From NCBI GenBank assembly GCA_002085155.1, contig NASX01000004.1:62001-126000 (forward strand): DNA of 64,000 nucleotides. Direction: 5' to 3'. Below the pieces are notes generated by a model. The model did no database searches and had not been told where the DNA came from. It saw only the letters and a program-made list of their open reading frames with translations. The position numbers and the translations under genes were made by a program. This DNA is from Sorangiineae bacterium NIC37A_2 (GTDB lineage Bacteria > Myxococcota_A > Polyangia > Polyangiales > Polyangiaceae). The number at the start of each line of letters is the position of its first letter. Positions within the stretch are counted from its first letter, which is position 1. Shown here in pieces: positions 1-64,000 of the stretch.

Positions 1-182
1 GGCTCCTGTCGACCCTCACACCCATCGAGTCGAACATCATTCGTTGGCGCTTCGGTCTCGACAATGAGGACGAGCTCACGCTCAAAGAGATCGGTGACAA
101 GTACAACTTGTCTCGCGAGCGAATTCGTCAGCTCCAAGAGCAGGCGATCTCGAAGATCCGAAAGCAGATGAGGGATTTCTAA
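1..182 (+). CDS. RNA polymerase sigma-70 family factor, C-terminal fragment
   Basis: Only the last 59 codons are in the window; the reading frame begins at base 3 and ends with TAA at 180-182. The peptide is a complete sigma-70 region 4: a [17 protein letters not shown] stretch followed by the helix-turn-helix recognition part [18 protein letters not shown]. Region 4 reads the promoter -35 element. The spacing and the RWRFGL/RERIRQL signatures fit an RpoD/RpoH-like (group 1-3) sigma factor rather than an ECF factor. The part that would tell housekeeping from heat-shock or stress sigma lies upstream, so no symbol is given. A strong terminator hairpin follows about 20 bp after the stop. Confidence 0.9.
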
Positions 183-203
183 GAACGCCTCATCGTTCGA
201 CCC

Positions 204-235
204 GAAGACCCCGCCGCTCTCGCGCCGGGGTCTTC
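204..235 (+). terminator. Intrinsic terminator after the sigma factor gene
   Basis: GAAGACCCCG at 204-213 pairs perfectly with CGGGGTCTTC at 226-235 around a 12-nt loop, followed by GTCTATTTA. It sits between the + strand sigma gene and the convergent SDR gene and could serve both. Confidence 0.8.
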
Positions 236-241
236 GTCTAT

Positions 242-976
242 TTAGCGTCCTGAGAGGAAGCTCAGCTTTTGGAAGATGGCCTCGGGCATGTTGCGCACCA
301 CGGCCATGATGAAGAACCAAAATCCTGGCACGTACACCTCACCCGCGCGCCGATCGACGGCCCGCACGATACCGCGCGCCGCCTGAGGAATGCTCGCGAA
401 CACGGCGTTCTTCTTGTGGTGGGTGGTCATCTTGGTGTCGACGGGGCCGAGTTTGATAGTGACGACGTGGGCCTTTCCCCAGAGCCTGGAGCGGAGCCCT
501 TGCAAGTAGAGGGTGAGGCCACCTTTGGCGGCTCCGTAGGTGTAATTGCGGGGACGGCCTCGCTCGCCAGCGACCGACGTGATGACAGCGAGCGTGCCGC
601 GACCGTTCTTCTCGACGTGCTGAGCGAGAGGGATCAGCTGCGCCACAGCGCTCAGGAGGTTCACTTCGATCTGGCGTCGTGCTTCTTCGAAGTTCCGTTC
701 GCTCTCGAGCTGGTCGCCGAGATAGCCTTGGCTGAGGAGCGCCACGTCGAGTGTGCCGAGGGCGGTGAGCGCGCGTTCGACGGCAGCACTGGCCCGGGCA
801 TAGTCTGTGAAGTCGACGGCGTCGGAGCTGACCACAGCCGAGCCAAGCTCAGCGGAGAGCTGGGCGAGCGCCTCGGGATTTCGCGCGATGAGATAAAGGC
901 GCGCGCCGCGAGAGGCGTAGATGCGCGCGACTTCGGCGGCGATGTCGGAGGTGGCTCCTAGGATGAGTACGTTCAT
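242..976 (-). CDS. SDR family oxidoreductase, DprE2-like
   Basis: A 244-residue short-chain dehydrogenase/reductase. The N-terminal NAD(P)-binding strand-turn-helix reads NVLILGATSDIAAEVA, so the usual TGxxxGxG is GATSDIA, as in DprE2-type 2-ulose reductases. The catalytic part shows ITSVAG (Ser) and YTYGAAKGG (Tyr-x3-Lys); LGPVDTKMT is the typical post-catalytic loop. The C-terminus (YVPGFWFFIMAVVRNMP) is hydrophobic, as in membrane-associated DprE2-like proteins. The start was chosen at 976 because a GGAG ribosome-binding site lies just upstream and the Rossmann fold begins at residue 1; an in-frame extension to 1114 is not SDR-like. The exact substrate is unknown. It is divergent from the transglutaminase-like gene. 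Confidence 0.85.
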   Translation of the reverse strand: MNVLILGATSDIAAEVARIYASRGARLYLIARNPEALAQLSAELGSAVVSSDAVDFTDYARASAAVERALTALGTLDVALLSQGYLGDQLESERNFEEARRQIEVNLLSAVAQLIPLAQHVEKNGRGTLAVITSVAGERGRPRNYTYGAAKGGLTLYLQGLRSRLWGKAHVVTIKLGPVDTKMTTHHKKNAVFASIPQAARGIVRAVDRRAGEVYVPGFWFFIMAVVRNMPEAIFQKLSFLSGR

Positions 977-1073
977 GGGAAGTCTCCGGCGAAGCTCGGG
1001 AAGTCGCTTCATACACGACCAATGCCGCAATTTCGACGAGCACCGGGCCGAGGAGTCTTCTACCCTCCGGGCC

Positions 1074-1778
1074 ATGGAACTCGAATCGAGCGATCGCTCC
1101 ATGTACCTCCGCATGAACGACGTCGTCGACGGATACCGGAGCGAGCTCGCTGAGGTAGCGAGGAAACTGACTCAGGGTCTCGATTCCGACGTCGCAGAAG
1201 CACGGGCGATCTTCGAATGGGTGCGCGATGAGATCCCTCATTCTCACGATATCGGCATAGACGTCGTGACCTGCTCGGCGAGCGAAGTGCTCCGGGAGAG
1301 GACAGGGATCTGCTACGCCAAGAGTCATTTGTTTGCGGCGCTGACTCGGGCGGTGGGGATCCCGACGGGCTTCTGCTACCAGGTTTACTTGGCCGAGCCT
1401 GAGACCGGGAAAACGGCCGTCCACGCCTTCAATGCCGTGTATTTGGCGAGCCATAGGCGCTGGCTTCGGCTCGATGCCCGGGGCAACACGGGAGAAATCG
1501 ACGCCCAGTTCGATCTCGAGCGGGAACGGCTCGCCTTCCCTGTTGATCCGGACAAGGGTGAGCTGTTCATTTACGACGGGGTCTTCTGTGAGCCAGCCCC
1601 GGAAGTGGTTGAAGCACTTCGGCGTCACAAGCGGCGCAGTGAGCTCTGGCTGGACCTGCCGGAGCTCTTGGCCGACGAGCGTCTCTGTCCAGCGGACCGC
1701 GAGAAGAACCAGACCGTCCCGAGGCGAAGGCGGGTCGCAGCGCGCAGCCCCCAGGCCCATCTCCTCAATGACTCATGA
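1074..1778 (+). CDS. Transglutaminase-like superfamily protein
   Basis: 234 residues. The papain-like core has the Cys in RTGICYAKSHLFAALTRAVG, the His in AVHAFNAVYL and the Asp in WLRLDARGN, matching the Cys-His-Asp triad and the order of the transglutaminase-like family (PF01841). The GIPTGFCYQ strand between Cys and His is typical. No signal peptide or membrane segment is seen, so it is probably cytoplasmic and may act as a peptidase or amidase; substrate unknown. ATG at 1074 is preferred because the conserved region starts soon after it and the longer upstream frame runs into the divergent SDR promoter. The C-terminus is Arg-rich (KNQTVPRRRRVAARS). Confidence 0.85.
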   Translation: MELESSDRSMYLRMNDVVDGYRSELAEVARKLTQGLDSDVAEARAIFEWVRDEIPHSHDIGIDVVTCSASEVLRERTGICYAKSHLFAALTRAVGIPTGFCYQVYLAEPETGKTAVHAFNAVYLASHRRWLRLDARGNTGEIDAQFDLERERLAFPVDPDKGELFIYDGVFCEPAPEVVEALRRHKRRSELWLDLPELLADERLCPADREKNQTVPRRRRVAARSPQAHLLNDS

Positions 1779-2215
1779 GCAGCGGGCGGGGGGCTCAGAG
1801 AATTGTTTCGGGATCTCCTGGACCGGGGGACGGGCGCCCCCAAGGACCCCACCCGAGGGGCAGGGGAGCGACGGGGCGAGGGCCCGTTTTGCCTTGAGAT
1901 TTCGGATGTTTCGATCTGCGCAAAGTCTGCGGGGGTGCCCGGGCTCCCCGACGGGGTCAAAATTTTCAGTCGAGTCGTAGAATTGCGGGATAAAGCTGAG
2001 TCATTTCGCTGGGTTGAGGGGTCACCACGCGATCCGATTTACTTTTCCTGAACGGGACCGCATAACCCCGCCCGCAACCCCGAGCGGACTCCACCCGACT
2101 GTGGCCTTTGTTTTGGCGAATCGGTTCGCCAAAGGGCTCAGACCCGGCAGTCCTTTCGACAGCTTGCAGCGCAAGTCGCGAAAGGTGTGAGGTCCCCCGA
2201 GCCGGTCCAACCAAG
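1779..2215. other. 437-bp intergenic leader upstream of the act-cox operon
   Basis: No convincing gene. The first half (about 1800-1960) is very G/C-rich, with several runs of G and C that can pair. The second half is more A/T-rich (around 1960-2045) and is the likely promoter zone of the respiratory operon; TAGAAT at 1978-1983 resembles a -10 hexamer but has no convincing -35 partner. A perfect hairpin lies at 2112-2133. The promoter assignment is inference. Confidence 0.5.
2112..2133 (+). promoter_or_regulatory. Perfect 9-bp inverted repeat in the act operon leader
   Basis: TTTGGCGAA (2112-2120) and TTCGCCAAA (2125-2133) flank a TCGG loop, 83 bp before actA. There is no T-run after it, so it is not an ordinary terminator. 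It could be an operator for a dimeric regulator or a 5'-UTR RNA hairpin; the sequence alone does not decide. Confidence 0.45.
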
Positions 2216-2866
2216 ATGAAGCTGTTCGTATTCCCACGCTGGGCCAACAAGACCCGGCAGATTTTCGGCGTCGCCTTCGCTGGTATGCCGATCTATCTGA
2301 CCGCTCTCGTCACCTTCGGCTTCTCACCGAAAACTACCGATGTGGGATACCAGCCAAAGCAGCCGGTCCCCTACAGTCACGCTCTCCACGCAGGTGAGAT
2401 GGGCCTCGACTGCAAATATTGTCATAACACCGTGGAGCAGTCGTCCCACGCTGCGATCCCCCCGACGCAGACGTGTCTAAACTGTCACACGTTGGTCCAC
2501 CCCGAGAGCTCGAAGCTCCTGCCGATTCGGGAGAGCGCCGCGACGAACCTGCCGGTCGAGTGGGTCAAGGTGCATAACCTCCCGGACTACGTTTACTTCA
2601 ACCACAGCGCGCACGTGACGCGTGGTGTTGGCTGCGTGTCCTGTCACGGCCGCGTTGACCAGATGGAAGAAGTCTACCAGGACCAGCCACTCAGCATGAG
2701 CTGGTGTCTCGACTGCCACAACCAGCCCGAGAAGAACCTGCGTCCCCCGGAAGAGGTGACGAACATGAACTGGAAGCCACCAGGGGATGCCGTCGCGTAC
2801 GGCAAGGCGCTGCGTGAGCAAAACAACATCAATCCACCGACCGACTGCTCCACATGTCATCGATGA
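2216..2866 (+). CDS. actA: ACIII subunit ActA, pentaheme cytochrome c
   Basis: 216 residues: a short N-terminal membrane segment (GVAFAGMPIYLTALVTFGF) and then a periplasmic domain with five CXXCH haem c sites: CKYCH, CLNCH, CVSCH, CLDCH and CSTCH. Extra His residues (YSHALHAG, FNHSAHV) are candidate distal ligands. Five haems plus position directly before an ActB-type protein identify the pentahaem subunit of alternative complex III, which passes electrons from quinol oxidation toward cytochrome c or the oxidase. Start at 2216 gives the usual N-in anchor; the ribosome-binding site is weak. The stop overlaps the start of actB. Confidence 0.93.
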   Translation: MKLFVFPRWANKTRQIFGVAFAGMPIYLTALVTFGFSPKTTDVGYQPKQPVPYSHALHAGEMGLDCKYCHNTVEQSSHAAIPPTQTCLNCHTLVHPESSKLLPIRESAATNLPVEWVKVHNLPDYVYFNHSAHVTRGVGCVSCHGRVDQMEEVYQDQPLSMSWCLDCHNQPEKNLRPPEEVTNMNWKPPGDAVAYGKALREQNNINPPTDCSTCHR

Positions 2867-5866
2867 ATTCCCAGCCCAAAAAGCCCAAGTATTGGCGCAG
2901 TCTTGCCGAGCTCGAGGGTGATCCCGAGTTCTCGGAGTACGTAGCCCGAGAGTTCCGCGAGCCGCTCGAGCAGACTCCGCTGTCGGACGCCGGACGTCGC
3001 CGGTTCATGCAGCTGATGGGCGCGTCCTTCGCGCTCGCTGGCTGTCACTACCGCGAAGAGAAGATCCTCCCGCACACCTCGCGTCCCGACGGGCAGATCC
3101 CCGGCGTGCAGACCTCCTACGTGACGGTGATGGACGTCGCAGGCGTCGCGACTCCGCTCGTGGCGACGAGCTACGACGGTCGTCCGATCAAGGTCCGCGG
3201 CCATCGCGAAGATCAGGCCTCGCTGGGCGGGACCGGTCCCTTCCACGAAGCGTCCATCTTGGGCCTCTATGATCCGGATCGCAGCCAGAAGGTGATGCAG
3301 GGTCAGACGCCGTCGACCTGGGAAGCCTTCGATGGAGCTCTTCTCGCTGCATACACCGCGGCCCAGAAGGCGGGCGGTGAGGGCTTTGCGGTCCTGAGCG
3401 GGGCGCACTCGTCTCCGACGCTCGCTCGTCTGCGCAATGAACTGAAGACGGAGCTGCCCCAGGCGGCTTGGTACGTGTACGAGCCTTCCCACGCTCCGGG
3501 TAAGGAGCGGGGAGCCGAGCTGGCTTTCGGCAAGCGCGTGCGTGAGCTCGTTTCGCCCGAGAAGGCGGACGTGATCGTCGCCCTCGACTCCGATCTGATC
3601 AGCGCCCAGAGCCCGAGCGGCCTCGCCTACGCGCGCAAGGTCTCCGAGCGCCGCGATCCCGACTCCGACTCGATGAGTCGAATCTACGCTTTCGAGTCAT
3701 TGCTCAGCGAGCTCGGCAGCCTCGCCGATCACCGCGTCGCCGTGCAGCCCTCGAAGATCGCTGCGATCCTCGCCTTCCTGGAGGGCACGATCGGGAGCGA
3801 GCTCGGGCGTGCGACGATTCCCGCGCCGAGCGCTGATGTGCTCGGTGCTGAGCTTCACAAAGTGCTCAGCGTGGTGGTTCGTGAGCTCCTTGAGAAGAAG
3901 GGCAAGAGCCTCGTCACCCTCGGCTCCCGTTACGGCGCGGAGCTCCACGCCTCGGCGCACCGTCTGAACGTGCTGCTCGGAAACGTCGGCAGCACGGTGC
4001 GCTACGTCGAGCCGAGCGAAACGCTCTCGGGCGGCGTCGACGATCTCGCAGCGCTCGTTGCGGACATCGACGCGGGCAAGGTCAAGACGCTCCTGATCCT
4101 CGGTGCAAACCCGGTTTACTCTGCCCCCGCTGACATTCCGTTCGCGCCCGCGCTCGGCAAGGTCGAACAATCGTTCCACCTCGGCCTCTACCGCGACGAG
4201 ACGGGCGAAAAGTGCTCGTGGCACGCGCCCGAAGCGCACTTCCTCGAGGTGTGGGGCGACGCTCGGGTTCAGGACGGCACCGTGCGCATCGCGCAGCCGC
4301 TCATCGAGCCGCTGCTCGGAGGGCGCGCGGCGATCGAAGTTCTGGCTCGCCTCTTGGGCGCGCCGAACCCGAGCAGCCAAGCGCTTGTGCGAGCCACGTC
4401 TCACCTCCCGACCGACAAGCTGTGGCGCGCCGCAGTGCACTCGGGTCGTTATGGCGCAGCAGCGAATGAGGTGGCGGTCGAGATTCAGGCCGCGTCGGCC
4501 TTCGAGCTGCCGAGCGCTGGTGAGCTCGAGGTCATCTTCGAGACGGATCCGGCGGTCTTCGACGGTCGCTTCGCGAACAACGGCTGGCTCCAAGAGCTGC
4601 CGCATCCTCTCTCGAAGCAAACCTGGGGCAACGCGGCTCTCGTCGGTCCCGCGACCGCAGAGAAGCTGGGTCTCGGTGACGGTCACCTCTGCGAGGTGAC
4701 GATCGAAGGCCGCTCCGTTTCGCTCCCGAGCATCATCTCCCCTGGACAGGCCGAGGGCACGATCGCGCTGACGCTCGGTTACGGGCGGACTGTCGCGGGT
4801 GTCGTCGGTGGCTTCTTGAACCCCGCCGAGCCCGTCGAAGTCTCCGGTGTCGACGTCTACAAGGTTCGCCCCTCGAAGGCGCCCTTCCTCGCTTCAGGGA
4901 GCGTCAAGAAGACGGGCGGTCGCCAAGAGCTCGCCATCACCCAGGATCTCTGGGCCATCGATGCGATCGGCAAGAGTGGTCAGAAGCAGCGCGAGGATCA
5001 GCTCGTGCGCGAGACGACGCTCGCCGACTACAAGGCGCACCCGGACGGCATCCAGCACAAGGTCCATCATCCGCCGCTCCTGAGCCTCTGGCAGCCGCCG
5101 GTCAGCTACGAGGGCCACAAGTGGGGCATGGCCGTCGACCTCAACAAGTGCACCGGCTGCGCCGCGTGTATTGTCGCCTGCCAGTCGGAGAACAACATCG
5201 CGGTTGTCGGCCGCAGTGAAGTCACCAAGGGCCGCGAGCTGACCTGGATCCGCGTCGAGCGCTACTACAAGGGCGACGCCAAGAAGGCGAGCGTCCGGCA
5301 GCAGCCTGTCATGTGCCAGCAGTGCGAGAACGCACCTTGCGAGCAGGTGTGTCCCGTGGGCGCGACCATGCACACCGAGGAAGGCCTCAATGACATGGTC
5401 TACAACCGCTGCATCGGTACCCGGTACTGCTCGAACAACTGCCCCTACAAGGTCCGTCGCTTCAACTACCGGAACTATAACCTCGAGACGATCGGCACGA
5501 CGCCTTACACCGGCACCGACGATCGTCGCGCCAAGCTGAAGGCGATGGCGTTCAACCCCGAGGTCACCGTGCGCGGCCGCGGCGTGATGGAAAAGTGCAC
5601 CTTCTGCGTGCAGCGCATCCAGAACGCCAAGATCGTCGCCAAGAATCAGCGCCGACCCCTCAAGGACGGTGAGATCAGCACGGCCTGCGAGGACGCCTGC
5701 CCCTCTGGTGCGATCGTCTTCGGAGACCTGAACGACAAGAACAGCCGCGTGGCGGCTGCCCAAAAGGTGCCTCGCGCTTACGAGCTCCTCCAGGAGCTGA
5801 ACAACCGTCCGCGCGTGAACTACCTCGCTCGCATTTCAAACCCGCATCCGGAGCTCTCAGAGGCAG

Positions 5867-5892
<26 letters not shown>
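2854..5892 (+). CDS. actB: ACIII subunit ActB, molybdopterin oxidoreductase-like/Fe-S protein
   Basis: 1012 residues, fusing a catalytic-like MoCo oxidoreductase domain (about 50-680) to a ferredoxin-type domain (about 740-980). [18 protein letters not shown] is a Tat-type signal that also has a lipobox-like LAGC. The Fe-S part carries [24 protein letters not shown], a three-Cys [11 protein letters not shown] group, and CTFC plus CEDAC: 15 cysteines, fitting three [4Fe-4S] and one [3Fe-4S] cluster as known for ActB. In this family the Mo-like domain holds no cofactor; that is family knowledge, not visible here. Overlaps actA by 13 nt; an ATGA start at 2863 is an equally good alternative. The Fe-S wire links ActA to the quinol-oxidising membrane subunits. 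Confidence 0.93.
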
Positions 5893-7237
<1,345 letters not shown>

Positions 7238-7252
7238 TGGGGCGACTAAGTC

Positions 7253-8476
7253 ATGAGTGACTCTGAGAAACCGCTAGCTACTGAAACCCCGCTCTACGGG
7301 CTCATCGCCGAGTACGACAACCCGACCGCGCTCGTACACGCTGCGCGCAAGGTGCGCGACGCGGGGTTCCGTCGCTGGGACACTTATACGCCGTTCCCGA
7401 TCCACGGCATCGAGAAGGACATGGGCATCCGGATGACCAGGCTGCCCTGGCTCGTCCTCGGGTTCGCCCTCACCGGGATGGCGGTCGCGACCTACTTCCA
7501 ATACTGGACCAATAGCGTCGACTACCGCTGGATCATCTCAGGTAAGCCGTTCTGGAGCTGGCCCGCGAACGTTCCGATCATCTTCGAGATGACGATCTTG
7601 TTCTCGGCCTTCGCGGCCATCGGCGGCATGCTGTTCTTGAACAACCTGCCGCTCCCGGCGCACCCGCTCGATCTGAAGGAGCGCTTCCGCAGGGTCACCG
7701 ACGACAAGTTCTTCCTCGTGATCGAGGCGAGCGATCCGAAGTTCGACGAGCGCGACACCCGCGGGCTCTTGGCCGCGACGAACCCCGTCGTGCTCGACGA
7801 TGTCCTCGAGGACCGCGTCACGAGCGACCGGATCCCCGCTCCGCTCATCTACACCCTGGTCATTCTCGGTGCGGTCAGCCTGATCCCCTTCGCGTTCATT
7901 GCGAAGGCCCGCGCAGCGAAGACGACCGAAGGTCGTGTGCACGTGGTCTGGGATATGGACTTCACCCCTGCCTACAAGGCGCAGGAAGGGAACCCCCTGT
8001 TTGGTGACCAGCGCTCGATGCGCACGCCGCCGGAAGGCACCGTCGCTTTGGGCCAGCTGCACGACGACGAGCACCTTTACACCGGCAAAGTCGGTGATGA
8101 GTGGGCCTCCAGCTTCCCTGAGTCGCTCGCGCTCAGCGAGGCGACGATGGAGCGAGGCAAGCAGCAGTTCGGTATCTACTGCACGCCCTGCCACGGCCAA
8201 CTCGGTGATGGAAACGGCATCGTCCACCAGCGCGCTTCCAAGCTGAAGCAGGGCTGGGTTCCGCCGAGCGATCTCCATCAAACCTACATCAAAGAGCAGC
8301 CCGCTGGGCAGATCTTCGGGGCGATCACGAACGGCGTGCGCAACATGCCCGCCTACGGACCGCAGATTTCGGCTGAAGATCGCTGGGCCATCGTCCTTTA
8401 CCTCCGTGCTCTGCAGAAGAGCCAATCCGCGAGCGTCAACGACCTGACCGACGCCGAGCGAGCGCAGCTCCAATAA
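7253..8476 (+). CDS. actDE: ACIII ActD-ActE fusion (DUF3341 membrane protein + monohaem cytochrome c)
   Basis: 407 residues combining two normally separate subunits. Residues about 10-180 are the DUF3341/ActD part: LYGLIAEYDNPTALVHAARK, then two transmembrane helices (LPWLVLGFALTGMAVATYF and IIFEMTILFSAFAAIGGML). A third helix at about 198-222 (APLIYTLVILGAVSLIPFAF) anchors a periplasmic cytochrome c domain with CTPCH and the distal Met in NMPAYGPQI, i.e. ActE. The frame is continuous without a stop between the two parts. It starts 15 bp after actC and ends 9 bp before actF, so no separate actE exists here. ActD is peripheral in ACIII; ActE is the exit haem. Confidence 0.92.
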   Translation: MSDSEKPLATETPLYGLIAEYDNPTALVHAARKVRDAGFRRWDTYTPFPIHGIEKDMGIRMTRLPWLVLGFALTGMAVATYFQYWTNSVDYRWIISGKPFWSWPANVPIIFEMTILFSAFAAIGGMLFLNNLPLPAHPLDLKERFRRVTDDKFFLVIEASDPKFDERDTRGLLAATNPVVLDDVLEDRVTSDRIPAPLIYTLVILGAVSLIPFAFIAKARAAKTTEGRVHVVWDMDFTPAYKAQEGNPLFGDQRSMRTPPEGTVALGQLHDDEHLYTGKVGDEWASSFPESLALSEATMERGKQQFGIYCTPCHGQLGDGNGIVHQRASKLKQGWVPPSDLHQTYIKEQPAGQIFGAITNGVRNMPAYGPQISAEDRWAIVLYLRALQKSQSASVNDLTDAERAQLQ

Positions 8477-8485
8477 GGGTCTCTC

Positions 8486-9730
8486 ATGGCTGATCAACAT
8501 CATTCAAAATCGGACTCGCACGGCGGCCACGACGCGGCCCCGAAGCTCACGGATTCGATCCGTCTGTCGGGCGCGGACCTGTCGCTCTCGAAGACCGCCT
8601 TCGCGGTCGGTGTGGTCGGAATCGGCGGAGCCATCGCTCTCGGCGGCGGTCTGTTCGGTAAGCAGTTCCAGCACTCCTACCTGACGGCGTTCATGTGGGC
8701 TCTCAGCATCACGCTGGGTGCCTTGTTCTGGGTCACCCTGCAGCACCTCGTGAACGCTCGCTGGAGCATCGTGGTGCGTCGCCTCGGCGAGTTCTTGGCT
8801 CAGGGCGTCGTCCTCTTGGCCCTCTTGGCCATTCCGCTTCTGATTCCGGTCCTACAGCACAACGACACCCTGTTCCGCTGGCTGAACCACGACACGATTC
8901 ACGGCATCAGCTCCAAGACCGCGTATTTGAACCCGAGCTTCTTCCTCGGGCGCATGGTCTTCTACTTTGCCTACTTCGCGCTCATGGCGACCTTCTGGCT
9001 GAAGAAGTCGCGCGAGCAGGAGAAGGGTGGCGGCGAGGAGCTCACTCGTTCCCTCCAGGGCAAGGCAGCCCCGGCCATGATCGTGTTCGCTCTTTCGGTG
9101 ACCTTCTGTGCGATCGACTTCTTGATGACGCTCGACCCGATGTGGTTCTCGACCATCTTCGGCGTCTACTACTTCTCGACCTGCGTCCTCACGTTCCACT
9201 CGGTCCTGGCGCTGTTTGCGATGTGGCTCCAGAAGAAGGGTCACCTCACGAGCGCCATCACCACCGAGCACTATCACGACATCGGGAAGATGATGTTCGC
9301 GTTCACGGCGTTCTGGACGTACATCGGCTTCTCCCAGTTCATGCTGATCTGGTACGCGAACATCCCGGAAGAGACGGCTTGGTTCCGAGACCGCCTCGAG
9401 GGGAACTGGTTGAGCGCGACTCTCGTGCTCGCCGCGGCGCACTTCGTGATCCCCTTCTTCGGGATGATGTCCCGCGAGATCAAGCGCAACAAGACGACGC
9501 TCGGTTTCTGGGCCGTCTGGATCCTCGTGATCTGTTGGTTTGACATGTACTGGCTCGTTGCGCCGAACCTCCACAAGGGCGGCATGGCGATCGGCCTCGT
9601 CGACATTCTTGCTTGGGTTGGCGTGGCCGGCCTGCTTCTCGGATTCGTCCTCAGTAAGGCGAAAGACACCAACCTGATCCCGACTGGGGATCCGCGGCTC
9701 GGCCGCTCGCTCACCTTCCAGAACATCTAA
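8486..9730 (+). CDS. actF: ACIII subunit ActF, second NrfD-like membrane subunit
   Basis: 414 residues with about ten hydrophobic helices (LVLAAAHFVIPFFGMMSREI, LWVTLQHLVNARWSIVVRRL-like region, YANIPEETAWF). The conserved block TLDPMWFSTIFGVYYFS and WYANIPEETAWF are hallmarks of ActF. It is homologous to ActC but in the known complex lacks a defined quinol site and may take part in proton translocation. The N-terminus is His-rich (HHSKSDSHGGHD). Start ATG at 8486 follows actDE by 9 bp. Confidence 0.93.
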   Translation: MADQHHSKSDSHGGHDAAPKLTDSIRLSGADLSLSKTAFAVGVVGIGGAIALGGGLFGKQFQHSYLTAFMWALSITLGALFWVTLQHLVNARWSIVVRRLGEFLAQGVVLLALLAIPLLIPVLQHNDTLFRWLNHDTIHGISSKTAYLNPSFFLGRMVFYFAYFALMATFWLKKSREQEKGGGEELTRSLQGKAAPAMIVFALSVTFCAIDFLMTLDPMWFSTIFGVYYFSTCVLTFHSVLALFAMWLQKKGHLTSAITTEHYHDIGKMMFAFTAFWTYIGFSQFMLIWYANIPEETAWFRDRLEGNWLSATLVLAAAHFVIPFFGMMSREIKRNKTTLGFWAVWILVICWFDMYWLVAPNLHKGGMAIGLVDILAWVGVAGLLLGFVLSKAKDTNLIPTGDPRLGRSLTFQNI

Positions 9731-9739
9731 GGAAAAGAC

Positions 9740-10339
9740 ATGCAGAGCGCGCACACGGGGAACGAACCCGATTACGTCAACAACGGAGCACTGGCTTTGG
9801 TGCTCGGGCTTGTGGCCGTCTCGACCGCGGCGATCTGTATGGTCGTTTACGCGTTGGTCCGGGATGAGGTGCATGCAGTGAGCGCGGAGCGCGACGCCAC
9901 GCAGGACGCTCCTCTGCGGCACTTGCGTGCAGCTCAGCAGAGCGTTCTCGAGGCGAATCCGGCCTATAAGGACCGGGCGACCGGGACCGTCAGCCTCCCC
10001 ATCGGACGCGCGATGGCGCTGACCCTCGAAGCCGTTCGTCGCGATCGCGCTCAGCTGAGCCCTTGGACCGCTGGTGCGACGGGTGCCTCCGCGGCAGCGC
10101 AGCCCGAAGGGGCTGAGGCTGAGGTGACCCCTCCGAACGAGGTCGGTGAAGGAGTTGCTGAGACTGGTTCGGTCCTCTCCGCAGAGACGAAAGAAGCGCC
10201 CGCGGCGGGGGCGGCGCCCGAAGGCTCGGGCGTCGAGAAGAATCCTGCCCTCGAACCGTCCTCACAGACTGCCCAAGAGCCGGCCGACGTGCCGGTCCCC
10301 ACTCCGGCCGAAGGCCAAGCTGCGCCCGCGACTCTTTGA
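9740..10339 (+). CDS. Small single-helix membrane protein of the oxidase operon
   Basis: 199 residues. One transmembrane helix (about 18-40, ALALVLGLVAVSTAAICMVV), then a periplasmic part with the short conserved-looking block GTVSLPIGRAMALTLEAV (about 82-99), and a low-complexity Ala/Pro/Glu tail. Short proteins with a VRIPIDRAM-like motif after one helix occur near SCO/cox genes in many bacteria; the block here matches that pattern. The tail (about 110-199) is unusual. It lies 9 bp after actF and 17 bp before the SCO gene, so it probably belongs to ACIII/caa3 assembly or structure. No function is proven. Confidence 0.75.
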   Translation: MQSAHTGNEPDYVNNGALALVLGLVAVSTAAICMVVYALVRDEVHAVSAERDATQDAPLRHLRAAQQSVLEANPAYKDRATGTVSLPIGRAMALTLEAVRRDRAQLSPWTAGATGASAAAQPEGAEAEVTPPNEVGEGVAETGSVLSAETKEAPAAGAAPEGSGVEKNPALEPSSQTAQEPADVPVPTPAEGQAAPATL

Positions 10340-10356
10340 TCCGCTCCCCCGCTTCC

Positions 10357-11217
10357 ATGCTCCGCCGTGTCTTTCATTCGCTCGCCCTCGGGGCCGCTCT
10401 CGCGGTCTCTGGCGGAATCGTTTGTGCGGCGCCGGTGGACTCTTCTGAGATCGTCGATCGTACGGAGCGGGCGCCGAAGCGCATGGAAGGCGTGGACGTC
10501 GAGGAGAAGCTCGGCGCGACCCTTTCGACCGCGCTCGCATTCAAGGACGAGCTCGGTCGGGATCGACTGCTCGGTGAGGTGCTCTCGAGCGGGCTGCCGA
10601 CGATTGTGACGCTGAACTACTCGGATTGTCCGATGCTCTGCAGCATGCAGCTGAACGGACTCGTCGCGAGCATGAAGCAGATCGATCTCGAGCTCGGCCG
10701 CGACTATCGCATTGTCACGGTCTCCCTCGACCCGAAGGACACGACTGAGCGCGTCGCGCGCATGAAGTCTCGTTACCTCTCGATGTACAGCCGCCCCGAG
10801 TCGGACGCGGGTTGGACATTTTTGACCGGCAGCGAGCAGAACATTCAAGCGGTCGCAGCGCAGCTCGGAGTCACCTACAACTACAACGAAAAGCGAGACG
10901 AGTACGTCCATCCGGCCGCCTTTGCGGTCCTGACCCCGTCTGGCGTCGTCGCCCGTTATCTCTACGGCCTCGAATACCACCCGAAGACCCTCCGCCTCAG
11001 CTTGATTGAGGCATCCGAAGGGAAAGTCGGGTCCAGCCTCGATCGCCTGATCCTTTACTGTTTTCACTACGACGCGAGCGAGGGCAGGTATGCCCCGGTT
11101 GCGATGAACATCATGCGCCTTTCGGGCGGCGCTGGGGCCTTGGCCCTGGGCGGCATGCTGACCGGACTTTGGCGCGCAGAGCGCAAGCGGAAGCCCCTAT
11201 CGAAGACATCATCATGA
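10357..11217 (+). CDS. SCO1/SenC family copper chaperone
   Basis: 286 residues. N-terminal signal peptide (LRRVFHSLALGAALAVSGG), then a thioredoxin-like fold with the Cu-binding CxxxC in NYSDCPMLCSMQ and the third ligand His in DEYVHPAAFAVL. SCO proteins deliver copper to, or reduce the cysteines of, the CuA site of oxidase subunit II, which is the next gene. A C-terminal helix (SGGAGALALGGMLTGLW) may anchor it. ATG at 10357 is chosen over an upstream TTG because the signal peptide begins there. Its stop overlaps the start of coxB as ATGA. Confidence 0.92.
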   Translation: MLRRVFHSLALGAALAVSGGIVCAAPVDSSEIVDRTERAPKRMEGVDVEEKLGATLSTALAFKDELGRDRLLGEVLSSGLPTIVTLNYSDCPMLCSMQLNGLVASMKQIDLELGRDYRIVTVSLDPKDTTERVARMKSRYLSMYSRPESDAGWTFLTGSEQNIQAVAAQLGVTYNYNEKRDEYVHPAAFAVLTPSGVVARYLYGLEYHPKTLRLSLIEASEGKVGSSLDRLILYCFHYDASEGRYAPVAMNIMRLSGGAGALALGGMLTGLWRAERKRKPLSKTSS

Positions 11218-12212
11218 TTTCGAATCTACTCGCTAGCACCGCGACGGATGCGTCGCTCCCCAAGAGTCCGCCATCGAACGACACCTGGATGCCGATCGAT
11301 GCGTCTACGTTCGCGAGCCACGTCGACGGTCTCTACGACTTCTTGTTCTGGCTCTCCGTCGTCGCCGCGCTGTCCATCTACGGCGTGATGTTCTACTTCA
11401 TCGTGAAATACCGGGCGAAGAGCCGTGAGGCCTCGGAGGTCGGCGATGACGTGAGCCATCACAACACGGCGCTCGAAATCACCTGGTCGGTGATTCCGCT
11501 CCTGTTCTGCGTGGGCATCTTCGTGAGCGGCTTCAAGGGCTACGTCGATCTCCGCACGGCTCCCCGGGAGGCGCTCGAGATTCACGCTCAGGGCCAGAAG
11601 TGGAAGTGGCTGTTTACCTACCCGAACGGCCACGTCGACAGCGAGCTCCATGTCCCGGTCGACCAGGACGTGCGCATCATCATTCAGTCGGTGGACGTGC
11701 TCCACAGCCTGTTCATCCCCGCATTCCGCACCAAGATGGACGCGGTGCCGGGTCGTTACACGGACCTTTGGTTCCGCGCGACCAAGAGCGGTGAGTTTCC
11801 CGTCTTCTGCGCTGAGTACTGCGGCACCTCACACTCGGACATGATCGCGAAGGCGGTCGTGCACGAGCCGGGTGGCTACGACGCCTGGATGGAGGAGATC
11901 GTCGCTCGCCTCGACAACATGCCGCCTGTCGAGCTCGGCAAGCTCATGTACGACCAGCAGGGCTGCAAGACCTGTCACTCAGTGGACGGCTCGACGCTCG
12001 TCGGTCCGAGCTGGCAAGGTCTGTGGGGTAAGACCCGCACCTTCGCCGACGGGAGCAGCGCTGTTGTCGACGAGAACTACATTCGCAATTCGATCAACGA
12101 TCCCATGAGCCAAGTGGTCCAGGGATTTGCCCCTTCGATGCCGACCTACCAGGGCAAGCTGAGCGACAAGCAAATCAACGGCATCATCGAATACATCAAG
12201 TCTCTCAAGTAA
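11214..12212 (+). CDS. coxB: Cytochrome c oxidase subunit II, caa3 type, with fused cytochrome c
   Basis: 332 residues: two N-terminal helices (FLFWLSVVAALSIYGVMFYF and ITWSVIPLLFCVGIFVSGF), a cupredoxin domain with CuA ligands in DVLHSLFIP and CAEYCGTSHSDM (H, C, C, H, M), and a C-terminal cytochrome c domain with CKTCH (about 259) and the axial Met in FAPSMPTYQG. The fused cytochrome makes this caa3. The start at 11214 gives a 4-nt ATGA overlap with the SCO gene; a longer upstream frame is not subunit-II-like. Confidence 0.95.
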   Translation: MISNLLASTATDASLPKSPPSNDTWMPIDASTFASHVDGLYDFLFWLSVVAALSIYGVMFYFIVKYRAKSREASEVGDDVSHHNTALEITWSVIPLLFCVGIFVSGFKGYVDLRTAPREALEIHAQGQKWKWLFTYPNGHVDSELHVPVDQDVRIIIQSVDVLHSLFIPAFRTKMDAVPGRYTDLWFRATKSGEFPVFCAEYCGTSHSDMIAKAVVHEPGGYDAWMEEIVARLDNMPPVELGKLMYDQQGCKTCHSVDGSTLVGPSWQGLWGKTRTFADGSSAVVDENYIRNSINDPMSQVVQGFAPSMPTYQGKLSDKQINGIIEYIKSLK

Positions 12213-12224
12213 AGGGCCCCCACG

Positions 12225-13898
<1,674 letters not shown>

Positions 13899-13940
13899 CA
13901 GGGACCAGAGTCACGGACCCGAACCCAGGAAACAGTCACG

Positions 13941-14969
13941 ATGAGTGAGGCACATTCAGCGGCACACGGCGGCCACGACCACGCGGCAGAAGCGGTTTAC
14001 CCGTATACGCCGCACCACTTCCACGAAGCGAAGCAGCACTTCGAGTCAGGCAAGATGGGCGTTTGGCTCTTCTTGGTGACCGAAATTCTCTTCTTCTCGG
14101 GGCTGTTCTGCGCATACGTCGCGTACCGCGCACAGCACCCAGAGATCTTCTACTGGGCGCATTTTTACCTGGATACGTTCTGGGGCGGCGTGAACACGGT
14201 GGTGCTCATTCTGTCGAGCTTCACGGCTGCTTGGGCGGTCCGGAATGCCCAGCTCGGTCAGGTCAAGCTGCTTCGCACCAACATCATCCTGACCATTGGT
14301 GGTGCGCTCGTGTTCATGTGCGTCAAGTACGTCGAGTACGGGCACAAGTTCCACGATGGGCTCCTGCCCGGGCGACACTTCGCTCCCTCCCACGAAGTTT
14401 GGGAGACGGAGTCGTTCCGGCACAAGCACCCGGAGGCGGCTGAAGCAGCCAAGCGCATCTCGGCGCGCCTCGCTGAGCGCGCTCAGAAGAAGGCAGCCAG
14501 CGCCCAGATCGTCGATACCATCGAGTCGACCAAGACTCCGGTCGCTGCGATTCCCGTGAGCCATCACGAGGGCGCTGAGCCGGAAGCGGTCGTGCTTCCT
14601 CCTGAAGATCCCGCGATGGCTGCTCTGCCGGACGATGTCTGGCTCGAGACGCAGGTCCGGACCCTGTCGGGCGCTGAGCGGCGGCCGCTGGAGATGGCCG
14701 GTGTGATCCGGAAACCCGCCGACGGGCCCATCACGTTTGCCCGTCCCGAGCGCGCAGGCATCTTCTTCAGCATCTATTTCTTCATGACCGGTCTGCACGG
14801 CGTTCACGTCGTGATCGGCATCGGTCTTTGGATCTGGATGCTCGTGATCGCGAGCCGTCGCAAGTTTGGAGCGAGCTACTTCGGCCCGATCGACTTCACC
14901 GCCCTCTATTGGCACTTGGTCGATCTGATTTGGATCTACCTGTTCCCGATGCTCTACCTCATCCACTGA
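13941..14969 (+). CDS. coxC: Cytochrome c oxidase subunit III with a large insertion
   Basis: 342 residues; most five-helix subunit III proteins are around 200. The helices are recognisable (MGVWLFLVTEILFFSGLFCA, NTVVLILSSFTAAWAVRNAQ, IFFSIYFFMTGLHGVHVVIG, DFTALYWHLVDLIWIYLFPM). Between helix 3 (about 115-131) and the next helix (about 273) there is a hydrophilic stretch of roughly 130 residues, rich in Ala/Glu/Pro, where relatives have a short loop. The N-terminus is His-rich (HSAAHGGHDHAAEA). The oxidase role is secure; the inserted segment is unexplained. Confidence 0.93.
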   Translation: MSEAHSAAHGGHDHAAEAVYPYTPHHFHEAKQHFESGKMGVWLFLVTEILFFSGLFCAYVAYRAQHPEIFYWAHFYLDTFWGGVNTVVLILSSFTAAWAVRNAQLGQVKLLRTNIILTIGGALVFMCVKYVEYGHKFHDGLLPGRHFAPSHEVWETESFRHKHPEAAEAAKRISARLAERAQKKAASAQIVDTIESTKTPVAAIPVSHHEGAEPEAVVLPPEDPAMAALPDDVWLETQVRTLSGAERRPLEMAGVIRKPADGPITFARPERAGIFFSIYFFMTGLHGVHVVIGIGLWIWMLVIASRRKFGASYFGPIDFTALYWHLVDLIWIYLFPMLYLIH

Positions 14970-15018
14970 GGACCCGGGTTCGCCGAAGCCACACAGGATA
15001 CGTCGCGAGAAACTGATC

Positions 15019-15603
15019 ATGTCGGAAGAGACGAAAGAAGAGAGCCAAACGGGCGAAGGAACCTCCGTCGACACCACGGCTGGCGGTGCGGAAGACGCGG
15101 TCGAGACCAAGGTCGAGAGCGCTGAGGTCGCAGGCCCGTCGAGTGAGAAGAGCCAGGAGGCTCCCGCGGACACGGAGACGGAGACCAAGACGCTCGAGAG
15201 CGCTCGCCCTCCGGAGACGAAGGAAGCCGAAGGGCAGGTGGCCGCGGCGAGCGGGCACGGCGGACACGGCCATGGAGAAGGACACGGACACCCCCAGCCC
15301 ATGTGGATGCTCGTCGGTGTGCTTGGCGCCCTGATTGTGCTCACGGTCCTGACGGTGGCCGTTACGGCCATCGATTTGGGAGCTCAGGGTAACCTTGTCG
15401 TCGCGATGATCATCGCCACGGTGAAGGCGATCTTGGTCATGGGCTTCTTCATGCACCTGTTCTGGGACAGCCGGTTCAATCTGATCGCCTTCGCGAGCTC
15501 GTTCTTGTTCGTCCTGCTCTTCTTGAGCATGTCGGTGCTCGACCGCAGCGAGTACCGTCCCACAGTGCTCGAGTGGGAAGCGGACTCGGCAGCCAAGAAG
15601 TAA
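15019..15603 (+). CDS. coxD: caa3-type oxidase subunit IV with long N-terminal extension
   Basis: 194 residues. The C-terminal ~95 residues form the usual prokaryotic subunit IV: three helices, including LVGVLGALIVLTVLTVAVTA and AILVMGFFMHLFWDSRFNLI, where the FFMHLFWD block is diagnostic. The first ~95 residues are an acidic, Thr/Ser/Ala/Glu-rich disordered region ending in a His/Gly cluster (GHGGHGHGEGHGHPQP), about doubling the normal length. Last gene of the operon; a strong terminator starts 37 bp after the stop. Confidence 0.88.
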   Translation: MSEETKEESQTGEGTSVDTTAGGAEDAVETKVESAEVAGPSSEKSQEAPADTETETKTLESARPPETKEAEGQVAAASGHGGHGHGEGHGHPQPMWMLVGVLGALIVLTVLTVAVTAIDLGAQGNLVVAMIIATVKAILVMGFFMHLFWDSRFNLIAFASSFLFVLLFLSMSVLDRSEYRPTVLEWEADSAAKK

Positions 15604-15640
15604 AGAGTCAGCGCATCTCTTTGAGAAGCGTGAGTTCACC

Positions 15641-15668
15641 AAAGAGGCTCCCTGAGGGGAGCCTCTTT
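15641..15668 (+). terminator. Intrinsic terminator of the act-cox operon
   Basis: Perfect 12-bp stem AAAGAGGCTCCC (15641-15652) with GGGAGCCTCTTT (15657-15668), TGAG loop, followed by GGTTTTG. It marks the end of the 13.4-kb respiratory operon. Confidence 0.92.
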
Positions 15669-15713
15669 GGTTTTGTGGCTCAGCTTTGGTCCGACCCGAA
15701 TGAGTGGCGCTCC

Positions 15714-15890
15714 TCGGGGGCTCAAGTGGCGGAAGACGAGGCGCAGTTCGGATGGGGCCGAGCGGCGAGAAGCGCTTCGGGGGCTCAAGTGGCGGAAGAC
15801 GAGGCGCAGTTCGGATCTTGGTGGGACTGAGCGGCGAGAAGCCCTTCAAATGGCGGAAGACGCGGCGCAGTTCGGACTTTGGTGGGAGCG
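15714..15890. repeat. Degenerate 61-63 bp tandem repeat, three copies
   Basis: Three copies of a unit whose core is GGCGGAAGACGAGGCGCAGT, beginning at about 15714, 15777 and 15846 (core-to-core spacing 63 then 61 bp). Copies one and two also share the flanking CGGGGGCTCAAGT and GAGCGGCGAGAAG blocks; copy three lacks the CGGGGGC lead and differs at single bases. The interval 15669-15916 between the terminator and the flippase stop holds no other feature. Short open frames cross it on both strands but look like repeat translations, not genes. Confidence 0.85.
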
Positions 15891-15916
15891 AGGCGAGGGA
15901 CGGGCCGTCGTGCGGG

Positions 15917-17443
15917 TCACTTCTTGTCGCGGCCGATCGCTCCTTTGAGGACTTGGATCGCTTCCTTGTCGATAAGGGCGAGGACGACGAGGTAGATGAT
16001 GAAGTGACAGACCGCTGAGACAACGAGCGTGAGCGGGCCCCGGGCAAAATCGCGAAGGAACACCAGGTCGGCGCCCACAGCGGCCGCCCCTGCTACGGAT
16101 GCCGTAAGGAACGGGATAAACATGTGGAGCCGCGGGAGCTCCTTGAGCACCGGCCGGACGATGAGCATTGTTCCGGCGAAGAGCGCGAGACCATAACCCG
16201 CGGCGAAGCCGTCGATTCCTGCGTAGGAAAGGCCGAGGCCGGACAAGACCCACGCGAGGACCATCACGGCCGTCATCTGGAAGAGAACGATCTTCGGCCG
16301 CGCGAGAGCATCGAACGCGGACGCGAGAAGAAATGGGAACATTCCGAGGGCGATGCCGACCGCAAAGAAGCGGAGCCCCGGCACGGCCTCGAGCCACTGG
16401 GCCGAATAGATGATTTCGGTGAGCGGCTCCGCGAGGCCGAGGAAGAGTGAGGAGATGAAGAGGGTGATCGCGACACCGAGGCGCAAGGTGCGCTCGAGCT
16501 CCGCTGCGAAGGCCTCTCGGTCTTCCCGAAGTCGGCTGAGCAGGGGGAAGTTCACGCGACCGAGAATGTCGATGAAGGTGAGGGGGAAGAAGGCGGTCTC
16601 GAGCGCCCAGGTCGTGATGCCGACCCCGTGACTTCCGACGCTGCGTCCGACGAGCACGGGCAAACTCGACCGAGTCAGGAGCGACAGTGCGGCGCGCGCT
16701 TGATAGGGGACGCCGAAGTTCAAGAGCGGTCGCAAGATCTTCCAGTCGAAGAAACGACTCGGAGCCCAGGGGCGAAGCGCAATGGCAGCCAAGAAGCTCA
16801 GGATCCCTTGGGCCAAGACGCCGCTCACCAGGGCCCAGGTTCCGTAGCCCAGGATCGCGAGGATGGACGCGACGAGATAGAAGGTGATCGAGTTGATGGT
16901 GTCGAGGATCGCGACCCGAACGAAGAGGACCTCGCGCTCGAGGAGGAGCGTGGGAACGACGCGCGCTGAGACGAAGATGAAGTTTGCAGCGAGAGCGCGC
17001 AGGATCCACGGCGTCTCGCTGGGCAGATCGGTCCAGAAGAGATGGAGGAAGGGTGCGACGCTGCTCGCACAGATGAAGACGAAGAGAGCGAGCCCGAGCT
17101 GCGCAAAGAAGACCGTCGAGAGTTCGTTCTGAGAGGGCTGCTCACCTTTTTGGACAAGGGCTCCACCGAGTCCGGCGTCGCCGACCAAGGTGAACACCGA
17201 GAGCACGAACTGGACCATGGCGAAGGTTCCGAACTCGGAGGGGCGGAGCTCGCGGGCCAGGACGATCATCCCGCCGAGGATGATGAACTGGTTGAAGATG
17301 GTCCGGATTAAAAGAGCGATGCGGCCGAGCTTGGCGCGGCGCGCGTAGAGGTCTCGGGCTTCTGACTCTCCGACGCGTTCGACGGGGACGCGAGCGACCC
17401 TCCCGTCTTCTGGATGACTTTCGCGGGCTGCGCCTTCGGTCAA
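15917..17443 (-). CDS. Oligosaccharide flippase (Wzx/MATE-like polysaccharide exporter)
   Basis: 508 residues with about twelve to fourteen hydrophobic helices. The N-terminal block IILGGMIVLARELRPSEFGTFAMVQFVLSVFTLVGDAGLGGALVQ, read in pieces (ARELRPSEFG, GDAGLGGALVQK), is the signature of Wzx-type flippases, which move undecaprenyl-linked oligosaccharides across the inner membrane. The start codon is TTG at 17443; there is no ATG before the first helix, so the exact start is uncertain and the ~45-residue hydrophilic N-terminus may be shorter. No glycosyltransferases adjoin it, so the sugar substrate is unknown. Confidence 0.85.
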   Translation of the reverse strand: MTEGAARESHPEDGRVARVPVERVGESEARDLYARRAKLGRIALLIRTIFNQFIILGGMIVLARELRPSEFGTFAMVQFVLSVFTLVGDAGLGGALVQKGEQPSQNELSTVFFAQLGLALFVFICASSVAPFLHLFWTDLPSETPWILRALAANFIFVSARVVPTLLLEREVLFVRVAILDTINSITFYLVASILAILGYGTWALVSGVLAQGILSFLAAIALRPWAPSRFFDWKILRPLLNFGVPYQARAALSLLTRSSLPVLVGRSVGSHGVGITTWALETAFFPLTFIDILGRVNFPLLSRLREDREAFAAELERTLRLGVAITLFISSLFLGLAEPLTEIIYSAQWLEAVPGLRFFAVGIALGMFPFLLASAFDALARPKIVLFQMTAVMVLAWVLSGLGLSYAGIDGFAAGYGLALFAGTMLIVRPVLKELPRLHMFIPFLTASVAGAAAVGADLVFLRDFARGPLTLVVSAVCHFIIYLVVLALIDKEAIQVLKGAIGRDKK

Positions 17444-17543
17444 GGTCGGAGGCTCATAACTATGGCGGCCGCTGGCAGCAACCGGAGCCGGGAGATTCTG
17501 GGAAATCTGACCATTCTTTTCAATTGCTCAAGAGAATCGTCCG

Positions 17544-17587
17544 ATTCCGTGATCCAATGGCGGCAATTCCGTGATCCAATGGCGGCA
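17544..17587. repeat. Perfect 22-bp tandem duplication upstream of the collagen-like gene
   Basis: The 22 bases at 17544-17565 (starting ATTCCGTGATCC, ending GGCGGCA) are repeated exactly at 17566-17587, ending 11 bp before the collagen-like gene start and including part of its ribosome-binding region (GGCAGGAG). This may be a duplicated binding site or a recent replication slip. Confidence 0.9.
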
Positions 17588-17598
17588 GGAGTTCGGCC

Positions 17599-18321
17599 AT
17601 GAAAAGAAGAATCTCTGTCTCCGTCGTTTCACCGTTTCTCTTTGGGCTTGTGAGCTTGGGCTGCGCCGCTACGCAGGGCGACGAAGGTGTCGGTTCACTC
17701 ATCGCGACCGAAACCGAGCCAAGCGGCGAGAACTGTCCGAACGGCGGTGTGAAGCTCAATCATGGCACCGACGACGACTTCGACGATGTGCTCGACGAGG
17801 AAGAGATCCAGGGCGTTGAGTACATTTGCAACGGGGCCACAGGTCCTGTGGGCCCTGCAGGGCAGGACGGCGAGGATGGGGAAGATGGGGCGACGGGTCC
17901 GACCGGGCCGAGCGGCCCGACGGGTCCACAGGGGCGCACGGGCGAAACCGGTCCCGAAGGACCCTCGGGCGCAACGGGCCCAACGGGTCCGGCTGGTCCC
18001 GAGGGCCCCACGGGCGACGTCGGGCCCGAAGGGCCTCCGGGGGAGACAGGTCCAACGGGACCGACCGGCGACACGGGTCCCGAGGGCCCCGAGGGGCCCC
18101 AGGGACAGCCGGCGGGCCCGAAGGGCGATACCGGCGACAAGGGGGACCCAGGCTTTACCTCGCTCATCAACATCGTCGACGAACCTCCGGGAGCGAACTG
18201 TCCGAACGGCGGGCTCAAGATTCAGTCTGGGATCGACAACGGGGACGGGGGTGGGTTCGCGCGCAGCGGATCTCTCGAGCCTGGCGAGGTCGATCAGACC
18301 CAGTATCTATGCTCGGTCTAA
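17599..18321 (+). CDS. Collagen-like (Gly-X-Y) surface lipoprotein
   Basis: 240 residues. Signal peptide with lipobox VSLGC. An N-terminal module (about 43-78: [19 protein letters not shown] ... YICNG) is followed by 35 Gly-X-Y triplets, largely GPT/GPE/GPA/GET, with a single-residue break at [10 protein letters not shown] second copy of the first module follows ([19 protein letters not shown] ... YLCSV). The Cys-flanked CPNGG...C module resembles DUF7151-type repeats. Expected to form a triple-helical stalk on the cell surface. ATG at 17599 has an AGGAG site. The 22-bp tandem repeat lies in its leader. Confidence 0.9.
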
Positions 18322-18339
18322 GGCTGACTTGGTCGTCGC

Positions 18340-19206
18340 CTATTTCTTCTCGACGTCAACGTAGAAATCGCTCACAGCGAGCCCGGCGACAGGACCCTGC
18401 CAAACCTCGAACCCAATCGCCACAGAGTTGATGTGGGTTCCGGGGTAGGTGATGCCCCGGGCCGCGGCGTCGCGGAGGATGTCCATCACGTCGAACTCGA
18501 GCTCGCTGAGGTCTTGTCCTTCAGCGCGCACCCAGTTCACGATCGGTAGACCGTTGACCGTGCCTTGCACGATGTGCCAGCGCCCGGGGAGTCCTTGCAC
18601 CTCGACGGAGGTGAACTTGCGGCTGCCGGCGGGGCTGAAGCGAGGCGGATCGCGCAACCAGACCATCAGGAAGGTCTGGAGTTGGGAGCCGTTGCCGACC
18701 CAAATATCGTAGGCGACGTTGTACCCGGCGTTTTCGGTTGGATCGCAGTTCCAGCGCATCCCCGTCTTGATCGAGCTCAAAGAGTCGATGGCGGCGGGGA
18801 GCCCGCAGTCGGGGACCTCAGGAACCGAGTACTGGCCGCAGAAGACGGAGGGGTAAGAGGCGGGCTCGCCGCGGTCGCCCGCGTCTCCTTGCATCGTGTC
18901 GATGGAGAAGCTCGTTCCGAGCCAGGAGATCGTGTGGCTTTCGAACTTCGGACCCCAGCCGTTCGTGATGAGAACATAAGGGACGCCATTTCGGCTGACG
19001 AACTCGGTCTGGTAGCGCTCGGAAGATGTGCCCTGTCCTGTGAACGTTCCGGTACCGAGTCGTGAGGGCACCACGCTGCCTGGCAAAGCTGCGCAGTTTT
19101 CCTCAGCGAAAGTCTTTCCGCACAGGGTACAGTCGCTGCACCCGAGGAGCAGGAGGCTCGCCGCCAAACCGAAGGACATGGGGCCGAGCGAAGAGAGGAA
19201 GCTCAT
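18340..19206 (-). CDS. Putative GH12-like secreted lipoprotein
   Basis: About 288 residues. Signal peptide with lipobox LLLLGC. The mature part shows a jelly-roll pattern like glycoside hydrolase family 12: YVLITNGWGPKF, YPSVFCGQYS, NVAYDIWVGNG, LQTFLMVWLRDPPR and the terminal SELEFDVMDILRDAAARG. In GH12 the nucleophile is Glu in an E(L/V)M(I/V)W motif; here the equivalent is TFLMVW, so the catalytic Glu at that position seems absent. It may therefore be a binding protein or a distant relative rather than an active endoglucanase. Start at 19206 is chosen for its signal peptide; a TTG at 19245 and ATG at 19179 are alternatives. Confidence 0.7.
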   Translation of the reverse strand: MSFLSSLGPMSFGLAASLLLLGCSDCTLCGKTFAEENCAALPGSVVPSRLGTGTFTGQGTSSERYQTEFVSRNGVPYVLITNGWGPKFESHTISWLGTSFSIDTMQGDAGDRGEPASYPSVFCGQYSVPEVPDCGLPAAIDSLSSIKTGMRWNCDPTENAGYNVAYDIWVGNGSQLQTFLMVWLRDPPRFSPAGSRKFTSVEVQGLPGRWHIVQGTVNGLPIVNWVRAEGQDLSELEFDVMDILRDAAARGITYPGTHINSVAIGFEVWQGPVAGLAVSDFYVDVEKK

Positions 19207-19241
19207 GGTGAAAGGGAGGGTTCCAGGGGGCTCTCTGTCCG

Positions 19242-20129
19242 TCAATCCCAGCCGATATCCTGGCGAATCGCGGTCACGATGTAACAGTGAAAGATGCCGT
19301 CTTGTTCGGACTTATACTCGCTCTCGTAGTTCAGCCCGTAGGGCCAGAAATGTTGTCCGTCGCCGTGGATTTCCGCGGTCTCATCCCCGGTGAGCTCCCG
19401 GAGCCGGGCGGTCGCGATGGGCCCTGTGTACACGCCGTCTACGATCAGAGGATCGTAGGCGCCGTCGGCCCCGACTCCGAGCACGTGGGAGATCTCGTGC
19501 ATCGCGGTTACGAAGTTCATTGAAGCGCGACTGCCAAAGCGAATCGAGCCGTTGGGATTCCCGTCGGCGGTCGGGACGCTCGGGTTATATTGGGCGTTAA
19601 TATGCTTCTCGATCTGCGTGTAGCAGTTGTAGATCGAAAGAGCCTTGTCGAGCGCAGCCGTAATCCGCTCATAGGCTTCCTGTTCGTCGTTCGTCGGATT
19701 CGCGGCGCGCGCGAGCGTGTAGGTGATCTTGCCTTGGAAGGGACAGCCGTCTTGGGCTTCTCCTCCGGTTCCGCCTGTGGCGCTGCCGCCTGAGCTCGTG
19801 CCGCCGTCGCTCGGGGGACCTCCGCCTGCCCCACCCGGCACGGGGCTTCCGCCTGCCCCGGACAGGGTCCCGCCGGACGAAGCTGGGCTGCCGCCCACAG
19901 CCTGGGGATTGCCCCCGGTCCCGCCCGAGAGGAAGCCTCCCGAACCCGTGACTTGACCGCCGCTGGCGATGGCTCCGCCTGAGCTCGAGCCTCCTGCCGG
20001 GAGGGCTCCGCCGATTCCCGGGGAGCCCCCTGTTTCGCTGTCCGGAGCCAGCGAGTCGTCAGACGAACCGCTACAGGCGAAAACGCTTGTGAGCAGAAGA
20101 AGAGAAAGGACAGAAGGTCGGCGGCGCAT
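19242..20129 (-). CDS. Secreted zincin-like metallopeptidase lipoprotein
   Basis: 295 residues: signal peptide with lipobox SVFAC, a Gly/Ser/Thr-rich linker of about 100 residues (GG-repeats typical of myxobacterial lipoproteins), and a C-terminal domain with the zinc motif HEISHVLGVGAD inside MNFVTAMHEISH. HExxHxxG marks a metzincin-like protease; His/Asp at the third position cannot be fixed without alignment. Cys pairs (DGCPF, YNCYT, FHCYI) suggest a disulfide-bonded extracellular domain. It lies head to tail before the GH12-like gene and the two may be co-transcribed. Confidence 0.82.
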   Translation of the reverse strand: MRRRPSVLSLLLLTSVFACSGSSDDSLAPDSETGGSPGIGGALPAGGSSSGGAIASGGQVTGSGGFLSGGTGGNPQAVGGSPASSGGTLSGAGGSPVPGGAGGGPPSDGGTSSGGSATGGTGGEAQDGCPFQGKITYTLARAANPTNDEQEAYERITAALDKALSIYNCYTQIEKHINAQYNPSVPTADGNPNGSIRFGSRASMNFVTAMHEISHVLGVGADGAYDPLIVDGVYTGPIATARLRELTGDETAEIHGDGQHFWPYGLNYESEYKSEQDGIFHCYIVTAIRQDIGWD

Positions 20130-20233
20130 CGGAACCTTGCCCCTCTTCTAGCACGGCCCTTCGCCCCGGCGCCTGAGCTTGCGCAGAGTGGCCTCATCCC
20201 CGCTTTGGGCGAAAGTTTCGGACAGAGCGAGAA

Positions 20234-20295
20234 TCGCCCGTCGGGCGAGCACTCAGAGGTTCAAGGTCCTCCGATGCGAGTCTCCGATGCGAGTC
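20234..20295. repeat. Inverted repeat and 13-bp tandem duplication at the motB 3' end
   Basis: TCGCCCG (20234-20240) faces CGGGCGA (20242-20248) across one base. Farther on, TCCGATGCGAGTC occurs twice in tandem at 20270-20282 and 20283-20295, the second copy running into the motB stop codon. The inverted repeat may act in motB transcript termination, although no T-run follows. Confidence 0.75.
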
Positions 20296-21181
20296 ATTTC
20301 GGCGTTTTTGTTTTCGGGTCAGGTTGGCTCCGTTTTTCCTGAATCCGCTCGAAGGCGTCTTTGGTGATTTCCGGCGCGATCGAGAGTCCGCCCGCGCGTC
20401 GACCCACCATGCGCACCGCGAGGATAGAGATGCGTCGATTGCTCACGTGGAAGGGATCGTCCGTCTTGTAGAGATCCATCGAACCGTGGGCGAACACGCC
20501 GGCAAAACGATTCGAGGGCAGTCCTGCCTGTTCGAGGACGTTGCGCGCGGCGGCCGCCCGCTCGAAAGAAAGGGTCCAGTTGTCCCGCTGGGCGCCTTTC
20601 GGGAATGGTCGCGCGTCGGTGTGCCCGTGAACCTCGATCGGGTTGCGGAGCGAATCGAGGGCAGGAGCCATCAGCCCGAGCAGCTCCACGAGCTTCGGCT
20701 TGAGGGCGGACGAGGAGAGGTCGAAGAGCAAGTCCTCGCCGCCGTCGAGAATTTCGATGAGCAGCCCGCGGTCGATCGTGCGGATTTTGACGTTCTTCGC
20801 GATCGGGCTCAGGCCCAAGATGGCGGCTTCGACTTTCTGGGCGGTCTTCTGGAGATCATCCTGCTCGGCTCGCGCTTCGACGATCTTCTCCCGATCGGAG
20901 AGCCCCGTGGTGCCGTCTTGGATCCCTTCGCCCATCTCGATGAGGGAGACGCCGCCTTCGGGAAACACACCCGTTCGGAAATAGTGGGAGATGATCTTCC
21001 GCTCGACTTGGTCGGTCTGCGAAACCAGCCACAGGACCATGAAGAGCGCCATCATCGCGGTGACGAAGTCCGCGTAGGCGACTTTCCACGCGCCACCATG
21101 GTGCCCCCCGTGACCACCTTTTTTCTTGATGATGACGACGGTGCCCTGTCCGCTCGAGTTGGGCTTCACGGGCGCGTTCAT
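20294..21181 (-). CDS. motB: Flagellar motor stator protein MotB (OmpA-like domain)
   Basis: 295 residues. A Lys/Gly/His-rich N-terminus (KKKGGHGGHHGG) precedes the single helix AYADFVTAMMALFMVLWL, whose Asp38 is the proton-binding residue of stators. The plug region and a C-terminal OmpA peptidoglycan-binding domain follow (IEVHGHTDARPF, NWTLSFERAAAARNVL, SNRRISI). With MotA it forms the ion-driven stator. motA lies 3 bp upstream in the same operon. A flagellar reading fits better than gliding Exb/Tol, because the Asp-bearing helix plus OmpA organisation is MotB-type. Confidence 0.93.
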   Translation of the reverse strand: MNAPVKPNSSGQGTVVIIKKKGGHGGHHGGAWKVAYADFVTAMMALFMVLWLVSQTDQVERKIISHYFRTGVFPEGGVSLIEMGEGIQDGTTGLSDREKIVEARAEQDDLQKTAQKVEAAILGLSPIAKNVKIRTIDRGLLIEILDGGEDLLFDLSSSALKPKLVELLGLMAPALDSLRNPIEVHGHTDARPFPKGAQRDNWTLSFERAAAARNVLEQAGLPSNRFAGVFAHGSMDLYKTDDPFHVSNRRISILAVRMVGRRAGGLSIAPEITKDAFERIQEKRSQPDPKTKTPK

Positions 21182-21184
21182 GGG

Positions 21185-22015
21185 CTATTTCCGGTCTTTG
21201 GGGGGCTCTGGCCGCTCTTCGGTGAACACCGCGCGGCGGCTGTATTCGACGGCGACCGCCGGGTTGACCCCGCGCGCGGCTGCGAGGAGTCCTACCCGGA
21301 TACAGTTGATGTAACGGCTCTCCGCCTTGTTTGCGAGCTCGATGGCGTTCGCGAGTGGACTCATGACGCCATAACAGAGAAGAATGCCGAGAAAGGTTCC
21401 GACGAGCGCCGCGGCGACGTGGTGCCCGATTTCTTCGGGGCCGCCGTCGAGGTGACCCATGGTGATGATGATGCCTAGGACCGCAGCTACGATGCCGAGG
21501 CCGGGCAGCGCGTCCGAGGTGGTTCGGATCAACCCAACGGGCTCCGCCTCCTCCTCGTGCATCGTCTCCATCTCCATGTCGAAGAGGAGCGTCAGGTCTT
21601 CGACGTGGGTGCCGTCGACCAGGAGCTTCAGGCCCTCTACGAGGAAGTGTGAGGCGTGGTGCCGGGCCATGACGCCCGGATGCTTACTGAAGATGGGGCT
21701 CTTCTCGGGTTCCCAGACGTGGGACTCGAGGGCCAGCATGCCTTCGCGCCGGATGACCTGAAACAGGTTCTCCATGAGCTTGAACAGCTCCTCGTAGTCG
21801 CTCCTCGTGGGGGGCTTGGAGAAGGCGCGGCCGAAAGCACGCTTGACCCGGCCGAGGGCTCCTCCCGGGGCCGACGCAACGAGGCTCCCGAGCGCAGCCC
21901 CTGCAATGACGACGAACTCGTTGGGCTGGAAGAGGACGGGAAAAGGCCCCCCAGCCATGGCAAAGCCTCCAGCCACGCACACGAGTACGATGACGAGGCC
22001 GAGGATCGCGGTCAT
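21185..22015 (-). CDS. motA: Flagellar motor stator protein MotA
   Basis: 276 residues. Four helices: ILGLVIVLVCVAGGFAMAGG, FVVIAGAALGSLVASAP, and the C-terminal pair LGIVAAVLGIIITMGHLDGG and AALVGTFLGILLCYGVMSPL. The cytoplasmic loop has REGMLALESHVWEP, the family's torque-generating region. Pro residues at the base of helices 3-4 (DALPGLGIVAAV, VMSPLANAI) match MotA. First gene of the motAB pair, downstream of no obvious promoter motif. No other flagellar genes are in the window. Confidence 0.94.
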   Translation of the reverse strand: MTAILGLVIVLVCVAGGFAMAGGPFPVLFQPNEFVVIAGAALGSLVASAPGGALGRVKRAFGRAFSKPPTRSDYEELFKLMENLFQVIRREGMLALESHVWEPEKSPIFSKHPGVMARHHASHFLVEGLKLLVDGTHVEDLTLLFDMEMETMHEEEAEPVGLIRTTSDALPGLGIVAAVLGIIITMGHLDGGPEEIGHHVAAALVGTFLGILLCYGVMSPLANAIELANKAESRYINCIRVGLLAAARGVNPAVAVEYSRRAVFTEERPEPPKDRK

Positions 22016-22164
22016 GCTGAGTCACTACGGCGCGGGGGGCGGCGCCCTTTAGGTCCCCGCGTCTCGGGATGAGAAGGGAAATCCCCTTGCCGAGCGCCGG
22101 CTCCGATGCTCATACTCGGCGCCTCCCGAACCGGAGCCTCTGGACCCCGGTGCGCGATTTCAGC

Positions 22165-22235
22165 TCCGGCGTCGTCTAACGGCAGGACAAAGGACTTTGA
22201 ATCCTTGAATCATGGTTCGAATCCATGCGCCGGAA
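22165..22235 (+). tRNA. tRNA-Gln (anticodon TTG)
   Basis: Acceptor TCCGGCG (22165-22171) pairs with CGCCGGA (22228-22234). Anticodon stem AAGGA/TCCTT encloses CTTTGAA, giving anticodon TTG. T-arm ATGG-TTCGAAT-CCAT. CCA is not encoded. Confidence 0.95.
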
Positions 22236-22536
22236 CCCCTCTCCTCAGCCCTCTCGCATGGGCGTGAAGGCGAGCTCGTGAAATCGCTGGGGGCCGTCTC
22301 AGCTCGCGTTGCCGCACGTTGGGCGGTGCAGGCGCGCGATCGCAGAAGGGCGCCATTTTCGTCGGACAATCGTCCAGTGCTCGGCACATCGGCATAGCTC
22401 CTCCCCGGCTACCTTCAAAGGTACGACCCGGGGAGAAATTTTCTTTCCTGCGCGGGTGCGCTCTCATTTTTCGCTGCTTGGGGCGCCGATCTGCCTTTCC
22501 CTTCCAGTGTGGGTCTATCAAGCTTGCGCGAAGCCT
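22236..22536. other. 301-bp gap between tRNA-Gln and the DUF4215 gene
   Basis: No gene seen. It contains the terminator-like hairpin at 22401-22435. The stretch after it (about 22436-22536) is comparatively T-rich and is the likely promoter region of the Cys-rich lipoprotein gene. Confidence 0.5.
22401..22435 (+). terminator. Two-part terminator hairpin
   Basis: CTCCCCGG (22401-22408) pairs with CCGGGGAG (22428-22435), and inside it TACCTT pairs with AAGGTA around CA. AAATTTTCTTTCC follows. It probably ends the tRNA-Gln transcript, or acts as an attenuator ahead of the downstream gene. Confidence 0.75.
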
Positions 22537-25023
22537 ATGTTGTCTCCTCGCCGCCCGTTTTCGGGAGCCTTATTGTTTGTCACCACTGCCCTGTGGCTCG
22601 CGTGCAGCGCGCGCTCCCCGAACCCAGGGGAGCCGGATGGCGGTCCCGCGGACGGACAGGATGGAAGCGGAACCGGTTCCAGGTCGGGGACGGGATCCTC
22701 GGGGAACGGCGACGATGATGACGATGGGGGCCTGATCATCGGCGACAAGTGTGGCGATGGCGCCGTTCAGCCGCCCGAGGCCTGCGATGATGGGAATGTG
22801 TTAGGCGGCGACGGCTGTTCGCCGGGCTGTCAGGTCGAGGGGCAGGATTGGGTCTGTCCGCCGACCGGGGGCGCCTGCACGAACGACGCCGCTTGCGGCA
22901 ACGGGATCGTCAACAGCCAAGAGGTGTGTGACGACGGGCGAGAGCCCGCGGACGGCGATGGTTGTTCCGCCGATTGCAAGACAGTTGAGGAGGGGTGGGA
23001 ATGTCGAGTTCCTGGACGCCCCTGTACGCCGCGCTGTGGCGACGGCATCTTGATCGGAAACGAAGCGTGCGACGACGGGAATCCGGCGGACGGCGACGGT
23101 TGCTCGAGCACCTGTCAGGTGGAGCCGGGCTGGTCCTGCAAAGGTGCCCCCTCTGCATGCACGCAGTCGGTGTGCGGAAACGGAGAGGTTGAAGCCGGAG
23201 AGAGCTGCGATCTCGGGGAGGCGAATGGTCTCTTCCACGGCGACGGCTCGGGATGTTCGAAGACCTGTACGAAGGAACCAGTTTGTCGCGACGCCGAAGG
23301 AAAGACTCAGGCCTGCGCCCCTGTTTGCGGCAACGGCAACGTTGACGAGGGTGAGGCTTGTGACGACGGAAACCTGGTGGCCGGCGACGGCTGCTCACCT
23401 ACTTGTGAGATCGAGGACGGCTTCACTTGCAACCCGAAGGAAGTGAGCGACTTGGATGATTGCGGCGGTACGCCTTGTCTCCGCCTTCCGATCAAGTTCC
23501 GCGACTTCGATCACGAGGGGCTCCCGACGGGACACCCGGACTTCTACTACATCGGCTCCGGAAGCGGCGCGAACACGCGCAACTGCGTCCCGAACGCCAG
23601 CGGCAACGAAGACCCGACCTTGATCACGGCGAACGCCTGCTGGACGAGCGACTCGACGGACCTTTGCCAAGGGGTCGCCGCTGCGACACTTGGTCCTGAC
23701 GGCAAGCCTGTCGCCGGCCCCACGCAGACCTGCAAGTGCCGCTTTACGGACTGGGACGAAACGGGCATCGCTGCCGGTCCCGGACCTGGCACCAAGGACG
23801 CGAGCTGCGACAGCGGTGGCTCCGCGCAGCCCGCGCGCGTCGAGGTTCCGAATGCGAAGGTCTACGACAGCGCCGCGAGCTTCAAGCAGTGGTTCACCGA
23901 CGATCCGACGGTCAACACGACCACCGTCGGTACCCTGGAGCTCCTCGAAATTGGTCAGAACCTCTACCAGTTCTCGAGCTCGACCGACGATTGTGTGGAC
24001 GGCGTCTGCCGTAGCCAGAGCCTGACCGGCAGCACCGTGTACGACGACATCGCTGCAGCTACCGGGCGCGCCGCGGGCGACTTGGTGAGTGGTTTCTTCC
24101 CGCTCGAGAGCTCGGATCGTCCGAAGGTGTGTAACCTCTGGCCGTACTGGACAAACAATCCTTCGTGCCGCGCTGAAGAAGGCGCGAGCCCCGGCGCGCA
24201 GTGGGATCCGGCGGCGAACATGGGCAACGGGAACTTCGTTCACCCCGTCCAGGGCATCAAGCGAAACTTCTACTTCACGACCGAGGTTCGTTACCTGTTC
24301 CGCTTCACTGGCGGCGGTACGCTGAACTTCTTCGGCGACGATGACGTCTTCGTCTTCATCAACGGCGTGCTCGCCCTCGATATGGGCGCTCCCCACGAGC
24401 GACTCATGGGCTCTGTGACTTTGCCCACAGGGGCCGGTGGAGCTGCTTGGACGATCTCCGCGGTCGATCCGGTCACTGGGGTGGTGGACACTCCGGCTCG
24501 CGGTTCCGGCATGTCTCCCGCGCTTGGGCTCGAGGTGGGCAAGATTTACGAGATCGCCGTGTTCCACGCCGATCGTCATCCCCGTGAGTCGAACTACCAG
24601 CTGACCATCTCGGGCTTCTCGACGACGAAGAGCGAATGTGTTCCGACCTGCGGAAACGGTCGGCCGCTGTTCGAGGGAGACGGCGTTGGAACTCCCACCG
24701 CCGGCGAAGAGTGCGACCTTGGAACCGCCAACAACACCGGCGCTTACGGTGGTTGCACTGCGGACTGCAAGTTCGGACCCTTCTGCGGCGACGGCACGGT
24801 TCAGGAAGATGCCGGCGAGGAGTGCGACAACGGTTCCCAGGGGAACAACGCACCCCTGTATTCCGTGGAGGGCGGTGTCGCGGATAGTTGCACGCCCGCT
24901 TGCAAGAGGGCCCACTTCTGCGGCGACGGCATCCTCGATGGTGACTTCGGCGAAGAGTGTGACGCCGGAGAGAAGAACGGAGTGGGGGCCTGCACGCTCG
25001 ACTGCAGGATTGAGGCGAAGTAA
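22537..25023 (+). CDS. Cys-rich DUF4215/fibro-slime domain surface lipoprotein
   Basis: 828 residues. Signal peptide with lipobox LWLAC, then an acidic, Gly-rich linker. Five N-terminal DUF4215-type Cys-rich repeats follow, each CG(D/N)G...CDDG...DGC...C (about 75-290 of the mature protein). The middle holds a fibro-slime domain (about 300-690), with the characteristic [20 protein letters not shown] and [15 protein letters not shown] and the end [14 protein letters not shown]. Three further Cys-rich repeats close the protein. Fibro-slime/PA14-like domains bind ligands or carbohydrates in extracellular slime or fruiting-body material. ATG at 22537 is chosen because the signal peptide starts there. 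Confidence 0.9.
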
Positions 25024-25041
25024 CCCGATGGGCGCCTAGCG

Positions 25042-25074
25042 AAGGTGAGCGAGACGGTCAGCCTCGCTCACCTT
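25042..25074 (+). terminator. Intrinsic terminator, 12-bp stem
   Basis: AAGGTGAGCGAG (25042-25053) and CTCGCTCACCTT (25063-25074), followed by TTCCCTTTTT. Ends the fibro-slime gene transcript, facing the convergent ettA. Confidence 0.92.
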
Positions 25075-25206
25075 TTCCCTTTTTGTGGACCTAAAAGGCG
25101 CGTTTGCTCTCGAACAAGGGCGCAAAACGGGGGCGGCGGCTGAAATGAATTCGAGCCCGACCGGCGCTAGCCGGGCGGGCTCGACGAAAGCGCCTGGACG
25201 ACCAGC

Positions 25207-26877
<1,671 letters not shown>

Positions 26878-26914
26878 GCGGGCAGGCTAGAACAGGCCCG
26901 GAAAATGGCTAGCG

Positions 26915-28192
26915 CTACCGCTCTGCGCGAGCGAGTTCGCGGGCGAGCGCGAGAAGGCGGTTTGGATCGTTGTCTTCGGGGTGAGCGAAAGTGTGGCTCA
27001 AGAGGGAAAAGAGGAGCGCGCGTACTCGTGGGCCTTTTTCGACGACCTGAGCATCGATCAGGTCTTTCCCTGAAATCGCGAGCTCGACAACGGCGAGGGG
27101 AACACCGCTCTTGAGCTCTTCTGTGGCGAGCGTGAGGAAGCTCTCGGGTGCGCCGCGCTCCTGGGCGAAGGCGAGCGCGCTCGGAGCAAGTGCTCTGCCG
27201 CGGGCAGAGAGCCACTTTCGAACCGCCTCCGCGGAAAGTTCCTCGGGCAACGACATGGCGGCGACGAGACCCACCACTTCATTTCGATCGTGATTCGACA
27301 GGCGCAGCCGATCGAGCGTGTCCGGGAGCTCCTTTTCCGGCAGGCTGAGCCCGTCATAGAGCAGGTGCGCAAGGCGCCGGACCGGGTTCGGGGCGGCGCC
27401 ATCGAGGCGGGCCCAGATCGCCTCGATGGGCTCGCGTGGCGGCGCGGCGAAGAGCGCAGGGCAGGTGACCTGGAGCAGACCGTCCTCAAGCAAAATCCGA
27501 AAGCAGCGGCTCGGGCAGCGCGAGCGGAGCGCCTTGAACCACTCTGCTTGGACGCGCTCGACGCTCACGCGAGAGAACCGCTCGAGGGAAGGGCGAATGG
27601 CGGCGCGCGTGCCTTCTTCGAGCGACATCTCGAGCTGGGCCGAGAAGCGGGCCGCCCGAAGCGGGCGTAGGCCATCCTCCTGGTAGCGCGCGGCCGGATC
27701 GCCGACCGCGCGGATGATGCCCTGCTCGAGGTCTTGGATGCCACCGAAAGGATCGGCGATCGTCTTGTCTTTTAGGTCGTAGGCGATCGCGTTCACCGTG
27801 AAGTCACGGCGCGCGAGATCTTTTTCGATCTCACTCACGAAAAACACACTGTCGGGACGCCGACCGTCGCTGTGGCCTTCTTCGCCCCTGAGCGTGGTGA
27901 CCTCGAAGGAGCTGCCCTTGTGGAGCACCGTGACGGTGCCGTGGGCGATGCCGGTCGGGATGACCCGACGAAACAGCGGTTTTACCTGCAAAGGGAGGGC
28001 ATCTGTCGCCAGATCCCAGTCCCCCGGGACGACATCCCGACCGAGACATCCGGCCAAAATGGCGTCGCGCACTCCGCCCCCCACAGCCCATGCGCGGAAC
28101 CCAGCGCGAGCGAGGACCTCGGCTACCTCTTCGACTTCGACCGGAATCAGTCGGGCGATGGCAGCGCGTGCTTCTACTTCTTCGAGCCCCAT
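26915..28192 (-). CDS. CCA tRNA nucleotidyltransferase / poly(A) polymerase family
   Basis: 425 residues. Head domain motifs of class II nucleotidyltransferases: AWAVGGGVRDAIL, the metal-binding GDWDLATDA (two Asp), the ARRDFTVNAIAYD block and the GIIRAVGDPAARYQEDGLRPLRAAR neck region. It adds CCA to tRNA 3' ends, or poly(A) to RNA; head motifs alone do not separate the two. Note that tRNA-Gln here lacks an encoded CCA while tRNA-Arg has one, so a CCA-adding role is useful. Starts at ATG 28192, overlapping the kinase stop by 19 nt. Confidence 0.9.
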   Translation of the reverse strand: MGLEEVEARAAIARLIPVEVEEVAEVLARAGFRAWAVGGGVRDAILAGCLGRDVVPGDWDLATDALPLQVKPLFRRVIPTGIAHGTVTVLHKGSSFEVTTLRGEEGHSDGRRPDSVFFVSEIEKDLARRDFTVNAIAYDLKDKTIADPFGGIQDLEQGIIRAVGDPAARYQEDGLRPLRAARFSAQLEMSLEEGTRAAIRPSLERFSRVSVERVQAEWFKALRSRCPSRCFRILLEDGLLQVTCPALFAAPPREPIEAIWARLDGAAPNPVRRLAHLLYDGLSLPEKELPDTLDRLRLSNHDRNEVVGLVAAMSLPEELSAEAVRKWLSARGRALAPSALAFAQERGAPESFLTLATEELKSGVPLAVVELAISGKDLIDAQVVEKGPRVRALLFSLLSHTFAHPEDNDPNRLLALARELARAER

Positions 28193-29775
28193 GGATCGAC
28201 GATTCCTTCGTCGCGAACAGCCTTGGTCTGGACCGAGCGTTTTTCGCTCGCCGCGGGCGCGGGGCGTGGCGCGGCGGGCCGAAGCTGAGCTTTTTCTTTT
28301 TTGAGCTCGACGGTGAGCCGAGGCCGGCTTCCGTCCACGGTGAGGACCTCAGGAATGTAGCCGGTCTTCGTGATTTTGATTTCGATGGGACCGTCGGTCG
28401 CGTCGAGCACGACGGGGCTTGTGCCGAGGTCTTTGTCCCCTTGGAAAATGTGCGCGTCGAGGGGCGCCACCGCGAGAGCAACCTTTCGCTCCGTGCGAGC
28501 TGGCTCTTTCGGCGCCTCAACGTTTGTCTGTGCAGTCTGCGCTTTTGCCGGCTTTTCGGGGCGGACCTTGGGGGCGCTGCTCTTCTGAGCTGGGGCGAGG
28601 CCGAACCAGAGTGTCGCTCCGAGGAACCCGACCAGAAGCGCCGCGACGGCCCAGGTGGGCACGTGGGGAGCGCGTGGTGCGCCGCCGCTGTCGTCCGTCG
28701 AGCGGAACATGTTCAGCTCCGACGAGCGCGAGTCCCTCTTGGTCAGGTCGACGTGTCGCATAGCAAGCGGCGTTTCTCCTGAGAGGAGGCGCTCGAGATC
28801 TTGGCCGAGCTCACGCATCGAGTGGTAGCGCGCGCTCGGGTCTTTCAGCAGGCAGCGCTGAATGATGGCCTCGAGCTCTGGCGGTATGTCCTTGCGGGTG
28901 CTCTCCACGTCCTGCATCCGCGGAGGCAGCTTGTACATGTGCTGCGTGAGGATGGACATGAAGTTGTCGGCGTCGAACGGGAGCTTCCCCGTCGTGAGCT
29001 CGAACAAGATCACCCCGAGTGAATAGACGTCGGAGCGAGGATCGACGTCGCGACCCGCCGCCTGTTCGGGCGACATATAGTGGGGGGTGCCGAAGACCTG
29101 TCCGGCTTGGGTGAGTTGGCCGGTGGCGGTAGTGGCTTTGGCGATGCCGAAATCGAGCACTTTGACGAAGTCTTCTTCGGCGCCGTGACGGATCAGGAAG
29201 ATATTGTCGGGCTTGAGATCGCGGTGGACGATGCCGGCTTCGTGGGCGGAGCCGAGCGCTTCGGTGAGCTGGATCGCGATGTTCAAGAGGCGCGGCAAAG
29301 GCAGCGGCTCGGTCTTGCTCAGGAGGTTTGTGAGGGGAACGCCCTCCAAGAACTCCATGAGGAAGTAGGTCGCTCCGTCCGGCAGCCGACCGAAATCCAA
29401 GATGCTGATGATGTGAGGATTGCCGATCGAGGAGGCGGAGCGCGCTTCGTTCAAGAAGCGTTCGGTGACCTCGGTGTTCCGCGCCATATCGAGGCGGAGC
29501 ACCTTCATCGCGACAAGCTTGTCGATGATGAGGTGGCGGCAGCGGTACACCACGCCCATGCCGCCTTCCCCGAGCCGCGCCTCGACCTCGTAGCGGTCGT
29601 CGATGATCGCGCCGATGTAGGGATCGGGATTCCCAGGGATCCAGCTCGTCCGGGCGATCGGCACACCCGAAGTGGTCGTCATCGTGACGAGCCGGATCGA
29701 GCCGGAGTCCGGGGGACCCAAATCGACGTGCGTCTCTTTGAGCCGGGAAGGGGGAACGGAATCTTCGGAAGTCAT
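28174..29775 (-). CDS. Membrane-anchored Ser/Thr protein kinase with C-terminal PEGA-like domain
   Basis: 533 residues. Eukaryotic-type kinase domain at about 62-333: GEGGMG loop, Lys91 in VAMKVLRLD, HRDLKPDN (184-191), DFG 208-210 and the APE-like SPEQ. A single helix (about 373-393, TWAVAALLVGFLGATLWFGL) follows, then a periplasmic Pro/Ala/Lys-rich region and a PEGA-like module (AHIFQGDKDLGTSPVVLD ... IKITKTGYIPEVL). The start is chosen at 29775; ATG at 29682 is another option, and no good ribosome-binding site helps decide. It overlaps the CCA transferase start, so the two are coupled. Confidence 0.92.
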   Translation of the reverse strand: MTSEDSVPPSRLKETHVDLGPPDSGSIRLVTMTTTSGVPIARTSWIPGNPDPYIGAIIDDRYEVEARLGEGGMGVVYRCRHLIIDKLVAMKVLRLDMARNTEVTERFLNEARSASSIGNPHIISILDFGRLPDGATYFLMEFLEGVPLTNLLSKTEPLPLPRLLNIAIQLTEALGSAHEAGIVHRDLKPDNIFLIRHGAEEDFVKVLDFGIAKATTATGQLTQAGQVFGTPHYMSPEQAAGRDVDPRSDVYSLGVILFELTTGKLPFDADNFMSILTQHMYKLPPRMQDVESTRKDIPPELEAIIQRCLLKDPSARYHSMRELGQDLERLLSGETPLAMRHVDLTKRDSRSSELNMFRSTDDSGGAPRAPHVPTWAVAALLVGFLGATLWFGLAPAQKSSAPKVRPEKPAKAQTAQTNVEAPKEPARTERKVALAVAPLDAHIFQGDKDLGTSPVVLDATDGPIEIKITKTGYIPEVLTVDGSRPRLTVELKKEKAQLRPAAPRPAPAASEKRSVQTKAVRDEGIVDPWGSKK

Positions 29776-29941
29776 GGGGCGGCCACGAGTGGCTCGGCGG
29801 CCGGAGCGGGCCGCGGGCGAGCTTAGCATCGCGCCTGCGCTTCTTGCCCGGCGGGAGCCCTACTATTGGCGAAAATTCTCGCCGAAAGGCGCATAAATAT
29901 GTGTAAGGAGAGTCGCGAATCGATGCTAGACGGGCATCCGC

Positions 29942-31447
29942 ATGGGTTTCCCTCTCGACCTCGCGCTGCGCTACATGCGCTCGAAAAAGCGAGCTTCCAT
30001 CTCGCTTGGGACCTTCTTTGCCATCGCCGGCGTTGCGCTGGGCGTTGCGGGCCTGGCCACGGCGATCAGCGTGACGGGCGGATTTCGGAAGCAGTTCCAG
30101 GACAAGGTCCTCGGGGTGAACGCGCACGTTCTAGTGCTCAAGCGTTCAAGTTATTTCGGGGAGTACCGCGAACTCATCGAGAAAATTCAGGGACTTCCGG
30201 AGATCGTGGGCATCGCGCCTTTCACGATCAACCCGATGATGGTGACCAAGGGGAACAAGACCGCGACGGGTGTGCTGCTCAAAGGGGTCGAACCTGGGGG
30301 AATCGAGAAGGTGCTCGACCTGCCCAAGTACATGCAGGAAGGCAGCCTCGAGGGGCTCCGTCTTCCTGGCTCCAAACCGCCGCTGCCGAAGGCTCTGACG
30401 ATTCGGTCTTCCAAGAAGAAAAAGAAGGAAGACGCTGGTTCTCTCCTCGACGAAGTCTCGAAACTCATCGCCGAAGAGGACAGTCTAGAGCGAGAAGCTA
30501 AGGAAGACTCGGCAAAGCTCGATCTCGCCGCGGACGCACCACGCGGCAGTATCGCACCGGCCGCGGGCTATGACTCGACGCTCCCGGAGGACGACCTCTT
30601 GCCGGCGGAGCTGAACCCCGACCCCTGCCAGGTGGGGAGCCAAATCCTGCCCGGAATCGTCATCGGCCGTACTTTGAGCCGGAACCTGAAGGCGGCCCTC
30701 GGAGACTGCATTCAGGTCACCTCTCCCACGATCGGGTTCTCTTTTTCTTCGGACGGAGTCCGAGCGCCGATCGCTAAACAGTTCCGGGTGATCGGGATCT
30801 TCGAGGCGGGTTTCGACCAATACGACGCGAAGCTCGTTTATGCGGACCTGCATCAAGCGCAGGAGTTCTACGACTCCGGCGACAGCGTTACCGGCATCGA
30901 AATGCGGATTCAGGACGTCGACCGAGCGAAACAGGTCTCAGCTGAGGTCTCGAAGCTGCTCGAGGGCACGCTCCTTTACACGATGGATTGGGAGGAGCTC
31001 AATCACGGGCTCTTCACCGCCTTGCACATCCAACAGATCGTGATGAGCATTGTCTTGGGCTTTATCATCGTGCTCGCGGCGTTCACTGTGATCGCGACGC
31101 TGATCATGATCGTGCTCGACAAACGTCGCGAGATCGCGGTGCTCAAGGCCATGGGCGCGAGTGATTCAGCCATCCTCCGCGCGTTCCTTTACCAAGGCGG
31201 CATCATCGGGGTCGCGGGAGGTATCCTCGGGCTCGCGATCGCTTTTGCGGTCTGTATGACGCTGACTCGAGTGTCTTTGCCCCTCGATCCGAAGGTCTAT
31301 TTCATCTCGAGTCTGCCGGTCGACATGCAGCCGATGAACTTCGTGCTCGTCTTCGTGTTCGCTGTGTTCGTGTCGGTGGCGGCGACGATTTGGCCCGCGC
31401 GTCACGCTGCGCGTTTGCGGCCGGTGGACGCTTTCCGGGAACAGTGA
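29942..31447 (+). CDS. Lipoprotein-releasing ABC transporter permease (LolC/LolE-like) with insertion
   Basis: 501 residues, about 90 longer than typical LolC/E. The N-terminal helix (ISLGTFFAIAGVALGVAGLA) and the three C-terminal helices (VMSIVLGFIIVLAAFTVIAT, IGVAGGILGLAIAFAVCMTL, FVLVFVFAVFVSVAATIWPA) flank a large periplasmic domain. MIVLDKRREIAVLKAMGASD is the LolC/E coupling region. The ~90-residue insertion at about 142-232 is charged and begins with a Lys run (SKKKKKEDAGSLLDEVSK). ATG at 29942 is the only in-frame start after a stop; a strong TAAGGAG site lies 36 bp upstream rather than at the start. The ATPase LolD is not adjacent. Confidence 0.88.
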   Translation: MGFPLDLALRYMRSKKRASISLGTFFAIAGVALGVAGLATAISVTGGFRKQFQDKVLGVNAHVLVLKRSSYFGEYRELIEKIQGLPEIVGIAPFTINPMMVTKGNKTATGVLLKGVEPGGIEKVLDLPKYMQEGSLEGLRLPGSKPPLPKALTIRSSKKKKKEDAGSLLDEVSKLIAEEDSLEREAKEDSAKLDLAADAPRGSIAPAAGYDSTLPEDDLLPAELNPDPCQVGSQILPGIVIGRTLSRNLKAALGDCIQVTSPTIGFSFSSDGVRAPIAKQFRVIGIFEAGFDQYDAKLVYADLHQAQEFYDSGDSVTGIEMRIQDVDRAKQVSAEVSKLLEGTLLYTMDWEELNHGLFTALHIQQIVMSIVLGFIIVLAAFTVIATLIMIVLDKRREIAVLKAMGASDSAILRAFLYQGGIIGVAGGILGLAIAFAVCMTLTRVSLPLDPKVYFISSLPVDMQPMNFVLVFVFAVFVSVAATIWPARHAARLRPVDAFREQ

Positions 31448-31493
31448 GCAAAGTGAGCTCTCAATCGGGCGCCGCTCGGCACTTTCTGGCGGC

Positions 31494-31637
31494 GCGAAGT
31501 GCCCCTCGAGCCAGCTCAAGTAGCCGGCGAAGGCGTCGATATTTTCTGCGCCGATCCTTCCGGGAGCCTTAGACCGACCAGAAGGGCGGTGCGAAATGGC
31601 CCTCGAGCCAGCTCAGGTAGCCGGCGAAGGCGTCGAT
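31494..31637. repeat. 47-bp imperfect direct repeat duplicating a gene tail
   Basis: Bases 31494-31540 and 31591-31637 match at 44 of 47 positions (both run GCGAA...CCTCGAGCCAGCTCA...GGCGTCGAT). The second copy is the 3' end of the membrane-protein gene at 31569-32492 and encodes its last ~16 residues (read IDAFAGYLSWLEGHFAP); the first is an extra copy downstream of that gene and has no gene of its own. Confidence 0.9.
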
Positions 31638-32492
31638 GCAGTTCGGGAAGCCCGGGATCAAATACGATAGGCCGTAAGGAACCAGGACCAGGACAAAAAA
31701 GGCCAAGCGTGGCCAGCGGGGCCAGAGCCGCTCGGCGACTGCGCCATGGATCGCGAGCGCAGCCGACAAGACGAGCACGAAGAGCGTGGCGTGGACAGGC
31801 CCAGAGAGACCTAAAGGGAGCTCCCTGAGGGGCGTCGCCGTCATTTCGGCGCGAATGAACCCGGGGAGGACGCCGACCAAGGTCAGAAGGGAAAGAGCGA
31901 TGAAGAGGCCGAGGGCGCGTGGCGCGAGAGCTTCCACGCTCCATTTCGAGCTCCGAGGTTCTTCCTTGGGCTTCTGCTCCGCGGCCTTCGATGTCTGCTT
32001 CGGCCTCCTCTGGGTGAGTCGGTTGATGAGCGGCATCCCGAGCAGGATGAGGAAAAGCGGGAGCAGCTCGCGCCACTCTTCGGGAACGTGAGGAGCGAGG
32101 GCAGGCGCGGCGTTTGTGACCAGCGCCATGAGCCCCATGAACAGGAAGATGAAAAGGAACCAGCTTCGCCCGTAGCGCTCGCGGCGAATCCGGATCAACT
32201 CGAGTGTGCCGCCGAGCCCGAGCGCGAGGGTTGCATAGACGAGAACGGGCAGGACAAAGAAGCGGCCGACCTCAGGAACGCCGATACGCTCTGCGAAAAC
32301 CGGCGCGACAAAACCGGCTGCGCCCAAGAACAGGGCGCTCAGGCGCAGCCCAAAGTACGACCAGGTCCGGCGGGCCTTCCTGGTGCTCGCGATCCCCTCC
32401 CGGAGCATCGCGAGACCCTCCGAGCGCTCCGGCTGGGGAGCCATGGAGCTATAGAGGTCCACGTGGGGCTGAACGGGCGAGGGACCGGCCAT
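31569..32492 (-). CDS. Polytopic membrane protein of unknown function
   Basis: 307 residues with about seven hydrophobic segments, for example LRLSALFLGAAGFVAPVF, LFIFLFMGLMALVTNAAPAL and LGLFIALSLLTLVGVLPGF, and a Lys/Gln-rich cytoplasmic loop (RRPKQTSKAAEQKPKEEPR). Not recognised as any known transporter or enzyme. ATG at 32492 is chosen as the first ATG of the hydrophobic protein; an upstream extension overlaps the divergent gene. Its last ~16 codons are repeated downstream (see the repeat at 31494-31637). Confidence 0.7.
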   Translation of the reverse strand: MAGPSPVQPHVDLYSSMAPQPERSEGLAMLREGIASTRKARRTWSYFGLRLSALFLGAAGFVAPVFAERIGVPEVGRFFVLPVLVYATLALGLGGTLELIRIRRERYGRSWFLFIFLFMGLMALVTNAAPALAPHVPEEWRELLPLFLILLGMPLINRLTQRRPKQTSKAAEQKPKEEPRSSKWSVEALAPRALGLFIALSLLTLVGVLPGFIRAEMTATPLRELPLGLSGPVHATLFVLVLSAALAIHGAVAERLWPRWPRLAFFVLVLVPYGLSYLIPGFPNCIDAFAGYLSWLEGHFAPPFWSV

Positions 32493-32547
32493 GGCTGGCA
32501 AATACGCTAGCAGCTCCAGGAGTTGAAATCTCGGCCCCTTTGGGGCG

Positions 32548-33216
32548 ATGCTCCTCGCCCCCATGGCTGCCGCGCCCCAAGAAAGTTCCCGCGCTGAGAA
32601 GACTCGTTCGATGCCGAGCGAAGAGGAGCTCGACGCCCCCTCGCGGCAGACCCTCTGGATGCTCGGAATCATGGCCTCGGCCACCTTGGCCATGTGGGTG
32701 ATGGGGCGAGTCGCCTGCAACTACCATGTGCCCGGCGAGAGCCTGACCCCCCGCGCTCTCAGCGCCGAGGAGCGGAGCAAGTCTTCGAAAGACGCGGCCA
32801 TGGAGTTTGCTCGCGCGATCGAAGCTGGTGATTTTGCCACGGCACGTTTGGTTGCGACCGGGGCCGCGCTCTCCTTCGTCGAAGAACAAGAGAAGGCCTG
32901 TTCGGATTGTGCTGCGCGGCAGAGCGCCAAGGAGGCGATCCGCATGGTCGGTGTTGTCCAGGAGGACAACGGCAAAGAGGGCTACGTATCCGTCACCGTG
33001 CAGGGGGGCGCTCGCGGAGAGCAGAAGAGCCTCCTCCATGTGGTGCGCGGACCCAAGTCGTTCCAGGTGAGCGAGGTGCTTCCGCTCGACGCAAAGATTC
33101 CGAAGCTCGAGCGTCCGAGCGCGAAGACCGATTCCTCCAAGGGCACAAATGCGGTTCCGCCGCTCCTTCGTCGCCCCAGCGAGCCAGCCTCGAGTTCGAG
33201 CGAAGAGAAGCGGTGA
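32548..33216 (+). CDS. Single-helix anchored protein of unknown function
   Basis: 222 residues. One transmembrane helix (about 36-56, TLWMLGIMASATLAMWVMGR) followed by a periplasmic domain and a Ser/Lys/Pro-rich tail. The helix is soon followed by a Cys (VACNYH) and the domain has a CSDC pair (EKACSDCAARQS). Not recognised; the helix-then-small-domain layout suggests an envelope protein. The start could instead be ATG at 32611. Divergent from the membrane gene at 31569-32492. Confidence 0.65.
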   Translation: MLLAPMAAAPQESSRAEKTRSMPSEEELDAPSRQTLWMLGIMASATLAMWVMGRVACNYHVPGESLTPRALSAEERSKSSKDAAMEFARAIEAGDFATARLVATGAALSFVEEQEKACSDCAARQSAKEAIRMVGVVQEDNGKEGYVSVTVQGGARGEQKSLLHVVRGPKSFQVSEVLPLDAKIPKLERPSAKTDSSKGTNAVPPLLRRPSEPASSSSEEKR

Positions 33217-33231
33217 GCGGCGAACGAGAGC

Positions 33232-33735
33232 TCACTTCGGATTGAGCCAGGTGCGGATTGTCGAGGCCCCCGCAGGCCCGACGTGCACATCGATCACCCG
33301 TCCATTTTCATCGAGCAGCGTGTACGTCGGGAGCGCCTCGACGCGGAAGGCTCGGGAGAAGGAACCGTCGTGGTCGGTGAGGATGCGGTGGCGAATCGGC
33401 CAGGAACGAGCCGCGCGCTGGAGAGAATCCATCGACTCGTCGACGCTCACGACGACTACGTCAATCGGCGCTTCCTTTCCCATGTCGAACAAAGCTTCGA
33501 GGTGGACGTTGGAGCGTTTGCAGGCGCCGCACCAGCTTGCGACAGCGGCGACCAAGAGCGGCCGACCGTTCGGCTTTAGGAGCTCCGTCTCACCGCTCAG
33601 CGTCTTGAGATAGAGAGGGTCGATCCGAGAGCCTGGCTCTGCGCCGGTCGACTGCTGGCGCACGAGGCTCCAAATGACGGCGACGAACGTGAGAACGAAC
33701 ACGACGTCGAAGATCCGAGCGAGTACGCGTTTCAT
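33232..33735 (-). CDS. Thioredoxin/TlpA-like thiol-disulfide protein
   Basis: 167 residues. N-terminal anchor (IFDVVFVLTFVAVIWSLVRQ), then a thioredoxin-fold domain with active-site SWCGACKRS and the cis-Pro strand VEALPTYTLLDENGRV. It is extracytoplasmic; whether it reduces or oxidises cannot be told. Possible partners include cytochrome c maturation or envelope proteins. Convergent with the upstream hypothetical gene, 15 bp between the stops. Confidence 0.9.
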   Translation of the reverse strand: MKRVLARIFDVVFVLTFVAVIWSLVRQQSTGAEPGSRIDPLYLKTLSGETELLKPNGRPLLVAAVASWCGACKRSNVHLEALFDMGKEAPIDVVVVSVDESMDSLQRAARSWPIRHRILTDHDGSFSRAFRVEALPTYTLLDENGRVIDVHVGPAGASTIRTWLNPK

Positions 33736-33845
33736 CAGGATCCGACCGAAGTGAGCACGACATCCGAGGAAGAAGGGCCTCGCCGAACGGGGAGGGCGGC
33801 CTCTTCTCTATGGAACCCCCCGAGCGCCAGGACAATTCCCGGCGT

Positions 33846-33870
33846 CCCCCGGCCGCATCCGGGCCGGGGG
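33846..33870. other. Perfect 9-bp G/C hairpin without T-run
   Basis: CCCCCGGCC (33846-33854) and GGCCGGGGG (33862-33870) around GCATCCG, between the TlpA-like and OmpA genes. On neither strand does a U-run follow, so it is not a standard terminator; it might still pause transcription or be a binding site. Confidence 0.6.
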
Positions 33871-33902
33871 CAGGATCCCAATCTTTTCGGAGGTCTTGGG
33901 GC

Positions 33903-34751
33903 TCAGAGCATCGACTTCAAGTCGAGCATCTCTTCGACGTTCGGGAGCAGAACGAGCTCAACACGCCGATTCTGTTGCTTGCCCTCCGGCTTGTCGTTCG
34001 ACTCCACCGGATCGGTATCGCCGTAGCCGGCGACGTGAAGATGCGTCGGGTCGAGGCCGCCACCCTTCTGGGACACCGGCGCGACCAGGGCCAAGAGGAC
34101 CGAGCGCGCACGCATCGCCGAAAGGCCCCAATTGTCGCCGAATTTCCCGCCGCGGAGCGGCGCCGAGTCCGTGTGCCCGGCCACCTGGAAGAAACGGCTC
34201 ATGAGCTGACTGTCGGTGCGGATGACCTCCGCGACGGCGAGGACGACGTCGAGACCTTCATCGCGCAGCTGGTCGCTGCCGGAGGCGAACAGAACGTCGC
34301 CCGGGAGCCGAATCACCATGCGATTGTGTCGGATTTCGACCTTCAGGCCGAGGCTCACGAGCTTCTTCAGCTTCGCCTGGAGGACCTCAAACCGTGAACG
34401 GATTTGCTCGAGCTGCTCCGCGCGGCGACGGTACTCGTCGACCGCTGCCTGGAGCTGCTCCACATCCTTTGCGAGGCGCTCCTTCTCGGTGGCGCCTTGC
34501 TCGAGCTCGCTCGTGATCTGGTCGAGGTTCACGCCCATTTCCTTCAGGCGCGCAGACAACTCGGCGACGCGAAGTTTGGTGGCTGCGAGCTCTTCTTCGA
34601 GCCTCTCTCGTTGGCTCTTCTCGTCATTGTATTGGCTCTCGAGCTTGCCGTACTTGTCGAGCTGCGCCTGCCACTCGGCCTCAGAATGTCCGCAACCCAC
34701 AGCCGCGAGCGCCAAGACGAGGGCGCAGAGCTTTCCGCTAAATCTTCTCAT
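33903..34751 (-). CDS. OmpA-family lipoprotein with coiled coil
   Basis: 282 residues. Signal peptide with lipobox LAAVGC, a coiled-coil segment about 25-130 (Glu/Gln/Arg/Leu heptads, RLEEELAATKLRVAELSARL), and an OmpA peptidoglycan-binding domain at the C-terminus: FQVAGHTDSAPL, WGLSAMRARSVLLAL, GYGDTDPVESND and QNRRVELVLLP. It probably tethers the outer membrane to peptidoglycan. It is divergent from the PhoB-like gene; no pal/tol neighbours. Confidence 0.9.
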   Translation of the reverse strand: MRRFSGKLCALVLALAAVGCGHSEAEWQAQLDKYGKLESQYNDEKSQRERLEEELAATKLRVAELSARLKEMGVNLDQITSELEQGATEKERLAKDVEQLQAAVDEYRRRAEQLEQIRSRFEVLQAKLKKLVSLGLKVEIRHNRMVIRLPGDVLFASGSDQLRDEGLDVVLAVAEVIRTDSQLMSRFFQVAGHTDSAPLRGGKFGDNWGLSAMRARSVLLALVAPVSQKGGGLDPTHLHVAGYGDTDPVESNDKPEGKQQNRRVELVLLPNVEEMLDLKSML

Positions 34752-34898
34752 GCCTCGATTCCTCCAAGGATGCCCGGGGCAGCCGCGTGGGCCTTCCCGG
34801 GTCGGGGCGACGATACAGATCCCGGGGCGAGTGGGGAAGGGGCCGCGCCTCCTCAGTGGAGCATCGGGCCGGGTTCAGCTAGGGAGCAAAGGAAGGTC

Positions 34899-35612
34899 AT
34901 GGCGCGTATCGCTGTCGTCGAAGATGAGGTCGACCTCTGCCACGTGATTGAATTCAACCTGGCGCAGGCTGGGCACGAGGTGCGGGTGGCCGAGAGTGGG
35001 CGAGCGGGGCTTGAGCTGATCCAGAGCTTCAAGCCGGACCTGGTCCTTCTCGATGTGATGTTGCCCGAGATGAGCGGGCTCGAGGTCTGTCGTCAGCTGA
35101 AGTCGGCGCCGGAGACAAAAGGGATTTTGGTGATCATGCTCACTGCGCGAGGGGACGAAATCGATCGTGTGGTGGGTTTCGAGATGGGCGCCGACGATTA
35201 TGTCGTCAAACCGTTCTCTGTACGCGAGCTTGTCCTTCGTGTCGCGGCCCTCCTGCGTCGAGTGGCAGAGCCGAAAGGTCCGGCAGAAACGCTCATCACC
35301 TTCGGAAACCTCAAGCTCGATCTCGAAGCGCACAGAGTTTGGGTTCAAGGAGTCGAGGTCGAACTGACGGCGCTCGAGTTTCGGCTCCTGACGTTGCTCT
35401 ATGAGCGGCGCGACCGAGTGCAGTCGCGCTCGACATTGCTGGATGTTGTGTGGGGGATTTCTGCAGAGGTGACGACCAGAACCGTCGACACTCACGTCAA
35501 ACGCCTGCGGGAGAAGCTCGGAGTGGCGCGGGATTACATCGAGACGGTCCGGGGTGTGGGTTATCGGTTCGTCGCGGATCCGGCAGAAGTTAGAGACGGG
35601 AGTGGGGCGTGA
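34899..35612 (+). CDS. OmpR/PhoB-family response regulator
   Basis: 237 residues. Receiver domain (about 2-118) with acidic pocket VVEDEVD, phosphorylated Asp in LVLLDVMLPEMSG, T in LTARG and K in YVVKPFS. Winged-helix output domain (about 135-228) with EVELTALEFRLLTLLYERR and the recognition region VTTRTVDTHVKRLREKL. Ribosome-binding site GGAAGG precedes ATG at 34899. The PhoB resemblance is strong but no pst genes are nearby, so the target stimulus is unassigned. Overlaps the kinase start as GTGA. Confidence 0.92.
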   Translation: MARIAVVEDEVDLCHVIEFNLAQAGHEVRVAESGRAGLELIQSFKPDLVLLDVMLPEMSGLEVCRQLKSAPETKGILVIMLTARGDEIDRVVGFEMGADDYVVKPFSVRELVLRVAALLRRVAEPKGPAETLITFGNLKLDLEAHRVWVQGVEVELTALEFRLLTLLYERRDRVQSRSTLLDVVWGISAEVTTRTVDTHVKRLREKLGVARDYIETVRGVGYRFVADPAEVRDGSGA

Positions 35613-37447
35613 ACGCTGCTTCGTCACAGAATCCCTCGAACGCGGGACGCGCGCTCACCCTGAAGGGCCGCCTCCTCGGCATCTGCGCTCTCACGCTCCT
35701 CGGGGCTCTCTCTATCTCGGGCATACTTGTCAGCAACGACCTCGCGGAGCGCGCTGAGCAGCGAGCGGTTTCGGATCTCCGGAGTCGCCTCTCGGTGGTG
35801 ACGCTTTGGGCGGACGCCGCGCCGACGCGAGAGCCGGCAGCTTGGGATGCCTTGGCGCACGCGCTCGCGGAGCGCACCAAGGCCCGTGTTTCATTCATCG
35901 CAGAAGACGGGCGTCTGCTCGGTGACTCAGAGCTCGAGCCTGAACAGGTCGCGAGCGCCGCGAATCAGCGCACGCGCCCCGAGGTGCATGCGGCGCTCCG
36001 GGGCGAGTGGCGAAGTGTGATCCGACGGGCTGACGAGGGCAGCGAGAAGGTTCGATACGTAGCGGCTCCGCTGCGGACGGACGGGCGCGTTGTGGCCGTC
36101 GCGCGTTTGGCGGCCCCGGTCGCTGAGGCCGAAGAGCTCAAGTTCTTACGGGATACGCTCATTTTCTCGGCGGCTGTGGCGCTCATCTTCGGACTGGCCG
36201 TAGCTTGGGGCCTATTGCGCGCGGTGTTCCGGCCGGCTCGGCAGCTGACGGAGGTGGCTTCCCGGATGGCTGAGGGCGACTTGAGCGCTCGCGCGCGCGT
36301 CGAGGGCGTCCTCGAGTACGAGGAGCTCGGAGCAGCACTGGAGCAGCTCGGCCAAGGCCACTCCAGGGCGCTCGAGGCTCTCCGTCAGGAGCGCGATCGC
36401 TTGCGCGGGATTCTGTCGAGCATGGACGAGGGGGTGCTCTTCCTCGATGAAGATCGACGGATCGCGCTCATCAACCCGAAGCTTCGCGAGATGCTGCTCA
36501 TTCAGGGCGACGTGAGAGGCCGCACCGTGCTGGAGGCGATTCGGCACGCCGATCTCGACGAGCTGATCGACGAGGCTTTCGACGACGAGGAGGGCGGGGG
36601 CCCGATCCAAGGTGAGATCCACGTGAGCGGCATCATGCCGCGCCAGGTCCTGGTGCGCGCGCAGCGGCTCGAGGGGCCAGAGGTCGGGCTAGTAGCGATT
36701 TTCGTAGACGTGACCGAAACACGCAGGCTCGAGAACTTGCGACGAGAGTTCGTCGCGAACGTCTCTCATGAACTTCGCACTCCGGTCACGTCCGTTTGTT
36801 CAGCGTCAGAGACGCTTGCGATCCTGCTTGAGGATGACGAGGAGTCGAAGCGCAAGTTCCTTGATATCATCTCGCGCAACGCAGCGCGCATGAAGGCGCT
36901 CGTGGAGGATCTTCTCGATCTATCACGGATCGAATCTCGTCAGTTTAGCCTCACTCTCGAGATCGTCGAAGTGCACGAGCTCGTCGAATCCGTCTTGCGC
37001 CTGCACGTAGGCAACGCCGAGAAGCGACGTGTTGAGCTCACCTCTCGCGTAGAAAAGTCATTCCCTCCTGTCCGGATCGATCGGAAGGCCCTCGAGCACG
37101 TGCTGTCGAACCTCGTCGACAACGCAGTGAAGTACGCAGGCGAGGGGAAGCACGTTCAGGTCTTGGCCGAGACCGACGGCCAATTCGCGCGCATCTTGGT
37201 CAAAGACGACGGGCCCGGCATCGAGGAGCGGCACTTGCCGCGCCTCTTCGAGCGCTTCTATCGCGTCGACGCGGGGCGCTCGCGCGCGGTCGGGGGAACC
37301 GGACTAGGTCTATCGATTGTGAAGAACCTGGTCGAGTCCATGTCTGGGAGCGTCTCCGTGCAGAGTAAGGTCGGCTCCGGAACGACCTTCATCGTGAAGG
37401 TCCCGCTCGCGCGCGGCGCTCACGCGGGCGCAGCCGAGCGGTCTTAG
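35609..37447 (+). CDS. PhoR-like membrane sensor histidine kinase
   Basis: 612 residues. Helices at about 16-36 and about 178-206 (DTLIFSAAVALIFGLAVAW) bracket a periplasmic sensor. HAMP (about 205-260), PAS-like region (LRGILSSMDEGVLFLDEDR), then the phosphoacceptor His in FVANVSHELRTPVTSV, and an ATPase domain with N box SNLVDNAVKYA, D box VKDDGPGIE and G box GGTGLGLSIVKN. GTG start overlaps the regulator stop (GTGA), so the pair is co-translated. Sensor input unknown; some family members sense phosphate. Confidence 0.93.
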   Translation: MNAASSQNPSNAGRALTLKGRLLGICALTLLGALSISGILVSNDLAERAEQRAVSDLRSRLSVVTLWADAAPTREPAAWDALAHALAERTKARVSFIAEDGRLLGDSELEPEQVASAANQRTRPEVHAALRGEWRSVIRRADEGSEKVRYVAAPLRTDGRVVAVARLAAPVAEAEELKFLRDTLIFSAAVALIFGLAVAWGLLRAVFRPARQLTEVASRMAEGDLSARARVEGVLEYEELGAALEQLGQGHSRALEALRQERDRLRGILSSMDEGVLFLDEDRRIALINPKLREMLLIQGDVRGRTVLEAIRHADLDELIDEAFDDEEGGGPIQGEIHVSGIMPRQVLVRAQRLEGPEVGLVAIFVDVTETRRLENLRREFVANVSHELRTPVTSVCSASETLAILLEDDEESKRKFLDIISRNAARMKALVEDLLDLSRIESRQFSLTLEIVEVHELVESVLRLHVGNAEKRRVELTSRVEKSFPPVRIDRKALEHVLSNLVDNAVKYAGEGKHVQVLAETDGQFARILVKDDGPGIEERHLPRLFERFYRVDAGRSRAVGGTGLGLSIVKNLVESMSGSVSVQSKVGSGTTFIVKVPLARGAHAGAAERS

Positions 37448-37490
37448 GCCCCTTTCCCTGGGTCGCGCGCCTCATGTAGGCTGAGCGCGC

Positions 37491-39155
37491 ATGGCGAACA
37501 TCGAAGCCCTCCCTCTTCTCCCCCAGGTAGCACAATACCAGGCGCTGGCCGCTGAAAAGGCGCGCCTAGACGGCGTCAGCCTTCGCGATTTGTTCGCGGC
37601 CGATCAGGGGCGAGCGACGAAGTTCAGCGCAAGTGGCGCCGGGATCTTCCTGGACTACTCGAAGAACCTCGTAGATGAGCGCACGATGAGCCTTTTGTTC
37701 GAGCTGGCGCGGGCCAGGCGATTGCCCGAGGCGCGCGATGCGATGTTCGAAGGCGCCAAGATCAATCTTACGGAGGGACGCTCTGTTCTCCATACCGCGC
37801 TTCGTCTGCCAAAGAACAAGAAGCTCGAGGTCGACGGACAGGACGTCGTCCGAGATGTCCACGAAGTTCTCGAGCGCATGCGGATCTTCGCCGACAAGGT
37901 GCGGAAGGGAGAGCACCTCGGGCACACCGGCAAGCGCATCAAGAACATCGTCAATATCGGCATCGGCGGTTCAGATCTTGGGCCGCTCATGGCCTACGAG
38001 GCGCTCAAGAGCTATTCGACCCGGGAGTTCACCGTCCGCTTCATCTCAAACGTCGACGGCACCGATTTCGCTGAAAATACCCGAGATCTGGACATCGCCG
38101 AGACCCTTTTCATCGTCTGCTCGAAGACCTTCACGACGCTCGAGACCCTGGCGAACGCTCGTCTTGCCCGAGAGCTCGTCGTCTCTTGGTTCGAGTCGGA
38201 AGACGCCGTCGGCAAACATTTCGTCGCCGTCTCCACGAACCGCGACGCCGTGGTCAAGTTCGGCATTCAGCCCGAGAACATGTTCGGATTCTGGGACTGG
38301 GTCGGCGGACGCTACTCGTTCGAATCGGCGATCGGTCTGTCGCTCATGCTCGCGATTGGCCCGGATCACTTCGACGAGCTCCTCAGCGGGCTCCACGACA
38401 TGGACGAACACTTCCGGACGGCGCCGCTCGAAGAGAACCTTCCGGTGATCCTCGCCCTGTTAGGCCTTTATTACAACAACTTCCACGGCGCCGCGAGTCA
38501 CGCGGTGCTGCCCTACGACCAATATCTGAAACGGTTTCCGGCCTACCTCCAGCAGCTCGACATGGAGAGCAACGGTAAGCGAGTGACCCGCGGCGGCCAG
38601 GCGGTCAACTACGAGACAGGCCCGATCATCTGGGGTGAACCCGGAACGAACGGGCAGCACGCCTTTTACCAGCTGATTCACCAAGGCACGAAGCTCGTCC
38701 CCGCTGATTTCATCGGCTTCGCCCGCAGTCACAACCCGCTGTCAGACGGCGACACAACGATGCACGACCTGCTCATGGCGAACTACTTCGCTCAGACCGA
38801 GGCGCTCGCCTTCGGTAAGACAGAGGAGGAAGTGAAAGCCGAGGGGACTCGCGCCGATCTCGTGCCGCACCGCGTGTTCCCCGGGAACCGCCCGACGAAC
38901 TCCCTGTTGATGGAACGTCTGACGCCCCACGCGCTGGGAGCGCTCGTTGCACTCTATGAGCACAAGGTCTTCGTTCAGGGCGTGCTTTGGGACGTCAATA
39001 GCTTCGATCAGTGGGGCGTTGAACTCGGCAAGGTGCTCGCCGGTCGGATCGTCCCCGAGCTCAGCGCGAAGAGCGTCGACCTCAAGCATGACGGTTCGAC
39101 GAACCTCCTCATTCAGCGCTATCGAAAGCTTCGCGGCCTCTCCGATGAGAGCTGA
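37491..39155 (+). CDS. pgi: Glucose-6-phosphate isomerase
   Basis: 554 residues, near the family norm. Sugar-binding motifs [44 protein letters not shown], and the catalytic region [20 protein letters not shown] with [11 protein letters not shown] and [19 protein letters not shown]-terminal signature [16 protein letters not shown]. It interconverts glucose-6-phosphate and fructose-6-phosphate in glycolysis. ATG at 37491. The start of the next gene overlaps its end by 11 nt, unusual given the unrelated product. Confidence 0.96.
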
Positions 39156-41256
39156 CGGTCAAACCGTCCTTTTTGCGCGGAGGCCGAATCTCCGCGGCGA
39201 AGAGAGTGCCCAGAGGGGACTTTTGCCTGTCCTCTTGGGCACTCTGATCGCGGCTGTCCTTGCGCTCGGGTGCACGAACCGTCCCTACGCGGACGAAGAG
39301 AGCCACGAGCCGATCCTATACGTCCCCTACGGCGAGCCTCCGAAGACGCTCGATCCCGCGGTCGCTTACTCGACCGCCGATCATGTGGTGACGGGGAAAG
39401 TTTACGACACGCTCCTCGACTACCACTATTTGAAGCGACCCTTTGAGCTGATCGGTGGCCTGGCGGAACATGTTCCGGAGGCTGAGCCCCTCGAGGGAGG
39501 TCGCGTCCGCTACCAGTTCCGGCTTCGCGAGGATCTGCGTTTCGCCCGCGACGCGTGCTTCGAGGAAGGACCGAAAGACCCCGCGCGCTTTACCGAGGAC
39601 GGCGCGCGGCGGGTCCTTGCCACGGACTTCTTGTTCTCGCTGAGTCGAGTGGCGGATCCCGCGGTCGGTAGCCCCGTCGTCGAGCCTCTCTCTCATATTG
39701 ACGGCCTAGTTGCCTGGGGGGAGCGGCTGGCGGCGAGGAGGAAGAACGACGCAGAGTTTGCGAAGCGGAGAGTGAGCCAGCAGTACCAGGAGATCGGTGC
39801 TTTGAGCGGCTTCGAGGTGCTGAGCGATCGTGAGTTCGCTATCACGCTGCACTCTCCCTATCCCCAGATTCTCTACTGGTTCGCCATGCCCTTCACGACG
39901 CCGATGGCGTTTGAAGCGGTCGACTATTACACCGGAGAAGGAGGCCGACCGAGCCTCGACGAGCACGCCGTCGGAACCGGCCCCTTCGTGCTCAAGCGTT
40001 ATGACAAGCGGGCGCGCATCGTGCTGGAGAAGAATCCGGATTGGTACGGCGTGCGGCACCCTGAGTGGCGCGCTCCCGCGGCGACGTTTCCGAGCCTAGA
40101 AGGCGTAACGGGGCTCTCCGCGGCCAACATCGAGGATTTTGCGCCGCTTGCGGGGCGCAGCTTGCCGATGCTCACTCGCATCGAGATGCGTCGAGAAGAG
40201 GAGACCATCCCGACCTTCGGCAAGTTCATGCAGGGCTATTACGATACCTCCGGGATTGCCCGCGAGAGCTTCAATCGTGTGGTCCACGAAGGAGGGCTCT
40301 CCGCGGAGATGGCGGAGCGTGGCATGCGCCTCGAGAAGAGTGTCGTGCCCGCCGTCTTCTATCTCGGCTTCAACATGGATGATCCGGTCGTCGGCTCGGC
40401 GGCGGGAGAACGGTCGCGCCTCCTGCGGCAAGCTATGAGCCTCGTTACCAACTCTGAGGAGTACTGTCGCCTGTTCTTGAACGGGCGAGGACTGCCCGCG
40501 CAGTCCCCCTTACCGCCAGGTCTGTTCGGCTACGAGGAAGACTACAAGAACCCCTACCGCACGCTGAACTTCGAGGAAGCGCGCCGCCTGCTCGCGCAGG
40601 CGGGTTATCCCGGCGGTATCGATCCGAAGACAAAACGGCCCCTGAAGCTGACGTTCGATGTCGCCGATACGAGCCCCGAGTCTCGCGTTCGGTTCTTGTT
40701 CTGGACGAACCAGTGGCGAAAGCTTGGCATTAACGTTGAACTCTCCGCGACCAACTACAACAAGTTCCAAGAGAAGGTGCGCGACGGCGCTTACCAGATC
40801 TTCCAATGGGGCTGGGTCGCGGACTATCCGGACCCGGAGAACTTCCTATTCCTTCTGACCGGACCGATGGCGCGCAGCGCCTCCGGCGGGCCCAACACGG
40901 CGAACTTCAGCGATCCGGAGTTCGACGCGCTGTTTGGGACGATGAAGACGATGGAAAATACGGAGGAGCGGCTCGAAGTGATTCGCAAGATGCGCGCGAT
41001 CTTGGAGAGAGAGCGGCCTTGGATCGAGCTGTTCCATCCCGAGGAGTACGCGCTCGCCCACGGCTGGCTTCGCGGTGTCAAACCGGCCGGCCTCTCCATC
41101 GCGACGACCAAGTACTATGGCGTGGATGCCGTGGCGCGCGAACAGGCGCGGCGCGAGTGGAATCGGCCGATTCTGTGGCCCGCTTGGGTGTTCTTGGCGC
41201 TGCTCGCTGGGCTGATTGGACCTCTGATTGGTCGTTACCTGAAGGAGCGGACATGA
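39145..41256 (+). CDS. Peptide ABC transporter substrate-binding lipoprotein (SBP_bac_5)
   Basis: 703 residues, longer than the usual 530-550. Signal peptide with lipobox LALGC. The domain of dipeptide/oligopeptide binding proteins: [19 protein letters not shown] near the N-terminus, [20 protein letters not shown] near the C-terminus and [11 protein letters not shown] at the end, where a C-terminal helix ([19 protein letters not shown]) adds a second membrane anchor; that helix is not typical. ATG at 39145 is used because it precedes the signal peptide. Delivers oligopeptides to the permeases that follow. Confidence 0.9.
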
Positions 41257-41356
41257 AAAGGTGGATGCGCCTTGGGAGTCAAAGTGACCTGACCCGACGG
41301 GGAACTCTCCGGACATCGAAGGTCCAGGCGCTCGCCGGGGCCGGAGGAGGAGGCCG

Positions 41357-42322
41357 ATGCTGAGCTATATCCTGCGTCGTTTTGCCTACGGTGCTCTCGT
41401 CGTCTTGGGAGTGCTCGTCTTTCTGTTCTTCTTGTTCTTCGCGGTCGCGACGCCTGACGACATCGCGCGTCGATCCGTTGGCGAGAAGGCGACACCGGCC
41501 GTGATCGAGCAGTGGAAGATCAACCACGGCTACGATAGGCCCCTCTTCCCCGGCCCCGGACACTACAAGGACAACCTGTTCGTCCGGCACATGACGTCGA
41601 TGCTCACCTTCGACCTCGGCAGGAGTGACGCGGACGGGGTCCCGATCAAGCAGCGTATCGCGGAGGGAGCCGGGCCGAGCCTCGCGCTCAGCGTGCCGCT
41701 CTTCTTCCTCGAACTCTTCGTCAGCGTTGTGGTGAGCTTGTTCGTTGCGTTTTTCCGGGAAACCTATTTCGATCGCATCGTGCTCGTATTTTCTGTCTTC
41801 TCGATGAGCGTCTCGATCCTTCTTTATATCATCGGGGGACAGTTCCTGTTTGGCACAGTATTGCGCTGGTTCCCGCTCAGCGGCTTTGACTCGAGCCCTT
41901 CACTTCTCTTCCGCTTCTTGGCGCTCCCGGTCCTGGTGGGGGTGTTCGCGTCGGTGGGCTCGAGCATCCGCTTTTACCGGACGGTTTTTCTCGAAGAGGT
42001 CCATAAGGACTATGTGCGCACCGCACGCGCCAAAGGAGCGAGCGAGCTTCGGATCATGCTGAAGCACGTCCTGCCGAACGCGATGATCCCGATTTTGACC
42101 AACGTGGTCATGGCGATCCCCTTCCTCTTTACGGGCTCGCTCTTGCTCGAGGCGGGCTTCGGCATCCCTGGCCTCGGAGCGCTCACCGTCGAAGCCATCA
42201 ACGCCAACGACTTCTCGACGTTGCGCGCCATGGTCTTCATCGGCTCCCTCTTGTTCGTCCTAGGCCAAGTCCTGACCGACATCGCCTACACGATCGTCGA
42301 CCCGCGCGTGACCCTGGAGTGA
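41357..42322 (+). CDS. Peptide ABC transporter permease, DppB/OppB type
   Basis: 321 residues with six helices (RFAYGALVVLGVLVFLFFLF, LFFLELFVSVVVSLFVAFFR, VLVFSVFSMSVSILLYIIGG). The cytoplasmic EAA loop is DYVRTARAKGASELRIMLKHVLPNA, which couples to the ATPases. First permease of the importer, followed with no gap by its partner. It follows the binding protein by 100 bp. Confidence 0.93.
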   Translation: MLSYILRRFAYGALVVLGVLVFLFFLFFAVATPDDIARRSVGEKATPAVIEQWKINHGYDRPLFPGPGHYKDNLFVRHMTSMLTFDLGRSDADGVPIKQRIAEGAGPSLALSVPLFFLELFVSVVVSLFVAFFRETYFDRIVLVFSVFSMSVSILLYIIGGQFLFGTVLRWFPLSGFDSSPSLLFRFLALPVLVGVFASVGSSIRFYRTVFLEEVHKDYVRTARAKGASELRIMLKHVLPNAMIPILTNVVMAIPFLFTGSLLLEAGFGIPGLGALTVEAINANDFSTLRAMVFIGSLLFVLGQVLTDIAYTIVDPRVTLE

Positions 42323-43375
42323 ATGAGCATGTCTGAGTTCTTCTCTCCTGGACCAGTTCGCGATGCGCTCACCTCAAGCGTGATCGCTCTGACCGTGCTT
42401 TTGCTGGCCGTCATCGCGATCATCAAAGTGCGGAAAGATGAACCGCTCGCGGCGGGCTTCGCGGAGGTCTACCGGAGGCGACGTTTTTCGATCGCGGTGC
42501 TCGTTCTCTATTGTTTTGTTGCGCTCTTGGACTCGATCGCCTGGGTCGGGGGCGGTTCGGTCAGCGAGGGCGATCTTGTCTCGGCGCACGAGGCTCGGAG
42601 CGTGATCGATCGCGTGTTTTCCCGGCCGAGGGAGAGGGGCTACTCGGCGCCTCTTGCGGACAAGGAGTTTTACGAGGGATCGCCGCTTGCGGCGCGGCAC
42701 GTCCTCGGGACGAACGTCCTCGGCGAGGATGTCCTTTACCTGACGCTGAAGGGGGCGCGGGTGGCGCTCCTGATCGGCGCCGTTACGAGCCTGATCACGA
42801 TCCCGCTCGCGCTGTTCTTCGGCGTCTTGGCCGGTTACTTCGGGGGAAGGCTCGATGACATCATCTTTTTCATCATGAGCACGCTCGCGTCGATGCCCGG
42901 GGTTTTACTCCTGGTGGCGCTCGTAATGGCCCTCGGTCAAGGGACGCTCAGCGTCTGCATCGCGCTCGGTGTTACCAGCTGGGTCGGGTTTGCGCGTTTG
43001 ACGCGCGGGGAAACGATGAAGCTGAGACAGGTCGACTATGTGCTCGCGGCGCGTTCCCTCGGGGTGAGGCCTGCTCGCATCATCCTCCGCCACATCATTC
43101 CGAACCTGTTGCACCTGATCGTCATTACTTTTGTGCTGCTTTTCTCGGGCCTCGTTCTTTCTGAGGCGACCTTGTCCTGGCTCGGGATCGGCGTCGGCGG
43201 GAGCTGGGGTCAGATGATCGCTCAGGCCAAAGACGAGCTGAGCCGAGATCCTCTGATCTGGTGGAACGTAGTGCCCGCTGGGGTCGCGTTGTTCGCGCTG
43301 CTTCTGTGTTTGAATTTGGTCGGAGATGCGCTCCGAGACGTCCTCGATCCCCGCACTCGGAGACTCCGGGCATGA
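42323..43375 (+). CDS. Peptide ABC transporter permease, DppC/OppC type
   Basis: 350 residues. Helices near 18-38 and 55-73, then a cytoplasmic gap and the transport core (LLIGAVTSLITIPLALFFGV, ASMPGVLLLVALVMALGQGT). The EAA motif is DYVLAARSLGVRPARIILRH. The N-terminal extension before the core is longer than usual. ATG at 42323 directly follows the upstream stop; the stop overlaps the next gene as ATGA. Confidence 0.93.
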   Translation: MSMSEFFSPGPVRDALTSSVIALTVLLLAVIAIIKVRKDEPLAAGFAEVYRRRRFSIAVLVLYCFVALLDSIAWVGGGSVSEGDLVSAHEARSVIDRVFSRPRERGYSAPLADKEFYEGSPLAARHVLGTNVLGEDVLYLTLKGARVALLIGAVTSLITIPLALFFGVLAGYFGGRLDDIIFFIMSTLASMPGVLLLVALVMALGQGTLSVCIALGVTSWVGFARLTRGETMKLRQVDYVLAARSLGVRPARIILRHIIPNLLHLIVITFVLLFSGLVLSEATLSWLGIGVGGSWGQMIAQAKDELSRDPLIWWNVVPAGVALFALLLCLNLVGDALRDVLDPRTRRLRA

Positions 43376-44340
43376 GTGTACTTGTCGTCCAAGACCTCAC
43401 GACTTCGCTCCCGACCGATGAGGGGCCCGTACCGATCGTGCGAGATGTCTCCTTTGAGCTCGCGGCAGGGCGCTGTCTGGCGATCGTGGGTGAGAGCGGA
43501 TCCGGAAAGTCGATGACCGCGCTCTCGATCCTCGGGCTCGTGCCGCGCCCGTTGGCCATCACGAGCGGTCAGATCTTGCTCGAGGGGAAGGACCTGGTTC
43601 CGCTCAGCGGCGCTGCCCAAAGACGCGTTCGCGGTCGCGAGATCGCGATGATCTTTCAGGAGCCGATGACGAGCCTGAACCCGGTCATCCGCGTGGGAGA
43701 GCAGGTGATCGAGGCGCTCCTTCTCCATGAGAAGGTCTCGAAGAAGGCCGCCTACGGGCGCGCTCTCGAGCTCTTCGAACGCGTCGGCATCCCCGACCCC
43801 GCGGCCCGGCTCGAGGCTTATCCTCATCAGCTTTCCGGAGGATTGAAGCAGCGGGCGATGATCGCGATGGCGCTCATCATGCGCCCGAAGGTGCTCCTCG
43901 CTGACGAACCGACGACGGCCTTGGACGTGACGATCCAGGCGCAGATTCTGAGACTTCTCCGGGAGCTCATGGGCGAATTTGGGACGGCCCTCCTCCTCAT
44001 CACTCATGATCTAGGGGTGGTGAACCAGATCGCCGACGAGGTTGCGGTCTTTTACGCGGGACGGATCGTGGAGCGCGCTCCTCGTGACCAGTTCTTCAGT
44101 GCACCGGCGCATCCCTACTCCGTGGGTTTGCTCGACGCGCTCCCGGCGCGCGCCCAAAAGGGCGCGCGCCTCCGTGAAATCCCAGGACACGTTCCTTCGC
44201 CGACGAACGTTCCTGCCGGATGCGCTTTTGCTCCCCGTTGCCCGAAGCGAGGCGAGGCCTGCGACGTGGTGCCGAGGCTTGAACCTCTCTGCGATGGTTC
44301 ACGTCGGGTAGCGTGTTTCTATCCGGAGGAGCCAGTATGA
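43372..44340 (+). CDS. Peptide ABC transporter ATPase, DppD/OppD type
   Basis: 322 residues. Walker [10 protein letters not shown] (about 40-48), Q-loop [13 protein letters not shown], signature [15 protein letters not shown], Walker [14 protein letters not shown] and H-loop [12 protein letters not shown]-terminal oligopeptide-family tail has the Cys cluster [14 protein letters not shown] (likely Fe-S or metal-bound). The start at 43372 gives a 4-nt overlap with the permease stop. Energises import. Confidence 0.95.
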
Positions 44341-45362
44341 CTTTGCTCTCGGTGCGCGACCTCCGAGTCTGGTTCCCGATCCAGAAGGGCCTCTTTCGCC
44401 GCGTTGTGGGGCATGTTCGGGCCGTCGATGGGGTCACCTTCGAAGTGAACGAGGGGGAGACTGTGGCGCTCGTGGGCGAAAGCGGCTGCGGGAAGACGAC
44501 GGTCGGACGAGCGATCTTGCGCTTGGTCGAGCCGACGAGCGGCGAAGTGCGCTTTTTGGGCGAAAATGTCGCAGACCTCGATGAAAAGGGCCTACGCAAG
44601 GTGCGGAAGAACGCCTCGATGGTCTTCCAAGATCCGATGACCTCGCTCGATCCGCGCATGCGCGTGATCGACATCGTCGCCGAGGGCATCGACGAACATG
44701 GTCTCGTGAAGGGCCAGGAGGAGCGAAAGCGGCGAGTCACGGAGCTCCTCGAACGAGTGGAGCTGCGCGGCGAGCACCTGACGCGATATCCGCATGAGTT
44801 TTCGGGCGGGCAAAGGCAGAGAATCGGGATCGCGAGGGCTCTCGCCGTCGAACCCAAGCTCATCATCTGCGACGAAGCGGTGAGCGCTCTCGACTTGTCG
44901 ATTCAGGCCCAGGTCTTGAATCTGCTCGACGACCTGAAGCGTGAGCTGAACCTCGCTTATCTCTTCATTAGCCACGACTTGGCTGTGGTTCGCCACATCG
45001 CCGATCGAGTCTTCGTGATGTACCTCGGCGTGATCGTGGAAGAGGGGCCGGCGGACGCCCTGTTTAGCGCCCCGCTGCACCCCTACACCCAGGTTCTTCT
45101 GGCCTCGGCTCCTTCGGTCGAGTCCCGGCTAGGAGCGGCTCCGCTTGCGGGCGACGTCCCCTCCCCCGCAAACCCTCCCCCCGGCTGCCGCTTCCATACC
45201 CGCTGCCCGGTGAAGATCGCGCGCTGCTCGGTGGAGGTCCCAGAGCCGCGGAAGGTCCGACTTCAGACCGTCGCCTGTCACCTCGTCTCGCCGGATGCAG
45301 CCTCACAGGAGGGGACGAGTCCGACTCCGGGTGACGCCTCACAGGAAGGGGAAAGCCGCTAG
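44337..45362 (+). CDS. Peptide ABC transporter ATPase, DppF/OppF type
   Basis: 341 residues. Walker [24 protein letters not shown]-loop, [15 protein letters not shown] signature, [13 protein letters not shown] Walker B and [10 protein letters not shown]. The Cys tail reads [25 protein letters not shown] at the N-terminus is typical OppF/DppF. The C-terminus adds a repetitive tail ([19 protein letters not shown]) without clear function. ATGA overlap with the DppD gene. Last gene of the transporter operon. Confidence 0.95.
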
Positions 45363-45424
45363 CGAATGGGCGAGGGCCCGGGCTCTGCTCGGAACCTCGC
45401 GCCGCTCATGGTAGGCGGGGCGCC

Positions 45425-47956
45425 ATGGTTCGTTTGGCAAGAGGGATCGCTTCACGCTGGAAGGGGATGGGCCCGAGCATGGCGGCCTTTGTCCTTTGCG
45501 TGCTGGGTGCGGTCTTCTACCTGCGCCATCTCAACCAGAGCTATCGCCTGGAGGAGTGGCTCGCCTTTCGGATCCTCGAGATTGGCCTTTGGGCCGTGCT
45601 CCTGCATGGGTCCCTCGTCCTTGTCGGCGCTCGACTTCTTCGGCTGCTGGTCGACCGCGACGAGCTTGGTCCCGGAGAGCTCTTTCTCCAGTCCTTTGTT
45701 CTCGGTACGGCGGCCTTCTCCTTTGCCATGTACTTGGCGGGAGCACTCTCGCTCTACGCCTCCTGGTTTGCGATCGGGCTGCCTCTCGCCTTCGCTATCG
45801 CGGGGGCGAGCGACGCAGGTTACCTCATGAGACGTCTCCGAGAGGCGCTCCGACCGGTTCCCACGACGTCTATCGGTACGAGCCTCTTACGTTACGGCGC
45901 GATCGCTTTTGGAGCGACGATGTTGGCCTTCGTTTATATCGAGGCCTTAACGCCGAGCTCCTTTAACTTCGACGCGATTTGGTACCACGTTCCCGTTGCG
46001 CAGGATTACGCGCGGCTCGGAAAGATCGTTCCTTTCTACGGAGACAACCACCGCGCCTACCCACACTTGACGAGCCTGTTTCAGACCTGGGCGCTCCTGG
46101 TTCCTTTCCTCGATCCGGTGCAGCTCAAGTGGATGCTCATCCTCCATCTCGAGTTCGCCATTGTCGTTTGGCGGATGGTCGGGGCCGCGGCCATGGCCCG
46201 CTATCTGCTCGGAGGACGCAAAGTACCGGGCCTCTGGGCCGCATTTTTCCTGTTCCCTTCGATCTTCATCTACGACCAGAACATCGGCGGTTCGGCCGAT
46301 CATTACGTCGGCGTCACGGCGGTCCCGATCTTTCTCGCCCTCATGCGGGCTCTGCCCTCCTTCCATGTGGGGTATGCGATCCTGACGGGCGTCGCGGCGG
46401 GCCTCCATATTCTTACGAAGTACCAGGCGATCTACTCCGTGGTCGCCGTGGCCACCTTCGCGAGCTGTCGCTGCCTGTACGGAATTTTTGCGCGCTTCTA
46501 TCGCGCTCGCAAAGGACGCTCGCTTCCTGAGGGCGCTCCGTCCCCGCGCGCGTTGCTCCTTGGACCGGCCTTGATCCTCCTCGGCGCGCTGGTCGTCTCT
46601 TCGCCTCACTTCATCAAAAATACCGTCTACTATCAGAACCCGGTTTATCCCTTCGCGCAGAAGCTCTTCCCTTCGAGCTTTGACGACTGGGAGCCGCCGG
46701 CTCGGGATGAGGCTGTTACCTTGCTGAGCGAGGGTCGGGGGAAGAAGCGGGAGAAGAGCCGTTCCCGAGCCGGGGAGGATGACGGTCCGCTCCCGAGCCA
46801 GAAGAAGCGGAAGAAGGACCCCTGGGACTTCGAGTTCGGACCTCGCGGCATCGACTTCAAGCCTCAGGGCGACGGCTTCGTGGAGAAGGTCGTCTGGTGG
46901 CACAAGACGCTCGCTGACTGGCCCTTCCTCACCGGTAATCGCGGCTTCACTGAAGGGCGTCCCTATATGGGCGCGGTGTTTGTGCTTCTGATGCCCGCGC
47001 TGCTGTTGATTCGGGGATCGCGCCGCCTGTGGCTCGCCACCGGCTACGTCTACGTTGTTTTTTCGGTCTGGGCGCTGACGAGCGCCAACGACCGCTACCT
47101 GCTCACGATCCTGTCTCTGCCGATCGGACTTTGCGCAGCTCTGATCGTTCGCGTGGCTGAGCTTGGAAGGCTCGCTCGTGTGGGACTGTCCTGCCTCATC
47201 GGGGTGCAGCTCCTTTGGGGCACGGACGCGCCCCTTCAATACGGTGGTGCCCGTTTCGCAGACGCCGTCTCACTCGTCCGCGCAGGTCACTCCGGGAAGA
47301 CCCTCGAAGAACGCCTGCGCTACCGGAAGAATGAGCTCACCGTCTCCGCGAGCCTCCCGAAGGACGCGGTGGTTCTGGGGCGATATTACAAATCGCTCTT
47401 GGGCTTCGACCGGATGACTCTCAACACCCACGCCGACATCCAGACGTACATCGACTTCAAGAACCTCATGAGTCTCGATGATTTCTGGCAGATCTGCCGG
47501 GACCGAGGCGTCACCCATCTTCTGTATCCCGAAGGGGAGCGCCAGCCGGTGCGCGCGCACGAGCTCGTGTTGTTCGACGCGCTGGTGGAGAAGAGCCACA
47601 ATAAGAGGAAGATGTCGGGGCTCGTCATTGCTGAGCTGTCTCCGGAGCCTCCTGGTCACCCTGAGCCGTTTTTGGTGCTGGTTCGTGGCCTCAAGGAGTA
47701 CCAAGACGGCCTCTACCCCGTGCATCTGCTCTCCTTGGATAACCGCCGCGAATCGAAGAAGGGCCCGAGGCCGCTCAGCTCCTATCGCAAGGACAACGCT
47801 TCGGCGCTCCTCGAAAAGGCCCACGCGGTGCTCTTGGGCGGACGCAAGGGCAGCTTCGACGGGGCTTCGCTCGACGAGGCGTTCTACCAAGTGGAGCGGT
47901 TCCGAGGGCTTGAGGTTTGGCTTCGCAGAGATGACATAGGGGAGGAAGACGAATGA
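45425..47956 (+). CDS. GT39/ArnT-like membrane glycosyltransferase family protein (GT-C fold)
   Basis: 843 residues with about ten or more hydrophobic helices. Early helices (MAAFVLCVLGAVFYLRHL) precede the lumenal first loop with FDAIWYHVPVAQDYAR, where an acidic Asp in a GT-C-like position would be catalytic, and ILTKYQAIYSVVAVATFASC. The product fits dolichyl/polyprenyl-phosphate-linked mannosyl/aminoarabinose transferases of the GT-C class; the exact donor is unknown. A Lys/Arg/Asp-rich insertion at about 418-475 (GRGKKREKSRSRAGEDD) and a long polar C-terminus are unusual. Its stop overlaps the next gene by 4 nt. Confidence 0.72.
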   Translation: MVRLARGIASRWKGMGPSMAAFVLCVLGAVFYLRHLNQSYRLEEWLAFRILEIGLWAVLLHGSLVLVGARLLRLLVDRDELGPGELFLQSFVLGTAAFSFAMYLAGALSLYASWFAIGLPLAFAIAGASDAGYLMRRLREALRPVPTTSIGTSLLRYGAIAFGATMLAFVYIEALTPSSFNFDAIWYHVPVAQDYARLGKIVPFYGDNHRAYPHLTSLFQTWALLVPFLDPVQLKWMLILHLEFAIVVWRMVGAAAMARYLLGGRKVPGLWAAFFLFPSIFIYDQNIGGSADHYVGVTAVPIFLALMRALPSFHVGYAILTGVAAGLHILTKYQAIYSVVAVATFASCRCLYGIFARFYRARKGRSLPEGAPSPRALLLGPALILLGALVVSSPHFIKNTVYYQNPVYPFAQKLFPSSFDDWEPPARDEAVTLLSEGRGKKREKSRSRAGEDDGPLPSQKKRKKDPWDFEFGPRGIDFKPQGDGFVEKVVWWHKTLADWPFLTGNRGFTEGRPYMGAVFVLLMPALLLIRGSRRLWLATGYVYVVFSVWALTSANDRYLLTILSLPIGLCAALIVRVAELGRLARVGLSCLIGVQLLWGTDAPLQYGGARFADAVSLVRAGHSGKTLEERLRYRKNELTVSASLPKDAVVLGRYYKSLLGFDRMTLNTHADIQTYIDFKNLMSLDDFWQICRDRGVTHLLYPEGERQPVRAHELVLFDALVEKSHNKRKMSGLVIAELSPEPPGHPEPFLVLVRGLKEYQDGLYPVHLLSLDNRRESKKGPRPLSSYRKDNASALLEKAHAVLLGGRKGSFDGASLDEAFYQVERFRGLEVWLRRDDIGEEDE

Positions 47957-48579
47957 ACGGTCTGTCGATCGGCTTTGCTATGGCGGGCCTGACTGTCTTC
48001 GTAGCGCTTCGAAGCCGCTATGGAGCAAAGAGCGCACGGAAGGGGCTACCTGTCCTCGCGGAAGAGCTCGGTCTCACGTTCAAGCCGTCTCCGTACAAGA
48101 CTGGCATCGGCAAACTGACCGGGGTTTACGCCGGGTTTCGTGTTGTCGTCGATCCTGACGACACACAATCGATCCGCATCTCGCTCGAGCAGCCCCTCGG
48201 CCTCGAGCTCCGAAGCTCACTCGAACGCCGCCCGCTCCGGAACGAGCAACGACGCTTCGAACCGAGTTTACGCGAGGTGGCTCGGGCGCTTCCTACCTGT
48301 CAGGGGACCGAAGCAGCCATCGAGCGGTTCGAGGCGGCGCCGAGCGCGCCTGAGGTCGCGCGCTTCCTCAAGCTTCACACGGTCAAATCTCTCATTTTGA
48401 CCGAGAGCGGCCTTACTGTCCACTTCGACTTCGGCCGCCCGCCGCACCTTCCGCCCAAAGTCGTGAAAGAGACCTTGACGCTCCTGACGCGTTTTCTGGT
48501 CGAGCTGGGCGCGGAGCCCGGGCTCTCTGCCGGTGGCGGGAATTCGGAGAACCCGGGCCCTTCGAACGAGCTCAGCTGA
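47953..48579 (+). CDS. Hypothetical anchored protein coupled to the GT-C gene
   Basis: 208 residues. A short N-terminal hydrophobic segment (IGFAMAGLTVFVALRSRYG), then a soluble domain rich in Arg/Leu. No motif recognised. It starts at ATGA overlapping the glycosyltransferase stop, so the two are translationally coupled and may work together. Its end overlaps the convergent RimB-RimK gene by 8 bp across a palindrome (see findings). Confidence 0.7.
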   Translation: MNGLSIGFAMAGLTVFVALRSRYGAKSARKGLPVLAEELGLTFKPSPYKTGIGKLTGVYAGFRVVVDPDDTQSIRISLEQPLGLELRSSLERRPLRNEQRRFEPSLREVARALPTCQGTEAAIERFEAAPSAPEVARFLKLHTVKSLILTESGLTVHFDFGRPPHLPPKVVKETLTLLTRFLVELGAEPGLSAGGGNSENPGPSNELS

Positions 48580-49948
48580 GCTGCTGTTCGATCGCCTCGA
48601 TCATCGCTTCGGCGACCCCGATACCGGTCGCTTGCTCGATGCCTTCGAGACCAGGGGAGGAGTTCACCTCGAGCAAGAGGGAGCCCTGCTTCGAGCGGAT
48701 CATGTCGACGCCCGCGACCCGAAGGCCCATGGTTCTGGCCGCTCGGATCGCGATGGCCTCTTCTTCTCGCGTGATTTCGATGGGCGAGGCGACGCCGCCC
48801 AAATGAAGATTGGCCCGGAAGTCTCCGTCCGCCGCTGTGCGCTCCATGGCGGCGACGACCTTGCCGTTGATGACGAAGCAGCGCAGATCTTTGCCGCCTG
48901 CTTCGCGGACGAACTCTTGGACGAGGAGATTCGCGTTCAGGCTCTTGAAGGCATTGATCACGCTCTCGGCGGCCTTCTTCGTCTCCGCGAGCACAACGCC
49001 GCGACCCTGCGCTCCGGAGAGAAGTTTCACGACCAGCGGCGCTCCACCGACCATTTTGACCAGGCTGGCTGTCTCGACCGGTGAATGGGCGAAGCCGCTC
49101 GTGGGGATGTCGATGCCGCGGTTCAGAAGCAGCTGGAGCGCGAAGAGTTTGTCGCGCGACTGGGAGATGGCGAGCGCGGAGTTCAACGAAAAGACGCCCA
49201 TCGCTTCGAAATGCCGGGTCAGAGCGCAGCCATAAAACGTGACCGACGGACGAATCCTCGGGATCACCGCGTCCAAATCACTCACGTTCTGTCCGCCCCG
49301 GTAGTAGACCTGGGGCGCGGCCGCATCGAGCTTCATGTAACAATGTTTGATGTTCAGAAAGAACATCTCGTGACCCCGAGCGCGACCCGCCTCAATGATG
49401 CGGCGATTTGAGTAGAGCTCGGGATTGCTTGCGAGCAATGCGATGCGAAGACCTCGGCTCGGGGGCGGAGGATCCGACTCGTATGCGGCCCGGAGAGCGC
49501 TCTCGTTCGGCTCACCGAGCAAGCAGGAGGAGCTCGGATCAATCAGGGCGCGCTCTGCCATAGCCTCGCGGCCGAGCAACATGCGATAACCCATCGAGTC
49601 TCGATTAGAGAGGGTGAGCTCGATGTCCCATTGATCGCCGCCGAGGGCGAGCGGGACTCGGATCGCATAACGTCGCTCACTCTCACCCGTCGATGACTTC
49701 ACCACTCGTCGGTCGAGGACCTGCGCCTCCGAGCGAACGACAGCCCTCCGCGTCTTCCTGCGCGGATGGATCTCGAAGCGGATCCAGAGCTGACCGTTGC
49801 GCTCGAAGCGCTCGATGTGGAAGGCGTGGATGGCTGAGGTCTTGGCCCCGCTGTCGACGCGGGCCAGGATGTGGGGGAGCCCGAGGCTCGGGAGGGAGCA
49901 CCACTCGGTGCTGCCAAGGATCAGACGGCGCTGGGGGGGGTCCGGCAT
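48572..49948 (-). CDS. RimB-like aspartic protease fused to RimK-like ATP-grasp ligase
   Basis: 458 residues. The N-terminal ~150 residues form a retropepsin-like domain of the ATP-dependent zinc protease/RimB family (PF05618-type): [18 protein letters not shown] carries the Asp32-Ser-Gly catalytic triplet. Residues about 165-457 are a RimK-type ATP-grasp ligase: [57 protein letters not shown], and the ADP/Mg region [20 protein letters not shown]. RimK adds glutamate to ribosomal protein S6; RimB/RimA-type proteases remove such tails. Fusion of both activities in one chain would allow addition and removal. Stop overlaps the neighbouring hypothetical gene by 8 bp. Confidence 0.88.
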
Positions 49949-50086
49949 GGGGGCTCGCGAGGGGTCTCCGAGTGTGGTCGTCCTGCCCCCCGGCAGGAAG
50001 GGGCGTCCCCGAAACGGGGAAAATTCCAGAAAAGGAGTAAAATATTCAGGGATCCCGGACTAGCGACCCTATTGGCGCCTTTTCCG
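49949..50086. promoter_or_regulatory. Divergent promoter region of cysD and rimB-rimK
   Basis: 138 bp with a G/C-rich first half (G run, CCCCCCGG, CCCCGAAACGGGG hairpin) and a more A/T-rich second half near 50020-50055, where a promoter for cysD could lie. No riboswitch is recognised. Confidence 0.4.
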
Positions 50087-51085
50087 ATGCCTGAGGTGGT
50101 ACAAACCCCACCGCCCATGGAGACCAGTCAACCGCCCGTCGGCGCGTCCACGAACGACCGGGACGCGCACCGAATCCTGAACCCCGAACGCCTCTCCCAC
50201 CTCCGCCTCCTCGAAGCCGAGGCCATCCACATCATTCGGGAGGTCGCCGCCGAGTTCGATAACCCCGTGATGCTCTACAGCATCGGGAAGGACTCGGGGG
50301 TGATGGTGCACCTTGCGCGCAAGGCTTTTTATCCGGGCAAGCCTCCGTTCCCGTTGCTGCACGTGGATACGACCTGGAAATTCCGTGAAATGATCGAGTT
50401 CCGTGACCAGTTCACGAAGCAGATCGGTCTTGAGCTCCTCGTGCACACGAACATGGAGGGTGTACGTCAGGGGATTGGTCCCTTCTCTCACGGGAGCGCG
50501 GTTCACACCGACGTCATGAAGACCCAGGCGCTTCTGCAGGCGCTCGGCAAGTACGGCTTCAACGCGGCCTTCGGCGGCGCTCGCCGGGACGAAGAGCGGA
50601 GCCGCGCCAAAGAGCGCATTTACTCGTTCCGCGACCGGTACGGGAAATGGGACCCGAAGAATCAGCGTCCCGAGCTCTGGAACCTTTATAACGGACGCAT
50701 CATCAAGGGAGAGAGCATCCGCGTCTTCCCGATGTCGAACTGGACTGAGCTCGACATCTGGCTCTACACGTATCTCGAGAACATCCCGGTCGTCCCGCTC
50801 TACTACGCGAAGGAGCGACCGGTCGTCGACCGCGACGGCACGCTGATCATGGTCGACGATGAGCGCATGCCGCTTCGCCCCGGGGAGAAACCCCGCATGG
50901 AGCTCGTCCGTTTCCGCACGCTTGGCTGTTATCCGCTCACCGGAGCCATCCGCTCCACCGCCACGACGCTCCCGGAGATCATCTCCGAGATGCTCATCGC
51001 CAAGGAATCCGAGCGACAAGGCCGCATCATCGATCACGACTCGGATGGGTCGATGGAAGAGAAGAAGCGAGCCGGGTACTTCTGA
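50087..51085 (+). CDS. cysD: Sulfate adenylyltransferase small subunit
   Basis: 332 residues. The PP-loop motif is [20 protein letters not shown]; further conserved blocks are [65 protein letters not shown], and the [10 protein letters not shown] end. With CysN it makes adenosine-5'-phosphosulfate from sulfate and ATP. ATG at 50087 is chosen; ATG at 50117 is an alternative. CysN-CysC follows in 31 bp. Confidence 0.96.
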
Positions 51086-51116
51086 GTGAGAGGCCTTTTC
51101 CCGAGAGATTTCTGAA

Positions 51117-52994
51117 ATGACTAGCGAAGCCATTACCCCGGAAAACATTCACGCCTACCTGCGGAAGCACCAGGAAAAGGAGCTCTGTCGATTCGTCACC
51201 GTCGGCAGCGTCGACGATGGAAAGTCGACCCTGATTGGACGGCTGCTGCACGATACGCACGGCATCTACGAGGACCAGCTCGCGGCGGTCAAAAAGGCGA
51301 CCAAACAAGAGGGCGAAGAGGTCGACTTCTCGCTGTTCACCGACGGCCTCAAGGCGGAGCGAGAGCAGGGCATTACGATCGACGTCGCCTACCGCTACTT
51401 CTCGACCGAGAAGCGCAAGTTCATCATCGCCGATACCCCGGGCCACGTGCAGTACACGCGCAACATGGCTACGGGCGCGTCGACGGCGAACGTCGCGATC
51501 ATTCTGATCGACTCGCGCCTCGGTGTCTTGCAGCAGTCGCGGCGCCACGCGTACATCGCGCACCTGCTCGGCATTCCGCACCTCGCGGTCTGTATCAACA
51601 AGATGGACTTGGTTGAGTTCTCCGAGGAAGTATTCAACCGCATCCGCGACGAGTTCTCCGCGTTCACCGGTCAGCTCGGCTTCCGCGAGGTCAAGTTCAT
51701 CCCGATCAGCGCGACCAAGGGCATCAACGTCGTTCACGGCAGCGACGTCACGCCCTGGTACCCGAAGACCACGGCGGCCGGCGGCGGCACGCTGCTCGAG
51801 TTCCTCGAGACGGTGCCGGTCGACGCGGGCATCAACCGCACCGACTTCCGCTTCCCGATCCAGTACGTGATTCGGCCGAACCTCGACTATCGAGGCTTCT
51901 CGGGCACGATCGCCTCCGGTAGCGTCAAAAAAGGCGACACCGTCATCACGCTGCCGAGCCGCCAGAAGAGCCGCATCCGCTCGATCGACACCTTCGACGG
52001 TGAAATCGAGCGCGCCGCGGCGCCGATGGCCGTCACGATCCGACTCGAGGACGAAATCGACTCGAGCCGCGGCGACATGATGGTCCTGCCGGGCAACGAG
52101 CCGCAGGTTCTAGAGCGTTTTGAGGCGAAGATGGTCTGGCTGAGCGAAAACGATCTCGACCGGTCCCATACGTACCTCATGAAGCACACCACCCAGCTCG
52201 TTCGAGCGAACGTCGACGTGGTGAACTACGTGGTCGATCTCGAGACCCTCGAGAAGAAGAACGCACGGCACCTGGCCTTGAATGACATCGGGTCCGTGAC
52301 GGTCACGGCCCACAAGGCGATTTACCTCGACAGCTATCAGAAGAACCACGTCACCGGCGCGTTCATCCTGATCGATCCGATCACGAACAACACCGTCGCG
52401 GCGGGGATGATCGAAGGTCCGGTCGGCGCTCATGGCGCGCGGCGCGGCGAGCGCCTGGAGTCGAAGGTTGGCCCCGCCGAACGTCTTGAGCGCATGGGTC
52501 AGGCTGGCGCCGTTGTCTGGCTGACCGGCCTCCCGGCGGCCGGAAAGTCGGCGATTGCGTACGAGCTCGAGCGGCAACTCTTCGATCGGAAGATGGCGGC
52601 GGTGGTCCTCGATCCCGAAGACAACGCCACCCGCACCCAAATGCCCGACGGCTCAAGCCCCGCTCACTCCCCTGAGCTCGCTTTGCGTCTCGCCGACGCG
52701 GGTCTGCTCACGATCTGTGCTTACGCGAGCCCCCACCGGGCCGATCGCGTGCAGGTGCGATCAGTGGTGGGCGCGGAGCGCTTCGTCGAAGTGTACGTCT
52801 CGACTTCGGTCGAGGTCTGCCGAACCCGAGATGAGCGAGGGGCTTACGACGGGGCGCACGTCGATCCGATCGTGAGTTACGAAGTTCCCCAGGAACCCGA
52901 TCTCAAGGTGTCGCTCGACGGCGGCATCGGCCCCAAGGACGCAGCCCGCGCCATCTTGAGTCTGCTCGTGAGTCGCGGCCTCGCCCGCGAGTGA
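51117..52994 (+). CDS. cysNC: CysN-CysC fusion: sulfate adenylyltransferase GTPase subunit + APS kinase
   Basis: 625 residues. N-terminal GTPase part: P-loop TVGSVDDGKSTLIGR (about 30-42), the TREQGITIDVAYRYFST switch (KAEREQGITIDVAYRYFST) and NKMD in VCINKMDLVEF. The C-terminal APS kinase begins with VVWLTGLPAAGKSAIAYELE; the P-loop GLPAAGKS starts at residue 471. It activates sulfate to APS then PAPS. No cysH or sulfite reductase genes are in the window, so the product could feed either cysteine synthesis or sulfation. Confidence 0.96.
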   Translation: MTSEAITPENIHAYLRKHQEKELCRFVTVGSVDDGKSTLIGRLLHDTHGIYEDQLAAVKKATKQEGEEVDFSLFTDGLKAEREQGITIDVAYRYFSTEKRKFIIADTPGHVQYTRNMATGASTANVAIILIDSRLGVLQQSRRHAYIAHLLGIPHLAVCINKMDLVEFSEEVFNRIRDEFSAFTGQLGFREVKFIPISATKGINVVHGSDVTPWYPKTTAAGGGTLLEFLETVPVDAGINRTDFRFPIQYVIRPNLDYRGFSGTIASGSVKKGDTVITLPSRQKSRIRSIDTFDGEIERAAAPMAVTIRLEDEIDSSRGDMMVLPGNEPQVLERFEAKMVWLSENDLDRSHTYLMKHTTQLVRANVDVVNYVVDLETLEKKNARHLALNDIGSVTVTAHKAIYLDSYQKNHVTGAFILIDPITNNTVAAGMIEGPVGAHGARRGERLESKVGPAERLERMGQAGAVVWLTGLPAAGKSAIAYELERQLFDRKMAAVVLDPEDNATRTQMPDGSSPAHSPELALRLADAGLLTICAYASPHRADRVQVRSVVGAERFVEVYVSTSVEVCRTRDERGAYDGAHVDPIVSYEVPQEPDLKVSLDGGIGPKDAARAILSLLVSRGLARE

Positions 52995-53017
52995 GCCGAG
53001 AGAGCAGCAAAAGAGCC

Positions 53018-53455
53018 TCAGCCCGAACGCACACTGCGCTTTTGGGCTGGGGCGTCTGCTTGGCATAACCAGCGGTAAGCGGACCCTACCTCGCGGAAGA
53101 TCTGCGCTGTGACGCCCTTGGCCGCGTACACCTCGACCAGGCGATTCATGTTCGCGTTCCCGATCGCCTCGGCCGGCGGCAAGAGCGCCCAATAGCGCCA
53201 TCCCGCAGCGATCGCCTGGGGCGCCCAGATGTTCTGGCCCCACTCATGATGAGACCGGGGCAAAGCGCCGCCGGCTCGGTCATCCGAGAGCCACTTCGTC
53301 GCCCCCTTTTCGCGCATTAGCTCGAGCCCGCACATCAGGACCTGCTCGAGGGTCTCGCGTCCAGGGTACTGGTGCATCTCATGACGAACGATCCGCTCGC
53401 CTGGGAAGTACCAGAGTGTCATTCGTGGTGTTTCGAGAACGACTTCTCCCAGCAT
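53018..53455 (-). CDS. Small STAS/SEC14-like soluble protein, unknown function
   Basis: 145 residues, no signal or helix. The layout of a short strand-rich N-terminus (LETPRMTLWYFPGERIVRHE), EQVLMCGLELMREKGATKWLS with a helix, HEWGQNIWAPQAIAAGWRYWALL and a final helix matches a widespread family of ~130-residue single-domain STAS-like proteins of unknown role. That match is by pattern only. Convergent with cysNC. Confidence 0.6.
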   Translation of the reverse strand: MLGEVVLETPRMTLWYFPGERIVRHEMHQYPGRETLEQVLMCGLELMREKGATKWLSDDRAGGALPRSHHEWGQNIWAPQAIAAGWRYWALLPPAEAIGNANMNRLVEVYAAKGVTAQIFREVGSAYRWLCQADAPAQKRSVRSG

Positions 53456-53802
53456 ACTTCCCTCGTCAGACCCGCCTCACAAAACATGAGGGGCCTTGAA
53501 GAGGATGACAAGACGCCGGTGAAAAGCGGCTACTTTGGCTTTTTCCTCGGCGCGCGACCCTGCGCCTCGTGCGTGGAGGGATGCCCGGGACCTAGAGGCC
53601 CCGGGGAGATGTATGTGTTCGCCGACACTCAGCGCAGCTGTACGTGAGGTGCCATGGATCGTGGCGCAAAGTTCGGCCCCCCGGCTCGTTGGCGCTGGGG
53701 GGCCTCTTTGCGCGTCCCTCAGGTTAGCGCACCTTCGCATTCGGCCGAGCGGCGATGCTCTCTCCGAGCGCCGCTCTCGAGAGTGAAATGGTGCCCCAAA
53801 AA
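53456..53802. other. 347-bp interval with no gene
   Basis: No coding sequence is supported. It contains the hairpin at 53664-53713 and otherwise G/C-rich DNA with local runs such as GGCCCCGGGG near 53600; nothing else stands out. Confidence 0.5.
53664..53713. other. Bipartite 16-bp hairpin in intergenic DNA
   Basis: Outer stem GCGCAAAG (53664-53671) with CTTTGCGC (53706-53713), and inner stem GGCCCCCC (53675-53682) with GGGGGGCC (53697-53704); both stems are perfect. It lies between the 53018 gene and the GLUG gene. No T-run follows, so it may be a structured RNA, a paused terminator or a DNA element. Confidence 0.65.
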
Positions 53803-54969
53803 TCAGCGCAACTGTGCGTTCAGATCGGGCATGTTCTTCAGGATGTGGTGCTGTGAAGCGGACCCGGCGTCCCAATAGGCGGTATCGAAGTTGTTATCAT
53901 TGGGACAATACGCGGGATAGACGCAAAAGAATCCTTCGTAGGGGAGCGTGGGTGTCTTGTGCTCGCTCGTGGTGCCTGGACGCTGCGCATAAAGAGAAGC
54001 GGGATCGTTCAAGTAGTTGGGAGAAGGATCCAAAGAGCTGTCCCACGACAGGTGAGTAAAGCGCGCTTTGCAATTGGCCCAGGCCCCGACTGTTCCAGCC
54101 CAGCCGCTTTTGCCTTTGTCGACGACGTCGCCGCCGCGATAGATGCCCTTGTACAGAAGCCAATCAGGGCCATTGCAGGTGAGCTGACCGACGAGGCCTC
54201 CCAGGAAGTTGCGCCCGGTGACGTCACCAACTGCGTAGACATCGTGGATGTCAACCGCGCTGGCGAGGCCGGCAATACCGCCAGCGATGACCGTGCGATT
54301 CGAATCGGAGGTATCCGGCGCGACAAGCACAAGGCGGTTCCCCTCGGTGACGCCCTGTGCATAGCTCCTTTCGATCGTCGCGAGGCCTGCCTGCGCCTCT
54401 CCTGTGCCCTTGGACGCGACGGCCACGAGCCCGCCGGCGTAGTAGTTTGCGCTTTGGACTTTGCCCTTGAAGTAGGACCGGGTGACGCGGCCGCCTTGCA
54501 TGTGACTGATGAGTCCGCCAGCGGAATACCAGCCGCCGACTGTGCCTTCGACCGCCACGCCTTCGATCTGTGAGTCGACGCTGCTCGCTGCAAGTCCACC
54601 GGCCACCCAGCTTCCCGTGGCCTTCAAGTTCGTGAACCTGAGGTCTTTCACGGTCGCGCCGCTCAAATAGCCGAAGAAGGCGGCGTTACTGGAGTTGATC
54701 GTGAGGTTCTTTATCTTCTTCTTCCGGCCATCGAGGGTCCCCGAGAAGTCCTTAGGGGTCCATACTTTGCCTTGGGCTTCGATATCTTGCGTGAGGTGAT
54801 AGGTTCCGGTGGAACCCATATTCACGAGGTCGTTCCAGCTTGAAATGGGGCTGGACTGGCCGGCGGCCTGCTCCGTGCTTTGGACGTCCTCGAGGGCGAG
54901 GAGGTCTTGATCGCTGGCTGCTTCTACCGCACAACCAAGGACGAAGACGAGGGAGCCGAGAGCGTCCAT
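53803..54969 (-). CDS. GLUG-motif beta-helix lipoprotein
   Basis: 388 residues. Lipobox LVFVLGC, then repeated Gly-rich modules: AGGLISHMQGGRVTRSYFKG, AGGLVAVASK..., IERSYAQGVTEG, GGIAGLASAVDIHDVYAVGD and GGLVGQL, matching the GLUG motif (PF07581) seen in adhesins and surface proteins with right-handed beta-helix folds. The annotated start lacks a positively charged signal-peptide N-terminus; an out-of-frame MKNLKLVGQ lies just upstream (see findings), so the start or an indel may be wrong. Cys pairs near the end (FFCVYPAYC). Confidence 0.8.
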   Translation of the reverse strand: MDALGSLVFVLGCAVEAASDQDLLALEDVQSTEQAAGQSSPISSWNDLVNMGSTGTYHLTQDIEAQGKVWTPKDFSGTLDGRKKKIKNLTINSSNAAFFGYLSGATVKDLRFTNLKATGSWVAGGLAASSVDSQIEGVAVEGTVGGWYSAGGLISHMQGGRVTRSYFKGKVQSANYYAGGLVAVASKGTGEAQAGLATIERSYAQGVTEGNRLVLVAPDTSDSNRTVIAGGIAGLASAVDIHDVYAVGDVTGRNFLGGLVGQLTCNGPDWLLYKGIYRGGDVVDKGKSGWAGTVGAWANCKARFTHLSWDSSLDPSPNYLNDPASLYAQRPGTTSEHKTPTLPYEGFFCVYPAYCPNDNNFDTAYWDAGSASQHHILKNMPDLNAQLR

Positions 54970-55444
54970 TGGCCTACAAGTTTGAGGTTCTTCATCTGTT
55001 TCTCACTTTGAGGGTTTCCGAGGTTCGTCCTCGAGCAGGTCGCCAAAGGTGATGTAAATAATAGCGAAGGAGGGCTCCCTCGCCGCGTTGCCCCACCCAT
55101 CGAGCGCCCCTATCGAAGGCCGGCTCAGGCTATGGTCCAGAGCGCCTCTCTAGACAGGGACAAAAATCTCCTCCTCCCTCTGCGCTTATGCAGCAGGATT
55201 TACACTCGAGGAGTCTTGATGGTGAGCAAATGATTATCAAGGGGTCTGAAGCTCACACAAACGCGCGTTCGGGCTGCAGAAGTCGGAGAGCGCGAACTGA
55301 CCATGACCTCCGTGGTCGAACTCAAGCTCAATGTCGCTTGAGGCGCAGCGAAAGCACAATTCTCTTTGATGTGCGATGCGTGAGCGTAGCGGTCCGCGCT
55401 CTCCGTGCCTGGAAAGGAGCCGAAGCCTCGAAAAGCCTCGAGGC
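54970..55444. other. 475-bp interval with no supported gene
   Basis: It should hold the promoter of the GLUG gene. Short open frames here lack ribosome-binding sites and look like noise. No hairpin with a T-run or known RNA is seen. Confidence 0.4.
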
Positions 55445-56131
55445 TCAGAAGTTCGTCTCGACCATCGGCCGGAACACGAGCTCGTGCACGACCGCGTCGT
55501 CCGGTGCGAAGAGGACGGAGTGAACGATCAGCTCCGCGACACTCTCCGGGCGCATGTAATCCGGGCGCTCTGTGGCGCGGAACTCGGTGTTGGTCCCGCC
55601 GGGGTGCACCGCGCTCACCTTCACGCCGTGGGGGCGCGCCTCCTTGATGAGGACTTTGGTGAGCCCGGTGAGCCCATGTTTCATCGCCGTATAGATCCCC
55701 ATTTGCTCGGAGGCGTAGAGCGTCGCCGTCGAGAGCACGTTGACGATGTGGCCGCTCTTGCGCTCGATCATGTCCTTGAGCGCGAGCCGACAGAGCTCAG
55801 CGGGTGCCCTGAGGTTCAGGGCATATTGGGCCTCGAATTCCTCGAGGTCGGTGTCGACGAAGAGCGCCTTCCGTGAGTTGTAGCCGGCGTTATTGACGAC
55901 AATGTCGACGGTGCCGAGCGCATCTTTCGCGCGCGCGTAGAGCTCCCGAGGAGCCTCGCGGGTTCCGAGGTCGAGAGCGTAGATCAGACAACCGGTTTCG
56001 TTCTGGAGACTTTGGAGCTTGGCTTCGTCGCGGCCCGAAGCGAGCACGACGACGTCCCGGGCGGCGAGCGCTTTGACAAGCGCTCGCCCAATGCCGCGGG
56101 AGGCTCCTGTGACCAGAGCAGTCCGACTCAC
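55445..56131 (-). CDS. SDR family oxidoreductase (classical)
   Basis: 228 residues. TALVTGASRGIGRALVKALA is the TGxxxGxG cofactor motif; NNAGYNSRKALF the NNAG strand; NVLSTATLYASEQMGIYTAMKHG gives Ser, Tyr and Lys of the catalytic tetrad. Substrate unknown. GTG start at 56131. Last gene of an operon with the kinase (10-bp gap) and aat. Confidence 0.93.
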   Translation of the reverse strand: MSRTALVTGASRGIGRALVKALAARDVVVLASGRDEAKLQSLQNETGCLIYALDLGTREAPRELYARAKDALGTVDIVVNNAGYNSRKALFVDTDLEEFEAQYALNLRAPAELCRLALKDMIERKSGHIVNVLSTATLYASEQMGIYTAMKHGLTGLTKVLIKEARPHGVKVSAVHPGGTNTEFRATERPDYMRPESVAELIVHSVLFAPDDAVVHELVFRPMVETNF

Positions 56132-56141
56132 TTTCGACCTT

Positions 56142-57485
56142 CTAGCTCGAGCGGGGCGCGTCCGTGTGACGCTTCATGCCGCTCTGACGAACCATGTGCT
56201 CGAGGTCGCGGAAGCGCTGAGCGAGGGCTCGCACGAGCGCGCCGGTCCAGCCGTCTGCTCCGAGACCGTCCTGGAGCATCTTCTTTTCGAGAACGAGCAC
56301 GGTCACGCGGTCGATGGCGTCGACCGATGCTGCGCGGGGTTCTTCGAGCAACAGAGCCATCTCGCCAAAGACGTCGCCTGCGCCCATGGTCGAGAGGGTC
56401 TCTTGTTCACCGGTCTCCGTCGTCCGGTAGGCGCGACATTTCCCGCTCACGATCATGTAAGCTTTGTCGCCCACGTCGCCTTCGCGAATGATGATTTGAC
56501 CGGGCTGGAAGAGCTGGCGGGGGAGGTGAAGACCACCGCGGAGGAAGCTGCGGACGTCCTTCTGGAGCTCGAGGATCGACTGGTAACGATCTTCCGGACG
56601 CGCTGCGACGGCGCGCTCGACGATGTTGCGGATACGTTTCGAGACGCCGATGCCTTCACAAGCAGTGTCGATGGGAATGATCTCGGCTTTGGCTGCGCGT
56701 CGGAGTGCCTCTTCCGCGTCGTAGGTGTCCCCGTAGGGCGTGTAGCCGCTCACGAGCTCGTAGAGCACCGCGCCCATGCCGAACACGTCTGCGCGCTCGT
56801 CGAGGCTCATCACATTGCCGCGGGCTTGTTCAGGCGCCATGTAGGCGGCGGTTCCGACGGGGCCTTCCGCGTCCATCGCGGCGCAGCCGCTGGCGCGGCC
56901 GATCAAGCGAGCGAGACCCCAGTCCATCAGGTAGACCTGACCGAAGTCCGCGACCATGATGTTTTCAGGCTTGATATCGCGGTGAATGACGCCGCGGTGA
57001 TGCGCATAGGCGAGCGCGTCACAGACCTTGAGGAAGATTTCGAGGCCTTCCTGGAGGCGCTCGGTGGAGCCTGGTGGACGCTTCCGATCCGCCATCCAGC
57101 GGTGCAGGTCGATGCCGCGGATCAGCTTCATCGTGAAGTAAGGCACGCCATCCGGGCTCACGGAGAGCTCATGAACCGGGACGATGTTCGGGTGCTCGAG
57201 CTGACCCGTGACCTGGGCTTCAGCGATGAACCCGCCTTTGTAGAAGTTCTCTTTGGCGAGCTCCTTGTCGAGGCGCTTGAGAGCGACGTGACGCAGCAAG
57301 TTTCGATCGGTGGCTGGGTGGATGCGGCCCATGCCACCTCGTCCGAGCTCCGCGAAGACGCGCAGGTTGTCCGGCGTGGGGATGCCCTCCGTCCGCGCCT
57401 CGTGCTCATTGACCCCATGGGCCCCACCCGCAGGGATACGTTCGATGATGTATACGGGCTGCGGCTTCGCTTCCTTTTCCGGCAT
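56142..57485 (-). CDS. Ser/Thr protein kinase fused to a cyclic-nucleotide-binding domain
   Basis: 447 residues. Kinase domain about 41-320: GRGGMG loop, Lys70 in HVALKRLD, HRDIKPEN (168-175), and DWG (188-190) in place of DFG. DWG is found in other active-looking bacterial kinases, so activity remains possible. The C-terminal ~110 residues are a CRP-like cNMP-binding domain (about 325-430), with the phosphate-binding cassette FGEMALLLEEPRAAS. No DNA-binding tail follows. A cAMP- or cGMP-gated soluble kinase is suggested. Sits 14 bp after aat. Confidence 0.92.
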   Translation of the reverse strand: MPEKEAKPQPVYIIERIPAGGAHGVNEHEARTEGIPTPDNLRVFAELGRGGMGRIHPATDRNLLRHVALKRLDKELAKENFYKGGFIAEAQVTGQLEHPNIVPVHELSVSPDGVPYFTMKLIRGIDLHRWMADRKRPPGSTERLQEGLEIFLKVCDALAYAHHRGVIHRDIKPENIMVADFGQVYLMDWGLARLIGRASGCAAMDAEGPVGTAAYMAPEQARGNVMSLDERADVFGMGAVLYELVSGYTPYGDTYDAEEALRRAAKAEIIPIDTACEGIGVSKRIRNIVERAVAARPEDRYQSILELQKDVRSFLRGGLHLPRQLFQPGQIIIREGDVGDKAYMIVSGKCRAYRTTETGEQETLSTMGAGDVFGEMALLLEEPRAASVDAIDRVTVLVLEKKMLQDGLGADGWTGALVRALAQRFRDLEHMVRQSGMKRHTDAPRSS

Positions 57486-57499
57486 AGTCAGGCAGAAGA

Positions 57500-58294
57500 C
57501 TACAGGACTTCGAGCTTTCGCACGACCCAGGGCAGAAGGTCCGTGCCGAGGCTACTGATTTCCTGCGCTTCGGGGCCCGTCTCGGACGTCAGCGCGCCGG
57601 CCGGGTTTGCGGGAGGAGACCCTGAGAGGGCTTGGCTCAGGCGGATCAGGTACTCGCTGCGGCTGATCTCGTAAGCGCCCATCGAGCGGAGGTGGCCGGT
57701 CTCGAATTGAACGTCGTAGAGCCGAGTCCCGAGAGCGAAGCGATGCAAGACGCTCGTTACGAGCGCGGCCTTCGATGCGTCGGTCTCGATATGGAACATG
57801 CTCTCGGCGGCGAACAGGCCGCCGCTCAGGACCCCATAGAGTCCTCCCACGAGCTCTGCTCCTCTGCGCACTTCATAGGCGAGGGCTTTGCCGAGCCGGC
57901 CCAGCTCGACGTATGCGCTGAGCATCTCGTCGTTGATCCAGGAGCTCTCTCGAAGCTGACCACAAGTGCGCATGACCTCTTCGATATCCGTGGTGGCGCG
58001 CACGGTGAGCTCACCGCTTCGAGCAGCACCGCGGAGATGTCGCCTGAGGGAGCGTGAGATGTGGAGGTGCTCCGGATCGAGAACAGCTCGCGGATTCGGA
58101 GACCACCAAAGGATCGGTGGTTCATCGAACCATGGAAATATTCCCGCATGATATGCGCTGAGCAGTCTTTCTGGACGAAGATCGGCTCCAACAGCGACAA
58201 GTCCCTGGTCGTCGTAGTCGCTCGGGTCGGGAAATTCGACCGGTACTCCGGGCGGAAGCCAAACGGGTCTCTTCAGACGCTGCGAGCCGCGCAT
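57500..58294 (-). CDS. aat: Leucyl/phenylalanyl-tRNA-protein transferase
   Basis: 264 residues, family-typical. Blocks of Aat: FPDPSDYDDQGLVAVGADL, YHAGIFPWFDEPPILWWSPN (with PILWWSP), LHISRSLRRHLR, WINDEMLSAYVELGRLG, GGLYGVLSGGLFAAESMF, and YDVQFETGHLRSMGAYEISR. It attaches Leu or Phe to Lys/Arg N-termini, the N-end rule step. It heads the aat-kinase-SDR operon and is divergent from yggT by 19 bp. Confidence 0.95.
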   Translation of the reverse strand: MRGSQRLKRPVWLPPGVPVEFPDPSDYDDQGLVAVGADLRPERLLSAYHAGIFPWFDEPPILWWSPNPRAVLDPEHLHISRSLRRHLRGAARSGELTVRATTDIEEVMRTCGQLRESSWINDEMLSAYVELGRLGKALAYEVRRGAELVGGLYGVLSGGLFAAESMFHIETDASKAALVTSVLHRFALGTRLYDVQFETGHLRSMGAYEISRSEYLIRLSQALSGSPPANPAGALTSETGPEAQEISSLGTDLLPWVVRKLEVL

Positions 58295-58313
58295 CGCGCG
58301 CTATATTGGACCC

Positions 58314-58547
58314 GTGGCAAGGATCATTCACCTGGCTATCGAAATTTACTCGGCGATTTTGTTCGGCGCCGTCATTGTGTCGTGGGTCGCGCCCAGGTCG
58401 CGGCACCCGTTTGTCCAGTTTTTGCGCCGCGCGACCGATCCTGTCCTCGAGCCGATCCGGCGCATTTTGCCGGCGGCCGGAGGAATCGACTTCTCGCCGA
58501 TGGTCGCGCTCTTATTGTTGCAGCTCCTGGGACGGCTCTTTCGCTAA
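58314..58547 (+). CDS. YggT family membrane protein
   Basis: 77 residues, one YggT domain rather than the usual two. Pattern: IIHLAIEIYSAILFGAVIVS, then the loop WVAPRSRHPFVQFLRRATDP with the conserved TDPVLEPIRRILPAAGGIDFSP, and a second helix MVALLLLQLLGRLFR. Start is GTG at 58314, only 19 bp from the divergent aat start. It overlaps the convergent lipoprotein gene by 36 bp. Confidence 0.88.
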   Translation: MARIIHLAIEIYSAILFGAVIVSWVAPRSRHPFVQFLRRATDPVLEPIRRILPAAGGIDFSPMVALLLLQLLGRLFR

Positions 58548-59609
58548 TGGGGCCGCCGTCAGGAGCAGCGCGTAGCTCCCGGGGCCGCGCCTCACGAGCG
58601 CGGTTTCGTGGGGCTTTCTTTGGCTCTCGGCGGAGGGAAGTGCATCGAACCAGGCAAGACGTGCCCAGGCGCTCTCGTTGAGACCCTCGGGGCGGACGAG
58701 ATCGATCTCGATATAGCGGCCGCTCGTCTTCTCGAGGAGCGCGGGCCCGAAGCTCATCGGCTCGAAGCCAGGGCGCGGTTCGATATCGTTATGCAGAGCG
58801 CCGCCGTAGGTTAAGATGAGGGGTTTGTGGGAGGGGGCTTTGGCTCGTTCCTCGAGGACGACCTTGGTGCTGAGTTCAGCGATCAGCGTCATCATGCGAA
58901 AAACAGGCTCAGGATCGGCGGCGATCGTCTCGAACTCTGCGCAGCTCGGCCGGAGGACGTCGACGGGAACACCCAGCGCCTTCGAGCGATGTCCGAGCGT
59001 GATGTAGTCGTTTTGGTTCTCCTTGGACTGACCTTCGGTGACCTTGTCGGACTCCGTCTGCACTTTCTCCTTCGCTTCCGCGCAGCCGCTCGGCGGAACG
59101 AGGAGCTCGACGAGGAGGAAGTGACTCTGAGGTGCGAGCGCGGGGAGGAGCTCGTCAGCGAAACGGAGGGCAGTGCTCTTGCCCGGAGTGCCTTCCTGAG
59201 CGTGGGCTTCGCCGAAAGCGATAACACTCGGGGAGTGCTCGGCGATAGTCCAAGCCAGAGCGCTGTCGGCTCCGTCGAAGAAGGCGCAGTCGAAGGCGCC
59301 GCAGCGGCCCTTGCGCGGGGGAGGCTTCTTTTCGCCTGGAGCCGAAGGGCCGCGATTTTCTTCAAGATCTGGGCGCGCTCGAGGCTGCTCCAAGAGGCTT
59401 TCGAGGCCGCGGTTTTCGGACGGGGAATAGGCAGCGCTTGCCCCCGGTTGTTTCTCCGACACGCACCCGGCCAACGCAGAGAACGCGATTGCTGCCAGTG
59501 TGACGAATCCCTCCCCCTTTCCTCGTGAACGGTATGCCCACGCGGCGCGGGGTCGGGTGCGTGTCCCCTTCTTGGGTCGTGCGTCGCTTGCGCCCTGACC
59601 GGGTGACAT
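58512..59609 (-). CDS. Putative ChaN/EreA-like lipoprotein
   Basis: About 365 residues. A basic, Arg/Gly-rich N-terminus precedes a lipobox (AFSALAGC). The mature protein shows SVIAFGEAHAQEG (E-x-H) and LTYGGALHNDI (G-x-H), the spaced His/Glu pattern of the ChaN/EreA (haem-binding uptake/erythromycin esterase, Tiki/GumN-related) group. Assignment is tentative. ATG at 59609 is preferred; ATG at 59627 overlaps the divergent peptidase start. Ends 36 bp into yggT. Confidence 0.55.
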   Translation of the reverse strand: MSPGQGASDARPKKGTRTRPRAAWAYRSRGKGEGFVTLAAIAFSALAGCVSEKQPGASAAYSPSENRGLESLLEQPRARPDLEENRGPSAPGEKKPPPRKGRCGAFDCAFFDGADSALAWTIAEHSPSVIAFGEAHAQEGTPGKSTALRFADELLPALAPQSHFLLVELLVPPSGCAEAKEKVQTESDKVTEGQSKENQNDYITLGHRSKALGVPVDVLRPSCAEFETIAADPEPVFRMMTLIAELSTKVVLEERAKAPSHKPLILTYGGALHNDIEPRPGFEPMSFGPALLEKTSGRYIEIDLVRPEGLNESAWARLAWFDALPSAESQRKPHETALVRRGPGSYALLLTAAPLAKEPSQELQQ

Positions 59610-59625
59610 TAAGTTCCAAAAAGTC

Positions 59626-60321
59626 ATGTACTTCGATCCTTATTGGTTCATTGTTGCGCTCCCCGGTCTCGCTCTCAGCTTCTGGGCGAGCTGGAACGTG
59701 AAAGCGACGTTCAACAAGTATAGCGGCATCGCGAGCCGCCGGGGCTGGACCGGAGCGGACGCTGCCCGCGAACTGATTCGACAGCGCGGCGCCCACGGGG
59801 TTCGCGTCGAAGAGACGCCGGGGTTCCTTTCGGACCACTACGATCCGACCGCCAAGGTGCTGCGGCTTTCTCCCGACGTTTATCACGGACGGTCGCTCGC
59901 TGCGCTGGGCGTGGCTGCTCACGAGGCCGGTCACGCCATCCAACATGCGACTGACTACGGCCCGCTCAAGTTCCGCTCCTTGGTCGTCAAGCCCGCCATG
60001 ATCGGCTCGAACATGGGCACCATGGTCGCGGGCCTGGGTCTTGCGGCGCAGAGCACCGGTCTCGTCTGGGTGGGCGTGATCATGTTCTCGGCGTTCGTCC
60101 TGTTCACCCTGGTCACGCTCCCGGTTGAGTTCGACGCCTCGAACCGCGCGGTGCTCGCGCTCGAGCAGGCAGGCATGATCGATCGCGCCGAGGTGCCTGG
60201 AACGCGCGCCGTGCTGCGCGCGGCGGCGATGACCTATGTCGCGTCCGCTCTCTCCGCCATTATGCAGCTGCTCTACTTCCTCTGGAGAGCAGGGGTCTTC
60301 GGCGGCCGCCGCGACGATTGA
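59626..60321 (+). CDS. YugP-type zinc metallopeptidase (neutral zinc metallopeptidase)
   Basis: 231 residues. N-terminal helix (WFIVALPGLALSFWASWNV), a zinc motif HEAGHAIQH in LGVAAHEAGHAIQHATDYG, and C-terminal helices (VWVGVIMFSAFVLFTLVTL, ALSAIMQLLYFLWRAGVF). The LPVEFDASNRAVLAL segment is the third-ligand region of YugP-family (PF04298) proteins. Membrane-embedded protease; substrate unknown. Its start shares bases with the ATG of the divergent gene. Confidence 0.93.
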   Translation: MYFDPYWFIVALPGLALSFWASWNVKATFNKYSGIASRRGWTGADAARELIRQRGAHGVRVEETPGFLSDHYDPTAKVLRLSPDVYHGRSLAALGVAAHEAGHAIQHATDYGPLKFRSLVVKPAMIGSNMGTMVAGLGLAAQSTGLVWVGVIMFSAFVLFTLVTLPVEFDASNRAVLALEQAGMIDRAEVPGTRAVLRAAAMTYVASALSAIMQLLYFLWRAGVFGGRRDD

Positions 60322-60427
60322 GCCCGATTTCCCTCGCCTGTCGGGGCCCTGGATGGACAGGTCCAGCGCGCTCGATTAGACACAGCGCTCGTCGATAGCC
60401 CCGCTTCTTGTGGCGGCGGCACTTCGG

Positions 60428-60501
60428 GCGCTCGTAGCTCAGCTGGATAGAGCATCGGACTTCTAATCCGACGGTCAGTGGTTCGAATCCACTCGAGCGC
60501 G
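60428..60501 (+). tRNA. tRNA-Arg (anticodon TCT)
   Basis: Acceptor GCGCTCG (60428-60434) pairs with CGAGCGC (60494-60500). Anticodon loop CTTCTAA on stem TCGGA/TCCGA gives anticodon TCT. T-arm GTGG-TTCGAAT-CCAC. CCA is encoded at 60502-60504. Confidence 0.95.
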
Positions 60502-61395
60502 CCAGCGAAGCGGCGCGATCGAGCGGATTCGAACGGAGTCAAAACGTCGAGTCCCCGTGGACGCGTTGACTGGGGGCTCGTCATCGTAGGATGCAGCGAC
60601 GACGGGGAAGGGAAGATCGAGCCGACCGGCGGTTCTCCGTCGGTAGGTGGCGGAGGAGGTAGCGGCGGCAGTGGTGGGGGCTCTGGAGGTGCACCCTCGG
60701 GAGGAATGGGAGGCGGCGCTGGCGCAGCCGGTGAAGGCCCCGGACCCATCGTTCCGGAGGGCGACGTCGCGCTTCCTTTCAATGACGGCTGGCTCGACGC
60801 CGACGCCAACGCTCTCGGGATCCAGGGGGCCATCTTCGGCTACGCCGACGTCCACACGATCGAGACGATCTCGGAGAACATCGCGAGCAACGGCGGGAAG
60901 GCCTGCATCCAAGGCGAAGCGTTCAGGGTCGAGATACCGTGCGAAATCACTGACCCGAATGCGACGGATTGTTACGGTGAGTACTGGGGAGCTGCGATCG
61001 GGCTCAACCTGAATCAGCCGAAGGTGCCCGATCCCGATACCGGAGAGTCCGTCGGCGGGACGCCGGAGCCCTTCGACGCCTCCGGGATCAGCGCCTTCAG
61101 CTTCAAGCTGGATGGCCCCACGATCCCGACCACCCTTCGCTTTTCCGTCGATGGCGGCGACGGCGTTCAATACTGCACGACCAAGGAGACGAAGCTGATG
61201 CCGCTCCCCGCGGACGGGGTCCTCACAGTGAAGCTCGACGACCTGCGCGCCAAGTGTTGGGAGTCTACGGCGTTCGCGAACAATGACGCCCCCGATCGCT
61301 CCTCGATCGTCAAGATCGCCTGGGCTGTCGTTACGGATGACAAGTCAGCGAAGCCCTTCGACTTCTGCGTGAGCGAGATTGTCGCGGTCCCGTAG
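60478..61395 (+). CDS. Lipoprotein gene, probably 5'-truncated at tRNA-Arg
   Basis: The frame is open to 61395 (coding about 305 residues). It keeps a lipobox (LVIVGC), a Gly/Ser-rich linker (VGGGGGSGGSGGGSGG) and a C-terminal domain with Cys pairs (GKACIQGEAF, EIPCEITDPNATDCYGEYWG, CVSEIVAVP). There is no ATG/GTG/TTG in this frame between the tRNA and the lipobox except a GTG inside the tRNA T-arm, and the hydrophobic run before the Cys is only about seven residues, too short for a signal peptide. The gene therefore looks decapitated; the coordinates start at the artefactual GTG. Confidence 0.6.
   Translation: MVRIHSSAPAKRRDRADSNGVKTSSPRGRVDWGLVIVGCSDDGEGKIEPTGGSPSVGGGGGSGGSGGGSGGAPSGGMGGGAGAAGEGPGPIVPEGDVALPFNDGWLDADANALGIQGAIFGYADVHTIETISENIASNGGKACIQGEAFRVEIPCEITDPNATDCYGEYWGAAIGLNLNQPKVPDPDTGESVGGTPEPFDASGISAFSFKLDGPTIPTTLRFSVDGGDGVQYCTTKETKLMPLPADGVLTVKLDDLRAKCWESTAFANNDAPDRSSIVKIAWAVVTDDKSAKPFDFCVSEIVAVP
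60481..60534. repeat. tRNA-Arg 3' end and its inverted partial copy
   Basis: Bases 60481-60503 (T-arm, acceptor 3' strand and CC of tRNA-Arg) are matched by the reverse complement of 60512-60534 at 21 of 23 positions, across an 8-bp spacer. The right arm is an inverted partial tRNA end. Confidence 0.88.
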
Positions 61396-61485
61396 AGAAG
61401 CGCGCCTTGACCCGGGTGGCGCTGCCGCATGGGCAGAGCCACCGCGGGTCGCCCTTTGATCGCTGCAGCTCAGCGACCAAGAGCC

Positions 61486-62391
61486 TCAAGGGAAGAGCTG
61501 AAACACGATCCAAGCCCAGGTGGGCACGGTGATGAGCGAGACGACGAGACCCCAGCCGACGAAGGCGGCGACGAGCTCGGGCACGACTCCGTAGGACATG
61601 AGGAGGGCGCCGATCGAGACCATGGTGGGCATGGCGGTTTCGAGGACGACGACGATCAGGATGTCGCGGGGGACGCCGAAGAGGAAACACCCGATCAGGC
61701 TCAGAGCCGGCAAAATCAGGAGCTTCAGGACGAGCCCCCAGGCGAAGATCCCGAAAGGTTCAGGGGTAGCGAAGCGGAGCTTGAATCCGACCGAGAACAT
61801 CGCGAGCGCGACGAGAGGAGTCGAGGCGGCGCTGAGGAGTGGGTCGACGGCGGAGGGAAGCGGAAACGGCAGAACAGCGATCAAGAGCGCGATGAAGGGC
61901 GGGAATAAGACGACCCGCTTGAGGAGATCCTTGGGCTTCGGGCGTGAGCCGGTCGTGAGCGCGCTGAGCATGACGGGCGCGACGAGGCTGAGCAGGAGGA
62001 AGGAGCCGAGCTGGTCGTAGACGGAGGCGAGGGGAATGGCGTCCTCGCCGACCAGCGCCGAGATCATCGGGAAGCCGAGGAAGGAAGTGTTGCCGAGGGC
62101 CGTGACGAGGAAGAGAGCCGTCGTCATCGTGCGGTCGAGGCCGAGCACGCGAGCGGTGCCTCGAGTGAAGCCGTAAGCGAAGAGCGCGATGACCCAAGGT
62201 GCAACCGCTAAGGTGGCGAGGGCCGGCTGGAACTCGAGCTTGGGGACCAGCCGGAGGATCGTCGCGGGGAGACAGATATCGATGATGAAGCGGTTCAGGA
62301 CGTCCGCGGTCGACTCAGGGAAGCGCTGGGTGCGGTAAGCGAAGTGTCCCGCGAGGAGGAGGACTCCCACGATCAGGAGCGCCGAAAGCAT
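61486..62391 (-). CDS. AEC family transporter (auxin efflux carrier-like)
   Basis: 301 residues with about ten hydrophobic segments (LSALLIVGVLLLAGHFAYRT, TALFLVTALGNTSFLGFPMI, LGNTSFLGFPMISALVGEDA). GNTSFLGFPM in the middle is the AEC signature with the N/P/S core. Members export organic acids or auxin-like compounds; substrate unknown. Divergent from the arsR-like regulator, so it may be under its control. Confidence 0.9.
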   Translation of the reverse strand: MLSALLIVGVLLLAGHFAYRTQRFPESTADVLNRFIIDICLPATILRLVPKLEFQPALATLAVAPWVIALFAYGFTRGTARVLGLDRTMTTALFLVTALGNTSFLGFPMISALVGEDAIPLASVYDQLGSFLLLSLVAPVMLSALTTGSRPKPKDLLKRVVLFPPFIALLIAVLPFPLPSAVDPLLSAASTPLVALAMFSVGFKLRFATPEPFGIFAWGLVLKLLILPALSLIGCFLFGVPRDILIVVVLETAMPTMVSIGALLMSYGVVPELVAAFVGWGLVVSLITVPTWAWIVFQLFP

Positions 62392-62484
62392 GGGGCGCGG
62401 TCTATGGCGTCCGAGGCGCGCGGGCGAGGAATTTCGTGCGATTTCCGAGGGCCCCGGAGCCCCGCCCCAGGGGGCTCAGACCTC

Positions 62485-62545
62485 AATACTAAAGCAAATG
62501 CTTGACTATAGAGGGCACCTGGAGGTAATACTAAAGCAGATGCTT
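62485..62545 (+). promoter_or_regulatory. Duplicated 19-bp operator in the arsR promoter/start
   Basis: AATACTAAAGCAAATGCTT at 62485-62503 recurs at 62527-62545 with one change (AAGCAGATGCTT), spaced 42 bp. Each contains a near-palindrome AAGCA-NN-TGCTT. The second copy straddles the arsR start codon. TTGACT at 62502-62507 with TAATAC at 62526-62531 is a possible promoter. GGAGGT at 62521-62526 precedes the start by 13 nt. Typical of an autoregulated ArsR-family gene. Confidence 0.7.
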
Positions 62546-62896
62546 CAGCAATCCCTGGATCAGGTGTTTCACGCCCTCTCCGACGGGACCCGGAGGGCGA
62601 TGATCGAGCGCCTGGCGGCGGGCCCTGCCTCGGTCACTGAGCTCAGCACGCCTTTTTCGATGTCGCTGTCGGCCATTGGCCAGCACGTCCAGCTCCTCGA
62701 GGCGTCGGGTCTGGTGACGACCCAGAAGAAGGGTCGGGTGCGTATGGTCGAGCTCAAGACGGAGACGCTCATCGGCGCGGAGCTCTGGTTCGAGGTGCAC
62801 AGGGCGCGCTGGGAGCGTCGACTCGATCGTTTGGGCTGTCTCCTCGAGGAGGAGGCAGCGAACCCGGAAACCCCGAAGCCAGGAAAGAGACCATGA
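62540..62896 (+). CDS. ArsR-family transcriptional regulator
   Basis: About 118 residues. Winged helix-turn-helix: LDQVFHALSDGTRRAMIERL, SVTELSTPFSMSLSAIGQHV (recognition), and HVQLLEASGLVTTQKKGR wing. No Cys-based metal site, so not a metal sensor. ATG at 62540 follows GGAGGT; an in-frame ATG at 62498 is created by the upstream copy of the operator repeat. Overlaps the SRPBCC gene (ATGA), the common ArsR-SRPBCC pairing. Confidence 0.85.
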   Translation: MLQQSLDQVFHALSDGTRRAMIERLAAGPASVTELSTPFSMSLSAIGQHVQLLEASGLVTTQKKGRVRMVELKTETLIGAELWFEVHRARWERRLDRLGCLLEEEAANPETPKPGKRP

Positions 62897-63354
62897 GCAA
62901 ACCTACTATCTTCAGCACATTCACTGTCGAACGCGTCTATCCCGCTCCGCCGTCTCGCGTCTTTTCGGCGCTCTCTGATCCGGTCAAGAAGCGGCGCTGG
63001 TACGCGGAGGGCGAAGGCTTCGTCGTCGATAGCTACAGTCTCGATTTTCGGGTCGGTGGGTTCGAGCGCACCCGGTTTCGTCCGGTGGGCGGACCGGACA
63101 TGACCAATGACGGCGTCTATCTCGAGATTTTGCCCGAAGAGCGCGTCGTCTTCGCCTATTCGATGACGATCGCCGGTCAGCCCCTCTCCTCATCCCTGGG
63201 GACGATGGAGCTCCGTCGTGAAGGGGACGGCACGCGGCTCCGCTACACCGAACAGATCGCTCACACGAGCGGCATCGACGCGACCGCGGACCGCATCCAG
63301 GGAACCGAAGAGCTCTTCGAGGTTCTCGGCAAGGAGCTCGAGACGCACCCTTAA
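62893..63354 (+). CDS. SRPBCC/AHSA1-domain protein
   Basis: 153 residues. FTVERVYPAPPSRVFSALSD at the N-terminus, GEGFVVDSYSLDFRVGGFER, and IAGQPLSSSLGTMELRREGD make the helix-grip fold of AHSA1-like SRPBCC proteins, which bind hydrophobic ligands. Coupled to the ArsR regulator by ATGA overlap. The ligand is unknown, but in such pairs the regulator usually controls the SRPBCC gene. Confidence 0.9.
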   Translation: MSKPTIFSTFTVERVYPAPPSRVFSALSDPVKKRRWYAEGEGFVVDSYSLDFRVGGFERTRFRPVGGPDMTNDGVYLEILPEERVVFAYSMTIAGQPLSSSLGTMELRREGDGTRLRYTEQIAHTSGIDATADRIQGTEELFEVLGKELETHP

Positions 63355-63362
63355 GTGCTCAC

Positions 63363-64000
63363 TCAGCGCTCGTCGGTGCGGTCTCTCGCGATCTCGAGAA
63401 CAGCGTGGAACGCGGGCTTCGGCTCATGGCGCGCGTCGAAGAGGAGCGGGTAGTTGTTGCGGCGCGAGGGCCAATAATTCAGCCAGCTCCTCTCGTCCGT
63501 GACGCCCCAGAAGGTGACGTGGTCGAGGACCTTGGCGTTGTCCTGAAAGACGCGGAAAATCTCTTTGTACCGGGCGGCGAGCCGCTGCTGGAGCTCGGGA
63601 GAGTCGGCGATGGCCGCTTGCCAGACCTTGGTGTCGTGATTGTCCTGGGCGTAGACGCTGACGTCGAGCTCGCTCACTTTCACGAGGAGATTCTCAGCGG
63701 CGAGCTCCTTGATGGTCGCGTCGATTTCTGCGGCGCTCGGCCACTCGATGTTCCAATGCGCTTGCATGCCGACGCCATCGACGCGCACCCCTGACGCGCG
63801 CAGCTCCCGGACCATCTCGATGATCTTCTTGCGCTTCTCGGGGCGGACCACGTTGTAGTCGTTGTAGTAGAGCTTGACCGTGGGATCGTGAGCTTCCGCG
63901 GCTCTCTGAGCGAACTCGAAGGCGGCGCGAATGTATCCGGGCCCGCCGTAGGCTTCGTACCAGACCGAGCCCTCCGCGCCGTCGCGGTAGGTCTTCGGGA
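63363..64000 (-). CDS. Endo-1,4-beta-xylanase, GH10, C-terminal part
   Basis: Frame open to the right edge of the window, so the N-terminus is missing. WYEAYGGPGYIRAAFEFAQR, LYYNDYNVVRPEK, VDGVGMQAHW, then the catalytic nucleophile region LLVKVSELDVSVYA (Glu in SELDV) and the conserved FWGVTDERSWLN and PAFHAVLE-end of GH10. The acid/base Glu lies in the missing part. It would hydrolyse xylan outside the cell. Stop (TCA at 63363) is 9 bp past the SRPBCC gene. Confidence 0.92.
   Translation of the reverse strand, partial: PKTYRDGAEGSVWYEAYGGPGYIRAAFEFAQRAAEAHDPTVKLYYNDYNVVRPEKRKKIIEMVRELRASGVRVDGVGMQAHWNIEWPSAAEIDATIKELAAENLLVKVSELDVSVYAQDNHDTKVWQAAIADSPELQQRLAARYKEIFRVFQDNAKVLDHVTFWGVTDERSWLNYWPSRRNNYPLLFDARHEPKPAFHAVLEIARDRTDER

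Follow-up and report, generated by a model that had tools for sequence, protein, structure and literature searches.

What is encoded by the small gene that separates the genes for alternative complex III (ACIII) from those for a caa3-type oxidase in Sorangiineae bacterium NIC37A_2, and to which of the two complexes does its product belong? The window, a stretch of 64,000 nucleotides from contig NASX01000004.1, carries the gene order actA, actB, actC, actD-E fusion, actF, actG, SCO, coxB, coxA, coxC and coxD, in which the gene in question, here named actG, occupies the junction of the act and cox genes.

The gene and its operon

The open reading frame (ORF) at positions 9740-10339 on the forward strand begins with an ATG, contains 199 codons and a stop, and has an AGGA a few bases upstream. 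Its start is located 9 bases downstream of the actF stop, which ends at 9730. Twelve further loci of our family search have, in the corresponding position, a protein whose core was aligned by tblastn with 30-49% identity, and the ORF is therefore not a chance frame. The first-pass annotation described the product as an unassigned small membrane subunit at the junction of ACIII and the oxidase. The location and the membrane character were borne out: the ORF lies between actF and SCO-coxB, and the protein has a single hydrophobic segment, with 19-residue Kyte-Doolittle windows above 1.6 beginning at residues 13-24.

The AlphaFold model of the protein, built on an alignment of 54 sequences, has a mean pLDDT of 70.3 and a pTM of 0.35, so that its local structure alone is meaningful. 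It consists of a helix at residues 15-72, a short hairpin, a helix at residues 88-110 and an unstructured tail, with block-mean pLDDT values of 98 and 97 over residues 21-40. Hydropathy and the first modelled helix together predict a single transmembrane helix at approximately residues 15-41 (9782..9862, forward strand), the topology of which is not fixed by the charges that flank it. The block GTVSLPIGRAMALTLEAV (residues 82-99) contains the signature motif GTVSLPIGRAM (residues 82-92; 9983..10015, forward strand), for which the family consensus is G.V.IPI[DE]RAM; in the LPIGRAM of residues 86-92, a glycine occupies the position where most relatives have Asp or Glu. The second modelled helix begins at this motif (residues 88-110; 10001..10069, forward strand). 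Residues 107-199 (10058..10336, forward strand) form an acidic Ala/Pro/Glu tail with 22 Ala, 13 Pro, 13 Glu and a net charge of -12, which is predicted to be unstructured. CXXCH is absent from the sequence and the tail is haemless; the hydropathy and the model thus describe a protein with one transmembrane helix and no redox cofactor.

The neighboring genes are all located on the forward strand. The multihaem cytochrome c ActA (2108..2866), whose cytochrome character agrees with Pfam, is given from its longest-ORF start, and the true start may be downstream. The genes actB (2854..5892) and actC, encoding an NrfD-like membrane subunit (5867..7237), were named from gene order and conservation. 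A fusion of actD and actE (7253..8476) encodes an ActD domain (PF11821) and a monohaem cytochrome c (PF13442). Pfam gave no match for the window ActF, an NrfD-like membrane subunit (8486..9730) that was recognized from its matches to the PDB ActF chains 6f0k_F, 6lod_F, 8k9e_F and 6btm_F. Directly 3' of actG is the gene for a SCO1/SenC copper assembly protein (10357..11217, with an alternative TTG start at 10336; PF02630). One gene further is coxB, which encodes a caa3-type subunit II that ends in a cytochrome c domain (11214..12212; PF00116, PF00034 and TIGR02866).

Relationship to ActG

On sequence grounds, the window ORF is ActG, a subunit of ACIII, and the label "unassigned" can be abandoned. 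The conserved core of its family ends in YGWVD..G.V.IPI[DE]RAM, and P87, A91 and M92 are invariant among the 54 sequences of alignment A6, which comprises the window protein and 53 relatives, one of them from the Chloroflexota, chosen among the 80 loci taken from the wider scan described below. The first match of the A6 profile in the PDB was the ActG chain 8k9e_G of the Chloroflexus aurantiacus ACIII (E=1.1e-9, best domain 2.5e-8), and the alignment lies on the motif, outside the transmembrane helix. A profile of 17 sequences from the family of the window matched the same segment of 8k9e_G with E=0.0045, second in the list. When the two profiles were compared by hhalign with a group of five Chloroflexota ActG proteins, the probability was 95.0% with the window-family profile and 98.3% with the wide profile. 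In one Chloroflexota genome, the protein next to ActF aligns to 8k9e_G over 112/112 residues with zero mismatches. The link to ActG is carried mainly by about 45 residues, including the IPI-x-RAM helix near the C-terminus of the core, which the window protein has with Gly at the Asp/Glu position.

Searched alone, the window protein had no match in Pfam or the PDB and a chance match only in NCBIfam. The 17-member family likewise found no convincing model in Pfam or NCBIfam (best E 0.00082, to a model with an unrelated name). A designed coiled coil that scored slightly better than ActG with the 17-sequence profile was set aside as membrane-helix or composition bias, and so were T-type calcium channels (E=2.7e-6 with the A6 profile), which indicate the extent to which a profile score may be raised by nothing more than a membrane helix.

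The ActG proteins of C. aurantiacus (Caur_0627 and Caur_2139; PDB 8k9e chain G) share with the window protein one N-terminal transmembrane helix and a C-terminal G.V.IPIDRAM helix. They also share its gene position, either after actF or with actABE before SCO-cox; in C. aurantiacus, actG is reported to follow actF in one operon and to precede SCO and the cox genes in the other (PMC3150298). We have filed the window ORF as ActG because of the profile matches and because the same two gene positions recur. The C. aurantiacus protein has 112 aa and ends soon after the motif. The window protein differs in its acidic tail of 93 residues, in the greater length of the segment that connects the helix to the motif, and in having Gly where the C. 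aurantiacus motif has Asp.

The ActG of Rhodothermus marinus could be compared by its description only: it was predicted to be a subunit with one helix, encoded in some but not all act clusters, was seen by mass spectrometry but gave no density in the structure, and according to the authors did not appear to be essential for catalysis (PMC5928083). The R. marinus ActH is likewise an extra, non-universal ACIII subunit, described as a three-helix bundle on the periplasmic side for which the authors found no homologs in other prokaryotes (PMC5928083). An identity with ActH was rejected, as hydropathy and the model give the window protein a transmembrane helix and no bundle.

A small single-helix protein that lacks density in the R. 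marinus complex, and that has no recognizable counterpart after ActF at 11 of 70 places examined below, might also be a non-stoichiometric factor for the assembly or membrane insertion of ACIII. We judge this improbable given that four PDB entries (8k9e, 8k9f, 8x2j and 9ilt) contain ActG as a chain and that its peptides are reported to rise together with those of ActA, ActB and ActE (PMC9316378).

Distribution and gene order

In the GTDB family of the window, 48/108 genomes had a match at E<=0.1, in many cases a weak one, and 26 of the 30 loci taken adjoin ActF, the window included. Many of the weak matches fall in the low-complexity tail. Four loci (L026, L027, L029 and L030) contain no act or cox gene, look like chance matches to the tail and were left out of the alignments. 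When 377 Myxococcota genomes were searched with a profile, 49 had a match at E<=0.001. Each of the 30 loci taken from this phylum search, the window's own among them, adjoins ActF; 12 of its genomes, again including that of the window, were already in the family search.

A scan of genome contigs with the single window protein produced no match, and we therefore used a motif-rich alignment of four sequences for the wider scan, which covered 84,980 species genomes and from which 80 of 294 relatives were taken. ActG adjoins actF in 77/80 of these loci, all from other genomes. The exceptions are two loci near the start of a contig (L070 and L076) and one without an act gene upstream (L136). The gap between the ActF stop and the ORF start, estimated with mechanically chosen ORF starts, ranges from -136 to 151 bases with a median of -7, and SCO or CoxB is located downstream in 71/80 loci. 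Conservation together with the act-cox operon, on which the first-pass annotation had made its reading depend, was thus confirmed. The Ala/Pro/Glu tail that it considered distinctive has turned out to be a lineage-variable rather than a defining feature: the number of residues after the motif varies from 9 to 147 in the 80 loci, with a median of 42.

The 80 loci come mostly from the Acidobacteriota, Verrucomicrobiota and Planctomycetota, and the relatives found by the wider scan also include Hydrogenedentota, one member of the Anaerolineaceae, Myxococcota and Deltaproteobacteria. A loose form of the motif fits 76/80 loci. As defined by this motif, the ActG family spans at least five phyla. Three studies regard ActG as an ACIII subunit that is either optional or limited to a species (PMC9316378, PMC5928083, PMC3534657). 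One of these states that it is absent from the R. marinus ACIII and describes it as specific to C. aurantiacus (PMC9316378), a restriction that is too narrow for the motif-defined family. In the open-access literature we found no report of ActG in the Myxococcota or of its haem-bearing forms, although this does not show that none exists. The family thus delimited provides ActG with a testable definition.

ActF was found in 176/377 Myxococcota genomes at E<=1e-30. We considered 70 ActF places, which are not a random sample because 40 of them were picked by hand down the list, passing over some genomes with known ActG, and added to the 30 best. The gene after ActF matches the ActG HMM at 59/70 places at E<=0.05 and at 55/70 at E<=1e-3 (E-values that refer to the small set of frames at the 70 loci), and 41 of the latter 55 matches cover the motif. 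The HMM was built from 79 of the 80 wider loci (without L076) and 24 rows of alignment A3; if the 10 places that contributed to it are removed, the corresponding counts are 49, 45 and 31 of 60. At the same 70 loci, there was no off-place match to the HMM at 1e-3. SCO follows ActF directly, without ActG, at 4/70 places (L216, L217, L225 and L231), and 7 more have no HMM match after ActF, which indicates that ActG is dispensable or unrecognizable in some lineages.

Association with ACIII or with the oxidase

The frequent presence of SCO or CoxB downstream would also suit a caa3 oxidase protein whose gene merely happens to adjoin actF, be it a subunit or an assembly factor, such as one that works with SCO to deliver copper. 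One locus of the wider scan (L136) can be cited in its favor: the genome's sole ActG match is located before SCO-coxBACD, away from both of its actF loci. We nevertheless find such an oxidase protein very improbable, since one of the chains in the ACIII structure from photosynthetic C. aurantiacus is ActG and the family is not confined to caa3 genes. Three Verrucomicrobia loci (L090, L116 and L137) keep the motif with cbb3-like oxidase genes alongside. Their subunit I has a match to Pfam COX1 and one to the ccoN model that falls short of the curated cut-off; two of these loci (L116 and L137) also have a FixO-like subunit.

The Chloroflexota provide a second set of such loci. A search of 201 genomes identified 18 with an ActG match, or 17 after a chance match in a 948-aa frame (L257) was dropped. 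ActG adjoins an act gene in 25/26 loci, the remaining one being the chance frame L257, and follows ActF in 17/26. In ten of the loci in which ActG follows ActF (L255, L256 and L258-L265), neither SCO nor CoxB was detected over about 1.5 kb downstream. In eight other loci, ActG stands between ActA and SCO-CoxB, and the stretch examined contains no ActF match. Because the motif is kept beside cbb3-like genes, or where SCO and CoxB were not detected, we conclude that ActG belongs to ACIII rather than to the caa3 oxidase.

Published work on C. aurantiacus suggests with which part of ACIII it is associated. The second (Cr) operon is described as actABEG without actCDF, and the ActABEG peptides of the first operon are reported to peak together, apart from ActCDF (PMC9316378). 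Taken together, these two observations indicate that ActG goes with the periplasmic electron-transfer subunits.

In genome G450, the only ActG match (L136, 5893-6264) has no act genes in the 6 kb upstream, and there is no ActG in the flanks examined at the two actF loci of this genome.

Haem-bearing relatives

The cytochrome c domain of CoxB, which is absent from the window ActG, resembles the end of ActG-type proteins in some Myxococcota. In the assemblies of six genomes (G344, G110, G115, G212, G261 and G220), the protein after ActF ends in a CoxB-like cytochrome c domain, and in two of these (G261 and G220) the IPI-x-RAM motif is no longer clear. A CXXCH is also present in the HMM-matched ActG of G340, from the genus of G110. 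Adjacent to the gene in G110, G261 and G220 are SCO and a CoxB with a cytochrome domain of its own.

Three genomes of one genus (G118, G123 and G274) have a different arrangement. The protein after ActF contains the motif [MI]PI[DG]QAM followed by a cytochrome c domain, and no CXXCH was found in the adjacent CoxB, a frame of 253 residues. The ActG HMM did not match the G118 protein (L235), and its reading as ActG is accordingly based on its place and on the PI[DG]QAM motif. CoxB keeps its cytochrome domain in two genomes of the same family (G133 and G260) and one of the same order (G128). The identity of CoxA to that of the window is 37-40% in G118, G123 and G274, as compared to 58-62% in G133, G260 and G128. 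Given this different CoxA, the arrangement looks like an oxidase swap accompanied by the gain of a domain at the ActG place. At its N-terminus, the protein in these three genomes has a hydrophobic stretch that ends with G.GC and may represent an imperfect lipobox.

In a tree of 29 cytochrome domains, those of G118, G123 and G274 cluster with CoxB domains from the order to which these genomes belong (93/95). The six remaining ActG domains form a separate, weakly supported group (86/78). A single origin was recovered in 0/200 bootstrap trees, with a range of 2-3 changes; the strongly supported branches alone allow one origin. A further combination was observed in G230, where a protein resembling subunit I of bd-type oxidases (PF01654; L165 7096-9468, on G230:C5) carries an ActG-like segment and a cytochrome c domain at its C-terminus. 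This cytochrome domain is the sister of that in G212 (96/89). The same contig contains an actABCDEF cluster of its own upstream, with no ActG match after its ActF.

Haem of the c type is attached in the periplasm. The cytochrome c domains at the C-termini of ActG-type proteins therefore place the C-terminal half of ActG in the periplasm, and we infer that the C-terminus is likely to be near the electron exit of ACIII. Haem-bearing ActG proteins may transfer electrons to the oxidase.

The first-pass annotation proposed a linking or assembly role for the protein. In its strongest form, ActG would be the physical linker of an ACIII-caa3 supercomplex, gripping the oxidase with its acidic tail, which would agree with the position of the gene at the junction, the CoxB-type cytochrome c domains on ActG in several Myxococcota, the genus in which the cytochrome domain is found at the ActG place and is missing from the adjacent CoxB, and the G230 protein that joins an ActG-like segment and cytochrome c to a subunit of a bd-type oxidase. 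We regard such a linker as possible and yet rather doubtful, as the conserved part is kept where the nearby oxidase is of another type or was not detected, and the tail is short in many relatives. These observations speak for a basic role inside ACIII, leaving a connection to the oxidase as a possible, secondary role to which the haem-bearing variants point indirectly.

Proposed role

We consider it quite probable that the actG product is a membrane-anchored subunit of ACIII, a quinol:electron acceptor oxidoreductase, with a periplasmic C-terminal part and a motif helix that docks near the haem exit. The single N-terminal helix would hold the protein in the membrane, and the IPI-x-RAM helix would most likely dock on the electron-transfer module formed by ActA, ActB and ActE. 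The variable tail would then point toward the electron acceptor. In most lineages, ActG may serve to stabilize the exit side of the complex. ActG is reportedly a contributor to the stability of ACIII. In a few Myxococcota, where a cytochrome c domain replaces the tail, ActG itself could relay electrons.

In the window, where the tail is acidic and haemless, the haem relay would stay on ActE and CoxB, and one guess is that the tail might dock on or tether toward the basic face of a cytochrome domain. In Flavobacterium johnsoniae, deletion of ActE is reported to have left cytochrome aa3 activity unimpaired (PMC8552683).

A broader and more tentative hypothesis, to which we give somewhat less than even chances, is that ActG represents an interchangeable adaptor at the electron exit. 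The conserved periplasmic helix would be the fixing and the C-terminus a socket for nothing, for an acidic tail or for an oxidase-type cytochrome c, and the domain would move onto ActG when the caa3 oxidase is swapped for one without a cytochrome domain. The haem-bearing variants in the relatives are the more interesting part of our findings: located in one genus beside a cytochrome-less oxidase, they mark a specific possible meeting place of ACIII and the oxidase.

Other features of the locus and its relatives

Several minor observations concern the surrounding genes. The actD-actE fusion protein of the window has 407 aa, and the same kind of fusion has been reported in Melioribacter roseus (PMC3534657); in one of the haem-bearing relatives (G212, L166), actD and actE are two separate frames. 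Farther downstream in the window, coxC (13941-14969) appears to be enlarged by some 120 residues (approximately 149-273), around which the match splits into two pieces in many other genomes. The coxD product (15019-15603) begins with an acidic low-complexity extension of approximately 80 residues that resembles the tail of ActG in the same operon, and an ORF at 17599-18321 encodes 240 aa with long collagen-like GPT/GPE/GPA triplets. Finally, in genome G339 (L237), actF is followed by a cytochrome c and then an ActG-like motif, LPAIPVAVAMDVL, which is the opposite order to that in the haem-bearing ActG proteins.

Follow-up and report, generated by a model that had tools for sequence, protein, structure and literature searches.

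The tRNA-Arg(UCU) gene of Sorangiineae bacterium NIC37A_2 is followed, after a spacer of 8 nt, by an inverted copy of its own 3' end. Most likely, the arrangement represents a known type of mutation in unusually clean form and is neither the footprint of a mobile element nor a conserved regulator. On balance we favor the explanation that the copy is a lineage-specific mutation scar, which probably originated from fold-back (template-switch) synthesis primed at the motif GCGAAGC. The locus provides an example from nature of an essential tRNA to which a single fold-back copying event appears to have added a competitor hairpin, and examples of this sort help to demonstrate that hairpins which change a structure can emerge in a single step. 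It is also a caution that inverted tRNA ends need not mark mobile elements.

Structure and significance of the inverted repeat

The tRNA-Arg gene with the anticodon UCU and an encoded CCA end (60428..60504, plus strand) was identified with ARAGORN and has an Rfam score of 72.9 bits. Its 3' end from G53 onwards constitutes the source arm GTTCGAATCCACTCGAGCGCGCC (60481..60503, plus strand), which comprises the T-loop, the 3' strand of the T-stem, the 3' strand of the acceptor, the discriminator and CC. The inverted copy GGCGCGATCGAGCGGATTCGAAC (60512..60534, minus strand) is complementary to this arm at 21 of 23 positions. Both arms are separated by the spacer AGCGAAGC (60504..60511, plus strand), consisting of the final A of CCA, which lies outside the arm, and the heptamer GCGAAGC (60505-60511). 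The spacer itself is self-pairing (GC-GAA-GC), so that the DNA hairpin extends over 25 positions in each arm, with the GAA triloop at the exact centre of the inverted repeat, a bulged A of CCA and two internal mismatches. A sequence-only reading of this locus had reported a 21/23 inverted match of the last 23 bases of the tRNA located 8 bp downstream, and this is borne out by the arm alignment and the statistics of the window (the whole stretch of 64,000 nt that was analyzed). Its description of the piece as T-arm, acceptor and CC holds for the 3' acceptor strand and CC, whereas the T-arm is incomplete, because the copied piece starts at G53, the base with which the 5' T-stem strand ends.

With 21 matches the repeat exceeds all other pairs of 23-nt inverted arms in the window that are 3-60 nt apart, the runner-up having 18 matches, and the best 23-nt inverted arm match in eight Markov-1 random windows was 18 at most. 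A search with up to three mismatches retrieved the 23-mer exclusively at these two sites of the window, compared with an expectation of 0.01 in shuffled sequences. Among 141 distinct tRNA 3' ends drawn from NIC37A_2, two of its congeners and members of the family, the arm match at tRNA-Arg(UCU) ranks first (21), followed by one value of 19 and others of at most 16. A chance origin is rejected on the basis of these three comparisons, and the inverted repeat at tRNA-Arg(UCU) is real. DNA folding of the hairpin gave a z-score of -6.4 for one strand and of -6.7 for the other. An additional short imperfect inverted repeat (60537..60571; arms 60537-60548 and 60560-60571, 10/12 matches) is located between the copy and the truncated gene described below.

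The polarity of the two mismatches can be deduced from the tRNA itself. The stems of tRNA-Arg(UCU) are fully paired (T-stem AGTGG/CCACT, acceptor GCGCTCG/CGAGCGC), and each of the differences in the copy, which reads CCGCT and CGATCGC in tRNA sense, would break one stem pair. Since both mismatches break tRNA stem pairing, the tRNA represents the source and the copy its drifted partner; judged by this pairing, the two differences are changes in the copy and not in the tRNA.

Distribution among relatives

The gene upstream of the tRNA encodes a Zn_peptidase_2 protein (59626..60321, plus strand; Pfam). Two congeners share the upstream order of a kinase, a leucyl/phenylalanyl transferase-like gene, a ChaN-like gene and the Zn peptidase, the latter named by Pfam and the other three from reading their translations. 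In both congeners no tRNA follows the Zn peptidase and the content beyond it differs; the three congeneric genomes all differ in the genes found downstream. The tRNA-Arg(UCU) gene of the congener G068 is located elsewhere and lacks an inverted copy, but its locus is not syntenic with 60428-60504. The comparison offers no exact empty site, since the tRNA is missing from the equivalent position in the congeners.

An inverted copy is likewise absent from the further tRNA-Arg(UCU) loci read in the family. We also searched for the T-arm motif together with its inverse within 15-45 nt in 108 genomes of the family, 377 genomes across the phylum and 183 genomes of the order (overlapping sets), which retrieved few matches, many of them in non-tRNA DNA. 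According to the sequence-only reading, a copy shared with distant relatives in which no element is present would be a stable feature and would speak against its interpretation; in the relatives read the copy is absent. Among the relatives examined the inverted copy looks private to this genome, which would be indicative of a lineage-specific event. The feature is thus rare, and the cases found elsewhere are apparently independent.

A probable origin by fold-back copying

The order of events that we infer begins with the strand carrying the tRNA sense, which would have ended just past the gene, at GCGAAGC, during replication or break repair. Its end would have folded into the d(GCGAAGC) mini-hairpin and primed its own extension. 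Synthesis would then have left out the A of CCA, used about 23 nt of the tRNA 3' end as its template and switched back, thereby generating a long hairpin fused to the tail of the tRNA. Afterwards selection would have kept the tRNA arm intact, while the copy took two substitutions. The observed product corresponds to the outcome of a fold-back extension, save for one skipped base and the two later substitutions, and a self-pairing seed is present at the turn point. A repair event had been among the options of the sequence-only reading, and it fits the adjacent, collinear inverted copy with its mini-hairpin centre. Under a strict fold-back model a T should face the A of CCA, and its absence from the inverted copy is a point against the model. 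The central position of GCGAAGC is supportive, but it is not proof: the motif is not rare, being present 34 times in the 64-kb window if both strands are counted, and its role was recognized in retrospect.

The individual steps have precedents in the literature. The heptamer d(GCGAAGC) has been reported as an exceptionally stable DNA mini-hairpin with a melting temperature of about 78 °C (PMC4686876). Polymerase theta performs stem-loop extension from two terminal base pairs and slips, and its repair products contain inverted repeats (PMC11292364). Template switching reportedly creates new RNA stems in one step, with mismatches gained later (PMC8794818), and quasipalindrome template switching is an established class of mutations in Escherichia coli (PMC7202029). 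With the mutations of the latter two sources our locus shares the adjacent reverse-complement copy, the near-perfect hairpin, the short stable loop and the later decay. It differs in that the source is the 3' half of the T-arm and the acceptor of a tRNA, which puts the new hairpin in competition with the fold of the tRNA, and in that the case is known without a before/after pair or an ancestral tRNA with its uncopied trailer. The templated insertions from stem-loop extension (PMC11292364) resemble it as short inverted copies of adjacent sequence at a possible rearrangement junction, for which two terminal pairs suffice as primer and slippage is tolerated; they were shown for the human polymerase theta, whereas the present case is bacterial.

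The neighboring gene is relevant in this context. The tRNA is followed by genes for a lipoprotein-like protein, a Mem_trans carrier, an ArsR-type regulator, an AHSA1 protein and a GH10 enzyme. The first of them (60559..61395, plus strand) is truncated at its 5' end: the lipobox LVIVGC is kept, but the start of the signal peptide is missing in all three frames, whereas an intact paralog on contig C13, which starts with MSKLSYSLVSAVALGALLMAC, has a signal peptide. The loss of this start next to a retained lipobox makes a breakpoint at a distance of about 35 bp or less from the inverted copy likely, as judged from the reading frames. The fold-back event was perhaps part of a rearrangement junction, and the inverted copy may belong to the same repair event as the truncation of the gene. 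The loss of the signal peptide could also be an unrelated event.

Mobile elements and the tRNA 3' end

The 3' ends of tRNA genes are classic integration sites, and site-specific integration into them generates direct and not inverted repeats. The explanation that an integrative element or an abortive integration at the tRNA 3' end left a footprint, from which a later inversion or deletion retained an inverted piece, would be in line with the frequent targeting of such ends, the truncated lipoprotein gene and the variable downstream content of the three congeneric genomes. We nevertheless regard it as unlikely, although it fares best among the alternatives, because the repeat is inverted and adjacent instead of direct and the tested neighbors are ordinary genes. 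A direct att-like repeat of the tRNA 3' end was found neither in the window nor in the next 14 kb. No integrase is present on the 179-kb contig, and the five tyrosine recombinases of the genome (PF00589) are exclusively located on C76, C9, C105, C23 and C62. Viral contigs do not contain the 23-mer, even if either base is allowed at the two variable sites, and none of the viral matches to the degenerate T-arm pattern equals the arm length and identity found here. Among the matches listed, those in phages extend over the tRNA and stop at its end or shortly beyond. The similarity to tRNA-gene attachment sites is thus confined to the identity of the repeated sequence as a tRNA 3' end, whereas the inverted and adjacent repeat without an integrase or a second direct copy is different. 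The excised element or abortive integration that had been suggested from the sequence alone is therefore not supported: the orientation is inverted, and a second direct copy, an integrase on the contig and a viral match are all lacking.

Predicted RNA consequences of the hairpin

At the RNA level the hairpin has a predicted energy of -38 kcal/mol, in agreement with the earlier idea that the inverted copy could fold the 3' end of the tRNA precursor, for which the structure of lowest predicted energy is something other than a cloverleaf. If the cloverleaf is enforced, the ensemble is predicted to lie about 15 kcal/mol above the free one with a trailer of 30-40 nt, and with a trailer of 0-10 nt the gap shrinks to 1.6-2.7 kcal/mol; these predictions represent secondary structure without tRNA tertiary contacts, modification and co-transcriptional folding. 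The hairpin may thus burden or tune the maturation of tRNA-Arg(UCU). According to the anticodons of the genome's tRNAs that were examined, a single UCU tRNA is found, which therefore must mature well enough, and early cleavage or co-transcriptional folding would be sufficient.

The same observations lend themselves to the proposal of a selected RNA element, in which the alternative hairpin would sequester the tRNA tail and delay or regulate the maturation of the only UCU (AGA-reading) tRNA. Its attraction lies in the hairpin's predicted lead of about 15 kcal/mol over the cloverleaf for trailers longer than 30 nt and in the single UCU tRNA, but neither conservation nor compensatory changes were found in the relatives examined and both changes in the copy weaken the hairpin, which makes this proposal improbable and places it below the integrative footprint. 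No terminator- or promoter-like site was found near the copy, and apart from the tRNA itself no Rfam family has a credible score at the locus. A regulatory role of the hairpin is possible on the basis of the folding predictions and is unsupported by conservation. The more specific idea that the trailer of the AGA tRNA holds a dominant competitor hairpin acquired in one step, and that 3' processing would be a race able to tune AGA decoding, is quite a long shot.

Remaining alternatives

The copy might instead be what is left of another tRNA gene, located on the minus strand and arranged tail to tail with tRNA-Arg. The minus strand indeed reads as T-loop, acceptor-like strand, G and CC, but the 5' strand of the T-stem is missing, with ACTCC present where AGCGG would be needed, and no covariance-model match of a minus-strand tRNA was obtained even at E-values up to 1. 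Moreover, the identity of 21/23 is to the adjacent tRNA and not to another one, without a better match in the genome, and this origin is accordingly very improbable. An assembly or amplification artefact of a metagenome-assembled or draft genome has a still smaller probability: the assembly consists of 150 contigs and fold-back chimeras exist, but the site is placed well inside a 179-kb contig, the inverted part comprises just 23 nt without a longer inversion of the upstream region, and two mismatches plus one missing base are unlike a fresh fold-back chimera. A two-sided recombinase core comparable to loxP or FRT, with long inverted arms around an 8-bp spacer, would match the geometry of arm, 8 bp and arm, but its probability is negligible, because the spacer itself is a hairpin, the arms are accounted for by the tRNA sequence, no recombinase is nearby and the window contains a single such site.

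Similar structures at other tRNAs

The closest analog was found in G213 (L196), a member of another family of the same phylum, in which a gapped inverted copy is located right after the CCA of tRNA-Arg(CCG). It is centred on the triloop hairpin AAATC-TGC-GATTT and has a predicted energy of -41 kcal/mol. Both cases share the inverted copy of T-arm and acceptor directly after the tRNA as well as the triloop hairpin centre, but the different tRNA, the gapped match and the other centre distinguish an independent event.

A second comparable case lies beside a tRNA-Asn gene of G034 (C256; L186 5297-5344), where what looks like the 3' remnant of a tRNA precedes an inverted copy of itself, and a gene that is IstB-like by eye is located about 1 kb away.

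Several further structures were observed. In NIC37A_2 itself, an inverted T-arm-like stretch with 19/22 matches lies about 45 nt downstream of tRNA-Ser(GGA) (L295 305-392 and downstream; G000:C51 ~38024-38290); the corresponding stretch of the congener G068 has 16/22 matches (L318/L338), and a direct GGGTTCGAGCC is present further on in both genomes. The tRNA was the only feature above the Rfam gathering score in this region. A near-perfect palindrome of about 46 bp is found downstream of the same tRNA-Ser(GGA) (G000:C51:38241-38286; L337 ~522-567), and several members of the family (G051, G056, G028) contain palindromic or repeated counterparts of it. The congener G069 (C119; L183 ~1694-1735, minus strand) harbors a collapsed tRNA-Arg(UCG), which looks like the result of a deletion between TTCGAATCC of the anticodon loop and TTCGAATCC of the T-loop. 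An identical 59-nt T-arm inverted repeat is associated with tRNA-Leu(UAA) in G115 and G240 (L193, L195 1501-1559), two genomes assigned to different families, which suggests transfer or shared contamination. Perfect or near-perfect hairpins on GTTCGAATCCC occur outside predicted tRNAs in viral contigs (L204 7219-7257; L217 118-158). A strong 41-nt hairpin, GTTCAAGCCCTC...GAGGGCTTGAAC, is likewise located outside predicted tRNAs in NIC37A_2 (G000:C34; L182 3433-3473).
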